Source of the DNA: Alicycliphilus denitrificans K601
GTDB taxonomy: Bacteria; Pseudomonadota; Gammaproteobacteria; Burkholderiales; Burkholderiaceae_C
Assembly: GCF_000204645.1 (NCBI RefSeq)
Contig: NC_015422.1
Coordinates: forward strand, 868,001-932,000
DNA: 64,000 nucleotides
Direction: 5' to 3'
In this document: positions 1-64,000 of the stretch, piece after piece
How the letters are laid out: the number at the start of each line of letters is the position of its first letter
Numbering within the stretch: the stretch's first letter is position 1
Notes under the pieces: generated by a model
Database searches by the model: none
Seen by the model: the letters and a program-made list of their open reading frames with translations, nothing else
Told to the model about the DNA's origin: nothing
Made by a program: the position numbers and the translations under genes

Positions 1-1
1 C

Positions 2-85
2 GAGGACGTGGAGATCCGCCGCGCCGACCTGGAGGACGTTTTCATCAAGGTGATGGGTTCGGAAGCCGCGGAGGCCGTGGCATGA
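2..85 (+). CDS. ABC transporter ATP-binding protein, C-terminal end only (partial)
   Basis: Only the last 27 codons are in the window. They read as the C-terminal tail of an ABC ATPase (RADLEDVFIKVMG resembles the usual LEDVFLxLTG ending of drug or polysaccharide exporter ATPases). The stop codon overlaps the start of the downstream permease (ATGA), so the two are translationally coupled and should form one exporter. The substrate cannot be read from this fragment. Confidence 0.75.
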   Translation, partial: EDVEIRRADLEDVFIKVMGSEAAEAVA

Positions 86-837
86 CCGGCTGGCAGACCC
101 TGTTCTACAAGGAGGTGCTGCGCTTCTGGAAGGTGGCCTTCCAGACCGTGGCCGCGCCCGTGCTCACCGCCGTGCTGTACCTGCTGATCTTCAGCCACGT
201 GCTGGAGGACCGCGTGCAGGTCTACGGGCAGCTGAGCTACACCGCCTTCCTGGTGCCGGGCCTGGTGATGATGAGCATGCTGCAGAACTCCTTCGCCAAC
301 AGCTCGTCCAGCCTCATCCAGAGCAAGATCATGGGCAACCTGGTGTTCGTGCTGCTCACCCCGCTGTCGCACTGGGCCTGGTTCACGGCCTACGTGGGCT
401 CGTCGGTGCTGCGCGGGCTGCTCGTCGGCCTGGGGGTGTTCGCCGTCACGCTGGCCTTCGCGCGGCCGGCGTTCAGCGCGCTGCCCTGGGTCTTCGTCTT
501 CGCCCTGCTGGGTGCGGCGCTGCTGGCCACGCTGGGCGTGATCGCCGGCCTGTGGGCCGACAAGTTCGACCAGATGGCCTCGTTCCAGAACTTCCTCATC
601 ATGCCCATGACGTTCCTGTCGGGCGTGTTCTACTCCATCCACTCGCTGCCACCCTTCTGGCAGCATGCCAGCCGCTTCAACCCGTTCTTCTACATGATCG
701 ACGGCTTCCGCTACGGCTTCTTCGGCGTGAGCGACGTTTCGCCCTGGCTCAGCCTGGCCATCGTCGGCGGCGCCTGGCTGGCCGTCAGCTTCCTGGCCCT
801 GCGCCTGCTGCGCACGGGCTACAAGATCCGCAACTGA
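82..837 (+). CDS. ABC-2 type transporter permease (YadH/NodJ-like)
   Basis: A 251-aa integral membrane protein with about six hydrophobic segments (roughly residues 22-45, 55-80, 105-130, 135-160, 170-190 and 222-245). It has the ABC-2 signature region near residues 175-215 (FLSGVFYSIHSLPPFWQ then FNPFFYMIDGFRYGFFG), as in YadH and NodJ. It would form the transmembrane part of an exporter with the ATPase whose end overlaps its start codon. In related betaproteobacteria this pair precedes bolA and murA, often near Mla-type lipid transport genes, but the substrate here is unknown. Confidence 0.85.
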   Translation: MTGWQTLFYKEVLRFWKVAFQTVAAPVLTAVLYLLIFSHVLEDRVQVYGQLSYTAFLVPGLVMMSMLQNSFANSSSSLIQSKIMGNLVFVLLTPLSHWAWFTAYVGSSVLRGLLVGLGVFAVTLAFARPAFSALPWVFVFALLGAALLATLGVIAGLWADKFDQMASFQNFLIMPMTFLSGVFYSIHSLPPFWQHASRFNPFFYMIDGFRYGFFGVSDVSPWLSLAIVGGAWLAVSFLALRLLRTGYKIRN

Positions 838-850
838 ATTCCTTTCCGCC

Positions 851-1099
851 ATGACTGCAGACCAAATCAAAGACATCATCAGCGCCGCCATGGCCTGCGA
901 CTACATCACGCTCGAAGGCGACGGCCGCCACTGGTACGCCGTCATCGTTTCCGCCGAGTTCGAGGGCAAGCGCCCGATACAGCGCCACCAGCGCGTCTAC
1001 GCTACGCTGGGCGACAAGATGCAGCGCGACGAGGTGCATGCGCTGTCGATGAAGACCTTCACCCCGGCCGAGTGGGCGGCGGCGCGGCAGCAGGCCTGA
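851..1099 (+). CDS. BolA/IbaG family protein
   Basis: An 82-aa small cytoplasmic protein of the BolA superfamily. The conserved stretch is HALSMKTFTPAEW near the C-terminus, where BolA proteins have HALxLKTLTPEEW. The conserved His is a likely Fe-S ligand shared with monothiol glutaredoxin in this family. Its position 25 bp upstream of murA is the classic IbaG (YrbA) location. It starts 13 bp after the permease stop and may belong to the same transcript. Confidence 0.88.
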   Translation: MTADQIKDIISAAMACDYITLEGDGRHWYAVIVSAEFEGKRPIQRHQRVYATLGDKMQRDEVHALSMKTFTPAEWAAARQQA

Positions 1100-1123
1100 T
1101 GCCCCCTATTTGATTAAAAGCCC

Positions 1124-2394
<1,271 letters not shown>

Positions 2395-2398
<4 letters not shown>

Positions 2399-3045
2399 CG
2401 CAGCAGATCACCCTGGCCCTGTCCAAGGGCCGAATCTTCGAGGAAACCCTGCCGCTGCTGGCTGCCGCCGGCATCGAGGTGCTGGAGGACCCCGAGAAGT
2501 CGCGCAAGCTCATCCTGCCCACCAGCCGCCCCGAGGTGCGCGTGGTGCTGGTGCGCGCCACCGACGTGCCCACCTACGTGCAGTACGGCGGCGCCGACCT
2601 GGGCGTGGCGGGCAAGGACTCGCTCATCGAGCATGGCGGCCAGGGGCTGTTTCGCCCGCTGGATCTGCAGATCGCCAAGTGCCGCGTGAGCGTGGCCGTG
2701 CGCGCGGGCTTCGACTACCGCGCGGCCGTCACCCAGGGCTCGCGCCTGAAGGTGGCCACCAAGTACACCAGCATCGCGCGCGACTTCTTCTCGGCCAAGG
2801 GCGTGCACGTGGACATGATCAAGCTCTACGGCAGCATGGAGCTGGCGCCGCTCACGGGCCTGGCCGACGCCATCGTGGACCTGGTCTCCACCGGCAATAC
2901 GCTCAAGGCCAACAACTTGGTCGAGGTGGAGCAAATCATGGACATCAGCTCCCACCTCGTGGTGAACCAGGCGGCGCTGAAATTGAAGCAGGCGCCGCTC
3001 AAGCGCATCATCGACGCGTTCGCTTCCGCCGTTCCCCAGGGTTGA
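2395..3045 (+). CDS. hisG: ATP phosphoribosyltransferase, short form (HisG)
   Basis: A 216-aa protein catalysing the first step of histidine synthesis (ATP + PRPP to phosphoribosyl-ATP). The C-terminal regulatory domain of the about 300-aa form is absent, so it is the HisGS type. That type needs the HisRS-like partner HisZ, which is not in this window. Recognisable segments are [14 protein letters not shown] at the N-terminus, the [11 protein letters not shown] loop near residue 65, and the PRPP-binding stretch [16 protein letters not shown] near residue 162. It overlaps the murA stop by 4 bp and is followed by hisD after 4 bp. Confidence 0.96.
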
Positions 3046-3049
3046 TACT

Positions 3050-4366
3050 ATGCAATTCGTAGCTGCTCCCGCCCGCCTGTCAACCGTTTCAGACGCTTTC
3101 GAGGCTGATTTCGCGGCCCGCCTGCACTGGTCGGCCGACCAGGACGCAGCCATCGAGGAACGCGTGGCCGCCATCCTGGCCGACGTGCAGCAGCGCGGCG
3201 ACGCGGCCGTGCTCGACTACACCCGGCGCTTCGACGGCCTGCAGGCCGACGGCGTGGCCGCGCTGGAACTCACGCAGGCCGAACTCAAGGCCGCCTACGA
3301 CGGCCTGCCCGATGCGCAGCGCCAGGCCTTGAGCGCCGCCGCCGCGCGCGTGCGCAGCTACCACGAGGCGCAGAAGAAAGCCTGCGGCGAGAGCTGGAGC
3401 TACCGCGACGAGGACGGCACCCTGCTGGGCCAGAAGGTCACGCCGCTCGACCGCGTGGGCATCTACGTGCCCGGCGGCAAGGCGGCCTACCCGAGCAGCG
3501 TGCTCATGAACGCCATCCCCGCCCACGTGGCCGGCGTGCCCGAGATCATCATGGTCGTGCCCACGCCCAGGGGCGAGAAGAACCCGCTGGTGCTGGCCGC
3601 CGCCTGCGTGGCCGGCGTCACGCGCGCCTTCACCATCGGCGGCGCGCAGGCCGTGGCCGCGCTGGCCCACGGCACGGCCACCATCCCGAAGGTGGACAAG
3701 ATCACCGGCCCCGGCAACGCCTACGTGGCCAGCGCCAAGAAGCGCGTGTTCGGCCAGGTGGGCATCGACATGATCGCGGGCCCGAGCGAAATCCTGGTGC
3801 TGGCCGACGGCAGCACGCCGCCCGACTGGGTGGCCATGGACCTGTTCTCGCAGGCCGAGCACGACGAGCTCGCCCAGTCCATCCTGCTGTGCCCCGACGC
3901 CGCCTACATCGACGCAGTGCAGCGCGAGATCGACCGCCTGCTGCCCCAGATGCCGCGCGCCGAAATCATCGCCAGGAGCCTCACGGGCCGCGGCGCGCTG
4001 ATCCACACGCGCAGCATGGAAGAGGCCTGCGAAATCTCCAACCGCATCGCGCCCGAGCACCTGGAAGTCTCCAGCCGCGACCCGCACAAGTGGGAGCCGC
4101 TGCTCAGGCACGCGGGTGCCATCTTCCTGGGCGCCTATACCAGCGAAAGCCTGGGCGACTACTGCGCCGGCCCCAACCACGTGCTGCCCACGAGCGGCAC
4201 GGCGCGCTTCTCGTCGCCCCTGGGCGTGTACGACTTCCAGAAGCGCAGCAGCCTCATCGAGGTCAGCGAGCAGGGCGCCCAGGCGCTGGGCCGCATCGCC
4301 AGCGTGCTGGCGCACGGGGAAGGCCTGCAGGGGCATGCGCGCGCGGCGGAGATGCGGCTGAAGTAG
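3050..4366 (+). CDS. hisD: Histidinol dehydrogenase
   Basis: A 438-aa zinc- and NAD-dependent enzyme oxidising histidinol to histidine. Family motifs are present: [30 protein letters not shown], the [14 protein letters not shown] signature with SQAEHDE following it (Zn and catalytic residues), and the APEHLE segment. It lies 4 bp after hisG. Unlike the usual continuous his operon, a strong hairpin terminator follows it within 50 bp and a toxin-antitoxin pair separates it from hisC. Confidence 0.97.
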
Positions 4367-4392
4367 GGGGGCTTCCCCGCAGCAACGCAAGG

Positions 4393-4416
4393 GCCATCCC
4401 GCGGGATGGCTTTTTT
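4393..4416 (+). terminator. Rho-independent terminator after hisD
   Basis: A perfect 8-bp stem (4393-4400 GCCATCCC with 4403-4410 GGGATGGC), 2-nt loop, followed by TTTTTT. It should stop or reduce transcription from murA-hisG-hisD before vapB and hisC. Confidence 0.85.
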
Positions 4417-4442
4417 GTGCCCGCGCAAAGGCCGCGCAATCG

Positions 4443-4473
4443 ACACGAATTTCGTGTTACACGAATTTCGTGT
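4443..4473 (+). promoter_or_regulatory. Tandem palindromic operator upstream of the vapB-like gene
   Basis: Two identical 15-bp copies of ACACGAATTTCGTGT at 4443-4457 and 4459-4473, each an inverted repeat (ACACGAA / TTCGTGT around a central T), on a 16-bp period. The second ends 12 bp before the GTG start of the antitoxin. Such doubled palindromes are typical sites for autoregulating ribbon-helix-helix antitoxins. No clear -35/-10 pair was identified. Confidence 0.8.
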
Positions 4474-4485
4474 ACCATCGGCGCC

Positions 4486-4764
4486 GTGAAGAACCTCACC
4501 ATCACCGTCGAAGACAGCGTGCTCGAATGGGCGCGCGTGGAGGCAGCCCGGCGCGGCACCAGCGTCTCGCGCATGGTGGGCGACTTCATGGCCGAGATGA
4601 TGCAGCGCGAGGACGCCTACGAGCGCGCCTATCTCGCCTGGCGCACGGACGAGCGCGGCTGGCAGGGGCCGGCCGCGGCTGATGCTCCTGAAATGCAAGC
4701 GCGCAGCGCAAGTCTGAAGCGCACTGGAGGCCAAAAACGTCCAAGGAACGGAGCCGCCGCATGA
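4486..4764 (+). CDS. Ribbon-helix-helix antitoxin, VapB-like
   Basis: A 92-aa protein. Its first 40 residues (KNLTITVEDSVLEWARVEAA then RRGTSVSRMVGDFM) look like a short beta strand plus two helices of a ribbon-helix-helix DNA-binding domain. The tail is charged and Ala-rich, suited to toxin neutralisation. The GTG at 4486 is the only sensible start: it follows the double palindromic operator by 12 bp, and longer frames run back through hisD. Its stop overlaps the PIN-domain toxin start (ATGA). The pair lies inside the his operon. Confidence 0.78.
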   Translation: MKNLTITVEDSVLEWARVEAARRGTSVSRMVGDFMAEMMQREDAYERAYLAWRTDERGWQGPAAADAPEMQARSASLKRTGGQKRPRNGAAA

Positions 4765-5213
4765 GCGCCATGGGGACGGTGTTCGTCGACACCTCCGTGC
4801 TGATCGCGGCGGAGGACGTGGCCGGCGGCGACCTCTACCGCGCCACGCTGGACTGGCTGGACGCGCTGTGGCGCATGCGCACGGGCCGCACCGGCAACCA
4901 GGCGCTCGTGGAGTTCTACGACCAGGTGACTACCGCGGCCACGCCCATGCCGCAGGGCGACGCGCGCGCCGCCATCCGCCGCTACCAGACCTGGGCGCCC
5001 TGGAAGACCGACGCCGCCACGCTGGAGACCGCCTGGGCCGTGCAGGCGCGCCACCAGCTTAACTTCGGCGACTGCCTGGCCGTGGCCTGTGCCCAGCACA
5101 GCGGCTGCAGCCACATGCTGAGCCTGCACCTGCCCCATGGCGCGGAATTCGGCGGCGTGACCGTGCTGCACCCGCTGCGGCAGCCGGCCCCCGCGCCGCA
5201 AGAAGGCGCCTGA
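4761..5213 (+). CDS. PIN-domain ribonuclease toxin, VapC-like
   Basis: A 150-aa PIN-domain protein. Acidic active-site residues are visible: Asp10 (VFVDTSVL), Glu51 (ALVEFYD) and Asp104 (FGDCLAVACA). The fourth acidic position, usually in an LxTEDL-like motif, reads LSLHLPHG here, so His replaces the usual acid; activity may be altered. VapC toxins cleave specific RNAs and are held inactive by the cognate antitoxin, here the overlapping upstream gene. It ends only 17 bp before hisC, with no terminator between. Confidence 0.82.
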   Translation: MSAMGTVFVDTSVLIAAEDVAGGDLYRATLDWLDALWRMRTGRTGNQALVEFYDQVTTAATPMPQGDARAAIRRYQTWAPWKTDAATLETAWAVQARHQLNFGDCLAVACAQHSGCSHMLSLHLPHGAEFGGVTVLHPLRQPAPAPQEGA

Positions 5214-5230
5214 GAAGGAAGAGAAGACCC

Positions 5231-6349
5231 ATGACCGATGCCACCCCCCAATCCCTGGCCTTGCAGCGCATCCGGGCCGACGTGCGCGCCATGCACGCCT
5301 ATGCAGTGCATGACGCCACCGGCTACCTGAAGATGGACGCAATGGAGAACCCCTTCGGCCTGCCGCCCGCGCTGCAGGCCGCGCTGGGCCAGCGCCTGGG
5401 GCAGCTCGCGCTCAACCGCTATCCGGGCACGCGCCAGAACGACCTGAAAGCCGCGCTGGCCGCCCATGCGCTCGCGCCCGAGGGCAGCGCGCTCATCCTG
5501 GGCAACGGCTCGGACGAGCTCATCGGCCTGGTGCAGCTGGCCTGCGCGCGCCGCGACGCCAGCGGCCCGGCCAAGGTGCTGGCGCCCGCGCCGGGCTTCG
5601 TGATGTACGCCATGTGCGCGCAGCAGCACGGCCTGCAGTACGTGGGCGTGGATCTGGACGGCGAGTTCCAGCTTCGCGAGCAGGCCATGCTGGATGCGAT
5701 CGCCGAGCACCGCCCGGCCCTGACCTTCCTGGCCTATCCCAACAACCCCACGGCCACGCTGTGGGACGAGGCAGTGGTGCAGCGCATCGCCGATGCCGTG
5801 GCCGAAGTGGGCGGCATCGTGGTCATGGACGAGGCCTACCAGCCCTTCGCCAGCCGCAGCTGGATCGATCGCATGCGCGCCGAGCCCGCGCGCAACGGCC
5901 ACGTGCTGCTGATGCGCACGCTCAGCAAGTTCGGCCTGGCCGGCGTGCGCCTGGGCTACATGATCGGCCCGGCCGCGCTGGTGCACGAGATCGACAAGCT
6001 GCGCCCGCCCTACAACGTGAGCGTGCTCAATTGCGAGGCGGCGCTGTTCGCGCTGGAGCACGCCGGCGTGTTCGCCGCCCAGGCGGCCGAGCTGCGCGCC
6101 GCGCGCACCGACCTGCTGGCCGCGCTGCGCGCCATGCCGGGCGTCGAGAAGGTGTGGGACAGCCAGGCCAACATGGTGCTGGTGCGCGTGGCGGATTCCG
6201 CCAGGGCGTACGAGGGCATGAAGGCGTGCAAGATCCTCGTCAAGAACGTTTCTACAATGCACCCATCGCTGGCCAACTGCCTGCGTCTGACGGTGGGCAG
6301 CCATGCCGACAACGCCCAGATGCTCGCGGCGCTCCAGGCATCCCTATGA
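5231..6349 (+). CDS. hisC: Histidinol-phosphate aminotransferase
   Basis: A 372-aa PLP-dependent class I/II aminotransferase converting imidazole acetol phosphate to histidinol phosphate. Seen are YPNNPTAT (substrate and cofactor region), [10 protein letters not shown], and the PLP-lysine region [16 protein letters not shown]. The start follows a good AAGGAAG ribosome-binding site at about 5215-5221. It lies 17 bp after the PIN toxin and overlaps hisB by 4 bp, so its transcription may depend on the toxin-antitoxin promoter if the hisD terminator is efficient. Confidence 0.95.
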
Positions 6350-6978
6350 CTTCCTCCGCACTCGTCACTTCCTCCCCGGACCCCTGCGCCGACCGCACGG
6401 CCGAGGTCAGCCGCAACACCGCCGAGACGCGCATCAGCGTGCGCGTGAACCTCGACGGCACGGGCCAGGCCAGCCTGCACACGGGCATAGGCTTCTTCGA
6501 CCACATGCTCGACCAGATCGCGCGCCACGGCCTGATCGACCTGGACGTGCGCTGCGACGGCGACCTGCACATCGACGGCCACCACACCGTGGAGGACGTG
6601 GGCATCACGCTGGGCCAGGCCTTCGCGCGCGCCGTGGGCGACAAGAAGGGCATACGCCGCTACGGCCATGCCTACGTGCCGCTCGACGAGGCGCTCTCGC
6701 GCGTGGTGGTCGATTTCTCGGGCCGCCCGGGTCTGCACCTGCACATCCCGTTCACGGCGGCCAGCATCGGCGGCTTCGACACGCAGCTCACCTACGAGTT
6801 CTTCCAGGGCTTCGTGAACCACGCGGGCGTGACGCTGCACATCGACAACCTCAAGGGCATCAACGCGCACCACCAGTGCGAAACAGTGTTCAAGGCCTTC
6901 GCGCGCGCGCTGCGCGCGGCGCTGGAACGCGACCCGCGCGCGGCGGGCGTGATCCCGTCCACCAAGGGGTCCCTGTAG
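6346..6978 (+). CDS. hisB: Imidazoleglycerol-phosphate dehydratase
   Basis: A 210-aa monofunctional HisB (no phosphatase domain), dehydrating imidazole glycerol phosphate. Diagnostic manganese-binding motifs are present: [22 protein letters not shown] and, near the C-terminus, [17 protein letters not shown]. The ATG overlaps the hisC stop. The first about 20 residues are a variable Ser/Thr-rich leader before the conserved [12 protein letters not shown]. Confidence 0.96.
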
Positions 6979-6984
6979 ATTTCA

Positions 6985-7036
6985 AGCCAAAAAGGCCTGT
7001 AACGCTTACCAGACAAGCGCAAGCAGCTATGAATAG
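6985..7036 (+). repeat. Dispersed intergenic repeat, copy 1 (hisB-hisH), supplies the hisH start codon
   Basis: The 50-bp space between hisB and hisH is a copy of the repeat family with core GCTTACCAGACAAGCGC, flanked by AAAGGCCT on one side and AGCTATGAATA on the other. In other copies the last element reads AGCTATCAAAATA or similar. Here a one-base difference makes ATG, which is the hisH start codon (7029). Confidence 0.75.
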
Positions 7037-7697
7037 TGAAGTAAAAACCGTCGTCGTCGTGGACTACGGCATGGGCAACCTGCGCTCCGTTTCGCAGGCC
7101 GTGCAGGCCGCGGCCGAGGGCAGCGGCTGGCGCGTGGCCGTCAGCGCCAGCCCCGAGCAGGTGCGCGCCGCCCAGCGCGTGGTGCTGCCGGGCCAGGGCG
7201 CCATGCCCGACTGCATGCGCGAGCTGCGCGAGTCCGGCCTGCTCGAACCCGTGCTGGAGGCCGCGGCCTCCAAGCCGCTGTTCGGCGTGTGCGTGGGCAT
7301 GCAGATGCTGCTGGACCACAGCGCCGAGGGCGACACTCCCGGCCTGGGCCTGATTCCCGGCGAGGTGCTCAAGTTCGACCTGGCCGGCCGCACTCAGCCC
7401 GACGGCAGCCGCTACAAGGTGCCGCAGATGGGCTGGAACCGCGTGCGCCAGATACGCCATGCGGGCATCGTCCACCCGGTCTGGGCGGGCGTGCCCGACG
7501 ACAGCTACTTCTACTTCGTGCACAGCTTCTACGCGCGTCCGGCCGACCCGGCGCACGTGGCGGGCGAGGCCGACTACGGCGTGCCCTTTGCCGCGGCCAT
7601 CGCACGCGATAATATTTTCGCCACCCAGTTCCACCCGGAGAAGAGCGCCGAGCACGGGCTGGCGCTCTATCGCAACTTCCTGCACTGGAATCCCTGA
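7029..7697 (+). CDS. hisH: Imidazole glycerol phosphate synthase, glutamine amidotransferase subunit
   Basis: A 222-aa class I glutamine amidotransferase that supplies ammonia to HisF. The catalytic Cys is in GVCVGMQML (near residue 83) and the His/Glu pair in ATQFHPEKS near the C-terminus. The conserved start [14 protein letters not shown] begins about residue 7. The ATG at 7029 is the only in-frame start before it, and it lies within an intergenic repeat copy. Its partner hisF is about 16 kb away, displaced by the pel region. Confidence 0.95.
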
Positions 7698-7749
7698 TTC
7701 TTCAACCCGGCTGGGCTGCTCGCCGCGCCCGATTCCTCTGACCACCATC

Positions 7750-8493
7750 ATGTTGCTCATCCCCGCCATCGACCTCAAGGACGGCCATTGCGTTCGCCTC
7801 AAGCAAGGTGACATGGACCAATCGACCACCTTCGGCGAAGACCCCGCCGCCATGGCGCGCAAATGGGTCGATGCCGGCGCGCGTCGCCTGCACCTCGTGG
7901 ACCTGAACGGTGCCTTCGCGGGCCAGCCCAAGAACAAGGCGGCCATCAAGGCCATCCTGGCCGAGGTGGGCTCGGACATCCCGGTGCAGCTAGGCGGCGG
8001 CATCCGCGACCTGGACACCATCGAGCGCTACATCGACGCGGGCCTGGAGTACGTCATCATCGGCACGGCGGCGGTGAAGAACCCGGGCTTCCTCAAGGAC
8101 GCCTGCAGCGCCTTCGGCGGCCACATCATCGTGGGCCTCGATGCCAAGGACGGCAAGGTCGCCACCGACGGCTGGAGCAAGCTCACCGGCCACGAGGTGG
8201 TGGACCTGGCCAGGAAGTTCGAGGACTGGGGCGTCGAGTCCATCATCTACACCGACATCGGCCGCGACGGCATGCTCTCGGGCATCAACGTCGAGGCCAC
8301 CGTGAAGCTCGCGCAGGCCCTCACCATCCCCGTGATCGCCTCGGGCGGCCTGGCCGGCATGGCCGACATCGAAAAGCTCTGCGAAGTCGAGGACGAGGGC
8401 GTGGAGGGCGTGATCTGCGGCCGCGCCATCTACTCGGGCGACCTGGACTTCGCCGCGGCCCAGGCGCGCGCCGACGAGCTGGCCGGCGCGTAG
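7750..8493 (+). CDS. hisA: ProFAR isomerase (HisA)
   Basis: A 247-aa (beta-alpha)8 barrel isomerase (ProFAR to PRFAR). Duplicated half-barrel motifs are visible: [19 protein letters not shown] at the N-terminus with catalytic Asp8, [17 protein letters not shown], and [14 protein letters not shown] with the second catalytic Asp. In relatives hisF follows directly. Here a convergent gene ends 6 bp downstream and hisF resumes about 15 kb later. Confidence 0.96.
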
Positions 8494-8499
8494 GAAAGC

Positions 8500-9696
8500 T
8501 CAGCAGCCGGGCAGGGCGCGGCCCTTGTTGATGGCGTCCGCCGTGCCCAGCATCTGCTCCCAATAGGCCGGAAGCGTGGCCCAGGGGTTGCCCGTGTTCG
8601 TGGGGTAGTCATAGTGCCGGTCCGTGGCGTAGACCAGGCCGGTGTTGCGCTGAGGCGTGTTGGCGGACCGCAGCACCTCCTGCATGGCGCCGCAATTCGC
8701 CGCGTCATGCACCAGCGCCGCCTGCGCGCCGTTGGCCAGGTTGTAGACCCACTTGTTTGCGGGCTGGGGGGTGACGCTGCGGTAATCGACGGCCTGGCCC
8801 TCGAAGCTCACAAGGGCATCGACCACGCTGGCGGAATCGGCGACCGGGTAGGTGCCAGGGTTGCCCACCACGCGCAACCGGGAGTCCAGGCCCTTGATGT
8901 ACTGGTAGATCTCGCGGTAGAAGCCCAGCTGCTTGCTGGTCGCGTCCATCTCGTCGAGAAAGAAACCATCGACCTGCGTGCCGTAGATCTTGCGGTAGTT
9001 GTCGATGTTGCGCTGGATGTCGGCGACCGAGCGCGCTCCTGTGCCATAGCGGGTGTAGACGTAGCCCAGCACCTTTCCGCCGTTTTGCCGGAAGGCGGTG
9101 ATGGCCGCCGTGAACAGGGGGTCTTCCTTCGTGAAGATGCCGTTGCTCGGGTTCAGGATGGCCGTGATGGGCACCGCCGGAAAACTCTGCGCGCCGCTGG
9201 CCAGCTTTTCCCAATCCGAACCGGGGCCCGCGCTGAAGTACGCCGGGACCAGCAGTTCCAGCGGCTGGGGCTGCGGGCGGATGTACAGCGTGCGCGTGGC
9301 GGCGCCGGCCTTGTCCTGCGTTGCCGCCGCGAGGGCCTGCAACTGCATCTCGCCGGCTTGCGCGGCGGTCAGGCTGGAGGTGGCCACCCCGCCGCGGGTC
9401 TGCGGCTGCACGGGCGCGAAGCTGGCGCTGGCCGGGCCGCTCAGGGTGATGGCCGTGCCGTCGGGTGCCGCCGCGCCGGCGATCTTGACGCTCAGCTGCA
9501 GTTGCACGGGAGTGTTGACGGTATGCACGTTGTCGGCTTCGGCGGGGGCGGTGAAGGCCACCTCGGCGCTGGATGCGGCGGGCGAAGAGCCGGAGTCGCT
9601 TCCCTGGCCCGATCCACCGCCGCAGCCGGTCAAGGCCGCGGCCAGGGTCAGCAGAGATGCGGCAAGGGAATGAGAGGGGCGCGAACGGAGATGCAT
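8500..9696 (-). CDS. Spherulation-specific family 4 (GH135-like) lipoprotein
   Basis: A 398-aa predicted lipoprotein: a signal peptide with lipobox LTGC (Cys25), a Gly/Ser linker, an Ig-like/Big-type beta domain at about 45-140, then a spherulin-4 barrel domain at about 147-390. The last has LLVPAYFSAGPGSDW at its start, GKVLGYVYTRYG, VDGFFLDEMD (Asp-Glu pair) and ALVSFEGQAVDY (Glu). These acids sit where I recall the catalytic residues of fungal Sph3 (GH135, endo-alpha-1,4-N-acetylgalactosaminidase). It is last in the pelA-G direction, 67 bp after pelG, so a role in cleaving GalNAc-containing Pel is likely. This enzymatic role is inference. Confidence 0.8.
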   Translation of the reverse strand: MHLRSRPSHSLAASLLTLAAALTGCGGGSGQGSDSGSSPAASSAEVAFTAPAEADNVHTVNTPVQLQLSVKIAGAAAPDGTAITLSGPASASFAPVQPQTRGGVATSSLTAAQAGEMQLQALAAATQDKAGAATRTLYIRPQPQPLELLVPAYFSAGPGSDWEKLASGAQSFPAVPITAILNPSNGIFTKEDPLFTAAITAFRQNGGKVLGYVYTRYGTGARSVADIQRNIDNYRKIYGTQVDGFFLDEMDATSKQLGFYREIYQYIKGLDSRLRVVGNPGTYPVADSASVVDALVSFEGQAVDYRSVTPQPANKWVYNLANGAQAALVHDAANCGAMQEVLRSANTPQRNTGLVYATDRHYDYPTNTGNPWATLPAYWEQMLGTADAINKGRALPGC

Positions 9697-9763
9697 GGGG
9701 TCTGGGAAGTACTTGCGGGACTGCAGCTGCGATTGTGCCCACAGCGCCGGTTCCCGAATCGCT

Positions 9764-11137
9764 CTATTGCAGCATGAAAGTCTGGTACTCCAGCCGATGC
9801 AGGCGCCGCGACAGCAGCAGCAGGCCTGTGGCCAGGGTCAGCAGGGTGGCCAGGGCGAAGCCGTAGCCATACAGGGCGGCGCCGAACGCCAGGGTCAGGC
9901 CCGTGAGCGCCACGTTGAGCAGCACGAACATGGCGCACAGCAGCAGCACGGTGCGCCGCTGGTCCAGGTAGAAGAACACGTTGAGCACGGCCATCAGGCC
10001 CACCTGCAGGCCGGCGCCGACCACCTGCACGTGCAGCAGCGGCAGGTACAGGCGCGAGATGCCCAGGGTGTCGAGCAGCCAGGGGCCGGCTACGAAGGTC
10101 ACGAGCACGGCCAGGGTCTGGATCTTGGCGATCTCGCCCAGGCCCTGCTGGATGGCGTAGACCATCTCATCGCGCATGGCCTCTATGTATTCGAGCGAGC
10201 CGCCGCCGCGCACCGCGTCGTAGAACTTGTCGTAGTACTCGACGAAGTCGGTCTCTATGCGCACCAGGAACACCGCCATGCCGGGGATGATGGACAGGTA
10301 GGACAGGAACACCGGCAGGTCGTAGATCAGCGAGGCGCGCAGGTGGCCGATGATGGGCTGCGAGGTGGGCGGGAAGAACCAGAACATGAACTTGTCCGCC
10401 CAGATGCCCAGGTTGTAGAGGAGGCCCACCGCCACCAGCGACGGGTAGAGCTTGTCGGGCTGCAGGAAGTCAAAGGAGATCAGCTGCCGCGCGGGATGGA
10501 ACTCCTTGACCACCAGCAGCCACATGCCCGCCAGCAGCACGAAGTGGCCGAGCACGAAGGCGCCCAGCAGCCCCTCCAGGCCCCAGGGGCGCAGCAGCAG
10601 GGCGCTGGCCACGATCAGCCCGTAGGCCAGGCCGAACAGGCCGACGATGGCCTTGTAGCGCTTCATGCCCGACAGCAGCACCGTGAGCACCCATACGCCG
10701 CTCATCAGCATGAAGCCCGCCAGCATGAGCAGCCGGTAGGCCAGGCCCAGGCCCGGCAGCACGATGAACAGCGCCAGCGTGGCCAGAACCCCAGCCCCCA
10801 GCAGCACGATCACCATCAGGCCGTGCAGGTTGGGCATGACCAGGTGCTTGTGCTTCTCGAACAGGCGGTCGGAGATGAAGCGGGTGAACGCGAGCTGCAC
10901 CAGGCTGGTGTAGATCAGACTGCTGGCCACCAGGTAGGTGACCGAGGTCTGGAACTGCGTCACCAGGGTGGCCGGCACGACCACGCTGGCGCTGAAGATG
11001 CCGACGAGCAGGATGCCGACGATGGACAGCACCCAGGGCCCCGAGCCGATCACGCCCGCGTAGGCGTAGGCCTGCACCAGGCTCAGCAGGGTGTTCTTGC
11101 GCAGCATGTGGCGCAGTTCGAATCCAATGCCGGCCAT
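9764..11137 (-). CDS. pelG: Pel exopolysaccharide inner-membrane transporter PelG
   Basis: A 457-aa polytopic membrane protein with about 12 hydrophobic segments, beginning MAGIGFELRHMLRKNTLLSL, the conserved PelG N-terminus. It resembles Wzx/MATE-type flippases and forms the inner-membrane export unit with PelD and PelE. The charged cytoplasmic loop near residues 285-330 (ETDFVEYYDKFYDAVRGGG) is also typical. It begins at the pelF stop (1-bp overlap at 11137). Confidence 0.93.
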   Translation of the reverse strand: MAGIGFELRHMLRKNTLLSLVQAYAYAGVIGSGPWVLSIVGILLVGIFSASVVVPATLVTQFQTSVTYLVASSLIYTSLVQLAFTRFISDRLFEKHKHLVMPNLHGLMVIVLLGAGVLATLALFIVLPGLGLAYRLLMLAGFMLMSGVWVLTVLLSGMKRYKAIVGLFGLAYGLIVASALLLRPWGLEGLLGAFVLGHFVLLAGMWLLVVKEFHPARQLISFDFLQPDKLYPSLVAVGLLYNLGIWADKFMFWFFPPTSQPIIGHLRASLIYDLPVFLSYLSIIPGMAVFLVRIETDFVEYYDKFYDAVRGGGSLEYIEAMRDEMVYAIQQGLGEIAKIQTLAVLVTFVAGPWLLDTLGISRLYLPLLHVQVVGAGLQVGLMAVLNVFFYLDQRRTVLLLCAMFVLLNVALTGLTLAFGAALYGYGFALATLLTLATGLLLLSRRLHRLEYQTFMLQ

Positions 11138-12669
11138 CAGGCTGCTCCCGGGGTGCGTGCCAGGGCGTGTTCGTAGACCTGGCGGTAGCGGTCGAACATC
11201 AGGGTGTCGGTGTAGTAGCGCTCCACGCGGGCGATGGCCGCGCGGCTGGCGGCCTGCCAGGCGGCGGTGTCACCCAGCAGCTGCAGGGCGGCATCGGCCA
11301 ACTGCTGCGGCTCGGCGATCGGCACCACCGCGCCAGAAGGCCCGAGCGCGCGGTCTTCCTCGTCGAGCCCTTCGAGGAGCTGGCGGCACGAGCCCACGTC
11401 GGTGGAAACGGCAGGCACGCCGGCCGCGTAGCCTTCGAGCAGCACCAGGGGCAGGGCTTCGCTGATGGAGGACAGCACCACCAGGCCGATGCGCGGCATC
11501 AGGTCCTCCACGCGCTGCATGCCGAGGAAGCGCACATGCTCCTGCAGGCCCAGGCTGCGCACCAGGTTACTGCATTCCTCGGCATAGGCCGGGTCTTCCT
11601 CGGCGGGGCCGGCGATCCAGCCCTGGGCGTCGGGGCGCTGGTTGACCACGCGGCGCATGGCGCGGATGAAGGTCTTGATGTCCTTGATGGGCACCACGCG
11701 CCCTATCAGGCACAGCACCGGCGGCGGCTCAAGCGGCCGCTGCGCGCGCAGCGGGGCGAAGCGTTCGAGCTTTATGCCGTTGGGGATGTTGGCGGTGCGC
11801 TCGGGCGCGGCGCCGTCCTGCACCTGGCGCAGCCGGTTGGCCTCGTACAGGGCCAGGATGGGATCGGCATGCGCGTAGCAGTAGCGCCCCAGCCACTCGA
11901 AGAAGTGGATCCACATCTGGCGGAAGTACGACAGCTCGGTCGGGTCGCGCTGGAAGATGTTGCGGTTGTCGCGTATCCACTCGCTCTTGAACAGGTCGAT
12001 CTTGCGTTCCTTGGTGTAGATGCCGTGCTCCGACAGGATGAGCGGCACCCCGCGCGTCTGCGCCAGCAGCGCGCCCAGGAAGCCCGCGTAGCCGGTGGAG
12101 GCGCAGTGCACCGCGCGCACGGGGATCAGCTGCCGCGCCACGCGCGCCAGCAGCCACAGCGGCTGCAGCATGAGGCGCACGGTCCAGAAGAAATCGACGA
12201 ACGAGGGGTCGGCGCAATGTGCGCGGTAGATGCCGCAGATGATGTCCCAGGCGCGCTTGCTGTAGAGGAAATCCCCGAGCTGCACGGATCCGCCGGGCAT
12301 CATCTGCTGCGCCACTTCGCGGAATGCCTCCATGGCTCGGGGAGCCGCCGGGCCCTGGTCGAAGGCGTCCAGCAGGCGCTGCACCAGCGCCTGGCCCTGC
12401 GCGTCGCCCCTGCGCGCGGCCGGCTGCGGGTGCCAGTGGGCCTGCTCGTGCAGGAAATGCTCCTCGAAATGCACCACGTTGTCGGGCAGCGGGTACTTGA
12501 AGCCGCCGTAGTCCTCGCGCCGGCTGCCCAGGAAGACGATGGCGAAGCGGTACTCGGGGTAGGCGCGGATGATCTGGTTGATCCAGCTCGACACTCCGCC
12601 GCTCACGTAGGGGAACGTGCCCTCCAGCATCAGGGCGATGTCGGCCGACTGTGCCTTGGGGTGGTTCAT
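11137..12669 (-). CDS. pelF: Pel polysaccharide glycosyltransferase PelF
   Basis: A 510-aa GT4-family cytosolic glycosyltransferase proposed to polymerise Pel from UDP-GalNAc/UDP-GlcNAc. The N-terminus DIALMLEGTFPYVSGGVSSW is characteristic of PelF. The C-terminal half has the GT-B nucleotide-sugar binding EX7E motif in ISEALPLVLLEGYAAGVP (about residues 400-412). The start ATG at 12669 overlaps the pelE stop (ATGA). Confidence 0.95.
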   Translation of the reverse strand: MNHPKAQSADIALMLEGTFPYVSGGVSSWINQIIRAYPEYRFAIVFLGSRREDYGGFKYPLPDNVVHFEEHFLHEQAHWHPQPAARRGDAQGQALVQRLLDAFDQGPAAPRAMEAFREVAQQMMPGGSVQLGDFLYSKRAWDIICGIYRAHCADPSFVDFFWTVRLMLQPLWLLARVARQLIPVRAVHCASTGYAGFLGALLAQTRGVPLILSEHGIYTKERKIDLFKSEWIRDNRNIFQRDPTELSYFRQMWIHFFEWLGRYCYAHADPILALYEANRLRQVQDGAAPERTANIPNGIKLERFAPLRAQRPLEPPPVLCLIGRVVPIKDIKTFIRAMRRVVNQRPDAQGWIAGPAEEDPAYAEECSNLVRSLGLQEHVRFLGMQRVEDLMPRIGLVVLSSISEALPLVLLEGYAAGVPAVSTDVGSCRQLLEGLDEEDRALGPSGAVVPIAEPQQLADAALQLLGDTAAWQAASRAAIARVERYYTDTLMFDRYRQVYEHALARTPGAA

Positions 12670-13667
12670 GGCCGCTGGCTCCAGTAGTCGATTACGGGGC
12701 GCAGGCGCGGCAGCGCTCCCCATTGCCTGAGCTCGCGCATCAGCGCCTGCGCCTGCGCGTGGTCGCGCCGCTCGAAGGCCAGCTGCGCCAGGTAGGGCAG
12801 CACCCGGGTCGCGGGCAGGCCCAGGGCGCGGGCTTTGTCGTAGGCGTGTTCCGCTTCCTGGGTGCGGCCCAGCGCATGCAGCAGGCGCCCGCGGCGCAGG
12901 TGCATGGCGGCGTTGCCTTCCTGCCGCTGCAGCACCAACTGGCAGTAGCGCAGGGATTCCTGGATGGCGTGCGCGTGTAGGTCGCCCTGCACCAGCGCCT
13001 GGTACACCAGCTCCCAGTACAGGTCGGACAGGCGGTGCGCGCTTTGCAGCTGCTGGCTGCTGTCCGGGAGCGCGGCCTGCAGGGCGTCGAGCTCGCTGTC
13101 GATGGCGCGGTTGATGCGTTTCTCCAGGTTGTCGAGCATGCCGTAGGCCAGTAGGCGCAGGTCTTCGCTCGCGTCGCCGAGCACGCTGCGCAGGAGCGGC
13201 GAGGCCGTGCGCCCCGAGGCGTATTGCAGCGCGGCCATGGCGCGCATGCGCGCCTGTACCGGCACCTGGGCGTTGGTCAGGAACGAGTGCAGGCCGGCGT
13301 GGCGGAACTGGCTCTGCCGGCGCTGGTGCTGGTCGAATTCGGGCAGCTGCACCGCATCGAAGTCTTCCGGGAGCGACCTGCGGCGGTACAGGCGCAGGAT
13401 GACGAAGGCCGCTATCACGCCCAGGAACCCCGCCACGGGCACGGCGTAGCTGCAGGCCGTCATGAGCAGCAGGGTGGCCCAGCGCGGCTTGGACAGGCGC
13501 GGCGGCAGCAGCGGCAGCAGCGACAGCGACAGCAGCACGCTGGCCGCGGCGTGCAACAGCAGATAGCTGGCCAGGGCCGCGTCCGAGCGCTCGGCCAGCA
13601 GCCATGCGCCGCTCCAGGCGCTGACCTCCAGCCCCAGTGCCGACAGGCCTAGCTTGAGGTTAAGCAT
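12666..13667 (-). CDS. pelE: Pel biosynthesis TPR protein PelE
   Basis: A 333-aa protein with two N-terminal membrane segments (about residues 5-55 and 68-92) followed by a cytoplasmic helical region with TPR-like repeats (for example GNAAMHLRRGRLLHALGRTQ near residue 245). PelE is thought to link PelD and PelG in the export complex. It overlaps pelD at its start by 8 bp and pelF at its end by 4 bp, consistent with one tightly coupled operon. Confidence 0.88.
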   Translation of the reverse strand: MLNLKLGLSALGLEVSAWSGAWLLAERSDAALASYLLLHAAASVLLSLSLLPLLPPRLSKPRWATLLLMTACSYAVPVAGFLGVIAAFVILRLYRRRSLPEDFDAVQLPEFDQHQRRQSQFRHAGLHSFLTNAQVPVQARMRAMAALQYASGRTASPLLRSVLGDASEDLRLLAYGMLDNLEKRINRAIDSELDALQAALPDSSQQLQSAHRLSDLYWELVYQALVQGDLHAHAIQESLRYCQLVLQRQEGNAAMHLRRGRLLHALGRTQEAEHAYDKARALGLPATRVLPYLAQLAFERRDHAQAQALMRELRQWGALPRLRPVIDYWSQRP

Positions 13668-15054
13668 GGGCGATGGCGTGCAGGCGCTGCACGGTGCGCA
13701 CGGGCTGCGCGCTGTCGGGCTGCACCACGTGCGGGAAGATGCCGGCCTGGGCCAGCGATTGCTGGCTCTTGTGCTGCATCCAGCCCTCCAGGCGGTGGAT
13801 GTAGCCCTCGGCCGTGGTGGCGTTGCCCAGCGGCATGAGCACGGCCAGCACCTGGCGTCCGGGCGCCTCGATCCGCCAGACCTCGTCGAGCTCGCGCTTG
13901 AGGCGCTCGATCTGCGGGGGCAGGTCCTGCTCCAGCGCGCGTTGCTGGAGCTCCAGGGCCACGACGATGCTGGGCACCTGGGTGCTTCTGTGGATGTGGG
14001 CCAGGCGCTGGAGCTCGAAGGCGAAGAGCGGCGGGCAGTCCGGGAACTGCTGCACGATGGGCTGGGCCAGCTGGCTCATGGACAGGCCGTCGGTGTAGTA
14101 GCCCAGCAGCAGCTGTATGGTCTGCAGGCTTTCCTCCTGCAGGGCGAAGAAGGGCATGTCCTGTACCACCAGCAGGCCGTACATGTCGCCCGCCAGATCG
14201 AGCAGCGGCGCAGCGACCAGGTAGCGCGTGTCCTGCTGCGCCGTCACGGCCTGGCTCACGTGGCACAGCTGGCCCGTTTGCAGGGCCTGGCGCACCAGCG
14301 GGTCGTCGGCGTGCAGTCCGTCGTAGGCGCCTATGCTGGCGCTGGGCCGGGCGGCGGCGTGCCCGTCGGACACCGCGTGCATGGCCGCGCACTCCAGCTG
14401 ACAGTACTGCGACAGCAGCCGCAGCAGCGCCTGCGGGGCGAGGGCGTCGCCGCCGTCCTCGCTCCCGGCGTGGCGCAGCGCCGCGAGCGCGTCGCGCATG
14501 GACATGGGGCGGGCGATGAGTTCCTGCTCCAGGCGGTCGTGCGACAGGCGCAGCAGGTAATGCTGGCGCACCAGGTGCTCCAGGCGCTGGTCCAGGTACA
14601 GCTGCAGGGTCTCGGCGCGGCGCGTGCGCGCCTGCCAGAGGCTGGAGAACTCGCCCACCAGCATCACCAGGATCAAGCCCCCCAGGAAGTACAGCTGGGG
14701 GAAGTTGCCCCAGTGCCCCGCGTTGAGCCCCAGCCAGCAGGCCAGCAGCACGCTGGCGCCGCCCAGGCCCGCCATGGGGCCGTAGCGCAGGGCCAGCACC
14801 ACGGGCGCCAGCCAGGGCCATGGGAATGTGGCCTGGATCTGCAGCGGGTCCTGTGGCGCCCAGGCCAGGCCCAGTGCGACGGCCAGCAGGGGCAGCAGCA
14901 GGGTCTCGCCCACGGTGACGGCGGGATGGGTGGCCGCGATGGCCAGCCTGCCCAGCAGATGCCTGGGCAGGCCCGTGCCTGGGAGCGCCCGTGGACGGGC
15001 GTTTTCACCGGCCGTCTGGCGGCGTGCGCCGGGGCTGTCGGAGGGTGTTGGCAT
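13660..15054 (-). CDS. pelD: Cyclic-di-GMP effector PelD
   Basis: A 464-aa protein: a Pro/Arg-rich cytoplasmic N-tail, four hydrophobic segments (about residues 35-135), a helical stalk, a GAF-like domain (about 195-320), and a degenerate GGDEF domain to the C-terminus. No GGDEF active-site motif is seen, but an inhibitory-site-like RxxD (RELD, residues 387-390) is present with Arg421 34 residues later. That spacing matches the c-di-GMP-binding Arg/Asp/Arg residues described for Pseudomonas PelD. It probably activates Pel synthesis post-translationally on c-di-GMP binding. Confidence 0.92.
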   Translation of the reverse strand: MPTPSDSPGARRQTAGENARPRALPGTGLPRHLLGRLAIAATHPAVTVGETLLLPLLAVALGLAWAPQDPLQIQATFPWPWLAPVVLALRYGPMAGLGGASVLLACWLGLNAGHWGNFPQLYFLGGLILVMLVGEFSSLWQARTRRAETLQLYLDQRLEHLVRQHYLLRLSHDRLEQELIARPMSMRDALAALRHAGSEDGGDALAPQALLRLLSQYCQLECAAMHAVSDGHAAARPSASIGAYDGLHADDPLVRQALQTGQLCHVSQAVTAQQDTRYLVAAPLLDLAGDMYGLLVVQDMPFFALQEESLQTIQLLLGYYTDGLSMSQLAQPIVQQFPDCPPLFAFELQRLAHIHRSTQVPSIVVALELQQRALEQDLPPQIERLKRELDEVWRIEAPGRQVLAVLMPLGNATTAEGYIHRLEGWMQHKSQQSLAQAGIFPHVVQPDSAQPVRTVQRLHAIAHA

Positions 15055-15061
15055 GCGGCGT

Positions 15062-15616
15062 TCAGCGGCTGCCGGCCAGGCCGGATTGCAACAGCTTGCG
15101 GATCAGCTTCTGCGCCACCGCCGACAGCGCCTCGCGGCTCCAGCCGCTCTGGCCGCCCGAGCCGCTCCACAGGGTGTCGCCCGTGGCCACGTCCAGAATC
15201 TGCAGGGTGACGCCTGCGGCGGGCTCACCGTCCACGCCCACCTTGTAGCGCCACTCCTCCACGCTGCCCGCGAGGGCGTAGCGGATCTTCTGCTCGCGCG
15301 CCCAGGCCAGCGCGTCTTCGGAGCGCTGCGCGTCGCCGGCGCCGAACAGCGCTTCCTGCTGCGTGGTGGCGGGAGTGCGGCGCACCTGGCCCACGCCCTG
15401 CGCGCTCAGCAGCGCCTGGGCGATGGCCTCGGCGCGCTGGCCCGCCAGCGGGGTCTCGGTGTGGTTGGCGAAGGGCAGCACCACCCAGCTCGCCTGGCGG
15501 GCCAGCTGCGGCGGGTGGCTCTGGTCCAGGGTGGAGCAGGCGCTGAGAAGGGCGATCGCGCCCGTGGCCAGCAGCAGTCCCAGCTGGCGTGCACGAGAGG
15601 GGCGGCGGTGGAGCAT
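15062..15616 (-). CDS. pelC: Pel outer-membrane lipoprotein PelC
   Basis: A 184-aa lipoprotein with signal peptide and lipobox LSAC (Cys27). The mature part has VVLPFANHTETPLAGQRAEA, typical of PelC, which forms a periplasmic ring that funnels Pel to the PelB porin. It starts 21 bp after pelB and ends 7 bp before pelD. Confidence 0.92.
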   Translation of the reverse strand: MLHRRPSRARQLGLLLATGAIALLSACSTLDQSHPPQLARQASWVVLPFANHTETPLAGQRAEAIAQALLSAQGVGQVRRTPATTQQEALFGAGDAQRSEDALAWAREQKIRYALAGSVEEWRYKVGVDGEPAAGVTLQILDVATGDTLWSGSGGQSGWSREALSAVAQKLIRKLLQSGLAGSR

Positions 15617-15637
15617 GAAGGGTTCTCCTCGATGGTC

Positions 15638-18600
15638 TTAAAAATGAAGCCGGTACGACAGTTCCAGCACGCGCGTGAGTCCCAGGGACTGCACGCCTGA
15701 CTTGCCCAGGCCGAAGCTCAGGCGCAAATGGTCCGGGCCCAGCACGCTGCCGGCCAGCCCCAGGCGCAGGTCGTAGCCCGCGCCCAGCAGGCTGTGCCGG
15801 GTGAGGCTTACGCTCGCGAAGGGCCGCAGCGCGCGCGTGTGGTCCTGCTCGAAGCGCATGTTGGTGGACAGCCGCACGCCGTAGAACTGGAAGCTCTCGG
15901 GCAGGAAGTAGTCCAGGCCCAGGCTCGTGACGCCCGCGGGCGCGAAGCGCTGCAGGAAGTCCTGGCCCTGCTGGCCCAGGAAGAAGGGGTGGCGGCGCTC
16001 GAAGCGGTGGGTGGACCAGAAGGCGCCCCATTCCCACGTGGGCGCGTCCTGGCGGTAGGCGTGCGAGTATTCGATCGCGGTGTGGCGCCCGCGGCCCACC
16101 TCGGCGCCCGTCTGCAGGCGGTACTGCTCGCTCCACTGCGACAGCAGCAGGCTGTCCTGGCGCGTGGCCTGGTAGCGCAGGTGAGCGGCCACGCGCGTCT
16201 TCATGCCGCCCAGGCGCAGCGCCAGGCTTTCCTCGCTGGGCAGGTGCCAGCCCAGTTCGCCGCGCAGGGACAGGCGGTTGTCCAGGCGCTGCTCGTGCTC
16301 GATGGACAGGGGCGTGGTGTCCGCGTACCCCCGGCGGCTGGCCACGCGCAGCCGGGTCTCGCCGTCGGCATGGCCCCAGCGCAGCAGCGCGCCCGCGATG
16401 TCCTCGCCGGGTGCGTCGCGCAGCTGGTCGGGCGCCGTGACGCGGCGCTGGATGCGGCTCGCGTCCAGGTCCAGCGACAGGCGCGGGCTGATGGCCAGGT
16501 GCAGCCGGGCCTCGGCCTGATCTTCGTCGATGGCGCCCAGGTCGCTGTGCCGCGAGAGCATGCCGGCGTGGTCGCTGAAGGCCAGCAGGTTGTCCGTGAG
16601 CTGCAGGTGCAGCGGGTTGTCGTCGGGCTGGCTTTCCTGCGTCTCGAAGGCGGCGCTCTGCGCCAGGCGGATGTCGCCCACCGCGGCAGCGGTATTGACG
16701 CGGTCGTAGCGCGGCAGGCGCTCGTCGAATTCCTGCAGCAGCTGGCCCGCGGCGGCCTTGTCGTCCTCGGCCAGGGCCACGGTGATCTCGGCCCACAGCG
16801 GGCGATTGGTGCGCAGGCTGCGGCTGCGCGCGTACTGGTGCCACAGGAAGCCGCGTTCGGCCGTGTATTCGCCGGCGTCCTGCAGCCAACCTATGGCGGT
16901 TTCGGCCGCGGCGTTGGAGTAGCCGCCCTGGGCATCGCGATCCAGGCGCAGTAGCTCGCGCAGCACCTCCTGTGCAGGGTCGCCGGGCCTTTGCAGCAGG
17001 ATCAGGCGCGCGCGGGCGACGCGCTGCGTGGCCTCCAGCCCTTCCTCGGTGAGCCAGCGCTGGCGCGCCTGCGCGGGAGTCAGGCGCCGGCCGTTCCGCC
17101 CCTCCTGCCATTGTTGCGACAGCAGGTGGCGGCGCAGGCGCCAGGCGCGATCCGCCTCCTGGTTCTGCTCCAGGGCATCGGCGTAGTTCATGAGCCAGAG
17201 GAAGTCGCCTTCGCGTTCGGCCACATGGGGGCTGAGGTAGCGGTGCAGCGCCACCTGGGGCAGCGACAAGGCCTGGTAGGCGGCCGCCAGCGCCTCATGC
17301 AGATCCTCGTCCGCGCTCCAGGCCTGTTCGTGCGCGGCCAGCAGCCGGCGGATCGAGGCCGCGTCGTTGCTGTCGATGAGCAGCCACAGCAGTGCCTGGC
17401 GCATGTCGGAGGACGCCGGATCGATGGCCAGCCCCTCTTCGTAGTACTGCCGCGCCTCTGCGAACCGCCCGGCGTTGTGGTGGTAGCCGCCCACCAGGCG
17501 CAGGAATTGCCCCGAGCGGCGCATTCGGGCCAGGGAATGGCGCGCGGCGTCGGGGGTGGGGTCGAGCTGATCCAGGGCGTGCGCGAATTCGTTCCACTGG
17601 TTGCGGCTGGAGTACAGGGTCAGGGCCTCGATCAGGTGGCGCGGCTCATCGTGCTGCTGCCAGGCCAGCAGTGCCACCTTGGCGGCCTCCAGGGGCTGGT
17701 CCTGCTGCAGCAGGCCGATGAGTGCGTCGTAGTCCGCGACGTCGGCATGTTGCGCGTCCACCAGCTTGCGGTAGGCGGCAATGGCGAGCTGGTCGCGCGC
17801 CCGGCTCCTGGCCAGGTCGCCCGTGAAGCGCCACAGCTCGGCGGCCGCTTCAGCGGACGCAGGAGGGTGGTCCTGCACGGCCTGCAGCCATTGCAGGCCC
17901 AGTTCGGGCTGGCGGTGCTGCAGGGCCAGCACGGCGGCATGCATGGCGCGCTCGGGGGTGATCTGTGCAGGGTCGGCCAGCAGTTGCCGCCAGGTCTGCA
18001 GGGCCAGATCGGGCTGGCCTGCGCGTTCGGCCAGCTGCGCCAGCAGCTCCAGCGCCTCGGGGTCCTGCGCGTGCTGGCGCAGGTAGTCGATGGCGGGCTG
18101 GGGTTCACCCAGGCGTTCCTGCGCATCGACCAGGGCGCGCATCAGGCGCGGGTCGCCGGAGCGGCTGCGCAGCTGGTGGCGCAGCGCCTGCACCAGCGCT
18201 GCATCGTCGAACTGGCCCGGCGCCAGCCGCAACACGGCCTGCCAGGCGGCGTCCTGGTTCGTCTGGCGCGCCAGGACGAGCCAGTTCTCCAGCGCGATGC
18301 CGGGGCGCTGCGTCCACTCAGACACCTGTGCCAGGCGCTCGCGCCATCGCATGTCGGCGGGGTTCTGGCGCACCGCGGCGTTGGCGATGGTCCAGGCGTC
18401 CTCGAGCTTGCGGTTTTCCAGGAACACCTCGTAGCCCAGGGTGTAGGTCTTGTCGTCGAAGGGCAGGGCGGGCGAAGGCCGGGCGGAGGCCTTGTCCGCC
18501 ACCTGCTGCGCGAGGCGCAGGGCCGGATGCACGAGCAGGTCGGCGCCATCGTCGAACACCGGCCCCGCCAGCGCGGCAGGCGGCTGCGGGCGCCAGGCGA

Positions 18601-19528
18601 CGGGCCGCAGCGCGAAGTCCTGCTCGGCGCTGGCCCATTGGGTGACCTGCCGTTCGAGCGCCATGCGCAGCAGGCGGCGCACGTAGTGCTCGGCCACGTC
18701 GGGGCGGCCTGCGGCGCGTGCCAGCTGCGTGAGCATGAACAGGGTCTGCGGGTCGTCGGCCAGGGGGCCCAGCTCGCGCTCGGCCAGCTCCAGGGCGGCC
18801 GCGGTCTGGTTGCCCGACCGCAGTGCGGCAATGGCCGCGCCGTAGTACGCCTTGGCCTGGGCTGGGTCGGGGGTGCTGTCGCGCGCGGACAGGTAGAGCT
18901 GCGCGCAGCCCTCGTAGTCGCCGCGCGCCAGCGCTTCCCTGGCTTCGCGCTCGTAGTACAGGGCGGCCTCGCGCGGGTCCTGCGGGGCTTCCCGGCGACT
19001 GAGTGCCAGGGCGATCTCCTGCTCGCCGAACTGACTGGCCAAGGCTGCCAGCCTATCCTGCCGCTCCTGGGGCCAGCCTTCCTGCGCCAGCTGGCGTATG
19101 TGCCGCCGCAGCCCATCGAGCAGCGCGAGCCGCCTGTCAGGCTCGCGGTCCGGGACATGCCGGTACTCGGAGTGGAGCAGGTCCCATTGCGCCCACAGCG
19201 CTTCCTTGCGCAATGCGGGGTCGGCCGAGTCCAGGGCGGGCTGCAGCGTCGTGCGCGCGCTGGCGGTGTCGCCATGGGCGATCTGGCGCTGCGCGAGCAG
19301 CAGGCGCAGGCGCGGGTTGTCGGGGTCGCTGCGCAGCAGGTTGTTCAGGTAGGCGGTGGACAGCTCGGTCTCGCCGCTCGTCGCCAGGCGCTGCTCCAGA
19401 TTCTGGCGCGGGTATAGCAGCCACAGCGCGCCGCACGCCATGGCGGTGAGCAGCGCGACGAGCCAGTTGGGCGCAAGGATGGGCCGCTCAACGCTCTGGG
19501 CAGAGGATCTGGATCTGGGCGGCGGCAT
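15638..19528 (-). CDS. pelB: Pel outer-membrane porin / TPR protein PelB
   Basis: A 1296-aa protein. It has an N-terminal transmembrane helix (about residues 22-40), a very long periplasmic TPR region (to about residue 850; many alternating Ala/Leu/Arg helical pairs), and a C-terminal beta-barrel ending in TRVLELSYRLHF with a terminal Phe. This is the PelB layout; the Pseudomonas protein is somewhat shorter. The ATG at 19528 lies 40 bp inside the pelA end. A longer reading frame exists upstream but would overlap pelA by 200 bp and lacks conserved character. Confidence 0.92.
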   Translation of the reverse strand: MPPPRSRSSAQSVERPILAPNWLVALLTAMACGALWLLYPRQNLEQRLATSGETELSTAYLNNLLRSDPDNPRLRLLLAQRQIAHGDTASARTTLQPALDSADPALRKEALWAQWDLLHSEYRHVPDREPDRRLALLDGLRRHIRQLAQEGWPQERQDRLAALASQFGEQEIALALSRREAPQDPREAALYYEREAREALARGDYEGCAQLYLSARDSTPDPAQAKAYYGAAIAALRSGNQTAAALELAERELGPLADDPQTLFMLTQLARAAGRPDVAEHYVRRLLRMALERQVTQWASAEQDFALRPVAWRPQPPAALAGPVFDDGADLLVHPALRLAQQVADKASARPSPALPFDDKTYTLGYEVFLENRKLEDAWTIANAAVRQNPADMRWRERLAQVSEWTQRPGIALENWLVLARQTNQDAAWQAVLRLAPGQFDDAALVQALRHQLRSRSGDPRLMRALVDAQERLGEPQPAIDYLRQHAQDPEALELLAQLAERAGQPDLALQTWRQLLADPAQITPERAMHAAVLALQHRQPELGLQWLQAVQDHPPASAEAAAELWRFTGDLARSRARDQLAIAAYRKLVDAQHADVADYDALIGLLQQDQPLEAAKVALLAWQQHDEPRHLIEALTLYSSRNQWNEFAHALDQLDPTPDAARHSLARMRRSGQFLRLVGGYHHNAGRFAEARQYYEEGLAIDPASSDMRQALLWLLIDSNDAASIRRLLAAHEQAWSADEDLHEALAAAYQALSLPQVALHRYLSPHVAEREGDFLWLMNYADALEQNQEADRAWRLRRHLLSQQWQEGRNGRRLTPAQARQRWLTEEGLEATQRVARARLILLQRPGDPAQEVLRELLRLDRDAQGGYSNAAAETAIGWLQDAGEYTAERGFLWHQYARSRSLRTNRPLWAEITVALAEDDKAAAGQLLQEFDERLPRYDRVNTAAAVGDIRLAQSAAFETQESQPDDNPLHLQLTDNLLAFSDHAGMLSRHSDLGAIDEDQAEARLHLAISPRLSLDLDASRIQRRVTAPDQLRDAPGEDIAGALLRWGHADGETRLRVASRRGYADTTPLSIEHEQRLDNRLSLRGELGWHLPSEESLALRLGGMKTRVAAHLRYQATRQDSLLLSQWSEQYRLQTGAEVGRGRHTAIEYSHAYRQDAPTWEWGAFWSTHRFERRHPFFLGQQGQDFLQRFAPAGVTSLGLDYFLPESFQFYGVRLSTNMRFEQDHTRALRPFASVSLTRHSLLGAGYDLRLGLAGSVLGPDHLRLSFGLGKSGVQSLGLTRVLELSYRLHF

Positions 19529-22319
19529 CGGGCAGCTTGAACTGTTGCACTGCGGTGCGGTCCTGTGCGGCAGGGCGCAGGGCGGTGAGGGTGCGCTGGC
19601 CGGCGCGCACCTGGCAGGCCTGGGTGTTGGCCAGGGCAAACTCCAGCGGCACATGGCCCTGGAGCGTGAATTGCACGCGCCGGCCATCGCCCTCGGCCTG
19701 CCAGTCGACCAGGCGGGCGTTGGCGTCGTGCAGGTAGGGGGTGGCGGCCTCGCGGCCGTCCGTTTGCAGGAAGGCGGACGGTCCGCTCAGGTGCACGTAC
19801 AGGCCTTCGCCGCCCCGGCGCCAGCCCGCCACGGCCTGGCTGGCGCCTAGCCGGGGCAGCCCCAGCGCCGGGGGCAGCCGCACGGTGCGCAGGGCGCCAT
19901 TGCTGCTGCGCAGGCGCCAGCCCTCGCCATCGCGGGCCATGGCGTAGTCGTAGAAGTCCTGCACCTTGGTGACGAACTCGGAGGCGTGTACGGGGTGCAG
20001 GGGCTGCGCGAGGGCCCAGTCGTAGACTTTCTTCAGCGCCTTGAGCGCGGCGGGCTTGCTGGCCGAGTAGGTGTGGTAGTAGATGCCCACGGGCTTGATG
20101 CGCCGGGGGCTGTCCGTCATCTCGAAGGTCTCTATGGCGCGCTCGAAACCGTAGTACGGCCCCGTCCACAGGTTGGTGTAGATGTTCTCGTTGGTGATGG
20201 GGGCGTAGACCTGCAAGAACCCGCCCTTGCGGATGCCCAGCGCCCCCACGGCCGTGAGCGAGGGGTTGGCGCGGCTGATGGAGGTGTCGCCGCCGTTGAT
20301 GTTCAGCAGCCCGGCGCGGTGGGTGATCTCCAGCGCACGGGCGCTGGGCGCCGTGTCGCCCGTCCATTGCAGGACCTTGACGGGCTTGCCGCTGGGCGCC
20401 AGGCGCTCGTTGATGTAGTGGCTTGAGCCCACGATCTCGCGCTCCAGGTCCATGGTGTAGCCGGGAACCACCAGGGACTGCGCCGCCTCCGGGTTCTCCT
20501 TGAAAAGACCGTGCTGCACGTTCGCGTCCCACAGGAAGGGGTGGCTATAGGTATGGCTGCCGACCTCGATGTGGGGCAGGCGGAAAATCTTGCGCGCCAC
20601 TTCCTCCATGCGCGGGCTCAGGCCGGGGTACAGGCCGTCGGGGGCCACCTCGGCTTCGATGACGGACATGGTCTGGGGGATGCGGTACTTCTCGAATATC
20701 TCCTTGAGCAGCACCTGGGCGGCCAGCGGGCTGCCGGGGAACTCCGCCAGCGAGGGAAAGCCGTCGCCGTCCACATGGGCCAGCAACAGGCGGCGGCCGT
20801 TCTCCGTGGTCGTGTCGGGCACCGGAATGGCGGGCAGGCGCAGGGCCTGCTGCAGGAAGGCGAAGGGATCGACCAGCCAGCGCGCGTCCTCCGTTCCGGG
20901 GATCTCGAACAGCACGTTGGGGTCGAGAATGAAGCCGCCCCAGGGGGTGATGGCGCCGCCAACGAAGGTGCGGCCGCGGGCGTCGCGCAGCTCCACCAGG
21001 GGCTGGGCCTGGCGCGCCATGTCGGGCGCCAGCTGCACCAGTTCGGTCTGCCGGGAGGGCAGGGGGAGCGGGTTCTCCAGCCCCATCATGGGGGCGAGCT
21101 GCACCTGGCGCAATGCGCCCTGGGGCTCGGCCCTGTCGAGCGCCAGCCCCAGGCTACGCGTGAGGACGCGGTCGGGCGTCATGCCCCAGTCGCCCACCAC
21201 CGCCAGCGGCATGCCTTCGTGGATGCGCGCCTGCAGCCATTGGCTCAGGCCGGCGCGTTTCGCCGCAGGCACGTAGCCGGAGAACCAGCTCACCACGCCG
21301 GCATAGCGGTCGCGCGCCATCAGGCCGGGCAGGCTGTCGCGTACGTCCACGTAGTCCGTCACGTAGCCCATGTGGTTGAGCGGCATCTGCAGGAAGCGGT
21401 GGGCGTTGGCGTAGTTGAGCGCGGGCGATTCGCCGCCGTTGTAGAGCACCAGCACGCGCCGCGGCACCGGTTCGATGCTGCCCATGCCGATGGTCGCCAA
21501 CTGCGCGTCGGTGACCCAGGGGATGAAGCCATCCTGCAGGATCCTTTGGGCTGTGGCGCGCGTGAGCGCCCGGTCGTGCGGCGAGACGTAGTCGATCACC
21601 AGCACGGGCAGGCCGTCGCGCTGCCGGACGGTGCGCAGCTGGTCCATGAGCCATTGCCGGTCCTGGTTGGGCACTTCCTCGTAGCGCCGGGTCTTGGCAT
21701 TCCAGCGCTGGTAGAGCGATTCGGCGGCCACCATCTCGACCATGCCCCGCACCTGCGGCAGGATGTCGAAACCCCGGTTGAGGATGAGCCGGATGCCGGG
21801 GAAGCGCTGGTGCAGTGTCTCGATCACCCGCACAAGCCCCTGCTGCTGGGCCTGCTCGTCGAACGTGCCCGCCAGGCGGTAGGAGTCCAGCGTGTCGAGG
21901 AAGAACCCCCGGAAGCCGCGCTCCCACAGGGGGGCGACGACGCGGCTGGCGAAGAAATCGGGCCATGCCGCCACGCTCTGGTCGATGACCTCCGACTGCC
22001 AGTCCTGGTTGCGCGCCAGTTTCCAGTCCGCCGGGATGTCCGCGTGGTAGCCGCGCGAGGGCTGCACTTCGGTCACCGAGACATAGGCATACACCTTGGT
22101 GGCGGGCTCCAGCGCGCGGGCCTGGCGCGCCGCCTCGTGGTCGGGGTCCACCACCAACAGATCGAAGGCGCGGAACTCGCCCAGGGGGATTTCATGGCCG
22201 TAGTACAGCGCCACCGCGGGCGTGGCGGCCTGGGCGCTCCAGGCCAGCGGCAGCAAGGCCAGCCCCCATGCCAGGCGCGTGCACAACTGCAACAACTGCA
22301 AAAGGAAGCGGAAGGCCAT
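19488..22319 (-). CDS. pelA: Pel polysaccharide hydrolase/deacetylase PelA
   Basis: A 943-aa protein. The start at 22319 gives a clean signal peptide cleaved after AQA (residue 31); a longer frame to 22478 would place non-conserved sequence before it. Domains: an N-terminal glycoside hydrolase domain (GH166 type, about 35-300; GFFLDTLDSYRL), a central region, then a deacetylase domain with HVDGDGF (near 515) and VGSHTYSHPF (near 590). These match NodB-like metal-binding motifs, and a C-terminal beta-rich domain follows. PelA partly deacetylates and can cleave Pel in the periplasm. First gene of pelABCDEFG. Confidence 0.94.
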   Translation of the reverse strand: MAFRFLLQLLQLCTRLAWGLALLPLAWSAQAATPAVALYYGHEIPLGEFRAFDLLVVDPDHEAARQARALEPATKVYAYVSVTEVQPSRGYHADIPADWKLARNQDWQSEVIDQSVAAWPDFFASRVVAPLWERGFRGFFLDTLDSYRLAGTFDEQAQQQGLVRVIETLHQRFPGIRLILNRGFDILPQVRGMVEMVAAESLYQRWNAKTRRYEEVPNQDRQWLMDQLRTVRQRDGLPVLVIDYVSPHDRALTRATAQRILQDGFIPWVTDAQLATIGMGSIEPVPRRVLVLYNGGESPALNYANAHRFLQMPLNHMGYVTDYVDVRDSLPGLMARDRYAGVVSWFSGYVPAAKRAGLSQWLQARIHEGMPLAVVGDWGMTPDRVLTRSLGLALDRAEPQGALRQVQLAPMMGLENPLPLPSRQTELVQLAPDMARQAQPLVELRDARGRTFVGGAITPWGGFILDPNVLFEIPGTEDARWLVDPFAFLQQALRLPAIPVPDTTTENGRRLLLAHVDGDGFPSLAEFPGSPLAAQVLLKEIFEKYRIPQTMSVIEAEVAPDGLYPGLSPRMEEVARKIFRLPHIEVGSHTYSHPFLWDANVQHGLFKENPEAAQSLVVPGYTMDLEREIVGSSHYINERLAPSGKPVKVLQWTGDTAPSARALEITHRAGLLNINGGDTSISRANPSLTAVGALGIRKGGFLQVYAPITNENIYTNLWTGPYYGFERAIETFEMTDSPRRIKPVGIYYHTYSASKPAALKALKKVYDWALAQPLHPVHASEFVTKVQDFYDYAMARDGEGWRLRSSNGALRTVRLPPALGLPRLGASQAVAGWRRGGEGLYVHLSGPSAFLQTDGREAATPYLHDANARLVDWQAEGDGRRVQFTLQGHVPLEFALANTQACQVRAGQRTLTALRPAAQDRTAVQQFKLPDAAAQIQILCPER

Positions 22320-22411
22320 GGGACCGGAAGGGGCTGCCAATAGGGTTTTGGAGGGCTTGCGTACCCAAAATTCGAATTGTATTGGGTGCAAAATCGTATC
22401 GATTGATTTCC

Positions 22412-22426
22412 CAATCCATCGGATTG
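22412..22426. promoter_or_regulatory. Inverted repeat in the divergent pelA-galE region
   Basis: CAATCC (22412-22417), 3-nt gap, GGATTG (22421-22426), with further GATTG matches just upstream (22401). It lies in the 172-bp AT-richer space between divergent pelA and galE, so it could be an operator for either. No regulator gene is adjacent and no convincing -35/-10 pair was found. Confidence 0.35.
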
Positions 22427-22491
22427 TCACGTTTGTTAACACTGCGTTTGCCACAATCCCGACCAGACTTGTACGCATATAGGAGGGATCT

Positions 22492-23508
22492 GTGATCTTG
22501 GTGACCGGAGGCGCGGGCTACATCGGCTCGCACATGTGTGTGGCGCTGGCTCAGGCGAACGAGCCGTTCCTGGTATTGGACAACTTTGGCAACAGCCGCC
22601 CCTCGGTGCTGGAGCGCATCGGGCGCATCACGGGGCGCGAGCCCGAATGCGTGCGGGGCGACGTGCGCGACGCGGCGCTGCTGCAGCAGTTGTTTGCACG
22701 CCACGAATTCACGGCGGTGATCCACTTCGCCGCGCTCAAGGCGGTGGGCGAATCGGTGCGCGAGCCCCTGGCGTACTACGACAACAACGTCGCGGGCACG
22801 GTCACGCTGCTGCAGGCCATGCGGCAGGCGGGCGTGCGCCAGCTGGTGTTCTCGTCGTCCGCCACGGTGTATGGCGACCCGGCCTCCTTGCCGATACGCG
22901 AGGACTGCCCGCTCTCGGCCACCAACCCCTACGGCTGGAGCAAGCTGATGATGGAGCAGGTGCTGGCCGACGTGGACGCGAGCGAGCCCGGCCAGTGGCG
23001 CATTGCGCGGCTGCGCTACTTCAACCCCGTGGGCGCGCACGAGAGTGGCCTGATCGGCGAGGACCCGCAGGGCGTGCCCAACAACCTCATGCCCTACGTG
23101 GCGCAAGTGGCCTCCGGCCAGCGCGAGTTCCTGAACGTCTGGGGCAGCGACTACCCCACGCCCGACGGCACGGGGCTGCGCGACTATATCCATGTCTGCG
23201 ACCTGGCCGAGGGCCACGTGGCGGCGCTGCGCTACCTACGCGAGCACCCGGGCCTGCTGACGGTGAACCTGGGCACGGGCCGGCCCGTGTCGGTGCTGGA
23301 GATGGTGCGCGGCTTCGAGCAGGCCAGTGGCCGCCCCGTGCCCTACAGGCTCGCCGAGCGCCGCCCGGGCGACGTGGCGGCATGCTGGGCCGACCCGGGC
23401 CTGGCCGAGCGGCTGCTGGGCTGGCGCGCCACGCGCGACGTGCAGGCCATGTGCCAGGATGCCTGGCGCTGGCAGGACGGCGTGGCGCGCACGCTGCAGC
23501 CGGCGTGA
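22492..23508 (+). CDS. galE: UDP-hexose 4-epimerase (GalE family), likely able to use UDP-GlcNAc
   Basis: A 338-aa short-chain dehydrogenase-type epimerase. It has the NAD-binding GGAGYIGSH motif (residues 6-14), SSSATVYG (121-128), the catalytic YxxxK (Tyr147/Lys151), and RYFNPVGAH. In the C-terminal [11 protein letters not shown], Cys298 occupies the position of E. coli Tyr299, the residue that restricts substrate size; human GALE, which handles UDP-GlcNAc/UDP-GalNAc, also has Cys. The GTG start follows an AGGAGG ribosome-binding site. It is divergent from pelA, so it may supply UDP-GalNAc for Pel. Confidence 0.9.
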
Positions 23509-23548
23509 GCCGTGGTATCTTGCGCGCCCCAGCCGTAGAACGATTCCC

Positions 23549-24328
<780 letters not shown>

Positions 24329-24330
24329 CC

Positions 24331-24396
24331 GGTTTTTGAGTCAAATCGGGCTCCGGTGCTTGCCTGGCAAGCGTTGGCTGCTATCAAAATAAATAG
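24331..24396 (+). repeat. Dispersed intergenic repeat, copy 2 (hisF-hisI)
   Basis: Core GCTTGCCTGGCAAGCG with flanking GGGCTCCGG and GCTATCAAAATAAATAG, the same orientation as copy 1. It fills most of the 106-bp hisF-hisI gap. Confidence 0.7.
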
Positions 24397-24434
24397 GCGA
24401 TGCTGCGTTGCCGCAAACATTCGACAATGGCGCC

Positions 24435-24824
24435 ATGAACTGGCTCGATCAAGTGAAATGGGACGCGCAGGGCCTGGTGCCCGTCATCGCGCAGGAGGCC
24501 GCCACGGGCGACGTGCTGATGTTCGCCTGGATGGATCGCGAGGCGCTGCAGAAGACCGCCGAGCTGGGCCGTGCCGTGTACTACAGCCGCTCGCGCGCCA
24601 GGCTCTGGTTCAAGGGCGAGGAGTCGGGCCACGTGCAGCAGGTCCACGAAATCCGCTTGGACTGCGACAACGACGTGGTGCTGCTGAAAGTGACGCAGCT
24701 CGGCCACGAGCCCGGCATCGCCTGCCACACGGGGCGCCACAGCTGTTTCTTCAGCGTGCTCAAGGACGGGGCGTGGCAGCCCGTCGACCCGGTCTTGAAA
24801 GACCCCGAATCCATTTACAAGTAA
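24435..24824 (+). CDS. hisI: Phosphoribosyl-AMP cyclohydrolase
   Basis: A 129-aa monofunctional HisI. Metal ligands are seen in [11 protein letters not shown] (DxDxD with Cys) and [13 protein letters not shown]. The start [10 protein letters not shown] is the conserved family N-terminus; nine upstream in-frame residues are not conserved. hisE follows after 4 bp as a separate gene, as usual in betaproteobacteria. Confidence 0.95.
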
Positions 24825-24828
24825 GACC

Positions 24829-25206
24829 ATGCCAAGCAACGATTCCCTGGCGCGCCTGGCCGCCGTGATCGAGAGCCGCAAGCCCGCCAACGGCGGCGAC
24901 CCGCAGGCGAGCTACGTTGCGCGCCTGCTGCACAAGGGCCCCGACGCCTTCCTGAAGAAGATCGGTGAGGAGGCCACCGAGGTAGTGATGGCAGCCAAGG
25001 ACGTGGACCATGGCGCCCCAGCGGCCAAGCTCGTCTACGAGGTGGCCGACCTGTGGTTCCATTCTATGGTCGCGCTGGCCCACTACGGCCTGGCGCCGGC
25101 CGACGTGATCGCTGAGCTCGAGCGCCGCGAGGGCACCAGCGGCATCGAGGAAAAGGCGCTGCGCAAGGCCACAGGCCGCGCCAGCGAGGAAGGAGGCGGG
25201 CAGTGA
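24829..25206 (+). CDS. hisE: Phosphoribosyl-ATP pyrophosphatase
   Basis: A 125-aa protein of the MazG-like all-alpha NTP pyrophosphohydrolase fold. The motif [16 protein letters not shown] (near residue 45) supplies the metal-binding acidic residues, and [11 protein letters not shown] follows. It hydrolyses PR-ATP to PR-AMP in step 2 of the pathway. Its stop overlaps the GTG start of the next gene. Confidence 0.95.
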
Positions 25207-25589
25207 GCAACGACATCATTGACGTGGAGCCCGACGAGCGCGCCGAAAGCCTCAAGGCCATTGGCTGGGTCAGCTACATCCTGCACCTGATCGTGGCCGT
25301 GGGCGCCGTGATGCCGGGCGCGCAGCCGGGCGTGGCGCTGCTCATCGTGGCGCTGGTCATCGACTTGGTGAAGAAAAGCGACGCCGAGGGCACCTGGCAG
25401 GCCAGCCATTTCGCGTGGCGCATACGCACCGTGCTGTGGGCCGGCGTGCTCTACGTCGTCACGACGCCGCTCTGGCTGCTGTTCTTCTTCCCCGGCTGGA
25501 TCGCCTGGGGCCTGATCTCCATCTGGTTCCTGTACCGCATCGTGCGCGGCATGGTGTCCATGAACAAGGGCCAGGCCGTCGATGGCTGA
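25203..25589 (+). CDS. Small membrane protein, DUF4870-like
   Basis: A 128-aa protein with a short acidic N-terminus and three or four hydrophobic segments (about residues 22-55, 70-90 and 92-115), resembling DUF4870/TIGR-type inner-membrane proteins often found in this his-tat interval. The GTG start overlaps the hisE stop. The function is unknown. Confidence 0.7.
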
Positions 25590-26610
25590 GCAGGCACCCG
25601 CGCCGCCCCTGAACCTGGCGCTGCAGGGCGGCGGCTCGCACGGCGCATTCACCTGGGGCGTGCTCGATGCGCTGCTGGAGGACGGGGGCTTCGTGCTCGA
25701 AGGCATCAGCGGCACCAGCGCCGGCGCCATGAACGCGGTGGCGCTGGCCCATGGGTTCGCCCAGGCGGCGCTGCAGCACAAGGATGCGGCCGAGGCGCAC
25801 CGGGCGGGCTGCGCGCTGGCGCGCGAGTCGCTCACGCGCCTGTGGGAGGGCGTGGGCGCCATGGGCAGCCTGATGTGGGGCGTGCCGCTGCAGGGCAACC
25901 CGCTGCTGGGCATGATGAGCCAATGGCTTTCGCCCTACCAGACCAATCCGCTGGGCATCAACCCGCTGCGCGGCCTGCTTGAGCGCGTGGTGGATTTCGA
26001 CGCGCTGTGCCATGCGCGCCGCGCGTCCGTGCCCAAGGTGTTCGTGTGCGCGACCAACGTGCGCACGGGCCGCGGCGAAATCTTCTCGGGCGCGCGCCTG
26101 TCGGCCGACGCAGTCATGGCCTCGGCCTGCCTGCCGCTGATGTTCAAGGCAGTGCCGATCGGCGGCGAGCATTACTGGGACGGAGGCTTCTCCGGCAACC
26201 CCGCGCTGTACCCGCTGATCTATCAGACGCAATGCGCCGACGTGCTGCTGGTGCAGATCAACCCCATAGAGCACCGCGACCTGCCCGATACCGCGCAGGA
26301 GATCATGGAGCGCATGAACGAGGTCACCTTCAACGCCAGCCTGCTGGGCGAGCTGCGCGCCATCGACTTCGTGCGCCGCCTGCTGGCCGAGGGGCGGCTC
26401 GATCCGCAGCACTACAAGAGCATGCGCATGCACCGCATAGACGGCGGCAGCGTGCTGGCCGCGTTCGGCGACGCCAGCAAGACGCGCGCCGACATGGGCT
26501 TCGTGCGCCAGCTGTTCCAGCTGGGGCGCACCGAAGGGGAGCGCTGGCTGCACCGCCATCGCCGCGACGTAGGGGTGCAGCACACCCTGCATTTGACGGA
26601 CAATCACTGA
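25582..26610 (+). CDS. Patatin-like phospholipase family protein
   Basis: A 342-aa protein with the patatin features in order: the oxyanion loop LQGGGSHGAF (about 14-23), the nucleophile elbow GTSAG (Ser near 47), and the catalytic Asp in DGGFSGN (near 200). Likely a lipid acyl hydrolase; substrate unknown. It has no signal peptide. It overlaps the upstream membrane protein gene by 8 bp. Confidence 0.88.
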   Translation: MAEQAPAPPLNLALQGGGSHGAFTWGVLDALLEDGGFVLEGISGTSAGAMNAVALAHGFAQAALQHKDAAEAHRAGCALARESLTRLWEGVGAMGSLMWGVPLQGNPLLGMMSQWLSPYQTNPLGINPLRGLLERVVDFDALCHARRASVPKVFVCATNVRTGRGEIFSGARLSADAVMASACLPLMFKAVPIGGEHYWDGGFSGNPALYPLIYQTQCADVLLVQINPIEHRDLPDTAQEIMERMNEVTFNASLLGELRAIDFVRRLLAEGRLDPQHYKSMRMHRIDGGSVLAAFGDASKTRADMGFVRQLFQLGRTEGERWLHRHRRDVGVQHTLHLTDNH

Positions 26611-26648
26611 TTGATCGCCCCGGGCGCCTTCTTCTCCCCGCTTTTCCC

Positions 26649-27005
26649 ATGCACGACCCCAATTGCCTCTTCTGCAAGATCATTGCTGGCCAGATTCCGT
26701 CCAAGAAGGTGTACGAGGACGAACAGGTCTTCGCCTTCCACGACATCCACCCCTGGGCTCCCGTGCACTTTCTCATCGTGCCCAGGCTGCACCTGCACTC
26801 CATGGCGGCCGTCACGCCCGAGCATGCGGGCCTGCTGGGCCACATGATGGCGCTGGCCCCGAAGCTGGCCATGGAACAGGGCTGCAACCCCTATCCGGAT
26901 GGGGGTTTTCGCATCGTGGTCAACACCGGAACAGAAGGCGGGCAGGAAATCCACCACCTGCACATGCACGTGATCGGCGGGCCACGCCCCTGGCTCAGGG
27001 GTTGA
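26649..27005 (+). CDS. HIT-family nucleotide-binding protein (HinT-like)
   Basis: A 118-aa protein beginning MHDPNCLFCKIIAGQIPSKK, with the HIT triad motif HHLHMHVIGG near the C-terminus (middle His is the catalytic nucleophile). The family hydrolyses purine nucleoside phosphoramidates. Placed upstream of tatA as in other betaproteobacteria. Confidence 0.94.
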   Translation: MHDPNCLFCKIIAGQIPSKKVYEDEQVFAFHDIHPWAPVHFLIVPRLHLHSMAAVTPEHAGLLGHMMALAPKLAMEQGCNPYPDGGFRIVVNTGTEGGQEIHHLHMHVIGGPRPWLRG

Positions 27006-27105
27006 ACCATGGCAAGCCGCCCCGCATCTGACGGGCGGTGTGGATATGCGGGGTCCGGCAGGTCCGTCGGCGTCTAGAATGGACCGCATTCGTTAGGAGA
27101 TTTTC

Positions 27106-27354
27106 ATGGGATCGTTTTCCATTTGGCACTGGCTCATCGTGCTGCTCATCGTCGTCATGGTGTTCGGCACCAAGAAGCTCAAGAACATCGGCTCCGACCT
27201 GGGCAGCGCGGTCAAGGGTTTCAAGGACGGCATGAAGGACGGCGCCAGCGGCGATGACCAGCAGGCACAGGCCGGCGCACCCGCCGGCCAGGTGACCAAC
27301 GGCCAGACTGCCGACAAGACCACCATCGACGTGGAAGCCAAGCAAAAGAGCTGA
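27106..27354 (+). CDS. tatA: Sec-independent translocase subunit TatA
   Basis: An 82-aa protein with an N-terminal transmembrane helix ([14 protein letters not shown]), the conserved FG hinge (VFGTKKLKN), and an amphipathic helix ([17 protein letters not shown]), followed by a charged disordered tail. It forms the pore-like component of the twin-arginine translocase with TatB and TatC downstream. A TAGAAT -10-like element lies at 27075-27080, without a clear -35. Confidence 0.95.
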
Positions 27355-27379
27355 ACGCCCCTTTGCCTGAGCACTCCTC

Positions 27380-27859
27380 ATGATCGACATCGGCCTGTCC
27401 AAGATGGCGCTCATCGGCGCCGTAGCGCTCATCGTCATCGGCCCGGAGAAGCTGCCGCGCGTGGCGCGCACCGTGGGCACCTTGCTCGGCAAGGCGCAGC
27501 GCTATGTGGCCGACGTGAAGGCGGAGGTCAACCGCTCCATGGAGCTCGACGAGCTCAAGAAGATGAAGGACGAGGTGGAAAGCGCCGCGCGCGACGTGGA
27601 GCAGAGCATCCAGACCGGCGCCAGCGATCTGCAGAAGGACATGGAGCAGAGCCTGGGTGGCTATGGCGCCGCCTCCGAAGCCGCAGGTTCGTCGCCGGAC
27701 CTGTCCACCGTGGTTCCGGCCTACAGGCACCCGGGCAAGAACTGGCGCCTCAAGCGCGCCGCCGTGCCGCAGTGGTACAAGGCGCGTGCCGGCGTGCGCA
27801 CCAAGGCGCAGTCAGGCGCGGCGCGCGTGGCGCGATTCAGGCCCCAGAAATTCCATTGA
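27380..27859 (+). CDS. tatB: Sec-independent translocase subunit TatB
   Basis: A 159-aa protein. It has the N-terminal helix [20 protein letters not shown] with the early Glu/Pro motif ([13 protein letters not shown]) that distinguishes TatB from TatA, then a long amphipathic helix and a basic C-terminal tail. It forms the twin-arginine signal receptor with TatC. Lies 25 bp after tatA. Confidence 0.93.
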
Positions 27860-27924
27860 CCCCATGACGTTGGCTGCGCCGCGCGCGCAGCTGGAGCGGG
27901 CGCCATGCCCGCCACATTTCCACC

Positions 27925-28713
27925 ATGTCCGAAACGCAGAATAAAGAAGACGAGCTCGCCGGTACCGAGCAGCCCTTCGTGCAGCACCTGATGGAGCTGC
28001 GCGACCGCCTCGTGAAGGCGATGATCGCGATCGGCGTGGTCGCGGCCGTGCTGTTCTTCTATCCCGGCCCGGGGCAACTGTACGACCTGCTGGCCGCGCC
28101 GCTCGTGGCCCACCTGCCGCAGGGCGCGACCATGATTGCCACCTCGGTGATCTCGCCCTTCATGGTGCCGCTGAAGATCCTGCTGATGACGGCCTTCCTG
28201 ATCGCGCTTCCCTTCGTGCTGTGGCAGGTGTGGGCCTTCGTGGCGCCGGGCCTGTACTCGCACGAGAAGCGCCTGGTGCTGCCGCTGGTCATCTCCAGCA
28301 CCGTGCTGTTCTTCATCGGCGTGGCCTTCTGCTACTTCTTCGTGTTCGGCCAGGTGTTCAGCTTCATCCAGGGCTTCGCGCCCAAGAGCATCACGGCCGC
28401 GCCCGACATCGAGGCCTACCTGGGCTTCGTGCTCACTATGTTTCTGGCCTTCGGCCTGGCCTTCGAGGTGCCGATCGCCGTGGTAGTGCTCGCGCGCCTG
28501 GGCCTGGTGAGCGTGGACAAGCTCAAGAGCTTCCGCGGCTACTTCATCGTGGCGGCCTTCGTGATCGCCGCCATCGTCACGCCGCCGGACGTGGTCTCGC
28601 AGCTGGCGCTGGCCGTCCCGATGTGCCTGCTGTATGAAATCGGCATCTGGGCGGCGCAGCTGTTCATCCGCAACACCCAGGCGCCTGAGGATACGCAGGA
28701 ATCGGCTTCCTGA
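27925..28713 (+). CDS. tatC: Sec-independent translocase subunit TatC
   Basis: A 262-aa protein with six transmembrane segments. The conserved cytoplasmic N-terminal region FVQHLMELRDRLVKA and the FAPKSITAAPDIEAYLGF periplasmic loop region are present. TatC binds the twin-arginine signal peptide. Last gene of tatABC; a hairpin formed by an intergenic repeat follows. Confidence 0.96.
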   Translation: MSETQNKEDELAGTEQPFVQHLMELRDRLVKAMIAIGVVAAVLFFYPGPGQLYDLLAAPLVAHLPQGATMIATSVISPFMVPLKILLMTAFLIALPFVLWQVWAFVAPGLYSHEKRLVLPLVISSTVLFFIGVAFCYFFVFGQVFSFIQGFAPKSITAAPDIEAYLGFVLTMFLAFGLAFEVPIAVVVLARLGLVSVDKLKSFRGYFIVAAFVIAAIVTPPDVVSQLALAVPMCLLYEIGIWAAQLFIRNTQAPEDTQESAS

Positions 28714-28714
28714 A

Positions 28715-28775
28715 CGGTTTTCGATAAAAACAGCTGCCAGCGCCCATGTATAAAGCGCTGGAAGCTATTTTTTTG
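28715..28775 (-). repeat. Dispersed intergenic repeat, copy 3 (tatC / protease, convergent)
   Basis: A divergent copy with CAGCTGCCAGCGCC...AAGCGCTGGAAGC, lying between convergent genes. Its two halves pair and are flanked by T-runs on both strands, so here the repeat doubles as a terminator. Confidence 0.65.
28737..28774. terminator. Bidirectional terminator between tatC and the DegS-like protease
   Basis: Stem CCAGCGC (28737-28743) with GCGCTGG (28755-28761), 11-nt loop. T7 follows at 28768-28774 for the plus strand; on the minus strand TTTTT follows after CAGCTG. It serves both convergent genes. Confidence 0.75.
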
Positions 28776-28786
28776 AGAGTGAATCC

Positions 28787-29926
28787 CTAGCGGCGCTGCT
28801 GCACGCGCGGGCGCGTTCCGGGCACCACCGACACCTTGATCTGCGTGTCGCCGCGCTGCAGCTCGAAGCTCGCAGCCTGGCCCGGCTGCAGGGCCGCCAC
28901 GGCCGTGAGCAGCTGCGACACGTTGTCGGTGGACTTGCCGGCCACCTTCAGGATCACGTCGCCGGGGCGTATGCCGGCCTGCGCGGCGGGGCCGCCCTGC
29001 AGCACGCCGGTGATGATCACGCCCTCGGTGGCCTTCACGCCGAAGGTCTGGGCCAGCTCGGGCGACAGCTCGTTGGGCTCCACGCCGATCCAGCCGCGCG
29101 TGACCTGGCCGTCGCGCACGATGCCTTCGAGCACCTGCTTGGCCGTCGAGACGGGAATCGCGAAGCCTATGCCCATGCTGCCGCCCGAGCGCGAGTAGAT
29201 GGCGGTGTTGATGCCCATGAGGTTGCCGTTCACGTCCACCAGCGCGCCGCCGGAATTGCCCGGATTGATGGCCGCATCGGTCTGGATGAAGTTCTCGAAG
29301 GTGTTGATGCCCAGGTGCGTGCGCCCCAGCGCCGAGACGATGCCGCTGGTCACTGTCTGGCCCACGCCGAAGGGGTTGCCTATGGCCAGTACCTGGTCGC
29401 CCACGGCGAGCTTGTCGGAATCGCCAAGCACGATCACGGGTAGCTTGTCCAGCTGCACCTTGAGCACTGCCAGGTCTGTCTCGGGGTCCGTGCCTATGAC
29501 GGTGGCGCGCGCGCGCCGGCTGTCGGTGAGCGTGACCTCGATCTCGTCGGCCCCCTCGACCACGTGGTTGTTGGTCAGGATGTAGCCATCGGGGCTGATG
29601 ATCACGCCGCTGCCCAGGCCCGTCTGCGCCTGCGGGCCCTGGTCGCCGAAGAAGAACTGGAACCACGGGTCGTCGCTGCGCGGGTGGCGTACCTCCTTGC
29701 TGGTGTTGATGCTCACCACGGCCGGCGCCGCCTTGCGCGCGGCCGTGCTGAAGCTGCCCGCCGCGGGCTGAGAGCCGGAGGACGGGGGCGCCTCTATGAG
29801 CGAAATACCCGTGCCGCTCGTGGCCGGTCCGCGCTGCAGCCAGCCGGGCTGCAGCGTGGTGACGACGAAGTAGGCGGCGAGGAGCACCGTCACGGCCTGG
29901 GAAAACAGCAACCAATAGCGCTTCAT
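28787..29926 (-). CDS. DegS/DegQ-like trypsin-like serine protease with one PDZ domain
   Basis: A 379-aa protein. It has an N-terminal membrane anchor (residues 5-23), a linker, and a trypsin-like domain with catalytic His121 (TNNHVV), Asp151 (ETDLAVL) and Ser225 (GNSGGALV). A single PDZ domain (about 275-365, TRGWIGVE and AGIRPGDVIL) ends it. One PDZ plus an uncleaved anchor suggests a DegS-type periplasmic protease sensing misfolded envelope proteins, but no anti-sigma target is nearby. The start at 29926 (MKRYWLLFSQ) is preferred over upstream in-frame codons that run through the divergent gene. Confidence 0.9.
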   Translation of the reverse strand: MKRYWLLFSQAVTVLLAAYFVVTTLQPGWLQRGPATSGTGISLIEAPPSSGSQPAAGSFSTAARKAAPAVVSINTSKEVRHPRSDDPWFQFFFGDQGPQAQTGLGSGVIISPDGYILTNNHVVEGADEIEVTLTDSRRARATVIGTDPETDLAVLKVQLDKLPVIVLGDSDKLAVGDQVLAIGNPFGVGQTVTSGIVSALGRTHLGINTFENFIQTDAAINPGNSGGALVDVNGNLMGINTAIYSRSGGSMGIGFAIPVSTAKQVLEGIVRDGQVTRGWIGVEPNELSPELAQTFGVKATEGVIITGVLQGGPAAQAGIRPGDVILKVAGKSTDNVSQLLTAVAALQPGQAASFELQRGDTQIKVSVVPGTRPRVQQRR

Positions 29927-30016
29927 GATGGATGGTGGAGGGGAGATCGTGGCGATGAAAGCGCCCATTGTCGCGTGTCTGCGGGGCGGAAACACGCTCT
30001 TGGCACAATCGGAGCC

Positions 30017-30769
30017 ATGAGCATCCAGCGACATGATCTTCTGGCCCATTTCGACGCCCTGCTGCAGCCCGAGCGCTTCAAGGACTACGGCCCCAACGGC
30101 CTGCAGGTCGAGGGCAGGGGCGAGATCGCGCGCATCGTCAGCGGCGTCACGGCCAGCCGCGCGCTGATCGACGCCGCCATTGCGGCGCGCGCCGATGCGA
30201 TCTTCGTGCACCATGGCCTGTTCTGGCGCGGCATGGATGGCCGCGTCACCGGCTGGATGAAAGAGCGCCTGCAGCGCCTGCTGGCGCACGACATCAACCT
30301 GTTCGCCTACCACCTGCCGCTGGATGCCCATGCCGAGCTGGGCAACAACGCGCAGCTCGGCTGCGTGCTCGGCTGGCAGGCGGACCAGCGCTTTGGCGAG
30401 CAGGAGCTGGGCTTCGCCGCCCCCGCGGCCTTTGCCGACGCCGCCGACCTGGCCGCGCATGTCCGGGCGGCGCTCGGGCGCAGCGTGACCCTGGTGGCGC
30501 CCGAGGGCGGGCGCCCGATCCGGCGCGTGGCCTGGTGCACGGGCGGCGCGCAGGGCTTCTTCGAATCCGCTATCGCCGCGGGGGCCGACGCCTTCATCAC
30601 TGGCGAGATTTCCGAGCCCCAGACCCATCTGGCGCGCGAGACCGGCGTGGCCTTCATCGCTGCGGGCCACCACGCCACAGAGCGCTACGGCGCGCCCGCC
30701 GTCGCGGCCCACGCAGCGCGGCAGCTGGGACTGGAGCACCAGTTCATCGACATCGACAACCCCGCCTGA
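30017..30769 (+). CDS. Nif3-like dinuclear metal centre protein
   Basis: A 250-aa protein of the Nif3/YbgI family, often annotated as GTP cyclohydrolase I type 2. Metal-ligand motifs are FVHHGLFWRG (near residue 62), AYHLPLDAH (near 98) and the C-terminal AGHHATERYG. The biochemical role of the family is unsettled. Divergent from the DegS-like protease. Confidence 0.9.
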   Translation: MSIQRHDLLAHFDALLQPERFKDYGPNGLQVEGRGEIARIVSGVTASRALIDAAIAARADAIFVHHGLFWRGMDGRVTGWMKERLQRLLAHDINLFAYHLPLDAHAELGNNAQLGCVLGWQADQRFGEQELGFAAPAAFADAADLAAHVRAALGRSVTLVAPEGGRPIRRVAWCTGGAQGFFESAIAAGADAFITGEISEPQTHLARETGVAFIAAGHHATERYGAPAVAAHAARQLGLEHQFIDIDNPA

Positions 30770-30776
30770 TGAGCAC

Positions 30777-30830
30777 TATGTTTATCGTAGCTTCCCGCGC
30801 TTGAAGGACGGGCGCTTGAGCCCTGTTTTG
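30777..30830 (+). repeat. Dispersed intergenic repeat, copy 4 (nif3-like / pdxA)
   Basis: GTAGCTTCCCGCGCTTGAAG then GACGGGCGCTTGAGCCC. It keeps the AGCTT...GCGCTTG...GAGCCC frame of copy 5 but the second half of the palindrome is degenerate. It lies directly before pdxA. Confidence 0.55.
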
Positions 30831-30831
30831 C

Positions 30832-31884
30832 ATGAATTCCACTACGAACGCACCTCTTCCGCTGGCCATCACCCAGGGCGACCCCGCGGGCATAGGCCCC
30901 GAGATCGTGGCCAAGGCCTTTCGCGATGCGCCGCAGGACCTGCGCGGCTGCTTCGTCGTGGGCGACCTGGCCACGCTGCGCCGCGCCGCGGCCTGCATAG
31001 AGCGGCCGGGCCAGGCCAGCCTGCCGGTCGCACTGCTGGACTCCCCGGACGCGTGGGCGCAGGTGCCGCCGCGCTGTCTGCCCGTATGGCAGTTGCACGA
31101 GCTGGCCGGCAGCCTTGCGCCGTGGGGGCAGGTGAGCGCCGAGGCCGGGCATGCCGCCGCGGTCTGCGTGGTCTGGGCCGCGCGCGCGGCGCTGCGCGGC
31201 GAGATCGCGGGCCTGGTGACCGCGCCCCTGCACAAGGAGGCGCTAGCCGCCGCGGGCGTGCACTACCCCGGCCACACCGAGCTGCTGCAGGCCGAGGCCG
31301 CGCACCACGCCGGCGTGCCCGTCGCGCAGATGCCGGTGCGCATGATGCTGGCCAGCGACGAGCTGCGCACGGTGCTGGTCAGCATCCACGTCTCCCTGCG
31401 CGACGCCATTGCCGCCGTCACGCAGGACAACGTGCTGCAGACGCTGTGCATCACGCACGCTGCGCTCTCGCGCAGCCTGGGCCGCGCGCCGCGCATCGCC
31501 GTGGCGGGGCTCAACCCCCATGCCGGCGAGGGCGGCCTGTTCGGCACCGAGGAGCGCGAGATCATCGCGCCGGCCATAGCGCAGGCGCGCGCCCAGGGCA
31601 TCGATGCGCGCGGCCCCTACGCGCCGGACACCGTCTTCATGCGGGCGCGCTCCACGGCCGGGCGGACGGGCGAGTTCGACGTGGTGGTGGCGATGTACCA
31701 CGACCAGGGGCTGATCCCCGTGAAGTACCTGGGCGTGGACAAGGGCGTGAACGTCACGCTGGGCCTGCCGCTGGTACGCACCAGCCCGGACCATGGCACG
31801 GCCTTCGACATCGCCGGGCAGGGGGTGGCCGACGCATCCAGCCTGATCGAGGCCGTGCGCATGGCGCGCAGGCTGGCATGGTGA
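30832..31884 (+). CDS. pdxA: 4-hydroxythreonine-4-phosphate dehydrogenase
   Basis: A 350-aa NAD-dependent enzyme of pyridoxal 5'-phosphate synthesis (DXP-dependent route). Recognisable are LAITQGDPAGIGPEI at the N-terminus, GHTELLQ (metal His), AVAGLNPHAGEGGLFG, and MYHDQGLIPVKYLG near the C-terminus. It is encoded alone; a strong hairpin follows before convergent mscL. Confidence 0.95.
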   Translation: MNSTTNAPLPLAITQGDPAGIGPEIVAKAFRDAPQDLRGCFVVGDLATLRRAAACIERPGQASLPVALLDSPDAWAQVPPRCLPVWQLHELAGSLAPWGQVSAEAGHAAAVCVVWAARAALRGEIAGLVTAPLHKEALAAAGVHYPGHTELLQAEAAHHAGVPVAQMPVRMMLASDELRTVLVSIHVSLRDAIAAVTQDNVLQTLCITHAALSRSLGRAPRIAVAGLNPHAGEGGLFGTEEREIIAPAIAQARAQGIDARGPYAPDTVFMRARSTAGRTGEFDVVVAMYHDQGLIPVKYLGVDKGVNVTLGLPLVRTSPDHGTAFDIAGQGVADASSLIEAVRMARRLAW

Positions 31885-31904
31885 ACAACTGTCAGGCAAG
31901 CAAA

Positions 31905-31930
31905 CGCCCGTGGCACGGATGCCACGGGCG
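31905..31930. terminator. Hairpin between convergent pdxA and mscL
   Basis: A perfect 11-bp stem (31905-31915 with 31920-31930) and CGGA tetraloop. The U-tract is short (TTTG on the minus side, none on the plus side), so termination is probable but not textbook. Confidence 0.55.
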
Positions 31931-31950
31931 TGCAGATTCGGGGCGGGAAA

Positions 31951-32379
31951 TCAGCGCTTGAGGCTGTCGCGGATCTCGCGCAGCAGCACGATGTCCTCGG
32001 GCGTCACGGCTTCGGGGGCCGGCTCGGCGGGAGCTTCGCGCTTCAGGCGGTTGAACTGTTTGATCATCATGAAGATGATGAACGCCAGGATCAGGAAGTT
32101 CACCGCCACGGTGATGAAGTTGCCATAGGCGAAGACTGGCACGCCGGCTTTCTTCAGGGCATCCAGGGTGCGCGCCGTGCCCTCGGGCACGCTGCCCAGC
32201 ACGATGAAGAGGTTGGAGAAGTCGAGCTTGCCGAACACCAGGCCGACCACCGGCATGATGAGATCGGCAACGACGGAATCGACGATCTTGCCGAATGCGG
32301 CGCCGATGATCACGCCAACGGCCAGGTCGATCACGTTGCCCTTGATGGCAAATTCCCTGAACTCCTTTGCAAGGCTCAT
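31951..32379 (-). CDS. mscL: Large-conductance mechanosensitive channel
   Basis: A 142-aa protein. The N-terminus [20 protein letters not shown] and first transmembrane helix ([17 protein letters not shown]) are characteristic of MscL; the second helix is near residues 85-108 ([19 protein letters not shown]). The C-terminal helix [12 protein letters not shown] is conserved. It releases solutes on osmotic downshock. Single gene. Confidence 0.96.
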
Positions 32380-32435
32380 ATTGAAACTCCTTTGATGTAG
32401 ATGAAGACGCCGCTAGCTTAAGCGCATGGGCAGCC

Positions 32436-32465
32436 TTGGAATAGCCATGTTCACTCCGCTACAAT
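32436..32465 (+). promoter_or_regulatory. Predicted sigma-70 promoter of petABC
   Basis: TTGGAA (32436-32441), 18-bp spacer, TACAAT (32460-32465), 39 bp before the petA start. Good matches to the -35 and -10 consensus in otherwise GC-rich DNA. Confidence 0.6.
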
Positions 32466-32504
32466 TTGTGGTTGACCCCATAGCGATGCATACCAAGGAT
32501 TCCC

Positions 32505-33104
32505 ATGAGTCAAACTCCAGTCGACTCCAGCAAGCGGACGTGGCTGATTGCCTCCAGCTGCGCTGGCGCGGTGGGCGGCGTGGCGACCGCCGTTCCTTTT
32601 GTGAGTGCCTTTCAGCCTTCCGAAAAGGCTAAGGCCGCAGGCGCCGCCGTCGAGGTGGATATCTCGGGGCTCAAGCCCGATGAGAAGCTCACCGTGGAGT
32701 GGCGTGGAAAGCCCGTGTGGATCATCCGGCGTTCCAAGGAGCAGCTGGCCGAACTGCCCAAGCTCGACAGCCAGCTGGCCGACCCCGAATCCAAGCGCCA
32801 TCCGGACGAGTTCACTCCTGCCTATGCGCGCAACGAGTGGCGCTCCATCAAGCCCGAAATCCTGGTAGTGGTGGGCATCTGCACACACCTGGGCTGCTCG
32901 CCCGTCGACAAGTTCATTCCGGGTCCGCAGCCCTCGCTGCCCAGCGACTGGCAGGGCGGCTTCCTGTGCCCCTGCCATGGCTCGACCTTCGACATGGCCG
33001 GACGTGTGTTCAAGAACAAGCCCGCACCCGACAACCTCGAGGTGCCTCCGCACATGTACCTGTCGGACACCAGGCTCCTGATTGGTGAAGATAAAAAGGC
33101 CTGA
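32505..33104 (+). CDS. petA: Ubiquinol-cytochrome c reductase Rieske iron-sulfur subunit
   Basis: A 199-aa subunit of the cytochrome bc1 complex. It has an N-terminal Tat-like signal/anchor helix (residues about 12-38). The [2Fe-2S] ligands are in CTHLGCSP (near 127) and CPCHGSTFD (near 158). The AAGGATTCCC stretch before ATG provides the ribosome-binding site. First gene of petABC. Confidence 0.96.
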   Translation: MSQTPVDSSKRTWLIASSCAGAVGGVATAVPFVSAFQPSEKAKAAGAAVEVDISGLKPDEKLTVEWRGKPVWIIRRSKEQLAELPKLDSQLADPESKRHPDEFTPAYARNEWRSIKPEILVVVGICTHLGCSPVDKFIPGPQPSLPSDWQGGFLCPCHGSTFDMAGRVFKNKPAPDNLEVPPHMYLSDTRLLIGEDKKA

Positions 33105-33119
33105 GGGGGGCACTGACAA

Positions 33120-34541
33120 ATGGCTGCTTACCGCGAATTCAAGGAAATCTCGCCCAACGCCTCGGCGGGAGCGAAGCTCACGAACTGGCTGGAAAACCGT
33201 TTTCCGACGGCCTTCGACGCCTACAAGGTGCACATGTCGGAGTACTACGCTCCGAAGAACTTCAACTTCTGGTACATCTTTGGCTCGCTGGCGCTCCTGG
33301 TGCTGGTGATCCAGATCGTCACCGGCATCTTCCTGGTGATGAACTACAAGCCCGACGCCGCCAAGGCGTTCGAGTCGGTCGAGTACATCATGCGCGACGT
33401 GCCCTGGGGCTGGCTGATCCGCTACATGCACTCCACCGGTGCCTCGGCCTTCTTCATCGTCGTCTACCTGCACATGTTCCGCGGCCTGCTGTACGGCTCG
33501 TACCGCAAGCCGCGCGAGCTGGTCTGGATCTTCGGCTGCGCCATCTTCCTGGCGCTGATGGCCGAGGCCTTCATGGGCTACCTGCTGCCCTGGGGCCAGA
33601 TGTCGTACTGGGGCGCGCAGGTGATCGTGAACCTGTTCTCCGCCATCCCATTCGTCGGCCCCGACCTGGCGCTCCTGATCCGTGGCGACTACGTGGTGGG
33701 CGACGCGACGCTGAACCGCTTCTTCAGTTTCCACGTGATCGCCGTGCCGCTGGTGCTGCTGGGCTTGGTCGTGGCGCACCTGCTGGCGCTGCATGACGTG
33801 GGCTCGAACAACCCCGACGGTATCGAGATCAAGGGACCAGGCAAGCCGGTGGACGACAAGGGCCATCCGCTGGACGGCGTGCCCTTCCACCCCTACTACA
33901 CGGTGCACGATATCTTCGGCGTGAGCATCTTCCTGTTCATCTTCTCGGCCGTGATCTTCTTCGCGCCCGAGTTCGGCGGCTACTTCCTGGAGTACAACAA
34001 CTTCATCCCCGCCGACCCGCTGAAGACGCCCAACCACATCGCCCCGGTGTGGTACTTCACGCCGTTCTATTCGATGCTGCGCGCCATCACCAGCGAGATG
34101 ATGTACGCACTCATCGCCTGCGTGGTGCTGGGCGCCGGCTATGGCGTCCTCAAGGCCAAGCTGCCCGGCTTCATCAAGGGCGGCATCGTGGTCGGTGCCG
34201 CCGTGGTCATCGCGCTGATGCTGTCGATCGACGCCAAGTTCTGGGGCGTGGTCGTGATGGGCGGCGCCGTCATCATCCTGTTCTTCCTGCCCTGGCTGGA
34301 CTGCAGCCCCGCTCGCTCGATCCGCTACCGTCCGGGCTGGCACAAGTGGCTCTACGCGATTTTCGTGGTGTGGTTCGTGGTGCTGGCCTACCTGGGTACG
34401 CAAGCGCCCTCGCCGGTGGGCGAACGCGTGTCGCAGGTGGGAACGCTGTTCTACTTCGGCTTCTTCCTGCTCATGCCCTGGTGGACGCGGCTCGGCACCC
34501 CCAAGCCCGTGCCTGACCGCGTGACCTTCAAGTCCCACTGA
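33120..34541 (+). CDS. petB: Cytochrome b subunit of the bc1 complex
   Basis: A 473-aa polytopic protein with full-length cytochrome b (N- and C-terminal parts fused in one chain). Heme-ligand histidines lie in helices II and IV (RYMHSTGASAFF, YLHMF; FFSFHVIAVPLVL, VVAHLLALH). The Qo-site motif appears as PADPLKTPNHIAPVWYF (the PEWY region is replaced by PVWY, which is common in beta- and gammaproteobacteria). It starts 15 bp after petA. Confidence 0.96.
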   Translation: MAAYREFKEISPNASAGAKLTNWLENRFPTAFDAYKVHMSEYYAPKNFNFWYIFGSLALLVLVIQIVTGIFLVMNYKPDAAKAFESVEYIMRDVPWGWLIRYMHSTGASAFFIVVYLHMFRGLLYGSYRKPRELVWIFGCAIFLALMAEAFMGYLLPWGQMSYWGAQVIVNLFSAIPFVGPDLALLIRGDYVVGDATLNRFFSFHVIAVPLVLLGLVVAHLLALHDVGSNNPDGIEIKGPGKPVDDKGHPLDGVPFHPYYTVHDIFGVSIFLFIFSAVIFFAPEFGGYFLEYNNFIPADPLKTPNHIAPVWYFTPFYSMLRAITSEMMYALIACVVLGAGYGVLKAKLPGFIKGGIVVGAAVVIALMLSIDAKFWGVVVMGGAVIILFFLPWLDCSPARSIRYRPGWHKWLYAIFVVWFVVLAYLGTQAPSPVGERVSQVGTLFYFGFFLLMPWWTRLGTPKPVPDRVTFKSH

Positions 34542-34557
34542 GCCGGAGATGACAACA

Positions 34558-35313
34558 ATGAAAAAACTGATTCTCACGCTGGTCGCAGCTCTGGGTCTGG
34601 TTGCTGGCGCCCATGCCTCGGGAGGCGGAATGGCCTGGGACAAGGCGCCCGTGAACACCACCGACACGGCATCGCTGCAAAACGGTGCCAAGCTGTTCGT
34701 CAATTACTGCCTGAACTGCCACTCCGCGGCCTTCATGCGTTTCAACCGCCTGAAGGACATCGGACTCACCGACCAGCAGATCAAGGACAACCTTCTGTTC
34801 ACCACCGACAAGATCGGTGAGACCATGAAGTCGACCATCGATCCCAAGCAGGCCGCAGCGTGGTTCGGCACCAACCCGCCCGACCTCACGGTGATCGCGC
34901 GCTCGCGCGCTGGATCGGGCGGAACCGGTGCAGACTATCTCTACACCTTCCTGCGCACCTTCTACCGCGACGACACCAAGGCCACGGGTTGGAACAACCT
35001 CGCGTTCCCGAACGTGGGCATGCCCCACGCGCTGTGGCAGCTGCAGGGTGATCGCCGCGCGATCTTCGAGGAGCGCGAGAGCCACGGCCAGACCGAGCAT
35101 GTGTTCAAGGGCTGGGAGAGGGTCGCGCCCGGCGCCATGACGGACCAGCAATACGACCAGGCTGTGGGTGATCTCGTGAACTACCTGCAGTGGATGGGCG
35201 AGCCGGCGCAAAATACGCGTATTCGCGTGGGCGTGTGGGTGCTGCTGTTCCTGGCCGGCTTCACCTTCATCGCCTGGAGGTTGAATGCGGCCTACTGGAA
35301 GGACATCAAGTAA
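34558..35313 (+). CDS. petC: Cytochrome c1
   Basis: A 251-aa protein with signal peptide MKKLILTLVAALGLVAGAHA, the heme c motif CLNCHS (near residue 54), and a C-terminal membrane anchor (VGVWVLLFLAGFTFIAWRL). I chose ATG 34558 because the GGAG at 34544-34547 is then 10 nt upstream. An ATG at 34549 is in frame but too close to that site. Last gene of petABC. Confidence 0.95.
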   Translation: MKKLILTLVAALGLVAGAHASGGGMAWDKAPVNTTDTASLQNGAKLFVNYCLNCHSAAFMRFNRLKDIGLTDQQIKDNLLFTTDKIGETMKSTIDPKQAAAWFGTNPPDLTVIARSRAGSGGTGADYLYTFLRTFYRDDTKATGWNNLAFPNVGMPHALWQLQGDRRAIFEERESHGQTEHVFKGWERVAPGAMTDQQYDQAVGDLVNYLQWMGEPAQNTRIRVGVWVLLFLAGFTFIAWRLNAAYWKDIK

Positions 35314-35361
35314 GCGCTTGAGGTCTTTGCCGCGCGTCTTCCGCTCGGCCAAGCTTTGTAC

Positions 35362-35390
35362 AGAGTGGGTGCCATGGCACCCACTCTTTT
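35362..35390 (+). terminator. Rho-independent terminator after petC
   Basis: A perfect 12-bp inverted repeat (35362-35373 with 35376-35387; AGAGTGGGTGCC / GGCACCCACTCT) followed by TTTTGATTTTT. It separates petABC from sspAB. Confidence 0.85.
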
Positions 35391-35411
35391 GATTTTTAGG
35401 AGCTTCTCACC

Positions 35412-36023
35412 ATGATGGTGCTTTATTCGGGCACGACCTGCCCCTTCTCCCATCGTTGCCGTTTCGTCCTGTTCGAGAAAGGCATGGATTTCGAGATCCG
35501 CGATGTGGACCTGTACAACAAGCCCGAAGACATCAGCGTGATGAACCCCTACGGCCAGGTTCCCATCCTCGTCGAGCGCGACCTGATCCTGTACGAATCC
35601 AACATCATCAACGAGTACATCGACGAGCGCTTCCCGCACCCGCAGCTGATGCCCGGCGACCCGGTGGATCGCGCCCGCGTGCGCCTGTTCCTGCTCAACT
35701 TCGAGAAGGAACTGTTCGTCCACGTGAACACGCTGGAGTCGCGCGCCACCAAGGGCAACGAGAAGGCGCTGGAGAAGGCCCGCGCCCACATCCGCGATCG
35801 CCTGACCCAGCTGGCCCCGGTGTTCCTCAAGAACAAATACATGCTGGGCGAGGGTTTCTCCATGCTCGACGTGGCCATTGCGCCCCTGCTCTGGCGCCTG
35901 GATTACTATGGCATCGAGCTCTCCAAGAATGCCGCGCCGCTGCTCAAGTACGCCGAGCGCATCTTCTCCCGGCCGGCCTACATCGAGGCGTTGACGCCCT
36001 CGGAAAAGGTCATGCGCAAGTAG
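35412..36023 (+). CDS. sspA: Stringent starvation protein A (GST-fold regulator)
   Basis: A 203-aa protein with a glutathione S-transferase fold: an N-terminal thioredoxin-like domain (TTCPFSHRCRFVLFEKGMDF), the ESNIINEYIDERFPHPQL segment, and a helical C-terminal domain. SspA associates with RNA polymerase; it lacks GST activity in E. coli. Downstream of petABC and upstream of sspB, the usual arrangement. Confidence 0.93.
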   Translation: MMVLYSGTTCPFSHRCRFVLFEKGMDFEIRDVDLYNKPEDISVMNPYGQVPILVERDLILYESNIINEYIDERFPHPQLMPGDPVDRARVRLFLLNFEKELFVHVNTLESRATKGNEKALEKARAHIRDRLTQLAPVFLKNKYMLGEGFSMLDVAIAPLLWRLDYYGIELSKNAAPLLKYAERIFSRPAYIEALTPSEKVMRK

Positions 36024-36055
36024 GCGGACAGGCGTATTTCGTATCCTCTTCGCGC

Positions 36056-36580
36056 ATGATGAACGCTCAGGACTCTCCCTCCACGCGCCCCTACCTGATC
36101 CGCGCACTATACGAATGGTGCACGGACAACGGCTTCACGCCCTATCTGGTGGTGCGCGTGAACGACTCGGTGCAGGTGCCGCGCGACTACGTCAACAATG
36201 GCGAGATCGTGCTCAACGTCAGCTACGAGGCCACCAGTGGGCTGCAGCTCGGCAACGATTTCATCGAATTCAAGGCGCGCTTTGGCGGCAAGCCCTGCGA
36301 TCTGCTGATCCCGGTGCACAGGGTCATCGCCATCTATGCGCGCGAGAACGGTCAGGGCATGGCGTTCCCCCTGGACGAGGAGGGGGGCGAGAAGGCGGAC
36401 GTTGCGCCGCCTCGGCCCGCGGGTGTCGTGGCCGCCCCGCCCGCAGGCGCTGAGCGCGCACCGGTGCAATTGCAGTCCATCGATGGTTCGGCAGGCGAGG
36501 GCGCGGACAAGGACGCGCCGCACCCACCGCCGCAGACACCAGGGGGCGGTCGCCGGCCATCGCTCAAGCGCATCAAGTAG
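36056..36580 (+). CDS. sspB: ClpXP adaptor protein SspB
   Basis: A 174-aa protein. The folded SspB domain is about residues 10-110 (RPYLIRALYEWCTDNGFTPY, then GNDFIEFKARFGG and PVHRVIAIYARENGQGMAF). A long Pro/Ala-rich linker ends in the basic tail RRPSLKRIK, resembling the ClpX-binding tail. It delivers ssrA-tagged proteins to ClpXP. Two adjacent ATGs (36056 and 36059) are equally possible. Confidence 0.93.
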   Translation: MMNAQDSPSTRPYLIRALYEWCTDNGFTPYLVVRVNDSVQVPRDYVNNGEIVLNVSYEATSGLQLGNDFIEFKARFGGKPCDLLIPVHRVIAIYARENGQGMAFPLDEEGGEKADVAPPRPAGVVAAPPAGAERAPVQLQSIDGSAGEGADKDAPHPPPQTPGGGRRPSLKRIK

Positions 36581-36626
36581 AGACAGAAAGCAGGCGCAAG
36601 AGGAAGTTTGCGCCATTCGGGGCGGC

Positions 36627-36632
36627 TAGAAT
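36627..36632 (+). promoter_or_regulatory. Possible -10 element for tRNA-Thr
   Basis: TAGAAT nine bases before the mature tRNA 5' end. No good -35 was seen at 16-18 bp. Confidence 0.35.
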
Positions 36633-36641
36633 GCGGCCTTC

Positions 36642-36717
36642 GCCGGTTTAGCTCAGTTGGTAGAGCACCCGCCTTGTAAGCGGTAGGTCGTCAGTTCGAA
36701 TCCGACAACCGGCACCA
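36642..36717 (+). tRNA. tRNA-Thr (anticodon TGT)
   Basis: A 76-nt cloverleaf with encoded CCA. The acceptor GCCGGTT pairs with AACCGGC, the D-arm is GCTCAGTTGGTAGAGC, the anticodon loop is CTTGTAA (anticodon TGT), and the T-arm contains GTTCGAATC. Reads ACA threonine codons. Confidence 0.96.
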
Positions 36718-36762
36718 TTCACTCGGCTCTCCCACGGCTGGTCAACCAGCCTGCCACCAGTC

Positions 36763-37062
36763 TCATCTCTGGATCTTCAGGCGTATGGAGGCCACTTCCC
36801 ACCCCCGACTGCGCAGATGCGCCTGGAAGGCCGGCAGCAATTGCCGGACCTTGGCAGCTGCGGCATTGCTGCTAACCAGCAGGCACCAGCAGTCGCCCTC
36901 GATCGGGCCTGCCTGGATGGCGGGGCGCAGCATGGGCGGAATCAAGGCATCTATGGCCTTCAGGCGTTCGCTGGAATCGCGCGTCAATGCCGTCAGCCGG
37001 GCCAGGGTCGGCGATTCCTGCGTGGCCTGGTGCAGTGAGATGGCGTAATGGCGACGGTTCAT
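36763..37062 (-). CDS. DciA-like (DUF721) protein
   Basis: A 99-aa protein, mostly helical then beta-rich with a C-terminal RGWEVASIRLKIQR resembling DUF721/DciA, the ancestral bacterial helicase loader. Genes of this family commonly lie next to secA in beta/gammaproteobacteria, as here (divergent). No second helicase-loading gene is visible in the window. The assignment rests on size, context and the C-terminal pattern. Confidence 0.6.
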   Translation of the reverse strand: MNRRHYAISLHQATQESPTLARLTALTRDSSERLKAIDALIPPMLRPAIQAGPIEGDCWCLLVSSNAAAAKVRQLLPAFQAHLRSRGWEVASIRLKIQR

Positions 37063-37303
37063 GGCAATCGGGGCAGGCGCCAGCGGCGACGGGGAGCAGG
37101 GTGGGGATTATTGCGGATGCCCGGCCAGCGCGTGGCGCCCGTGGCGGCCGGCCATTGTGCAAAGGTAGAATTGCCGGTTTCGGGCTCGCCGCGCTGGTTG
37201 CAGGCAATTGCAATTTTGGGCGAATGCCCCATCTGGATTCACTTCATCTTAGGGACTCCGGTCGCTCTGCCGCCTCGCTTGCGTGCAGCGCGGTCCTGCT
37301 TGC

Positions 37304-40063
37304 ATGGCCACCAATTTCCTCACCAAACTGTTCGGCAGCCGCAACGACCGGCTGCTCAAGCAATATCGCAAGACGGTTGCGCGCATCAATGCCATAGAGC
37401 CCGAGTACGAAAAGCTCAGTGATGAGGCGCTGCGCAGCAAGACGCAGGAATTCAAGGACCGCATCGCCAAGGGCGAATCGCTCGATGCCATCCTGCCCGA
37501 GGCTTTCGCCGTGGTGCGCGAGGGCTCCAAGCGCGTGATGAAGATGCGCCATTTCGACGTGCAGCTCCTCGGCGGCATGGCGCTGCACCACGGCAAGATC
37601 GCCGAGATGCGCACGGGCGAGGGCAAGACGCTCACGGCCACGCTGCCCGTGTACCTGAACGCCCTGTCGGGCAAGGGCGTGCATGTGGTCACGGTGAACG
37701 ATTACCTCGCGGGCCGCGACGCGCAGTGGATGGGGCGCCTGTACAACTTCCTGGGCCTGACCGTGGGGGTGAACCTGCCCCAGATGCCGCGCGAGGAGAA
37801 GCAGGCCGCCTATGGCGCCGACATCACCTATGGCACGAACAACGAGTACGGCTTCGACTACCTGCGCGACAACATGGTGTACGACTCCCGCGAGCGCGTG
37901 CAGCGCGGGCTCAACTACGCCATCGTGGACGAGGTGGACTCCATCCTGATCGACGAGGCGCGCACGCCGCTCATCATCAGCGGCCAGGCCGAGGACCACA
38001 CGGCCATGTACGTGGCCATGAACAAGGTGGTGCCGCTACTCACGCGCCAGGAGGGCGAGGCCGACCCGCGCACGGGCGAGGGCGTGATCAAGCCCGGCGA
38101 CTTCACGGTGGACGAGAAGACGCACCAGGTGTTCCTGACCGAGCAGGGCCACGAGAACGCCGAGCGCATCCTGGTCAGCCAGGGGCTGATCCCCGAAGGC
38201 GCGTCGCTCTACGACCCGGCCAACATTTCGCTGGTGCACCACCTGTACGCCGCGCTGCGCGCCAACCACCTGTACCATCGCGACCAGCACTACGTGGTGC
38301 AGAACGGCGAGATCGTCATCGTGGACGAGTTCACGGGCCGCTTGATGGCCGGCCGCCGCTGGAGCGAGGGTCTGCACCAGGCCGTCGAGGCCAAGGAGGG
38401 CGTGCAGATCCAGGCCGAGAACCAGACGCTGGCCTCGATCACGTTCCAGAACTACTTCCGTCTCTACGGCAAGCTCGCCGGCATGACCGGCACGGCCGAC
38501 ACCGAGGCCTACGAGTTCCAGGAGATCTACGGCCTGGAGACCGTGGTGATCCCGCCCAACCGGCCGAGCCGCCGCGACGACCAGCTCGACCGCGTGTACA
38601 AGACCACGCGCGAGAAGTACGAGGCCGCCATCGCCGACATCCGCGAGTGCCACGAGCGCGGCCAGCCTGTGCTGGTGGGCACCACGTCGATCGAGAACTC
38701 CGAGATCATTGACGAGCTGCTGAACAAGGTCGGGTTGCCGCACCAAGTGCTCAACGCCAAGCAGCACGCGCGCGAGGCCGACATCGTGGCCCAGGCGGGA
38801 CGCCCGGGCATGATCACCATCGCCACCAACATGGCCGGCCGTGGCACCGACATCGTGCTCGGCGGCAACGTGGAGAAGGCCGTGGCTGCGCTGGAGGCGG
38901 ACGAGTCCCTTGCGCCCGAGCAGCGCGAGGCGCAGATCGAAGCGCTGCGCGCCCAGTGGAAGGTGGACCACGACAAGGTCACGGCGCTGGGCGGCCTGCG
39001 CATCATCGCCACCGAGCGGCACGAATCGCGCCGCATCGACAACCAGCTGCGCGGCCGCTCGGGCCGCCAGGGTGACCCGGGCTCCTCGCGCTTCTACCTG
39101 AGCCTGGACGACTCGCTCATGCGCATCTTCGCAGGCGACCGCGTCAAGGCCATCATGGACCGCCTGAAGATGCCCGACGGCGAGGCCATCGAGGCGGGCA
39201 TCGTCACGCGCAGCATTGAGAGCGCGCAGCGCAAGGTCGAGGCGCGCAACTTCGATATCCGCAAGCAGCTGCTCGAATACGACGACGTGGCCAACGACCA
39301 GCGCAAGGTGATCTACCAGCAGCGCAACGAGATCCTGGACGCGCCCGACCTGTCGGCTCTGATCGCCGCCATGCGCGACGACTGCCTCACCGATGTGGTG
39401 CGCCAGCACGTGCCTGCCGAGTCCGTTGAGGAACAGTGGGACCTGGCGGGCCTTGAGAAGGCCCTGGCCAGCGACTGGCAGGTCCAACTGGCGCTGCAGC
39501 AGGAGGTGCAGGGCTCGGACGCCATCACCGACGAGGAAATCCTGGAGAAGGTGCTGCAGGCCGCGCGCGAGGCCTTCGAGGCCAAGGTGGCCCAGGTGGG
39601 CGCCGAGAACTTCACGCAGTTCGAGCGCATGGTGCTGCTGCAGAGCTTCGACACCAACTGGCGCGACCACCTCTCCGCGCTCGACTACCTGCGCCAGGGC
39701 ATCCATCTGCGCGGCTACGCGCAGAAGCAGCCCAAGCAGGAATACAAGCGCGAGGCCTTCGAGCTGTTCCGTCAGCTCATCGACCAGGTCAAGAACGAGG
39801 TCACGCGCCTGATGATGACCGTGCAGGTGCAGTCCAATGCCCAGCTCGACGAGGCCACCCAGGCCATGGAGGAGCGCGGCGAGGGCATCAGCAACGTGAC
39901 CTACACCTCGCCCACCGAGACCGGCGAGGTCGAGACCCTGGTCGATGCCCAGACCGCCAGGGCCAAGCAGGCGGCCGTGCCCGGCGTGCGCGTGGGCCGC
40001 AACGACCCCTGCCCCTGCGGCAGTGGTAAAAAATACAAGCAGTGCCACGGCAAGCTCGCCTGA
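37304..40063 (+). CDS. secA: Preprotein translocase ATPase SecA
   Basis: A 919-aa motor for Sec secretion. The N-terminus [20 protein letters not shown] is typical; Walker A is [13 protein letters not shown] (near residue 105). [15 protein letters not shown], the [12 protein letters not shown]alker B and [16 protein letters not shown] are present. The C-terminal zinc/SecB-binding tail is [15 protein letters not shown] chose the ATG at 37304; a GTG 21 bp upstream is in frame but not conserved. Confidence 0.98.
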
Positions 40064-40081
40064 TGCTGCGGCCATGAACGG

Positions 40082-40108
40082 ACACGGGCTGCGGCCCGTG
40101 TTTGCTTT
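40082..40108 (+). terminator. Rho-independent terminator after secA
   Basis: Stem ACACGGGC (40082-40089) with GCCCGTGT (40094-40101), 4-nt loop, followed by TTGCTTTT. Confidence 0.8.
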
Positions 40109-40138
40109 TCAACCCCTTGTTTGTCCCAGGAGCGTTCC

Positions 40139-41368
40139 ATGCCCGTCAATCTTTCCGCCCCCCAGGCCGCAGACCTGCACCCCGTCGCCGGGGTGCGTAT
40201 CGGCGTTGCCGAGGCCGGCGTGCGCAAGGCCAACCGCAAGGATCTGACCGTATTTCTGCTCGACGAGGGGACGACGGTGGCCGGCGTGTTCACGCAGAAC
40301 CGCTTCTGCGCCGCGCCGGTGCAGGTGTGCCGCGAGCACCTGGACGGCGGCCAGGCCATCCGCGCCATGGTGGTCAACACGGGCAATGCCAACGCCGGCA
40401 CGGGCTCCGACGGCCTGGCGCGCGCGCGCGCCACCTGCGAGGCGCTGGCGGGCCAGCTGGGGCTGGCCGCCAGCCAGGTGCTGCCGTTCTCCACCGGCGT
40501 GATCATGGAGCCGCTGCCTGTCGAGCGCATCACTGCTGCCCTGCCCGCGGCGCTGGCCGACGCGCAGCCCGCCCACTGGGCGCGCGCGGCCGAGGGCATC
40601 ATGACCACCGACACCGTTCCCAAGGCGTTCGGCACGCAGGTGCAGATCGGCGGCGCCACGGTGTCCGTCACTGGCATTTCCAAGGGCGCGGGCATGATCC
40701 GCCCGAACATGGCGACCATGCTGGGCTTCCTGGCCACGGACGCCTGCATCGCGCCCGACCTGGTGCGCGACCTGGTGCGCGATCTGGCCGAACAGTCCTT
40801 CAACCGCATCACCATCGACGGCGACACCAGCACCAACGACTCCTTCGTGCTGGTGGCCACGCACAAGGCCGCGCACGCGCCCATCACTTCGCTGGAGAGC
40901 AGCGAGGGCCGGGCGCTCAAGGCCGCGCTGCTGCAGGTGGCGCAGCAGCTGGCCCAGGCCATCGTGCGCGACGGCGAGGGCGCGACCAAGTTCATCACCG
41001 TGCGCGTGGAGGGCGGCAGGACGGCCGGGGAATGCCGCCAGGTGGCCTATGCCATCGCCCATTCGCCGCTGGTCAAGACGGCCTTCTTCGCCAGCGACCC
41101 GAACCTAGGGCGCATCCTCGCCGCCGTGGGCTACGCGGGCATCGCAGACTTGGACCAGACGCTGATCGACCTGTATCTGGACGACGTGCACGTGGCCGTG
41201 CAGGGCGGGCGCAACCCGCAGTACCGCGAGGAGGACGGCCAGCGCGTGATGAAACAGCAGGAGATCACCGTGCGCGTGGTGCTGGGGCGCGGCGACGCGC
41301 AGGACACCGTGTGGACCTGCGACCTGAGCCACGACTACGTGACCATCAACGCCGACTATCGCTCCTGA
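40139..41368 (+). CDS. argJ: Bifunctional glutamate N-acetyltransferase / amino-acid acetyltransferase ArgJ
   Basis: A 409-aa Ntn-type enzyme of the cyclic arginine pathway. It self-cleaves before the nucleophilic Thr in PNMATMLGF (Thr193). Other family segments are [22 protein letters not shown], and [10 protein letters not shown] in the beta subunit. The ATG at 40139 follows CAGGAGC; an in-frame ATG 18 bp upstream is less likely. Confidence 0.96.
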
Positions 41369-41373
41369 TTGCT

Positions 41374-41422
41374 TTTGTTTTGATAGCTTCCACCGCTTGC
41401 TGGATAAGCGCTAGAGCCCTAA
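41374..41422 (+). repeat. Dispersed intergenic repeat, copy 5 (argJ / DUF815 gene)
   Basis: TTTGATAGCTTCCACCGCTT then GCTGGATAAGCGCTAGAGCCC. One of the best copies: AGCTT, imperfect palindrome CGCTTG...AAGCGCT, and GAGCCC. It abuts the next start codon at 41423. Confidence 0.8.
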
Positions 41423-42295
41423 ATGACAGATAGATTCGACCAGCTGATCGCACGCGCCGAGCAGCTCATCTCCCGCATCGAGGCCGTGCTGCCGCGGCCG
41501 CTGTCGGCGCCCGACTGGTCCGCCGCCATCGCCTGGCGCTACCGCCGCCGCAGCGGCGGCCACGGCGTGCTCGAACCCGTGCGTCACGTGGCCGGCATGC
41601 GCCTGTCCGACCTCAAGGAGATCGACGCGCAGAAGGAGAAGATCCAGCGCAACACGCAGCAGTTCGTGGATGGCAGGCCCGCCAACAACGTGCTGCTGAC
41701 GGGTGCGCGCGGCACGGGCAAGTCCTCGCTCATCAAGGCATGCCTGAACAGCTACGCGCCGCAGGGCCTGCGTCTGATCGAGGTGGACAAGGCCGACCTG
41801 ACCGACCTGCCCGACATCGTGGAAGTGGTCTCGGGCCGGCCCGAGAAATTCATCATCTACTGCGACGACCTGAGCTTCGAGGAGGGCGAAGGCGGCTACA
41901 AGGCGCTCAAGTCCATCCTCGACGGCTCGGTAGCGGCAAGCACGCCCAACGTGCTGGTTTATGCGACGAGCAACCGCCGCCACCTGCTGCCCGAGCAGAT
42001 GAAGGACAACCTGAGCTACACCACCGCGCCCGACGGCGAGATCCACCCCGGCGAGGTGGTCGAGGAGAAGATCTCCCTGTCCGAGCGCTTCGGCCTGTGG
42101 GTGAGCTTCTACCCGTTCAGCCAGGACGAATACCTGGCCATCGTCGCGCAGTGGCTGTCGGCGTTGGGCGTGGGGTCGCAGGACATCGAGGCCGCGCGCC
42201 CCCAGGCGCTGGTCTGGGCGCTGGAGCGCGGCTCGCGCAGCGGCCGCGTGGCCTACCAGTTCGCGCGCGACTTCGCCGGGCGGCAGGGCGCATGA
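41423..42295 (+). CDS. DUF815 P-loop ATPase
   Basis: A 290-aa AAA-type ATPase of the DUF815 family. Walker A is LLTGARGTGKSSLIKA (near residue 95), Walker B-like KFIIYCDDLSFEEGEGGYK (near 150), and sensor-like VLVYATSNRRHLLPEQM follows. Role unknown. The stop overlaps the start of the Nudix gene (ATGA). Confidence 0.88.
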   Translation: MTDRFDQLIARAEQLISRIEAVLPRPLSAPDWSAAIAWRYRRRSGGHGVLEPVRHVAGMRLSDLKEIDAQKEKIQRNTQQFVDGRPANNVLLTGARGTGKSSLIKACLNSYAPQGLRLIEVDKADLTDLPDIVEVVSGRPEKFIIYCDDLSFEEGEGGYKALKSILDGSVAASTPNVLVYATSNRRHLLPEQMKDNLSYTTAPDGEIHPGEVVEEKISLSERFGLWVSFYPFSQDEYLAIVAQWLSALGVGSQDIEAARPQALVWALERGSRSGRVAYQFARDFAGRQGA

Positions 42296-42717
42296 CCCGC
42301 AAGCACACCGAGGTCGCCGTCGGCATCCTGCTCAGGCAGGACGGCGCCCTGCTGCTGTCCACGCGGCCCGAGGGCAAGCCCTACGCGGGCTACTGGGAGT
42401 TCCCGGGCGGCAAGATCGAGGCCGGCGAGACCGTGGAGCAGGCGCTGCGCCGCGAGCTCATCGAGGAACTGGGCGTGACCATCGGCCCCGCCGAGGTCTG
42501 GAAGGTGACCGAGCACGACTACCCCCACGCCCTGGTGCGCCTGCACTGGTGCAAGGTGCACGAGTGGAGCGGCGAGTTCGAGATGCGCGAGGGCCAGGCG
42601 ATGCTCTGGCAGCAGTGGCCCGTACAGGTCAGGCCCGTGCTGCCGGGCGCCTATCCCGTGCTGCAGTGGCTGGCCGAGGAGCGCGGCGAGACGTTCGATC
42701 CGTCCGCGCTCGATTAA
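42292..42717 (+). CDS. Nudix hydrolase, MutT-like
   Basis: A 141-aa protein with a complete Nudix box GGKIEAGETVEQALRRELIE followed by ELGV (about residues 38-60; GX5EX7REUXEEXGU). The N-terminal VAVGILLRQDGALLLSTRPE resembles MutT (8-oxo-dGTP sanitation). The overlap with the upstream ATPase and proximity to yacG/coaE match other betaproteobacteria. Substrate is inferred only. Confidence 0.88.
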   Translation: MTRKHTEVAVGILLRQDGALLLSTRPEGKPYAGYWEFPGGKIEAGETVEQALRRELIEELGVTIGPAEVWKVTEHDYPHALVRLHWCKVHEWSGEFEMREGQAMLWQQWPVQVRPVLPGAYPVLQWLAEERGETFDPSALD

Positions 42718-42720
42718 CTA

Positions 42721-42778
42721 TCGAAATAATAGCTTTCAGCGCTTGATGGACAAGCGCTGGAGGCCGATTTCATCCATA
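42721..42778 (+). repeat. Dispersed intergenic repeat, copy 6 (mutT-like / yacG, convergent)
   Basis: AATAATAGCTTTCAGCGCTT then GATGGACAAGCGCTGGAGGCC. The near-perfect CAGCGCTTG...CAAGCGCTG inverted repeat could also act as a transcription stop between the convergent genes. Confidence 0.8.
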
Positions 42779-42779
42779 T

Positions 42780-42986
42780 TCACGGAAGGCGCTTGGGATC
42801 GCCGTACTCCGCATCCTCGGGTGGCGATTCGGCAGGCACGCGGAAATCCTCGTTCGCCCAGGCGCCCAGGTCGATCTGCTTGCAGCGCTCGCTGCAGAAC
42901 GGCCGGAACGGGTTGGCCGGGCCGTAGAGGCTGGGCCCGCCGCAGGTGGGGCAGGGCACGGTGCGCGGATTGGCCGGGCTGTTCAT
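42780..42986 (-). CDS. yacG: DNA gyrase inhibitor / zinc protein YacG
   Basis: A 68-aa zinc-binding protein with CPTCGGPS and [19 protein letters not shown] (four Cys ligands), the YacG signature. YacG binds GyrB and inhibits gyrase in E. coli. Last gene of the pilB-C-D-coaE-zapD-yacG run. Confidence 0.94.
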
Positions 42987-42987
42987 C

Positions 42988-43743
42988 TCAGGCGCATAGC
43001 GTCAGCTCGAAGGCCGCGTCCTCGTTGCTTGGCACCAGCTTGCCGCCTTCCTCCTGGCGCATGAGCCGCACCGAGACGATGAGGCGGTTGCCGCTGATCT
43101 CGGGTATGAGTTCCAGCGCAGGGTCGATGCGCAGGCGCAGCAACTGGAAGGTGCGGCCCTGCGGCAGGTTCTGCTGGAACTGGCCGCGCTCGGCAGCCAC
43201 CTTCTGCGGCAGGCCGGAGTCGCGCATCAGCCGCAGCAGCAGATAGACCGATTCCGCCAGCGGGGCCAGGGTGGCAGCCCAATCCTGCAGGTCGTGCTGG
43301 CGCGCCTGCGGCGCATGGTGCTGCCAGGCGTAGTAGGCGGGCAGGTCGAAGCCGCAGGTGCCGCCGGGAATGCCCACGCGGCTGCGTATGCTCATGAGCC
43401 AGTCGTTCTCGGTCAGCGCATGCCCGGCCTTGCCGCTTTGCGCGTTGAGCGCGGCAAAGCACTGGTCGAGCTGGGTGATCACGCCGTCTAGCACCGTCTC
43501 GGAGATCGACGGGTTGCCGCGGTAGGCGTCGAGCTGGTGCTTGTGCTTCTCCAGGTCCTTGAGCACATCGGCCTTGAGGTCCGCGCGCGCCGCCACGTCC
43601 ATGACCTCGAACATCGTCACCAGCGCATAGTGGTGGTCGAGCGAATGCGTGCGTGCGATGAGCTCGCCCAGGCGTTGAAACAGCTGCTCAAGCCGCAGAT
43701 AGGTTCTCAGGCGCTCGTTGAAGGGGTATTCGTAAAGGATCAC
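42988..43743 (-). CDS. zapD: Cell division protein ZapD
   Basis: A 251-aa protein (DUF1342) that bundles FtsZ filaments. The conserved start [20 protein letters not shown] indicates the GTG at 43743, which has AGGA about 9 nt upstream. An in-frame ATG at 43767 would add eight non-conserved residues and remains possible. The C-terminal [12 protein letters not shown] is conserved. Between coaE and yacG. Confidence 0.93.
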
Positions 43744-43825
43744 GCTACGGGGTTCCTGGATGCGCACTGTCGGGTATCAGGCGGGTGCGCGGCGCCGCGG
43801 CCGGCCGCGGCGCATCGCTCTTGCA

Positions 43826-44440
43826 TCATAGCCCGAACGAGGCCGCGACCCGGTGTGCCATTGTTTGCAGATCCGACAGTGCCAGGCCGTCGTTGTAGAC
43901 CACGAAATCGGCCGCCGCGCGCCGCGTGGCCCGGCTGCTTTGCGTGGCAATGATGGCGCGGACGGCGTCCTCGGCCAGGCCGCTGCGCGCCTGCACGCGG
44001 GCGACCTGCGTGTCCTCGCGGCAATCGACCACGAGCACGGCATCGAGCTCGCGCGGCCAGCGCCCCGACTCGGTCAGCAGCGGTATGTCGAAGACGATGA
44101 GGCGGTGGCACGCCTGGCCTGCTGCCGCCGCGGCCTGCGCGATCGCGCTGCCCACCAGGGGGTGGACGATGGCTTCGAGCCGCTCCTTGGCGCCCGCGTC
44201 CGCGAAGACCAGCGCGCGCATGCGGGCGCGGTCCAGCGCGCCCTGGGCGTCGATGTAGTCGGGGCCGAATCGGGCGCGGATGGCGGCTATGGCCGCGCCG
44301 TCCGGCTGCGTCACCGACCGTGCGATGCCGTCCGCATCGATGAGCGCCGCGCCGCAGGCCTGCAGCATGGCGGCAAAGGTGCTTTTGCCGCTGCCTATGC
44401 CGCCGGTCACGCCCAGCCGTATGGGCCGGCGGGTGGTCAT
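43826..44440 (-). CDS. coaE: Dephospho-CoA kinase
   Basis: A 204-aa P-loop kinase making coenzyme A from dephospho-CoA. Walker A is GVTGGIGSGKSTFAAML; ALIDADGIARSVTQPDG follows, with VFDIPLLTESG in the CoA domain. Start taken at MTTRRPIRLG (44440); an ATG six codons upstream (44458) is also possible, 2 bp after pilD. Confidence 0.94.
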   Translation of the reverse strand: MTTRRPIRLGVTGGIGSGKSTFAAMLQACGAALIDADGIARSVTQPDGAAIAAIRARFGPDYIDAQGALDRARMRALVFADAGAKERLEAIVHPLVGSAIAQAAAAAGQACHRLIVFDIPLLTESGRWPRELDAVLVVDCREDTQVARVQARSGLAEDAVRAIIATQSSRATRRAAADFVVYNDGLALSDLQTMAHRVAASFGL

Positions 44441-44460
44441 GCCGTGTGCGCCTGCCATCT

Positions 44461-45339
44461 CTACAGCCCCAGGGTGGAGAAAATGGCACGCATGATACGC
44501 GCCGGCCCCCACAGCATGGCGGCCAGCCCGCCTCCCGCCAGGAACGGGCCAAAGGGCACGTACTTGCCCTCGCGCAGGCTGCTGGCGAACTTCATGGCGA
44601 TGCCTACGAGGGCGCCGATGACCGACGCCATGAGGACGATGGGCACCAGGGCCTGCCAGCCGAACCATGCGCCCAGGGCCGCGAACAGCTTGAAGTCGCC
44701 ATAGCCCATGCCCTCCTTGCCCGTGGCGAGCTTGAAGCCCCAGTAGACGAGCCACAGCGATACATAGCCCGCGGCCGCGCCGATCACCGCGTCCACCGGC
44801 TGCACATCTATCCAGCGCAGCACGGAGGCCAGCAGCCCGGCCCACAGCAGGGGCAGGGTGATGTCGTCGGGCAGCAGGGTCGTGTCCCAGTCGATGAGGG
44901 CCAGCGCCACCAGGGCTGCGCAAAAGCCGCACCAGGCCAGCGTCGTGAAGGACCAGCCCCAGCGCAGGGCGCAGGCATAGAACAGGGCGGCGGTGGCCAG
45001 TTCGACCAGCGGGTAGCGCACGCCGATGCGCGTGCCGCAGCCCGAGCAGCGGCCGCGCAGTGCGAGATAGCTGAGCACGGGAATGTTCTCGTACCAGCGC
45101 ACCTCGTGCCCGCAGGAGGGACAGCGCGAGCGTGGCGTCAGCAGGTTGAAGGGCTGCTCGGTCGGCGCGGCGCCGCCCTGTGTCGGCAAGCCCGCATCCT
45201 CGGCGTACTGCGCGCATTCCGCGGCCCACTGCCGTTCCATCATGCGCGGCAGGCGGTGGATCACCACGTTCAGAAAGCTGCCGATCAGCAGGCCCAGGAC
45301 GCCGACGAGCACGGCATCCGCAAACGCGGAACCCGTCAT
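44461..45339 (-). CDS. pilD: Prepilin peptidase / methyltransferase PilD
   Basis: A 292-aa membrane aspartyl protease. It has paired Cys motifs CPSC...CSGC (about residues 74-103), the catalytic Asp in LIDWDTTLLPDD, and GYGDFKLFAALG (GxGD). It cleaves and N-methylates type IV prepilins. It abuts pilC at 45339 in the pilB-pilC-pilD order. Confidence 0.96.
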   Translation of the reverse strand: MTGSAFADAVLVGVLGLLIGSFLNVVIHRLPRMMERQWAAECAQYAEDAGLPTQGGAAPTEQPFNLLTPRSRCPSCGHEVRWYENIPVLSYLALRGRCSGCGTRIGVRYPLVELATAALFYACALRWGWSFTTLAWCGFCAALVALALIDWDTTLLPDDITLPLLWAGLLASVLRWIDVQPVDAVIGAAAGYVSLWLVYWGFKLATGKEGMGYGDFKLFAALGAWFGWQALVPIVLMASVIGALVGIAMKFASSLREGKYVPFGPFLAGGGLAAMLWGPARIMRAIFSTLGL

Positions 45340-46556
45340 CAGACCACTTGCCCCAGCTTGAAGATGGGCAGGTACATGGACACCACGATGCCGCCGATGA
45401 GGGTGCCCAGGAACACGATGATGATGGGCTCCATGAGGCTGGACAGGCCGGCCACCATCTCGTCGACCTCGGCCTCGTAGAAGTCGGCCGCCTTGCCCAG
45501 CATGTGGTCGATGGAGCCCGATTCCTCACCGATGGCGCACATCTGCAGCACCATGGACGGAAACACATTGGCATTGCCCATCGCCGCCGTCAGGCTGGTG
45601 CCGGTGGAGACCTCCTGCTGGATCCTGTCGGTGGCCACGGCATAGACCGAATTGCCCGAGGCGCCGCCCACGGAGTCGAGCGCCTCCACCAGCGGCACGC
45701 CGGCGGCGAACATGGTCGACAGGGTGCGCGTCCAGCGCGCCACGCAGGACTTCTCGATCAGGGCGCCGAAGATGGGCATCTTCAGCAGGAAGCGGTCCAT
45801 GGTGCGTTGCATCTTCTCGCTGCGCTTCCAGGCCTGCATGAAGAAGTAGAAGCCCCCCCCGATGGCGCCGAAGATCAGCCACCAGTAGGCGACGAAGAAT
45901 TCGCTGATCGCCATCACGAGCAGCGTGGGTGCGGGCAGGTCGGCGCCGAAGGATGTGAACACTTCCTTGAACGCGGGGATCACGAAGATCATGATCACCG
46001 TGACCACGACGAATGCGACGACGAGCACCGAAATCGGGTACATCAGGGCGGAGCGGATCTTGGACTTGATGGCCTCGGTCTTCTCCATGTAGGTGGCCAG
46101 GCGGTCCAGCAGCGCCTCCAGGATACCGGCCGCCTCGCCTGCCTCCACGAGGTTGCAGTACAGGCTGTCGAAGTACATGGGATATTTGCGGAACGCGGCG
46201 TTGAGCGATGTGCCGGTCTCCACGTCGGCGCGGATGTCGTTGAGCAGCTTGGTCACGCTGGCATTGGTGTTGCCGCGCCCCACGATGTCGAACGATTGCA
46301 GCAGCGGCACGCCGGCCTTCATCATCGTGGCCATCTGGCGCGTGAACAGGGCGATGTCCTTGGGCTTGATCTTCTTGCCCCCGCTCGCCCGGCGCTTCTT
46401 GATCTTGGTGGGCAGGACGCCCTGGCGGCGCAGGGTCGCCTTGACCTGGTTCTCTCCGGAGGCCCGGACCTCGCCTCGCACGACCTTGCCGCTGCGGTCC
46501 TTGCCCTCCCATTCGAAGACGAAGTCCTTGATGTCCCTTGATGCGATGGTCGCCAT
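45339..46556 (-). CDS. pilC: Type IV pilus inner-membrane platform protein PilC
   Basis: A 405-aa protein of the GspF/PilC family. It has an N-terminal cytoplasmic domain (FVFEWEGKDRSGKVVRGE), duplicated GspF domains with three transmembrane helices (about 170-195, 220-245, 375-400), and conserved MATMMKAGVPLLQSF and FAAGVPLVEALDSV repeats. It couples PilB to pilin assembly. Confidence 0.96.
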   Translation of the reverse strand: MATIASRDIKDFVFEWEGKDRSGKVVRGEVRASGENQVKATLRRQGVLPTKIKKRRASGGKKIKPKDIALFTRQMATMMKAGVPLLQSFDIVGRGNTNASVTKLLNDIRADVETGTSLNAAFRKYPMYFDSLYCNLVEAGEAAGILEALLDRLATYMEKTEAIKSKIRSALMYPISVLVVAFVVVTVIMIFVIPAFKEVFTSFGADLPAPTLLVMAISEFFVAYWWLIFGAIGGGFYFFMQAWKRSEKMQRTMDRFLLKMPIFGALIEKSCVARWTRTLSTMFAAGVPLVEALDSVGGASGNSVYAVATDRIQQEVSTGTSLTAAMGNANVFPSMVLQMCAIGEESGSIDHMLGKAADFYEAEVDEMVAGLSSLMEPIIIVFLGTLIGGIVVSMYLPIFKLGQVV

Positions 46557-46577
46557 GGTGCCTTCTCGCTGAGATGT

Positions 46578-48317
<1,740 letters not shown>

Positions 48318-48517
48318 GTAACCAACCGATTCTTATGGGAAAAAAGGAAACGCCTTGGATCATCGCCGATTGCCCGGGGCGTGTACAGATTTGCCCGTCG
48401 TGGGCGTTGCGCGCGAGACAGGGAGGCCGTTTCGCCCCGGCCTGGCGCCTGTGGGCCGGGCGCAACGGCCTGCCGGGCTTGGGGCTGCCAGGCCGCGCTG
48501 AAATACCAAGATTGCAA
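48318..48517. other. Intergenic region upstream of pilB
   Basis: About 200 bp before the tRNA-Pro terminator. I see no gene and no convincing promoter. It presumably contains the pilB promoter. Confidence 0.4.
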
Positions 48518-48558
48518 TGAAAAAGAGCCAAACCAGCTGGACGCTTGATTTGGCTCTT
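48518..48558 (-). terminator. Original tRNA-Pro terminator, displaced by the island
   Basis: A 10-bp stem (48523-48532 AAGAGCCAAA with 48549-48558 TTTGGCTCTT); read leftwards it is followed by TTTTTCATT. It lies just past the remnant tRNA-Pro 3' end, so before island insertion it ended tRNA-Pro transcription. Confidence 0.7.
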
Positions 48559-48567
48559 CTCTTGGTT

Positions 48568-48617
48568 TCCTGGTCGGGGTGAGAGGATTCGAACCTCCGG
48601 CCTCTACGTCCCGAACG
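48568..48617. repeat. attL: left 50-bp direct repeat with tRNA-Pro 3' fragment
   Basis: Identical over 50 bp to 60034-60083. It contains the last 47 nt of tRNA-Pro (CCA complement at 48571-48573) and is a nonfunctional tRNA remnant, the original chromosomal 3' end. Confidence 0.95.
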
Positions 48618-48668
48618 CCTATTTATTGCCAATAAAATCAATGTGTTGTACGATGAAATCCACTATTT

Positions 48669-48686
48669 GGGACACTTCGGGGACAC
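48669..48686 (+). promoter_or_regulatory. Left integrase arm-type repeats
   Basis: GGGACAC at 48669-48675 and 48680-48686, exactly 11 bp apart, between attL and the integrase start. The same motif occurs three times inside the right end of the island. Confidence 0.65.
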
Positions 48687-48692
48687 GGGCCG

Positions 48693-49784
48693 GTGGGCAC
48701 TATTACAAAACGCGGAGAGCTGCAGTGGCAGGCCAAGGTCAGACGCCGTGGCTTCCCTGCGCAGTCACGAACCTTCTCCTACAAAGAGGACGCTGAACGC
48801 TGGGTTCGGGCGATGGAGCGCGAGCTGGAGACGACCGGTTTCATCGACCGCCGGGAGGCCGAGCGCAACACCTTGGCCGACATCCTTTTACGGTATGAGA
48901 AGGAAGTCACGCCGCAGAAGAAATCCGCAGTGATGGAGTCCACCAAGATCAAGCTCTTGCTCAGGGATGCCGCCCTTACCCAGATCAAGACTTCAGCCTT
49001 GAGCAGTTCGATTGTCGCCGCCTGGCGTGACCGCCGCCTCAAGCAGGTCAGCGGGGCAACGGTCAACCGTGAGATCGACATTCTGTCGGCGGCGATCAAC
49101 CACGCGCGGCGTGAGTGGGGCATTCATATCGAAAACCCCATCCCCTTGGTGCGGCGACCGGAGAAGGCCAAAGCCAGGGACAGGCGCTTCTCGGATGAAG
49201 AGATGGTGTACCTGCTCGCCGCTTTGACGGGCGGTGAGCGTCTGTCCGATGGTACGTTCAGCAAGGGGGCTCGCAACCCGTGGCTGCAGCCTCTGGTGGA
49301 GCTGGCCGTGGAGACGGCCATGCGCCGAGGGGAGCTGTTGTCATTGCGTTGGGAGTGTGTGAATCTGGACAGGCAGACGGCCTTCCTGCCCGACACCAAG
49401 AATGGCGATTCGCGTATGGTGCCCTTGTCGCGCAAGGCTGTGGCGATCCTGCAGGAGTTACAGGGCTTGGCTGGTGCAAACAATGCCCATGAGGGGCCGG
49501 TGTTCCAGACGACAGCAATGGCGCTGCGCAAAGGATTCAAGCGCGCCCTGGAACGTGCCCAGCAGCAGTACAAGGAAGACTGCCGAGCAGCCAGTAAACG
49601 CCCTGTTCGTGGCTTTCTGGAGGATGTCCATTTCCATGACACCCGCCACGAAGCTGCATCGCGCTTGTCGGAAAAGCTGAGCAACGTCCTGGAGCTGTCC
49701 GCCGTGACCGGTCACAAGGACTTGCGCATGCTCAAGCGTTACTACCACCCCCGTGCCGAAGACCTCGCGAAAAAGCTGGGGTAG
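48693..49784 (+). CDS. Tyrosine-type site-specific integrase
   Basis: A 363-aa protein. It has an N-terminal arm-binding domain (GELQWQAKVRRRGFPAQSRT; AP2-like/DUF3596-like), a core-binding helical domain (about 60-150) and a catalytic domain. Catalytic residues are Arg211 (AMRRGEL), Lys236 (DTKNGDSR), His315 and Arg318 (HDTRHEA), His341 (TGHKDLRM) and Tyr350 (KRYYHP), so it is intact. The GTG start at 48693 is the first codon giving the conserved MGTITKRG opening. It probably inserts the island at tRNA-Pro. Confidence 0.94.
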   Translation: MGTITKRGELQWQAKVRRRGFPAQSRTFSYKEDAERWVRAMERELETTGFIDRREAERNTLADILLRYEKEVTPQKKSAVMESTKIKLLLRDAALTQIKTSALSSSIVAAWRDRRLKQVSGATVNREIDILSAAINHARREWGIHIENPIPLVRRPEKAKARDRRFSDEEMVYLLAALTGGERLSDGTFSKGARNPWLQPLVELAVETAMRRGELLSLRWECVNLDRQTAFLPDTKNGDSRMVPLSRKAVAILQELQGLAGANNAHEGPVFQTTAMALRKGFKRALERAQQQYKEDCRAASKRPVRGFLEDVHFHDTRHEAASRLSEKLSNVLELSAVTGHKDLRMLKRYYHPRAEDLAKKLG

Positions 49785-49832
49785 ATAGGCCGCCTGGACT
49801 GTGGACAAGGCTGTGTTCTGCACGGGTTGTCC

Positions 49833-49933
49833 TCGTTACATCGCCCCTTGATGGCTCGATACATCGCCCCTGATTGGGTTCTGGGGCAGGGTTCGTTAGA
49901 TCGCCCCTTGTTGGTTCGATAGATCACCCCTTG
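49833..49933 (+). repeat. Four iteron-like direct repeats (consensus TCGWTASATCRCCCCTTG)
   Basis: Copies at 49833-49850, 49856-49872, 49893-49910 and 49916-49933: two pairs, each with 23-bp spacing, starting 37 bp apart. They lie in the 321-bp non-coding region between the integrase and the first HTH gene. They could be plasmid iterons or repressor sites. Confidence 0.75.
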
Positions 49934-49939
49934 TCTATA

Positions 49940-49970
49940 CCTATAGGGTGTTCCTATAGATTTCCTATAG
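49940..49970 (+). repeat. Three CCTATAG repeats
   Basis: CCTATAG at 49940-49946, 49953-49959 and 49964-49970, in an AT-rich stretch immediately after the four longer repeats. Confidence 0.5.
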
Positions 49971-50038
49971 TTTTTGCTGGTAGCGCTTGCAGTTTCGGTG
50001 GAAAAGTCTGCGGGTTGGCTGGGGCAGGTCAGGCTCAA

Positions 50039-50067
50039 TTGTCCGCAAGCGTGCCACGGTCTAATAT
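50039..50067 (+). promoter_or_regulatory. Predicted promoter of the first HTH/nucleotidyltransferase module
   Basis: TTGTCC (50039-50044), 17-bp spacer, TAATAT (50062-50067). An inverted repeat AATAT-N5-ATATT (50063-50077) overlaps the -10, a plausible autoregulatory site for the HTH protein. Confidence 0.6.
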
Positions 50068-50105
50068 GTAAAATATTTCAGACATTCTCAAATTCACCAC
50101 CAACC

Positions 50106-50597
50106 ATGAACCTGATCGAAATTGGCCATGTCGTGGGCGCCCGACGCGCCGAGTTGGGACTGACCCAGGCGCAACTGGCACACCTAAGCGGCCTGTCGCG
50201 CCAGACCTTGGTTGGGCTGGAAAACGGCACCTTGAGTGATTTGGGTGTCAATCGTGTTGGACAGGTCATGGCGGTGCTGGGGCTGGATAGCGCCCAGCCG
50301 GATACCCAGGCGCGGCGCAAAAAGCGCGGCTTGTGGATGGCGGCCAAGACGGCCAGTGTCAGCTATGCGGATGAACTTGCCCCCGAGGTGCTGGAGCAAG
50401 TCCTGGCCGGTGGCGATGTACCGCCTTCGTTCGCACCACACCTGACCCATCTGCTCGATGAGGCACCGGTGCCCACCGTTGTGATGGCGGTGGAAGAGGC
50501 CGCAGCGCATGCGCACCTGCCGCCTCGGCAGGTCTGGCGCAACGTCGCAAAACTCGCGCAGTCGCTATCTGTTCACCGTCGGGCGCTGTGGGCATGA
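50106..50597 (+). CDS. XRE-family HTH antitoxin/regulator (AbiEii partner)
   Basis: A 163-aa protein with an N-terminal HTH (residues about 6-62; GARRAELGLTQAQLAHLSG then LSRQTLVGLENG) and a C-terminal region rich in Ala/Val helices. It overlaps the downstream nucleotidyltransferase by 4 bp (ATGA), the common arrangement where the HTH protein neutralises or represses the enzyme. The ATG at 50106 is chosen because upstream in-frame codons pass through the promoter. Confidence 0.82.
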   Translation: MNLIEIGHVVGARRAELGLTQAQLAHLSGLSRQTLVGLENGTLSDLGVNRVGQVMAVLGLDSAQPDTQARRKKRGLWMAAKTASVSYADELAPEVLEQVLAGGDVPPSFAPHLTHLLDEAPVPTVVMAVEEAAAHAHLPPRQVWRNVAKLAQSLSVHRRALWA

Positions 50598-51250
50598 AAG
50601 TCGATTCGCTGCCCAGCGGGGCTTGGCAGAGCCTGTTTCCGCGTGCGTTGGCGTTGATCGACGACATCAGCAGGTACGGCGGCATAGCGAACCCGTTCTG
50701 GACCTTGGGCGGTGGAACCGTGTTGATGTTCCGCTACCGCCACCGGCTCAGCAAGGACATCGACATTTTTGTGCCTGATCCGCAGTACCTGGGCTTTGTC
50801 ACCCCACGGCTGAGCGATACGGCGGCGGATATGACCGAGGACTACACGGAACAGCCGGGCATGTTCGTCAAGCTCCAGTTCGAAGAGGGTGAGGTGGACT
50901 TCGTATCCGCCCCCAATCTGCTCGATGACGCCTGGGATACCTGGGACATCGGAGGCCGCGCCGTCAAAGTGGAAACGGCTGCAGAGATCATTGCCAAGAA
51001 GATGTATCACCGTGGCGACCGTGCCACTGCACGTGACCTGTTTGATTTGGCGTTGGTGATCGAGCGAGAGCCGCAGCAGCTTTTGGTGGCAAAGCCATTC
51101 TTGTTGCGCCATCGGAGTGCCTTCCTGACTCAGATTCGGCAGCCGCATGCCAGTCTGCAGGCTGCGTTTGGCGCTATCGCTACGCTGGATTACACACCCA
51201 GCTTCGACCACTGCGTGGCCGTGGCGGGTGGATTCCTGGACAGCCTGTAG
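50594..51250 (+). CDS. Nucleotidyltransferase toxin, AbiEii/AbiGii family
   Basis: A 218-aa protein with the DNA polymerase beta-type motif LGGGTVLMFRYRHRLSKDID (near residues 39-58; GG...S.D.D), a later acidic position EGEVDFVSA, and the KKMYHRGDRATARDLFDLAL segment (near 138) that marks AbiEii enzymes. AbiE-type enzymes act as type IV or related toxins and can abort phage infection by modifying tRNA. Paired with the HTH gene upstream. Confidence 0.88.
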   Translation: MKVDSLPSGAWQSLFPRALALIDDISRYGGIANPFWTLGGGTVLMFRYRHRLSKDIDIFVPDPQYLGFVTPRLSDTAADMTEDYTEQPGMFVKLQFEEGEVDFVSAPNLLDDAWDTWDIGGRAVKVETAAEIIAKKMYHRGDRATARDLFDLALVIEREPQQLLVAKPFLLRHRSAFLTQIRQPHASLQAAFGAIATLDYTPSFDHCVAVAGGFLDSL

Positions 51251-51342
51251 CGGTTCAGGTGGCGCAGCCAAACCAAGCCGACCTTGCCGACAGTGGGATG
51301 GGGATGCAGGGTTGTTGTAGAGGTTCGTGAAGCGTATAAAAA

Positions 51343-51393
51343 AATGATCAATAATTTGACCAAAAAATGGAAATTAGTTAAATTAATGATCAA
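51343..51393 (+). promoter_or_regulatory. Promoter and paired TGATCA operators of the second module
   Basis: AATGATCAA occurs at 51343-51351 and 51385-51393, 42 bp apart (about four helical turns). Between them are TTGACC (51356-51361), a 17-bp spacer and TAAATT (51379-51384). The second operator lies directly before the ATG at 51394, so the transcript would have almost no leader. Confidence 0.65.
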
Positions 51394-52080
51394 ATGAGTT
51401 CTCATGAATCGCATGTCCTCCTTGAACGCCAACTGCTTCTGCAGCTTGGCGACCGTCTCAAGCGCCTGCGCAAGACCCAGCGCCTGGGCACGGTAGAGCT
51501 TGCGGCGCGCGCAGGCATGACGCGCAACACCCTGCGCGCGGTCGAGTCGGGCGACCCCGCACCATCCATCGGCACCTACCTGCGCGTCATGTCCATTTTG
51601 GGCGTTGGTGGCGATCTGGCGTTGCTGGCAGGCGATGTCTTGCAACCGGCGCCTGCGGGCTCCGCCGCCGCACGTTCCCGGCATCCCGCGCCCGTGGTGC
51701 ATGTGCGCGTGCGCGCCGACCCAACCAGGCACCAGCTGCAGGACTTGCAAAGCCTGGCCCTGCATGAAGAAGCCGTGCGGCTGGCCAAGGCCGACCCTGC
51801 TCAGGTTCAGCAGGCAAAGGACACGCTCCAGCGCTGGCTGGCTACTGGAGATGTTCGCTCTGCAGCCTTGTGGCGTGAGTGGGAGGACATCCTGAAGGCG
51901 GGCGCCTGGCGCAAGGTGTTGGCCCGCACCCGCCGCGCGCAGCAGCTGCGCCAGGCATCACCGCTGGTCACGATCCTGCCGCCCGAGACCCGTCAGGCCA
52001 TCCTGCAGCAGGTGAGCGAACTCAAGAAGGGGATTGCATTCGGCGATGAGCTGGGCGATGCGCCCGAGGAGCAACCATGA
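51394..52080 (+). CDS. HTH regulator/antitoxin of the second nucleotidyltransferase module
   Basis: A 228-aa protein with an XRE-type HTH at about residues 18-75 (LGDRLKRLRKTQRLGTVELA then RAGMTRNTLRAVESGDPAPS), a Pro/Ala linker, and a long helical C-terminal part. It overlaps the downstream gene by 4 bp. The start codon follows the second operator immediately and has no Shine-Dalgarno, consistent with near-leaderless translation. Confidence 0.82.
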   Translation: MSSHESHVLLERQLLLQLGDRLKRLRKTQRLGTVELAARAGMTRNTLRAVESGDPAPSIGTYLRVMSILGVGGDLALLAGDVLQPAPAGSAAARSRHPAPVVHVRVRADPTRHQLQDLQSLALHEEAVRLAKADPAQVQQAKDTLQRWLATGDVRSAALWREWEDILKAGAWRKVLARTRRAQQLRQASPLVTILPPETRQAILQQVSELKKGIAFGDELGDAPEEQP

Positions 52081-52622
52081 CGCGCGAAGAGCTGGAGCAC
52101 ATCATTCGTGCCAGCGGTGACATCACCGACCAGTACGAATTTGTCATCGTTGGCAGCCAGTCCATCCTGGGCGCGGTGCCCAGGCCCGAGGACGTGTTCA
52201 CGGTGTCCATGGAAGCGGACATCTATCCCCTGCAGGCACCAGAGCTGGCCGACAGAATCGACGGCGCCATCGGCGAAGGCTCGCAGTTCCACGAAACCTA
52301 CGGCTACTACGCCCAAGGTGTTGGGCCGGAAACGGCGTGCCTGCCAGCGGGCTGGATGCAGCGCGTGCATCGCATCCAGAACCGCAATACGCAGGATCGG
52401 ATTGGCTACTGTCTGGACGTTCTCGACCTCTTCCTCGCCAAGGTTGTGGCCGCACGAGAGAAGGATCGGGAGTTCTGCATTGCACTGCTGCAGTACGGCT
52501 ATGTGAACCTGGAGGCCGCCCTGGCACTCGTGGACAACATGCCCCTCGATGCCAAGGCGCAGCAGACCTTGCGGGCGACGATACGGCGGTGGGCAAGGAA
52601 TGCCGGTCGTTCGACTGCTTGA
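52077..52622 (+). CDS. DUF6036-like nucleotidyltransferase protein
   Basis: A 181-aa protein. FVIVGSQSILGAVP (residues about 22-35) resembles the GS motif of nucleotidyltransferases and SMEADIYPL supplies acidic residues; LDLFLAKVVAAREKDREF (near 122) matches the helix after the active site in this family. The usual DxD is ExD here. As the partner of an overlapping HTH gene it probably forms a second toxin-antitoxin-like pair. Activity is inferred. Confidence 0.7.
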   Translation: MTREELEHIIRASGDITDQYEFVIVGSQSILGAVPRPEDVFTVSMEADIYPLQAPELADRIDGAIGEGSQFHETYGYYAQGVGPETACLPAGWMQRVHRIQNRNTQDRIGYCLDVLDLFLAKVVAAREKDREFCIALLQYGYVNLEAALALVDNMPLDAKAQQTLRATIRRWARNAGRSTA

Positions 52623-52688
52623 GCTGTTGGCGCGCTGGATGATTCAGCATCAAAGAGCTTCGGATGCAGCGTTGTTCAGCGGGGAGGG

Positions 52689-52973
52689 TCAGCTACGAAT
52701 CATCGCCAAGAAGCCGATGGCAACCAAGACGCCGATGACGCCGGAGGCAGCAACCGCGCCCCACGTGCCCAGCTTGGGCTTGAGCCAGTAGTAGCAGCCA
52801 AAGGTGACCAGTCCGCCGACAAGGCCGAACAACTTGACGATGATGACCGCGACAATGGACGGCCAGAGCTAGTCCCATGAGCCGGACTTCTTTTCAGGCG
52901 TGGCAGCAGGTGCTGCTGTGACAGGCGCGGGCGTCTGGGGCTGTGACGGCGTGTTGGGGTCTTCGTAGGCCAT
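52689..52973 (-). pseudogene. Small membrane protein interrupted by an amber codon
   Basis: The minus-strand frame from ATG 52973 reads MAYEDPNTPSQPQTP... for 34 codons, then TAG (52869-52871), then 59 further in-frame codons with two hydrophobic segments (VAVIIVKLFGLVGGLVTFGC and GAVAASGVIGVLVAIGFLAM) to a TGA at 52689. The continuous frame and good GGAACC-region upstream suggest one protein disabled by a single base change, or rarely read through. It follows the truncated RDD gene in the same direction. Confidence 0.7.
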
Positions 52974-52994
52974 GGGTTCCTCCTTTGTTGGTTA

Positions 52995-53332
52995 TCACTT
53001 GCCTGCCGCGTTCAAGGCGCTGATCAGAATCAGTACGACGAAAACGGCGGCTGTGCATGCGAGCGCGCGAAACACGCCCCACTTCTTGTGGAGCACCACC
53101 GCGCTGCTGGATGTGTCCCACAGCGTCGTGCCGGTCTTCGTGAGCCGCCGATACGCGAACAGTTGCGTGAACAGCGCGACGAATGGAATACCCAGCCCCA
53201 CGCCTTGAACAAAGACCAGAAAAGAGCGGTTCAGCGATTCTGAGAAGGAAAGCACGTTGCCGTCCGCATGTGCGACCCGGATGCCGAACAGCCACTTTGC
53301 CGGGGTGGTTCCGAACAACGAAAGCAGAAGCG
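52995..53332 (-). pseudogene. RDD-family membrane protein, 5' end removed by IS21
   Basis: The remaining part reads LLLSLFGTTPAKWLFGIRVA at the IS junction, then two hydrophobic segments ending in FVVLILISALNAAGK. This matches the middle and end of an RDD domain (GxTPGKxLxGIRV motif). The N-terminal part, including the first transmembrane helix, is missing where the IS21-family element begins at 53333. A fusion frame into the IS end exists but is unlikely to be functional. Confidence 0.8.
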
Positions 53333-53405
53333 TGTTGATTTCCACGCAAAGCTGACCCACCATTTCCATCGAATCTTGACCCACCCTGGTTCGTGAGCTT
53401 CACGC

Positions 53406-54209
53406 TCACGTTGTGGATAAGTTCTTGGTCGCCTTCTCCTTCTTGGTGGTCTGTGGTGGTTGCTGTGCGGAGCTATTCTTGAACCGGTAGCTGTCATTGC
53501 CGGTCTCAAGAATATGGCAGTGATGCGTGAGCCGGTCCAGCAGCGCCGTGGTCATCTTGGCATCTCCGAACACATTGGCCCACTCGCTAAAGCTCAGGTT
53601 GGTGGTGATCACGACGCTCGTGCGCTCGTACAGCTTGGACAGCAGGTGGAACAGCAAGGCTCCTCCTGACGTGCTGAATGGCAGGTAGCCCAGTTCATCC
53701 AGGATCACCAGATCGGCATAGGCTAGGCGGTGCGCGATCTGCCCCGGCTTGCCCTGGGCCTTCTCCTCTTCCAGTGCATTGACCAGCTCCACCGTGGAGA
53801 AGAACCGCACCCTGCGGTGATGGTGCTCAATGGCTTGCACCCCGAGGGCTGTGGCGATGTGGGTCTTGCCCGTACCCGGTCCACCCACCAGCACCACGTT
53901 GTTGGCGTTCTCCAAGAATTCGCAGCGGTGCAACTGGCGTACCAATGCCTCGTTCACCTCGCTGTGGCTGAAGTCAAACCCAGCCAGGTCCCGGTACGCA
54001 GGGAACCTGGCCACCTTGAGTTGGTAGGCCACAGAGCGCACCTCCCGCTCGGCGGTCTCGGCCTTGAGCAGTTGGGACAGGATGGGCTGCGCTGCGTCGA
54101 AGGCCGGCGCACCTTGCTCAGCCAGTTCCGCAACCGCCTGGGCCATGCCGTGCATCTTGAGCTCGCGCAGCATGATCACGATGGAAGCGATGGCAGGGTC
54201 ATGACGCAT
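53406..54209 (-). CDS. istB: IS21 helper ATPase IstB
   Basis: A 267-aa AAA+ ATPase. Walker A is [17 protein letters not shown] (near residue 107) and Walker B is [14 protein letters not shown] (near 170). It stimulates target selection by IstA. It overlaps the istA end by 11 bp. Confidence 0.95.
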
Positions 54210-55749
54210 AGCGCACCTCCCTCAATTGGTCATAGCGCAGCACGTTGGCCTGGGGTTCCACAGACAGCTTGAGGGCCTGGGGCGAGGTGACCGGTGCTGG
54301 GGCGGGCTTACCGTCCAGCAGGCGGTGCAGCACGTTCAGGATGTGGGTCTTGCTGGCAGCCCCTGACTCCAGTGCCAACTCCACTGCAGCGAGCACAGCT
54401 TGTTCATCGTGGTGCAGCACCAGAGCCAGAACCTCCACCATCTCTCGGTCGCCGCCTGGCTGCTTCAAGAGGGCGGCCTGCAGGCGCTTGAAGGCTGCTG
54501 GCAGTTCCAGGAATGGAGCACCATTGCGCAAGGCCCCGGGCTTGCGCTGCAGCACTGCCAGGTAGTGGCGCCAGTCGTACACGGTCTGTCCCGCACCATG
54601 GTGGTTACGCTCGATCAGGCGCTGATGCTCGCACACGATCTGGCCTTCGGCGGCGACCACCAGGCGATCGGCGTAGACCCGCAGGCTCACCGGCCGATTG
54701 GCATAAGGCGCCGGCACGCTGTAGCGGTTGCGCTCGAAGTGGACGAGGCAGGTGGGTGAGACGCGTTTGGTGTGCTCCACAAAGCCATCGAAGGGCCGGG
54801 GCATTGGCATCAAGTCGTTCTTCTCCTCGGTCCAGATGTCCGCGACGGTGCCCGGCAGCTTGCCGTGCTCGATCTCGTGCCACAGCGCCACGCAGCGCTC
54901 TTCAAGCCATGCATTGAGATCGGGCAGGCTTGGGAATGGCGGCACTACCTGCCACAGGCGATGGCGGGCATCGCGCACGTTCTTCTCCACCTGGCCCTTC
55001 TCCCAGCCCGAAGCAGGATTGCAGAACTCGGCCTCGAACAGGAAGTGGCTGACCATGGCCGCAAAGCGCGCATTGACGTCGCGCTCCTTGCCACGGCGCA
55101 CCCGGTCTACGGCGGTGCGCATGTTGTCGTAGATGCCACGGCGGGGCACACCGCCCAGGACTGCGAATGCATGGTTGTGGGCATCGAACAGCATCTCGTG
55201 CGTTTGCAGCGGATAGGCGCGCAGGTAGAACGCTCGGCTGTGGCTGAGCTTGAAGTGGGCTACCTGCAGCTTGGTGCGCACGCCGGCGAGAACAGCCCAG
55301 TCCTCGCTCCAGTCGAACTGGAAGGCCTCACCCGGACCGAAGGCCAGGGGAACGAAGGTGCCGCGGCCAGTGGTCTGCTGGGCCACAAGGCGCTGCTCGT
55401 GCCAGAGGCGGGCAAAGGCCGCTACGCGGTTGTAGGAGCCGCCATAACCGAGCGCCTGCAGATCCACGTACATCTGCTTGACGGTGCGGCGCTGCTTGCG
55501 GGATCGGCCAGCTTCCGTCTTGAGCCAGCCAGCGAGCTTCAAGGCGAAGGGATCGAGCTTGGATGGACTGACCCGCTTGGCATAGTGCGGCTCGGCCTCG
55601 CCTACGCGCAGGTACTTGCGGATGGTGTTGCGCGAGAGGCCCGTGCGGCGGGCTATCTCCCGGATGGACAGCTGCTCTCGCAGGGCCCAGCGCCTGATGA
55701 CACTCAGTGTTGCCACGTCTATCACTCCTGGTCTCCTGCTGCTCAGCAA
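54199..55749 (-). CDS. istA: IS21 transposase IstA
   Basis: A 516-aa transposase with an N-terminal HTH ([20 protein letters not shown]), a DDE core beginning [12 protein letters not shown], with the second Asp near [15 protein letters not shown] and Glu in [11 protein letters not shown], and a C-terminal region. It appears full length. Confidence 0.95.
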
Positions 55750-55833
55750 AGCAGCAGGTTAGGGTTAGTACGTGGGTCAGGTTTGGATGGAAATCCCGGG
55801 GGTTAGTGGGTCACTTCTGCGTGGAAATCAACA

Positions 55834-55887
55834 CTCGGGCACGAAAAGCCCACCGGTGGTGAAGGAAAGCCGGTAGGGTGCGGTCAT
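55834..55887 (-). pseudogene. brxA-like (DUF1819) gene stub, 18 codons
   Basis: Only the first 18 codons remain, ATG at 55887 overlapping the stop of the WYL regulator (ATGA). They encode MTAPYRLSFTTGGLFVPE and run into the IS21 right end. The YxLSFTxGGL pattern is how DUF1819/BrxA proteins begin. In BREX loci brxA follows brxR. The identification rests on a short sequence plus gene order. Confidence 0.62.
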
Positions 55888-56774
55888 GCGGCCAACTCCT
55901 TGTTCGAGAGGTAGCCGGGAGCGAGTACAGCAGTTTCGACCCCGTAGAGACTCAAGTGATTTTTGAGCCACAGGCGATATTCGGGGCCTCGCAGGCGGTG
56001 GTCTGGTGAGCAGTCCACACTCCATTTGCGCAGCACATATCCGGCAATGGCGGCGCGCAGCTTGAGGCGCAAGCTGCCATCATGCAAGCCGTAGTCCATG
56101 CGGGTAATTTCGGGACGCGGTTGGTCAGGGTGTGGAACAAGGTCGAGTTCTACGATGCGTGCCCACTGTGCGTCGTGCTCTGGTGTTTCGTGACGCTGCG
56201 GCGAACTTTCTGCCTGTACGTTGGGTGCTTGAATGCGGGTAAGCACAAAGTCGCGGAACTCATTGCTCTTGCGGTCGAAAGCGCGGACATGCCACCGCAG
56301 CCCGGTATCGAGCAGGGCAAAAGGAACGATCTGGCGCTGGGATGCGCCGCTGCTGATGGAGTGGTAGCGTATGTCCAGCACCTGTTTCAGGTGGATGGCT
56401 CGGGTGATGCAGGCCAGCACCTCCAGGTCAGGGTGCGAGAGGCATGAAGGCATCAGACAGGGCAGCAACGATTCAGACGATGGCGCGATGGCATCGCCCA
56501 GTTGTTCGGCCAGCCATGCCAGGGCCTGATCGGCGGATGTGGGGAACAGGGGGGAGAAGGCCGAGCCAAGCAGGTAGCCCTTGCTCCGGCTATCAAACTC
56601 GATGTTCTGGGGGGCGAGATCTCTGTACACCGCCAGGTCGCGCGATGCCGCTGCCGACTGGATGCCAAAACGGAGCATCACATCCGGGCGGCGCACTTCG
56701 CCGAGAAAACGCAAGCGCAATTCGATGTGCCGGAGGCGATCTTGTTGCGATTGCGGAATCGGTGCGAGTGACAT
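55884..56774 (-). CDS. WYL-domain transcriptional regulator, BrxR-like
   Basis: A 296-aa protein. It has an N-terminal winged helix (residues about 10-75; IELRLRFLGEVRRPDVMLRF then GIQSAAASRDLAVYRDLAP), a WYL domain (about 130-205; LRWHVRAFD in place of WYL), and a C-terminal beta-rich domain. This architecture and wording match BrxR, the regulator upstream of BREX phage-defence operons; CapW-type regulators are the main alternative. The brxA-like stub overlapping its stop favours BrxR. The gene itself looks intact. Confidence 0.8.
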   Translation of the reverse strand: MSLAPIPQSQQDRLRHIELRLRFLGEVRRPDVMLRFGIQSAAASRDLAVYRDLAPQNIEFDSRSKGYLLGSAFSPLFPTSADQALAWLAEQLGDAIAPSSESLLPCLMPSCLSHPDLEVLACITRAIHLKQVLDIRYHSISSGASQRQIVPFALLDTGLRWHVRAFDRKSNEFRDFVLTRIQAPNVQAESSPQRHETPEHDAQWARIVELDLVPHPDQPRPEITRMDYGLHDGSLRLKLRAAIAGYVLRKWSVDCSPDHRLRGPEYRLWLKNHLSLYGVETAVLAPGYLSNKELAA

Positions 56775-56824
56775 GAAGTTACATCAAGAGAAGTCCATCG
56801 AGTATATCTATAGAAAATGACATT

Positions 56825-56841
56825 CGTATCAAAAAGATACG
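56825..56841. promoter_or_regulatory. Palindrome upstream of the BrxR-like gene
   Basis: CGTATC-AAAAA-GATACG, 50 bp upstream of the regulator start on the minus strand. It overlaps a TTGATA that could be a -35, with TATACT-like sequence nearer the gene. A candidate autorepression site. Confidence 0.5.
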
Positions 56842-56859
56842 ACTCTTCGTGGGGATGCT

Positions 56860-56892
56860 GGGAGGCCATGGGCGAGGTGCCCATGGCCTCCC
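56860..56892. other. Strong hairpin between the second recombinase and the BrxR-like gene
   Basis: A perfect 14-bp stem (56860-56873 with 56879-56892), 5-nt loop, no U-tract on either side. It lies 14 bp past the recombinase stop. Confidence 0.5.
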
Positions 56893-56905
56893 GATATGGC
56901 CGACT

Positions 56906-57955
56906 CTATGGCTTTGGCTCACCACGTCGCTTGGTGCGCGGCCCGCTAGGACGCGGCTTCACTGGCCGTTCAGCGTCAATCTGCAACGGACGAAGGCGGT
57001 GCCCTTTGCTTGCCTGGCCGGCGGTGCCATACAAGCGCCGGGTTTCGGCGCTTATGTGTCCCAGTCCACGGCATGTGGCTTCGTCATCGCCGTTGGCCTT
57101 CAGATCGGCGGCAAACTGGTGGCGGAAGCAGTAGGCCGTGATCGGTTGCCTGTGATTGGGCCACAGGCTGCGCGCCAGGCGGCGTATCTCCACGGTCAAA
57201 TTGACGGCGCTCCTGACCTGCGCGAACACCCGTGGTTCCGGCTGAGTATCCAACAATTCGTTGACGACAACGACCAAGGGGTGAGGATCATTGGAGTCAT
57301 AGGAAATCGTGCGAAGCGGTTGGCCCTGCGAGCCTTTGACCTTGGCGCCCCTGATGCGGAAGTGGATCAGTAATTTGCCTGTGACTTCGTCTTTCCCGCG
57401 CCATACGTCAATGCCGTCCACCAGCTCACTTGGGCGGCACCCGGTCAGGGTCAACACAATGAGCGAGAACAGGTACCGGCCACCTACAGCGCGCTTGCAC
57501 AGGTCAATGCGCCAATTGGCCGGTAGCCCGGCCAGTGACTGACGCTTGCTGCGGCGTTTGGCACGCTCACCTGCCATGCCTTCCTGCCGCAGACGTTGCA
57601 GCGCTTGCAGGTGTTTCAGGTGCAGAAAAAAGCGCAGGTGCAGAATTTCTGCTGCGGGCATGACCGGAGCGCTCATCTCTCGCGCCAGTTGTTCCTGCTG
57701 CGAGCCGAGGAAGTGTTCCAGCGCTACTAGGCGTTTACGAAATGTGGAAATACGGGTTGTTGATTGAACGACCGCAAACAGGCCGCCGTCAACGATCAGC
57801 GCACGCTGAAGGAGCTGCTGCGCTTGGCGCTTGTATTCAACTTTCGTCTTATACGAGGTGCTGCGCTGCTCTTGAATATCTGACGAGCGCATGGCATTCA
57901 GGACTGCCTGGCAGTGGTTTAGCAGTTCCTGCATCTTGAAAAGCAGTTCGTTCAT
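56906..57955 (-). CDS. Second tyrosine recombinase-like protein
   Basis: A 349-aa protein. The C-terminal half has the tyrosine recombinase core: Arg174 (LTGCRPSEL), a Lys in GAKVKGSQG, Arg278 (YCFRHQFA), His300 (GLGHISAETRRLYG) and Tyr309. The first His of the HxxR box is Tyr275, which may lower activity. The N-terminal about 140 residues are helical and basic. The ATG at 57955 is preferred; a longer frame upstream is non-conserved. It may act on the element itself or be a plasmid resolvase-like enzyme. Confidence 0.75.
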   Translation of the reverse strand: MNELLFKMQELLNHCQAVLNAMRSSDIQEQRSTSYKTKVEYKRQAQQLLQRALIVDGGLFAVVQSTTRISTFRKRLVALEHFLGSQQEQLAREMSAPVMPAAEILHLRFFLHLKHLQALQRLRQEGMAGERAKRRSKRQSLAGLPANWRIDLCKRAVGGRYLFSLIVLTLTGCRPSELVDGIDVWRGKDEVTGKLLIHFRIRGAKVKGSQGQPLRTISYDSNDPHPLVVVVNELLDTQPEPRVFAQVRSAVNLTVEIRRLARSLWPNHRQPITAYCFRHQFAADLKANGDDEATCRGLGHISAETRRLYGTAGQASKGHRLRPLQIDAERPVKPRPSGPRTKRRGEPKP

Positions 57956-58074
57956 GCGGCCTCTTGTGCAGGAGAGCCGCGCCGAGGGCATGGGGAACCC
58001 CGCAGGGGTGCCCCGTGCTCGCGCACGCGGATTAAAAGGGATTAATAAAGGATTAGGCACACTTGCGTGATGCA

Positions 58075-58186
58075 TTTAACCTATTGTCGATATTTGATTT
58101 TTTCCTATTTGACCTGTGGATGGCTGGGTTGCTGGAGCGGTATCGTGGGGTTGCTGGAACGGGGTTGCGGGGTTGCTAGAACGGTA
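58075..58186 (-). other. Candidate plasmid replication origin: AT-rich stretch plus three 22-bp iterons
   Basis: GGTTGCTGGAGCGG (58127-58140), GGTTGCTGGAACGG (58149-58162) and GGTTGCTAGAACGG (58171-58184) repeat on an exact 22-bp period, beside an AT-rich stretch (58075-58115) and a weak DnaA-box-like TGTGGATGG (58115-58123). They directly adjoin the end of a TrfA-like replication gene. This layout resembles an iteron oriV. Confidence 0.55.
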
Positions 58187-58546
58187 TTAGCTGCGAAGTT
58201 TCCGGGGCTTGGCTGCCTTCTTGACCAAGTGCAGTCGCTGCGCATCGCTGCCCTTCTTCTCGACATGCACCAAGTCGCCGCGCACTGCGTAGCTGAACCC
58301 CTCGCCGTGGGCTGCGCCGGCTCCTGCAACGGCGTCCAGTGCCTTGCGCAGCGTCTTTGCATAGTCGCTCATTAGGGTGGCCTCGCTGCCGCAAAGGCGG
58401 TGCAACGTTTCGACTTTGAGCGGGAACGGCTTGGCGTGGCTGGCGTAGAAGCCGTGCAGCCATTGAGCCAGCGGCTGGCCGTCCAGTGCGTGGCGCACGG
58501 CCCAATCTACCTGCGTGAACTGGTCGGCCCCGTACAAAGCCCGCAG
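58187..58546 (-). pseudogene. TrfA-like plasmid replication initiator, C-terminal fragment
   Basis: About 120 codons, from an IS21 end at 58547 to a TAA at 58187. The residues read FTQVDWAVRHALDGQPLAQW, then LHGFYASHAKPFPLKVETLH and RLCGS, resembling the C-terminal winged-helix part of TrfA-type initiators. The N-terminal part is gone. A frame fused to IS sequence exists but lacks a proper start. It indicates that the island includes plasmid-derived DNA. Confidence 0.65.
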
Positions 58547-58570
58547 TGTTGATTTCCACGCAAAGCTGAC
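58547..58570. mobile_element. Orphan IS21 end fragment (24 bp)
   Basis: TGTTGATTTCCACGCAAAGC plus TGAC, identical to the left end of the complete IS21-family element (53333-53356). It interrupts the trfA-like gene and is itself cut by the IS3-family element at 58571. Confidence 0.85.
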
Positions 58571-58604
58571 TGAACCGCCCCGGCTTTCAAGGAGGCCGAT
58601 TGGT

Positions 58605-59519
58605 TTAAGTTGACACCTCTGTCGAGGTGTCGCTGACGGCGAGTTGCCTCCAGTAGTTTGCCTCAGCTTCTGCCGGAGGGATGCCCCCAATCGGCGTGAG
58701 CAGTCGGACGTGATTGAACCAGTGCACCCACTGCAGGGTGGCCAGCTCCACGGATTCCCTGGTCTTCCAGGGTCCCCGGCGGTGAATCAGCTCGGCCTTG
58801 TACAGCCCGTTGATGGTCTCGGCCAGTGCGTTGTCGTAGCTGTCACCCCGGCTGCCCACTGATGGCTGGATACCCGCCTGGTCCAAGCGTTCGGTGTAGC
58901 GTATGGAAACGTATTGACTGCCCCTGTCGGAATGGTGCGTCAAGGCATGGGCTGCTGGCTGGCGGTCATACAGCGCCTGCTCCAGCGCATCCAGCACGAA
59001 GTCCGTTTGCATGCTGCGGCTGACCCGCCAGCCCACGATGCGCCGGGCGTACACGTCCACCACGAAGGCCACGTACAACCAGCCCTGCCAGGTGGAGACG
59101 TAGGTGAAGTCCGACACCCACAGCTCGTTGGGCCGGCTGGCCTTGAATTGCCGGTTGACGTGGTCCAGCGGGCACGGTGCCGATGTGTCCGGCGTGGTGG
59201 TGCGCACTGTCTTGCCACGGCGTGCTCCTTGCAAGCCCATGGCACGCATCAGGCGCTCGACCGTGCAGCGCGCCACTGCGATGCCCTCGCGGTTCATCTG
59301 CAGCCAGACCTTATCGGCCCCGTAGACCTGCCAGTTGGCGTGCCACACGCGCTGGATGTCGGCTTTCAAACCCTCGTCACGCTGGACGCGTTGACTGCGC
59401 AGTTGCGGGTTGCGTTGCCGGGCTGCGTGGCGCCAGTAACACGACGGGGCCATCTGCAGCACCCGGCAGATGGGCTCGACCCCGTAGTCATCACGGTGGC
59501 GGTCGATGTAGTTCTTCAA
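58605..59519 (-). CDS. IS3-family transposase OrfB
   Basis: A 304-aa protein with an HTH_21-type region ([20 protein letters not shown]) and an integrase core with DDE residues: [22 protein letters not shown] and [14 protein letters not shown]. It begins with TTG at 59519 overlapping the orfA stop (TTGA), so it can be made by coupling or by -1 frameshifting. Confidence 0.93.
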
Positions 59520-59839
59520 GACTTCAATCGGCGGTCGAGCTCCGCCTGCGCGAAAAACGCGCTGGCCGTCTTCAGGATGTCGTTGGCCCGGCGCAGCTCT
59601 TTGACCTCACGCTCCAGTTCCTTGATGCGCTGGGCGTCTGCCGTGGTGGTGCCGGGGCGCTGGCCGCTGTCGACCTCGGCCTTCTTGACCCAGTCATTCA
59701 AGGTCTGCGGCACGCAGCCAATCTTGGGCGCAATCGATTCAATGGCTGCCCACAGCGACGGGTAGTCGGCTCGGTGCTCCTGCACCATGCGAACGGCGCG
59801 CTCGCGGACTTCCGGGGAGAACTTCGGTGACTTGTTCAT
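59516..59839 (-). CDS. IS3-family transposase OrfA
   Basis: A 107-aa protein with an HTH ([20 protein letters not shown]) and a leucine-zipper-like coiled coil ([19 protein letters not shown]), typical of OrfA in IS3 elements. Confidence 0.93.
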
Positions 59840-59925
59840 GGCTCCATCTTCTCAAGAGTTGGTGCCTCCTCGAAATCCGGGGCTGTTCAGCCCGTGTTGG
59901 CGAGTCATAACAAGATCGAGTCACT

Positions 59926-59954
59926 GGGACAAATTTGGGACAACGATGGGATAA
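59926..59954 (+). promoter_or_regulatory. Right integrase arm-type repeats
   Basis: GGGACAA at 59926-59932 and 59937-59943 and GGGATAA at 59948-59954, each exactly 11 bp apart and in the same orientation as the left pair near the integrase. Confidence 0.65.
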
Positions 59955-59990
59955 ATTTACTCTAAATCGGCATGAATGACGATTCAAGGC

Positions 59991-60025
59991 AAAAAGCCCA
60001 AGTGATTGATTCACTTGGGCTTTTT
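59991..60025 (-). terminator. Island-borne terminator for the restored tRNA-Pro
   Basis: A perfect 15-bp stem (59991-60005 AAAAAGCCCAAGTGA with 60011-60025), 5-nt loop, T-runs at both ends. It lies just past the 3' end of the intact tRNA-Pro and replaces the original terminator left behind at 48518-48558. Confidence 0.85.
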
Positions 60026-60033
60026 CTATGATG

Positions 60034-60083
60034 TCCTGGTCGGGGTGAGAGGATTCGAACCTCCGGCCTCTACGTCCCGAACG
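60034..60083. repeat. attR: right 50-bp direct repeat within tRNA-Pro
   Basis: Perfect copy of 48568-48617, covering the tRNA-Pro sequence from the anticodon loop through CCA. Confidence 0.95.
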
Positions 60084-60113
60084 TAGCGCTCTACCAGGCT
60101 AAGCTACACCCCG
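60037..60113 (-). tRNA. tRNA-Pro (anticodon CGG)
   Basis: A 77-nt cloverleaf with encoded CCA. The acceptor CGGGGTG pairs with CACCCCG, the D-arm contains AGCCTGGTAGAGC, the anticodon loop is TTCGGGA (CGG), and the T-arm contains GTTCGAATC. The 5' third is chromosomal and the 3' part comes from the island attachment site, leaving the gene intact. Confidence 0.96.
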
Positions 60114-60138
60114 ATTGCGTTCCCGAACCGCCCGGAAT

Positions 60139-61122
60139 TCAAGTCCGGCGTTCAAGTAGCTGAGCCGCTAATTGTAGCAAACCTTTGGTGTATGGATTGG
60201 CGGGAAGCTTGGCGGCGGCATCCATCGCCAGCCGGGCCTGGGCGGCGGCCGCGTCGCGGGTGGCGGTCAGGGCTCCTGTCTCGCGGATGATGGCGATGAC
60301 GGGCTGGAGTTCGTCGGCGCTGCCCGTTTCGATGACGTTGCGCAGCAACTCGCGCTGCGCCTGGCTGCCGCGCTGCATGGCGATGATGAGGGGGAGCGTG
60401 ACCTTGCCCTCGCGCAGATCGTCGCCGAGGTTCTTACCCATCTCCTGCGCGTCGCCATCGTAGTCAAGCACATCGTCGATGACCTGGAAGGCAGTGCCCA
60501 GTGCCTGGCCGTAGTCGGCGCAGGCCTGCTCGATGTCGGGCGTGCTGCCGGCCAGGATGGCGGCGAGCCGGGCGCTGGCCTCGAACAGCTTGGCGGTCTT
60601 GGAGCGGATGACGTGGAGGTAGCCAGCTTCGTCCAGGGATGCGTCATGGGTGTTCATGAGCTGCTGGACTTCCCCTTCGGCGATCACGTTGGTCGCGTCG
60701 GCCAGCACTTGCAGGATACGCATGCTGCCTGCCTCCACCATCATCTGGAAGGAGCGTGTGTGCAGGAAGTCGCCCACCAGCACGCTCGCTGGGTTGCCAA
60801 AGGCTTCGTTGGCGGTGGGCCGGCCGCGGCGCAGGGTGGATTCATCCACCACGTCGTCGTGCAGCAGGGTGGCCGTATGGATGAATTCCACTACCGCCGC
60901 GAGGTTGAATCGCTGCTCCCCCTTGTATTCGAGCGCGCCGCAGGTCAGCAGCAATAGTGCCGGGCGCAGGCGCTTGCCACCCGCCGAGATGATGTACTGG
61001 GCCACGCTGCCCACAAGCGGGACGGATGATTGCAGCCGCGCTGCAATGACCTTGTCCACCTCCCGCATGTCGTCGGCAATCAGGGCGAGGGTGGCGGCGG
61101 TGCTGGGGGAGTTGGCGGCCAA
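60139..61122 (-). CDS. ispB: Octaprenyl-type polyprenyl diphosphate synthase
   Basis: A 327-aa trans-prenyltransferase making the ubiquinone side-chain precursor. Aspartate-rich motifs are LLHDDVVDESTLRRGRPT and QVIDDVLDYDG. TTG at 61122 is proposed as the start because it follows a TATAAT -10 (61153-61158) by about 30 nt and gives the usual family N-terminus; upstream frames run through the divergent rplU promoter region. Divergent from rplU, as in most beta/gammaproteobacteria. Confidence 0.9.
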   Translation of the reverse strand: MAANSPSTAATLALIADDMREVDKVIAARLQSSVPLVGSVAQYIISAGGKRLRPALLLLTCGALEYKGEQRFNLAAVVEFIHTATLLHDDVVDESTLRRGRPTANEAFGNPASVLVGDFLHTRSFQMMVEAGSMRILQVLADATNVIAEGEVQQLMNTHDASLDEAGYLHVIRSKTAKLFEASARLAAILAGSTPDIEQACADYGQALGTAFQVIDDVLDYDGDAQEMGKNLGDDLREGKVTLPLIIAMQRGSQAQRELLRNVIETGSADELQPVIAIIRETGALTATRDAAAAQARLAMDAAAKLPANPYTKGLLQLAAQLLERRT

Positions 61123-61152
61123 GGTGATCGGTGGTGGTGAAGTGAAGCGGCA

Positions 61153-61158
61153 ATTATA
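61153..61158 (-). promoter_or_regulatory. -10 element of the ispB promoter
   Basis: Perfect TATAAT on the minus strand about 30 nt before the TTG start. No good -35 is seen. Confidence 0.5.
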
Positions 61159-61294
61159 GGAAGCGCCCCATGGGGCCTGGGGGGCCATCCGACACTGTGT
61201 CGCGTTGCCTGGATCGATTTTGGGTGCTTGTGATAGAATCCTCGGTTCTGTGGAAATTCGTCCGCAGAACTCCAATTTCAGATTCGAGGTTTAC

Positions 61295-61606
61295 ATGTAC
61301 GCGGTCATAAAAACCGGCGGCAAGCAGTATCGCGTTGCCGCTGGCGAAAAAATCAAGGTAGAACAGATTGCTGCGGAAGTAGGCCAGGAGATCGTGATCG
61401 ACCAGGTTCTGGCAGTCGGCAACGGCGCTGAACTCAAGGTCGGCACGCCCCTGGTGTCCGGCGCAACGGTGAAGGCTACGGTCGTGGCCCACGGCAAGCA
61501 CGACAAGGTGCGCATCTTCAAGCTGCGTCGTCGCAAGCATTATCAGAAACGTCAAGGCCATCGCCAGCAGTTCACCGAGCTGCAGATCCAGGCGATCGCC
61601 GCTTAA
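61295..61606 (+). CDS. rplU: 50S ribosomal protein L21
   Basis: A 103-aa ribosomal protein, [20 protein letters not shown] at the N-terminus, with the conserved [19 protein letters not shown] basic region. A TAGAAT (61234-61239) upstream may be its -10. rpmA follows after 15 bp. Confidence 0.97.
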
Positions 61607-61621
61607 ATCAGGGAGCTGATC

Positions 61622-61879
61622 ATGGCACAGAAAAAAGGCGGCGGCTCTACGCGAAACGGGCGCGATTCCAAGCCCAAGATGCTGGGCGTAAAGGCTTACG
61701 GTGGTGAGCTGATCAGCGCAGGCTCCATCATCGTGCGCCAGCGCGGCACGCGCATCCACCCCGGCGTGAACGTCGGCGTGGGCAAGGACCATACGCTATT
61801 CGCCCTGGTGGATGGCCATGTGTCCTTCGGCACGAAGGGCGCATTGTCCAAGCATACGGTCAGCGTGACGCCGGCCTGA
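61622..61879 (+). CDS. rpmA: 50S ribosomal protein L27
   Basis: An 85-aa ribosomal protein, [20 protein letters not shown], with the conserved [15 protein letters not shown] segment. Its N-terminal tail reaches the peptidyl transferase centre. A terminator follows. Confidence 0.97.
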
Positions 61880-61896
61880 AGGCCCTTCATCACTGA

Positions 61897-63078
<1,182 letters not shown>

Positions 63079-63136
63079 TGCTATTGTTAAAAGAGCTACT
63101 GGCGCTTGATGGGTAAGCGCTAGAGGCCAATTTCAC
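63079..63136 (+). repeat. Dispersed intergenic repeat, copy 7 (obgE / proB)
   Basis: AAAAGAGCTACTGGCGCTTG then ATGGGTAAGCGCTAGAGGCC. It fills the 64-bp gap before proB and matches copies 5 and 6 closely. Confidence 0.8.
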
Positions 63137-63142
63137 TCAAAT

Positions 63143-64000
63143 ATGGTTTCCAGTGTCTTGCGCGACGCGCGTCGCATCGTTGTCAAAGTGGGGTCCAGCC
63201 TAGTCACCAATGAGGGGCGGGGCCTGGACGAGGTCGCCATCGGGGAGTGGAGCCGGCAGCTCGCGGCCCTGGTGCGCGGCGAGGGCGGCGAGCCGCGCGA
63301 GGTCATCATGGTCTCTAGCGGCGCCATCGCCGAGGGCATGAAGCGGCTGGGCTGGTCCGCCCGCCCCAGCGAGATCCACGAGCTGCAGGCCGCTGCCGCC
63401 GTGGGGCAGATGGGTCTGGCGCAGATGTACGAGACCAAGCTGCGCGAGCAGGCCATGCGCAGCGCGCAGGTGCTGCTCACGCACGCCGACCTGGCCGACC
63501 GCGAGCGCTACCTCAACGCCCGCTCCACTCTGCTGACCCTGCTGCGCCTGGGCGTGGTGCCGGTGATCAACGAAAACGACACCGTGGTCACGGACGAGAT
63601 CAAGTTCGGCGACAACGACACCCTGGGCGCCCTGGTGGCCAACCTGGTGGAGGCGGACGTCCTCGTCATCCTGACCGACCAGAAGGGGCTGTACACGGCC
63701 GACCCGCGCCGCGACCCTGGGGCCCAATTCGTGCACGAGGCGCAGGCGGGAGACCCGGCGCTGGAGGTGATGGCCGGCGGCGCGGGTTCGAGCATCGGCA
63801 AGGGCGGCATGATCACCAAGATCGTGGCGGCGAGGCGGGCGGCGGGCTCGGGCGCATCCACCGTGATCGCCTGGGGGCGCGAGCCCGACGTGCTGCTGCG
63901 CCTGGCGCAGGGCGAACCCATCGGCACGCTGCTCGTTGCGCAGACGCAGAAGAAGCAGGCGCGCAAGCAGTGGATGGTGGACCACCTGCAGCTGCGCGGA
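63143..64000 (+). CDS. proB: Glutamate 5-kinase (partial; cut by the window end)
   Basis: The first 286 codons are present. The amino-acid kinase domain shows [16 protein letters not shown] at the N-terminus, [30 protein letters not shown], and [14 protein letters not shown] (Lys residues near 215). A PUA domain should begin near the cut. It catalyses the first step of proline synthesis. Start ATG at 63143 immediately follows a dispersed repeat. Confidence 0.95.

Follow-up and report, generated by a model that had tools for sequence, protein, structure and literature searches.

Regulators of the BrxR type described from Escherichia fergusonii pEFER and Acinetobacter sp. NEB394 are encoded ahead of brxA (PMC9122601, PMC9122589). 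According to PMC9122601, 164 of 347 BrxR-type homologues lie near known defence systems, with BREX the commonest. The Acinetobacter BrxR site, according to PMC9122589, comprises two 10-nt half-sites 5 nt apart and overlaps a predicted −35. PMC9122601 also reports that an upstream paired repeat is not present for all published homologues, and BrxR_Efer is able to repress via a single repeat.

The window considered here is the whole 64,000-nucleotide stretch of the Alicycliphilus denitrificans K601 genome from positions 868,001 to 932,000 of contig NC_015422.1, and coordinates below are those of the window. In it, a regulator gene of this type is followed directly by 18 codons of brxA and then by an IS21-family element. 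With a probability of roughly 0.87, the locus is the promoter-proximal remnant of a deleted type-1-like BREX operon, once island cargo and now a self-repressing relic. It appears to be a clear case of defence-island decay, though a fairly ordinary one. A narrow literature search turned up no title that deals with the reduction of a BREX locus to brxR.

The regulator gene, brxR (55884..56774, minus strand), is open and specifies 296 amino acids, with a Pfam WYL match at E 5e-12. The sequence-only reading had noted its resemblance to BrxR, and this is borne out by the best match, the solved BrxR 7qfz (residues 3-289 against 7qfz residues 7-293, E 2.6e-78); CapW and BrxR_Acin score below 7qfz, and PafBC is weak. 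The similarity spans nearly the full length of BrxR, i.e. its wHTH, WYL and C-terminal dimerisation domains, and, as judged by these alignments, the product is a full-length BrxR-family protein. In plasmids and in phages the brxR region has no near-identity DNA match, and the 696 plasmid records that match its product in a protein search are all below 60% identity. The window itself apart, no relative above 73% was found in 398 genomes drawn from the family and none above 62% in an order-wide draw of 399 genomes at E <= 1e-100; a second copy of this brxR is absent from the seven genomes searched in the genus.

What lies behind such regulators is diverse. For 81 distinct fetched relatives (41-73% identity), BrxA or BrxF is encoded within 1.5 kb downstream in only 10 (BrxA in 6, BrxF in 4) and HsdM within the same distance in 25, while the other 46 have no downstream match to any of seven reference proteins, a set small enough that BREX may still be present there. 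The regulator alone is therefore not proof of BREX. The sequence-only reading had named relatives with the same regulator followed by unrelated genes as evidence against its BREX assignment; such relatives do occur at these identities, and it is still the stub that decides for BREX. Four relatives (57-62% identity, at L053, L060, L082 and L096) are immediately 5′ of BrxF-like genes, which suggests that BrxF-type BREX loci, too, can be headed by this family.

The stub (55834..55887, minus strand) begins where the brxR TGA overlaps an ATG as ATGA (GCATGACC), and its 18 codons, read from 55887 to 55834, encode MTAPYRLSFTTGGLFVPE; the IS21 end that cuts it appends TGT TGA (C, stop) to the frame. 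As had been suspected from the letters, these codons are the start of a brxA: full-length BrxA protein P0239 has an identical start, 18 residues of 18. A 14-residue core of the stub was compared with 121 BrxA proteins (the BrxA of genome G091 as query plus 120 listed of its 778 matches), and 10 to 14 of the 14 positions match in every one. The match falls among residues 1-20 in 120 of them and at residue 43 in P0134, which has a longer N-terminus. Beyond BrxA residue 30 the best core match, as a control, is 3-5 of 14 in 120 of the 121, the exception being taken as P0134, and the likeness of the stub thus exceeds chance. Profile searches had been proposed as a check on the stub, and they divide: as exact DNA it matches PADLOC BrxA model PDLC02443 at E 0.0052 (longer frames at 0.026 and 0.054), but Pfam and NCBIfam give no match to the 65-aa frame that holds it. 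The G091 BrxA itself starts MASRYRLSFTTGGLFVQE and stands behind a broken relative of this regulator; at E <= 1e-40, the order-wide draw of 399 genomes contains no BrxA besides that of G091. These comparisons of protein starts identify the stub as the start of brxA.

The element that ends the stub is, as the sequence-only reading held, of the IS21 family (53333..55833, minus strand). It has TG...CA ends, an istA-like gene (54199-55749) and istB (53406-54209; IstB_IS21 E 1.6e-80), both on the minus strand, in keeping with a family that combines IstB and a Mu-type transposase between inverted TG...CA ends. Its other border cuts an RDD-family gene on the same strand (52995..53332) that lacks its 5′ half, matching the RDD profile only over positions 63-133 of 137, and whose open frame now begins within the IS21 (to 53384). 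The borders being a 5′ piece of brxA and a 3′ piece of a different gene, and brxA never resuming, DNA has been lost or moved, and the rest of the BREX operon is gone from this place. Simple insertions of IS21-family elements leave a short target duplication, which is lost after recombination. Eight full-length copies of this IS21 are present in the genome plus partial ones, providing ample substrate for recombination; seven of the eight, the window copy included, match the query at 100% identity. Seven copies were found with both ends; all of them have the terminal TG and CA, and none has a target duplication, so that its absence here is not diagnostic. The left end of this IS21 is also matched over 25 bp at 58546..58570 (plus strand), where the match and an IS3-like element adjoin a C-terminal TrfA-like fragment (58187-58690), probably a plasmid relic within the island.

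In this genome, BrxC was not found by a search that matches 5 of 5 other genomes chosen for BREX genes, among them G181 weakly and G091 only through a scrap. BrxA was likewise not found by PF08849; the own-genome search matched 0 of 14 named controls, positives being supplied by the 398-genome family draw (14 match), and the profile misses some BrxA classes, those of G181 and of the congener G226 among them. PglZ was not found in a search that matched only two archaeal controls, nor PglX in one that had no positive control. In the window and the fetched loci, where brxB and an N-terminal piece of brxL were sought, both are absent at this locus. With brxC, pglX and pglZ not found, the locus is a remnant and not a BREX system. 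Given the blind spots of PF08849 and the weak or missing controls for PglZ and PglX, BREX of another type may be present at some other place in the genome.

The scale of what is missing can be judged from G181, whose regulator, at 73% identity, is the closest relative with DNA (L110). There, the regulator stop and the ATG that follows share the same overlap (ATGA), part of the putative operator is conserved, and an integrase C-terminal scrap, 56% identical over residues 324-380 to the integrase encoded at 56906..58075 of the window, lies upstream of brxR. In contrast to the window, brxA to brxL are complete: PADLOC assigns BrxA, BrxB, BrxC, two HEC-02-type genes, PglX, an AbiU-like gene, PglZ and BrxL after the regulator, in an operon of ~16 kb in all. 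Its BrxA is of class PDLC02453, whereas the stub is of PDLC02443. The 60% identical regulator of G716 (L087) overlaps into a BrxA similar to that of G181. The earlier suspicion that the remainder of the operon had been deleted accords with the cut RDD gene at one border and with the intact operon of G181 in the same arrangement. The relatives compared as DNA reach 73% identity, and a near-identical one with BREX standing between brxR and the RDD gene is not among them.

The setting is an 11.5-kb island at tRNA-Pro(CGG) in which the locus occupies a cargo slot. The right border is the tRNA gene itself (60037..60113, minus strand; repeat copy at 60034-60083), the left attachment repeat is a 50-bp copy of its 3′ end (48568..48617), and a tyrosine-recombinase integrase gene (48693..49784, plus strand) marks the left end. 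A second, divergent integrase gene (56906..58075, minus strand) lies directly upstream of brxR; its product is a probable tyrosine recombinase by a phrog_1 match (E 1.7e-4), a Pfam integrase match being absent. The congener G226 has an island at the same tRNA-Pro site (G226:C1:3534868-3577878; L141-L144), with window positions 48567-52599 matching at 93% and the second integrase at 89-91% DNA identity over most of its length, though interrupted there. On this DNA identity, the second integrase belongs to the backbone that the two islands share. At 49974-52622, in a stretch common to both islands, an HTH gene is twice paired with a nucleotidyltransferase gene (AbiEii, DUF6036), each pair possibly a toxin-antitoxin system. 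The G226 slot of ~33 kb contains MkoA, MkoB, BrxF, the C-terminus of BrxC, PglXI, BrxHI, PglZ and BrxA, which from their gene order we take to be a type 3-like BREX with Mokosh beside it. Different defence cargo therefore occupies the slot in the two genomes, with the DUF6036 gene on one side of it and the second integrase on the other. That G226 has another BREX type with the same integrase and tRNA suggests one backbone holding different BREX types.

The course of events that best fits these observations would be as follows. A type-1-like BREX (brxR-brxA-brxB-brxC-...-pglX-...-pglZ-brxL) would once have sat as cargo in the tRNA-Pro island, and an IS21 end would have come to lie behind the 18th codon of brxA. 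The rest of the operon, together with the 5′ part of the RDD gene, would then have been lost, either as copies of the IS21 recombined with each other or through a deletion next to the element; we infer both the route and the age of this loss. To judge from intact G181, the missing stretch would be ~16 kb or more. Presumably BrxR still binds an operator by its own promoter and represses itself, with only the stub and the IS21 now directly downstream.

An alternative is that a complete BREX was never here, a truncated brxR and 5′ brxA fragment having come beside an IS21 in an island exchange. The differing cargo of the slot in the congeners lends this some color, as do the eight IS21 copies and their lack of target duplications, which suggest repeated recombination. 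Pairing of regulators with BrxAs is also pertinent. When 120 listed of 4622 regulator matches were set against 185 listed BrxAs and paired by equal longest-contig size, 16 pairs resulted where 50 shifted sizes gave 1.04 on average and 3 at most, a point in favour of the BREX reading. Fifteen of the pairs are on contigs of at least 2 kb, their regulators 68-78% identical to brxR, and the sixteenth is on a 1.26-kb contig, too short for both genes. Among the matches listed, and on contigs of at least 2 kb, none of the 25 regulators that are 84-100% identical (own entry excluded) is paired with a listed BrxA, as against 15 of the remaining 74. The loss might accordingly predate, and reach beyond, a single recent event, and the nearest relatives may have lost BREX too. 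However, G181, with its similar integrase scrap followed by brxR and a complete BREX, illustrates that an entire cassette can have this gene order, and arrival as a fragment is unlikely.

The palindrome that the sequence-only reading had placed at the regulator is present 50-68 nt upstream of the brxR ATG (56824..56842, minus strand). This putative BrxR operator, TCGTATC-TTTTT-GATACGA, has perfect 7-bp arms and a 5-nt spacer, with 8 of 10 pairs when the arms are taken as 10 nt. A 15-nt core, TCGTATCTTTTTGAT, is common to the DNA upstream of brxR in the window and in G181, which is otherwise diverged; it lies 68 nt before the ATG in the window and 78 nt before it in G181, whose second arm is degenerate. 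A consensus promoter for brxR was not found. Between the integrase stop and the putative operator, an inverted repeat with perfect 14-bp arms around a 5-nt loop (56860-56892) lacks a T run; weighed as an operator or a terminator, it is absent from the aligned DNA upstream of the G181 brxR.

Whether a repressor of this kind serves a purpose away from its own locus is a separate matter. An orphan BrxR might be kept as a regulator in trans of another promoter, e.g. that of a second BrxR-family locus, a possibility which the sequence-only reading had left standing beside that of a regulator with nothing to control. The gene is open, after all, and a 58% identical paralogue (G000:C1:2148176-2149027) is followed by one gene without assigned family, HsdM, HsdS, HsdR and a SMODS nucleotidyltransferase gene (G000:C1:2133000-2152500; L112, L103); the single-repeat repression by BrxR_Efer speaks on the same side. 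Yet a genome search that tolerates one mismatch finds the full putative operator at a single place, and the inverted repeat of the paralogue, TCATCA-N3-TGATGA, is unlike it, so that control in trans is very unlikely and the orphan brxR is better explained as a relic.

Another possibility involves the IS21 itself. Since brxR, the stub and istA-istB are on one strand, a BrxR-controlled promoter could read through the stub into istA-istB, and a phage-responsive repressor would then gate the IS21 transposase. On the brxR strand the stub contains two weak terminator-like hairpins, 4 such sites being present in 3 kb against 2.8 expected. If such read-through were real, infection would be coupled to transposition from a defence-cargo slot, a highly unlikely arrangement. 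That the regulator stems from another defence system and the stub is BrxA-like by chance deserves next to no weight, few though the relatives with BrxA or BrxF nearby are, since the stub is identical to a BrxA start at 18 of 18 residues and has the same position and overlap as in G181.

As the remnant of a deleted operon, the locus is a clean fossil, the defence operon having been lost while its repressor stays, and it offers a natural setting for studying BrxR and its operator without BREX. A parallel of a kind is the remnant in G091 (L104), where a BrxA of the stub class (PDLC02443) is behind a brxR relative and the operon has likewise decayed. There, unlike in the window, it is brxA that is open and brxR that is broken, and a brxC piece of ~94 residues is found. 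Long genes without family match and a trypsin-like gene come after the G091 remnant.

An operon with a related brxA is that of Methylomonas koyamae pLM6 (NZ_CP023670.1), whose BrxA shares 44% identity with that of G091, the protein with the start that matches the stub, and whose pglX and pglZ are annotated BREX-1. It differs from the window in that brxA to brxL are present and that brxA is preceded by a small HTH gene in place of a WYL gene. The BrxR proteins of pEFER and NEB394 (PMC9122601, PMC9122589) are homologous to that of the window over nearly the full length, and upstream of their genes, too, are paired repeats set 5 nt apart. The window departs from both in that its putative operator has 7 perfect pairs and the operon under brxR is gone.
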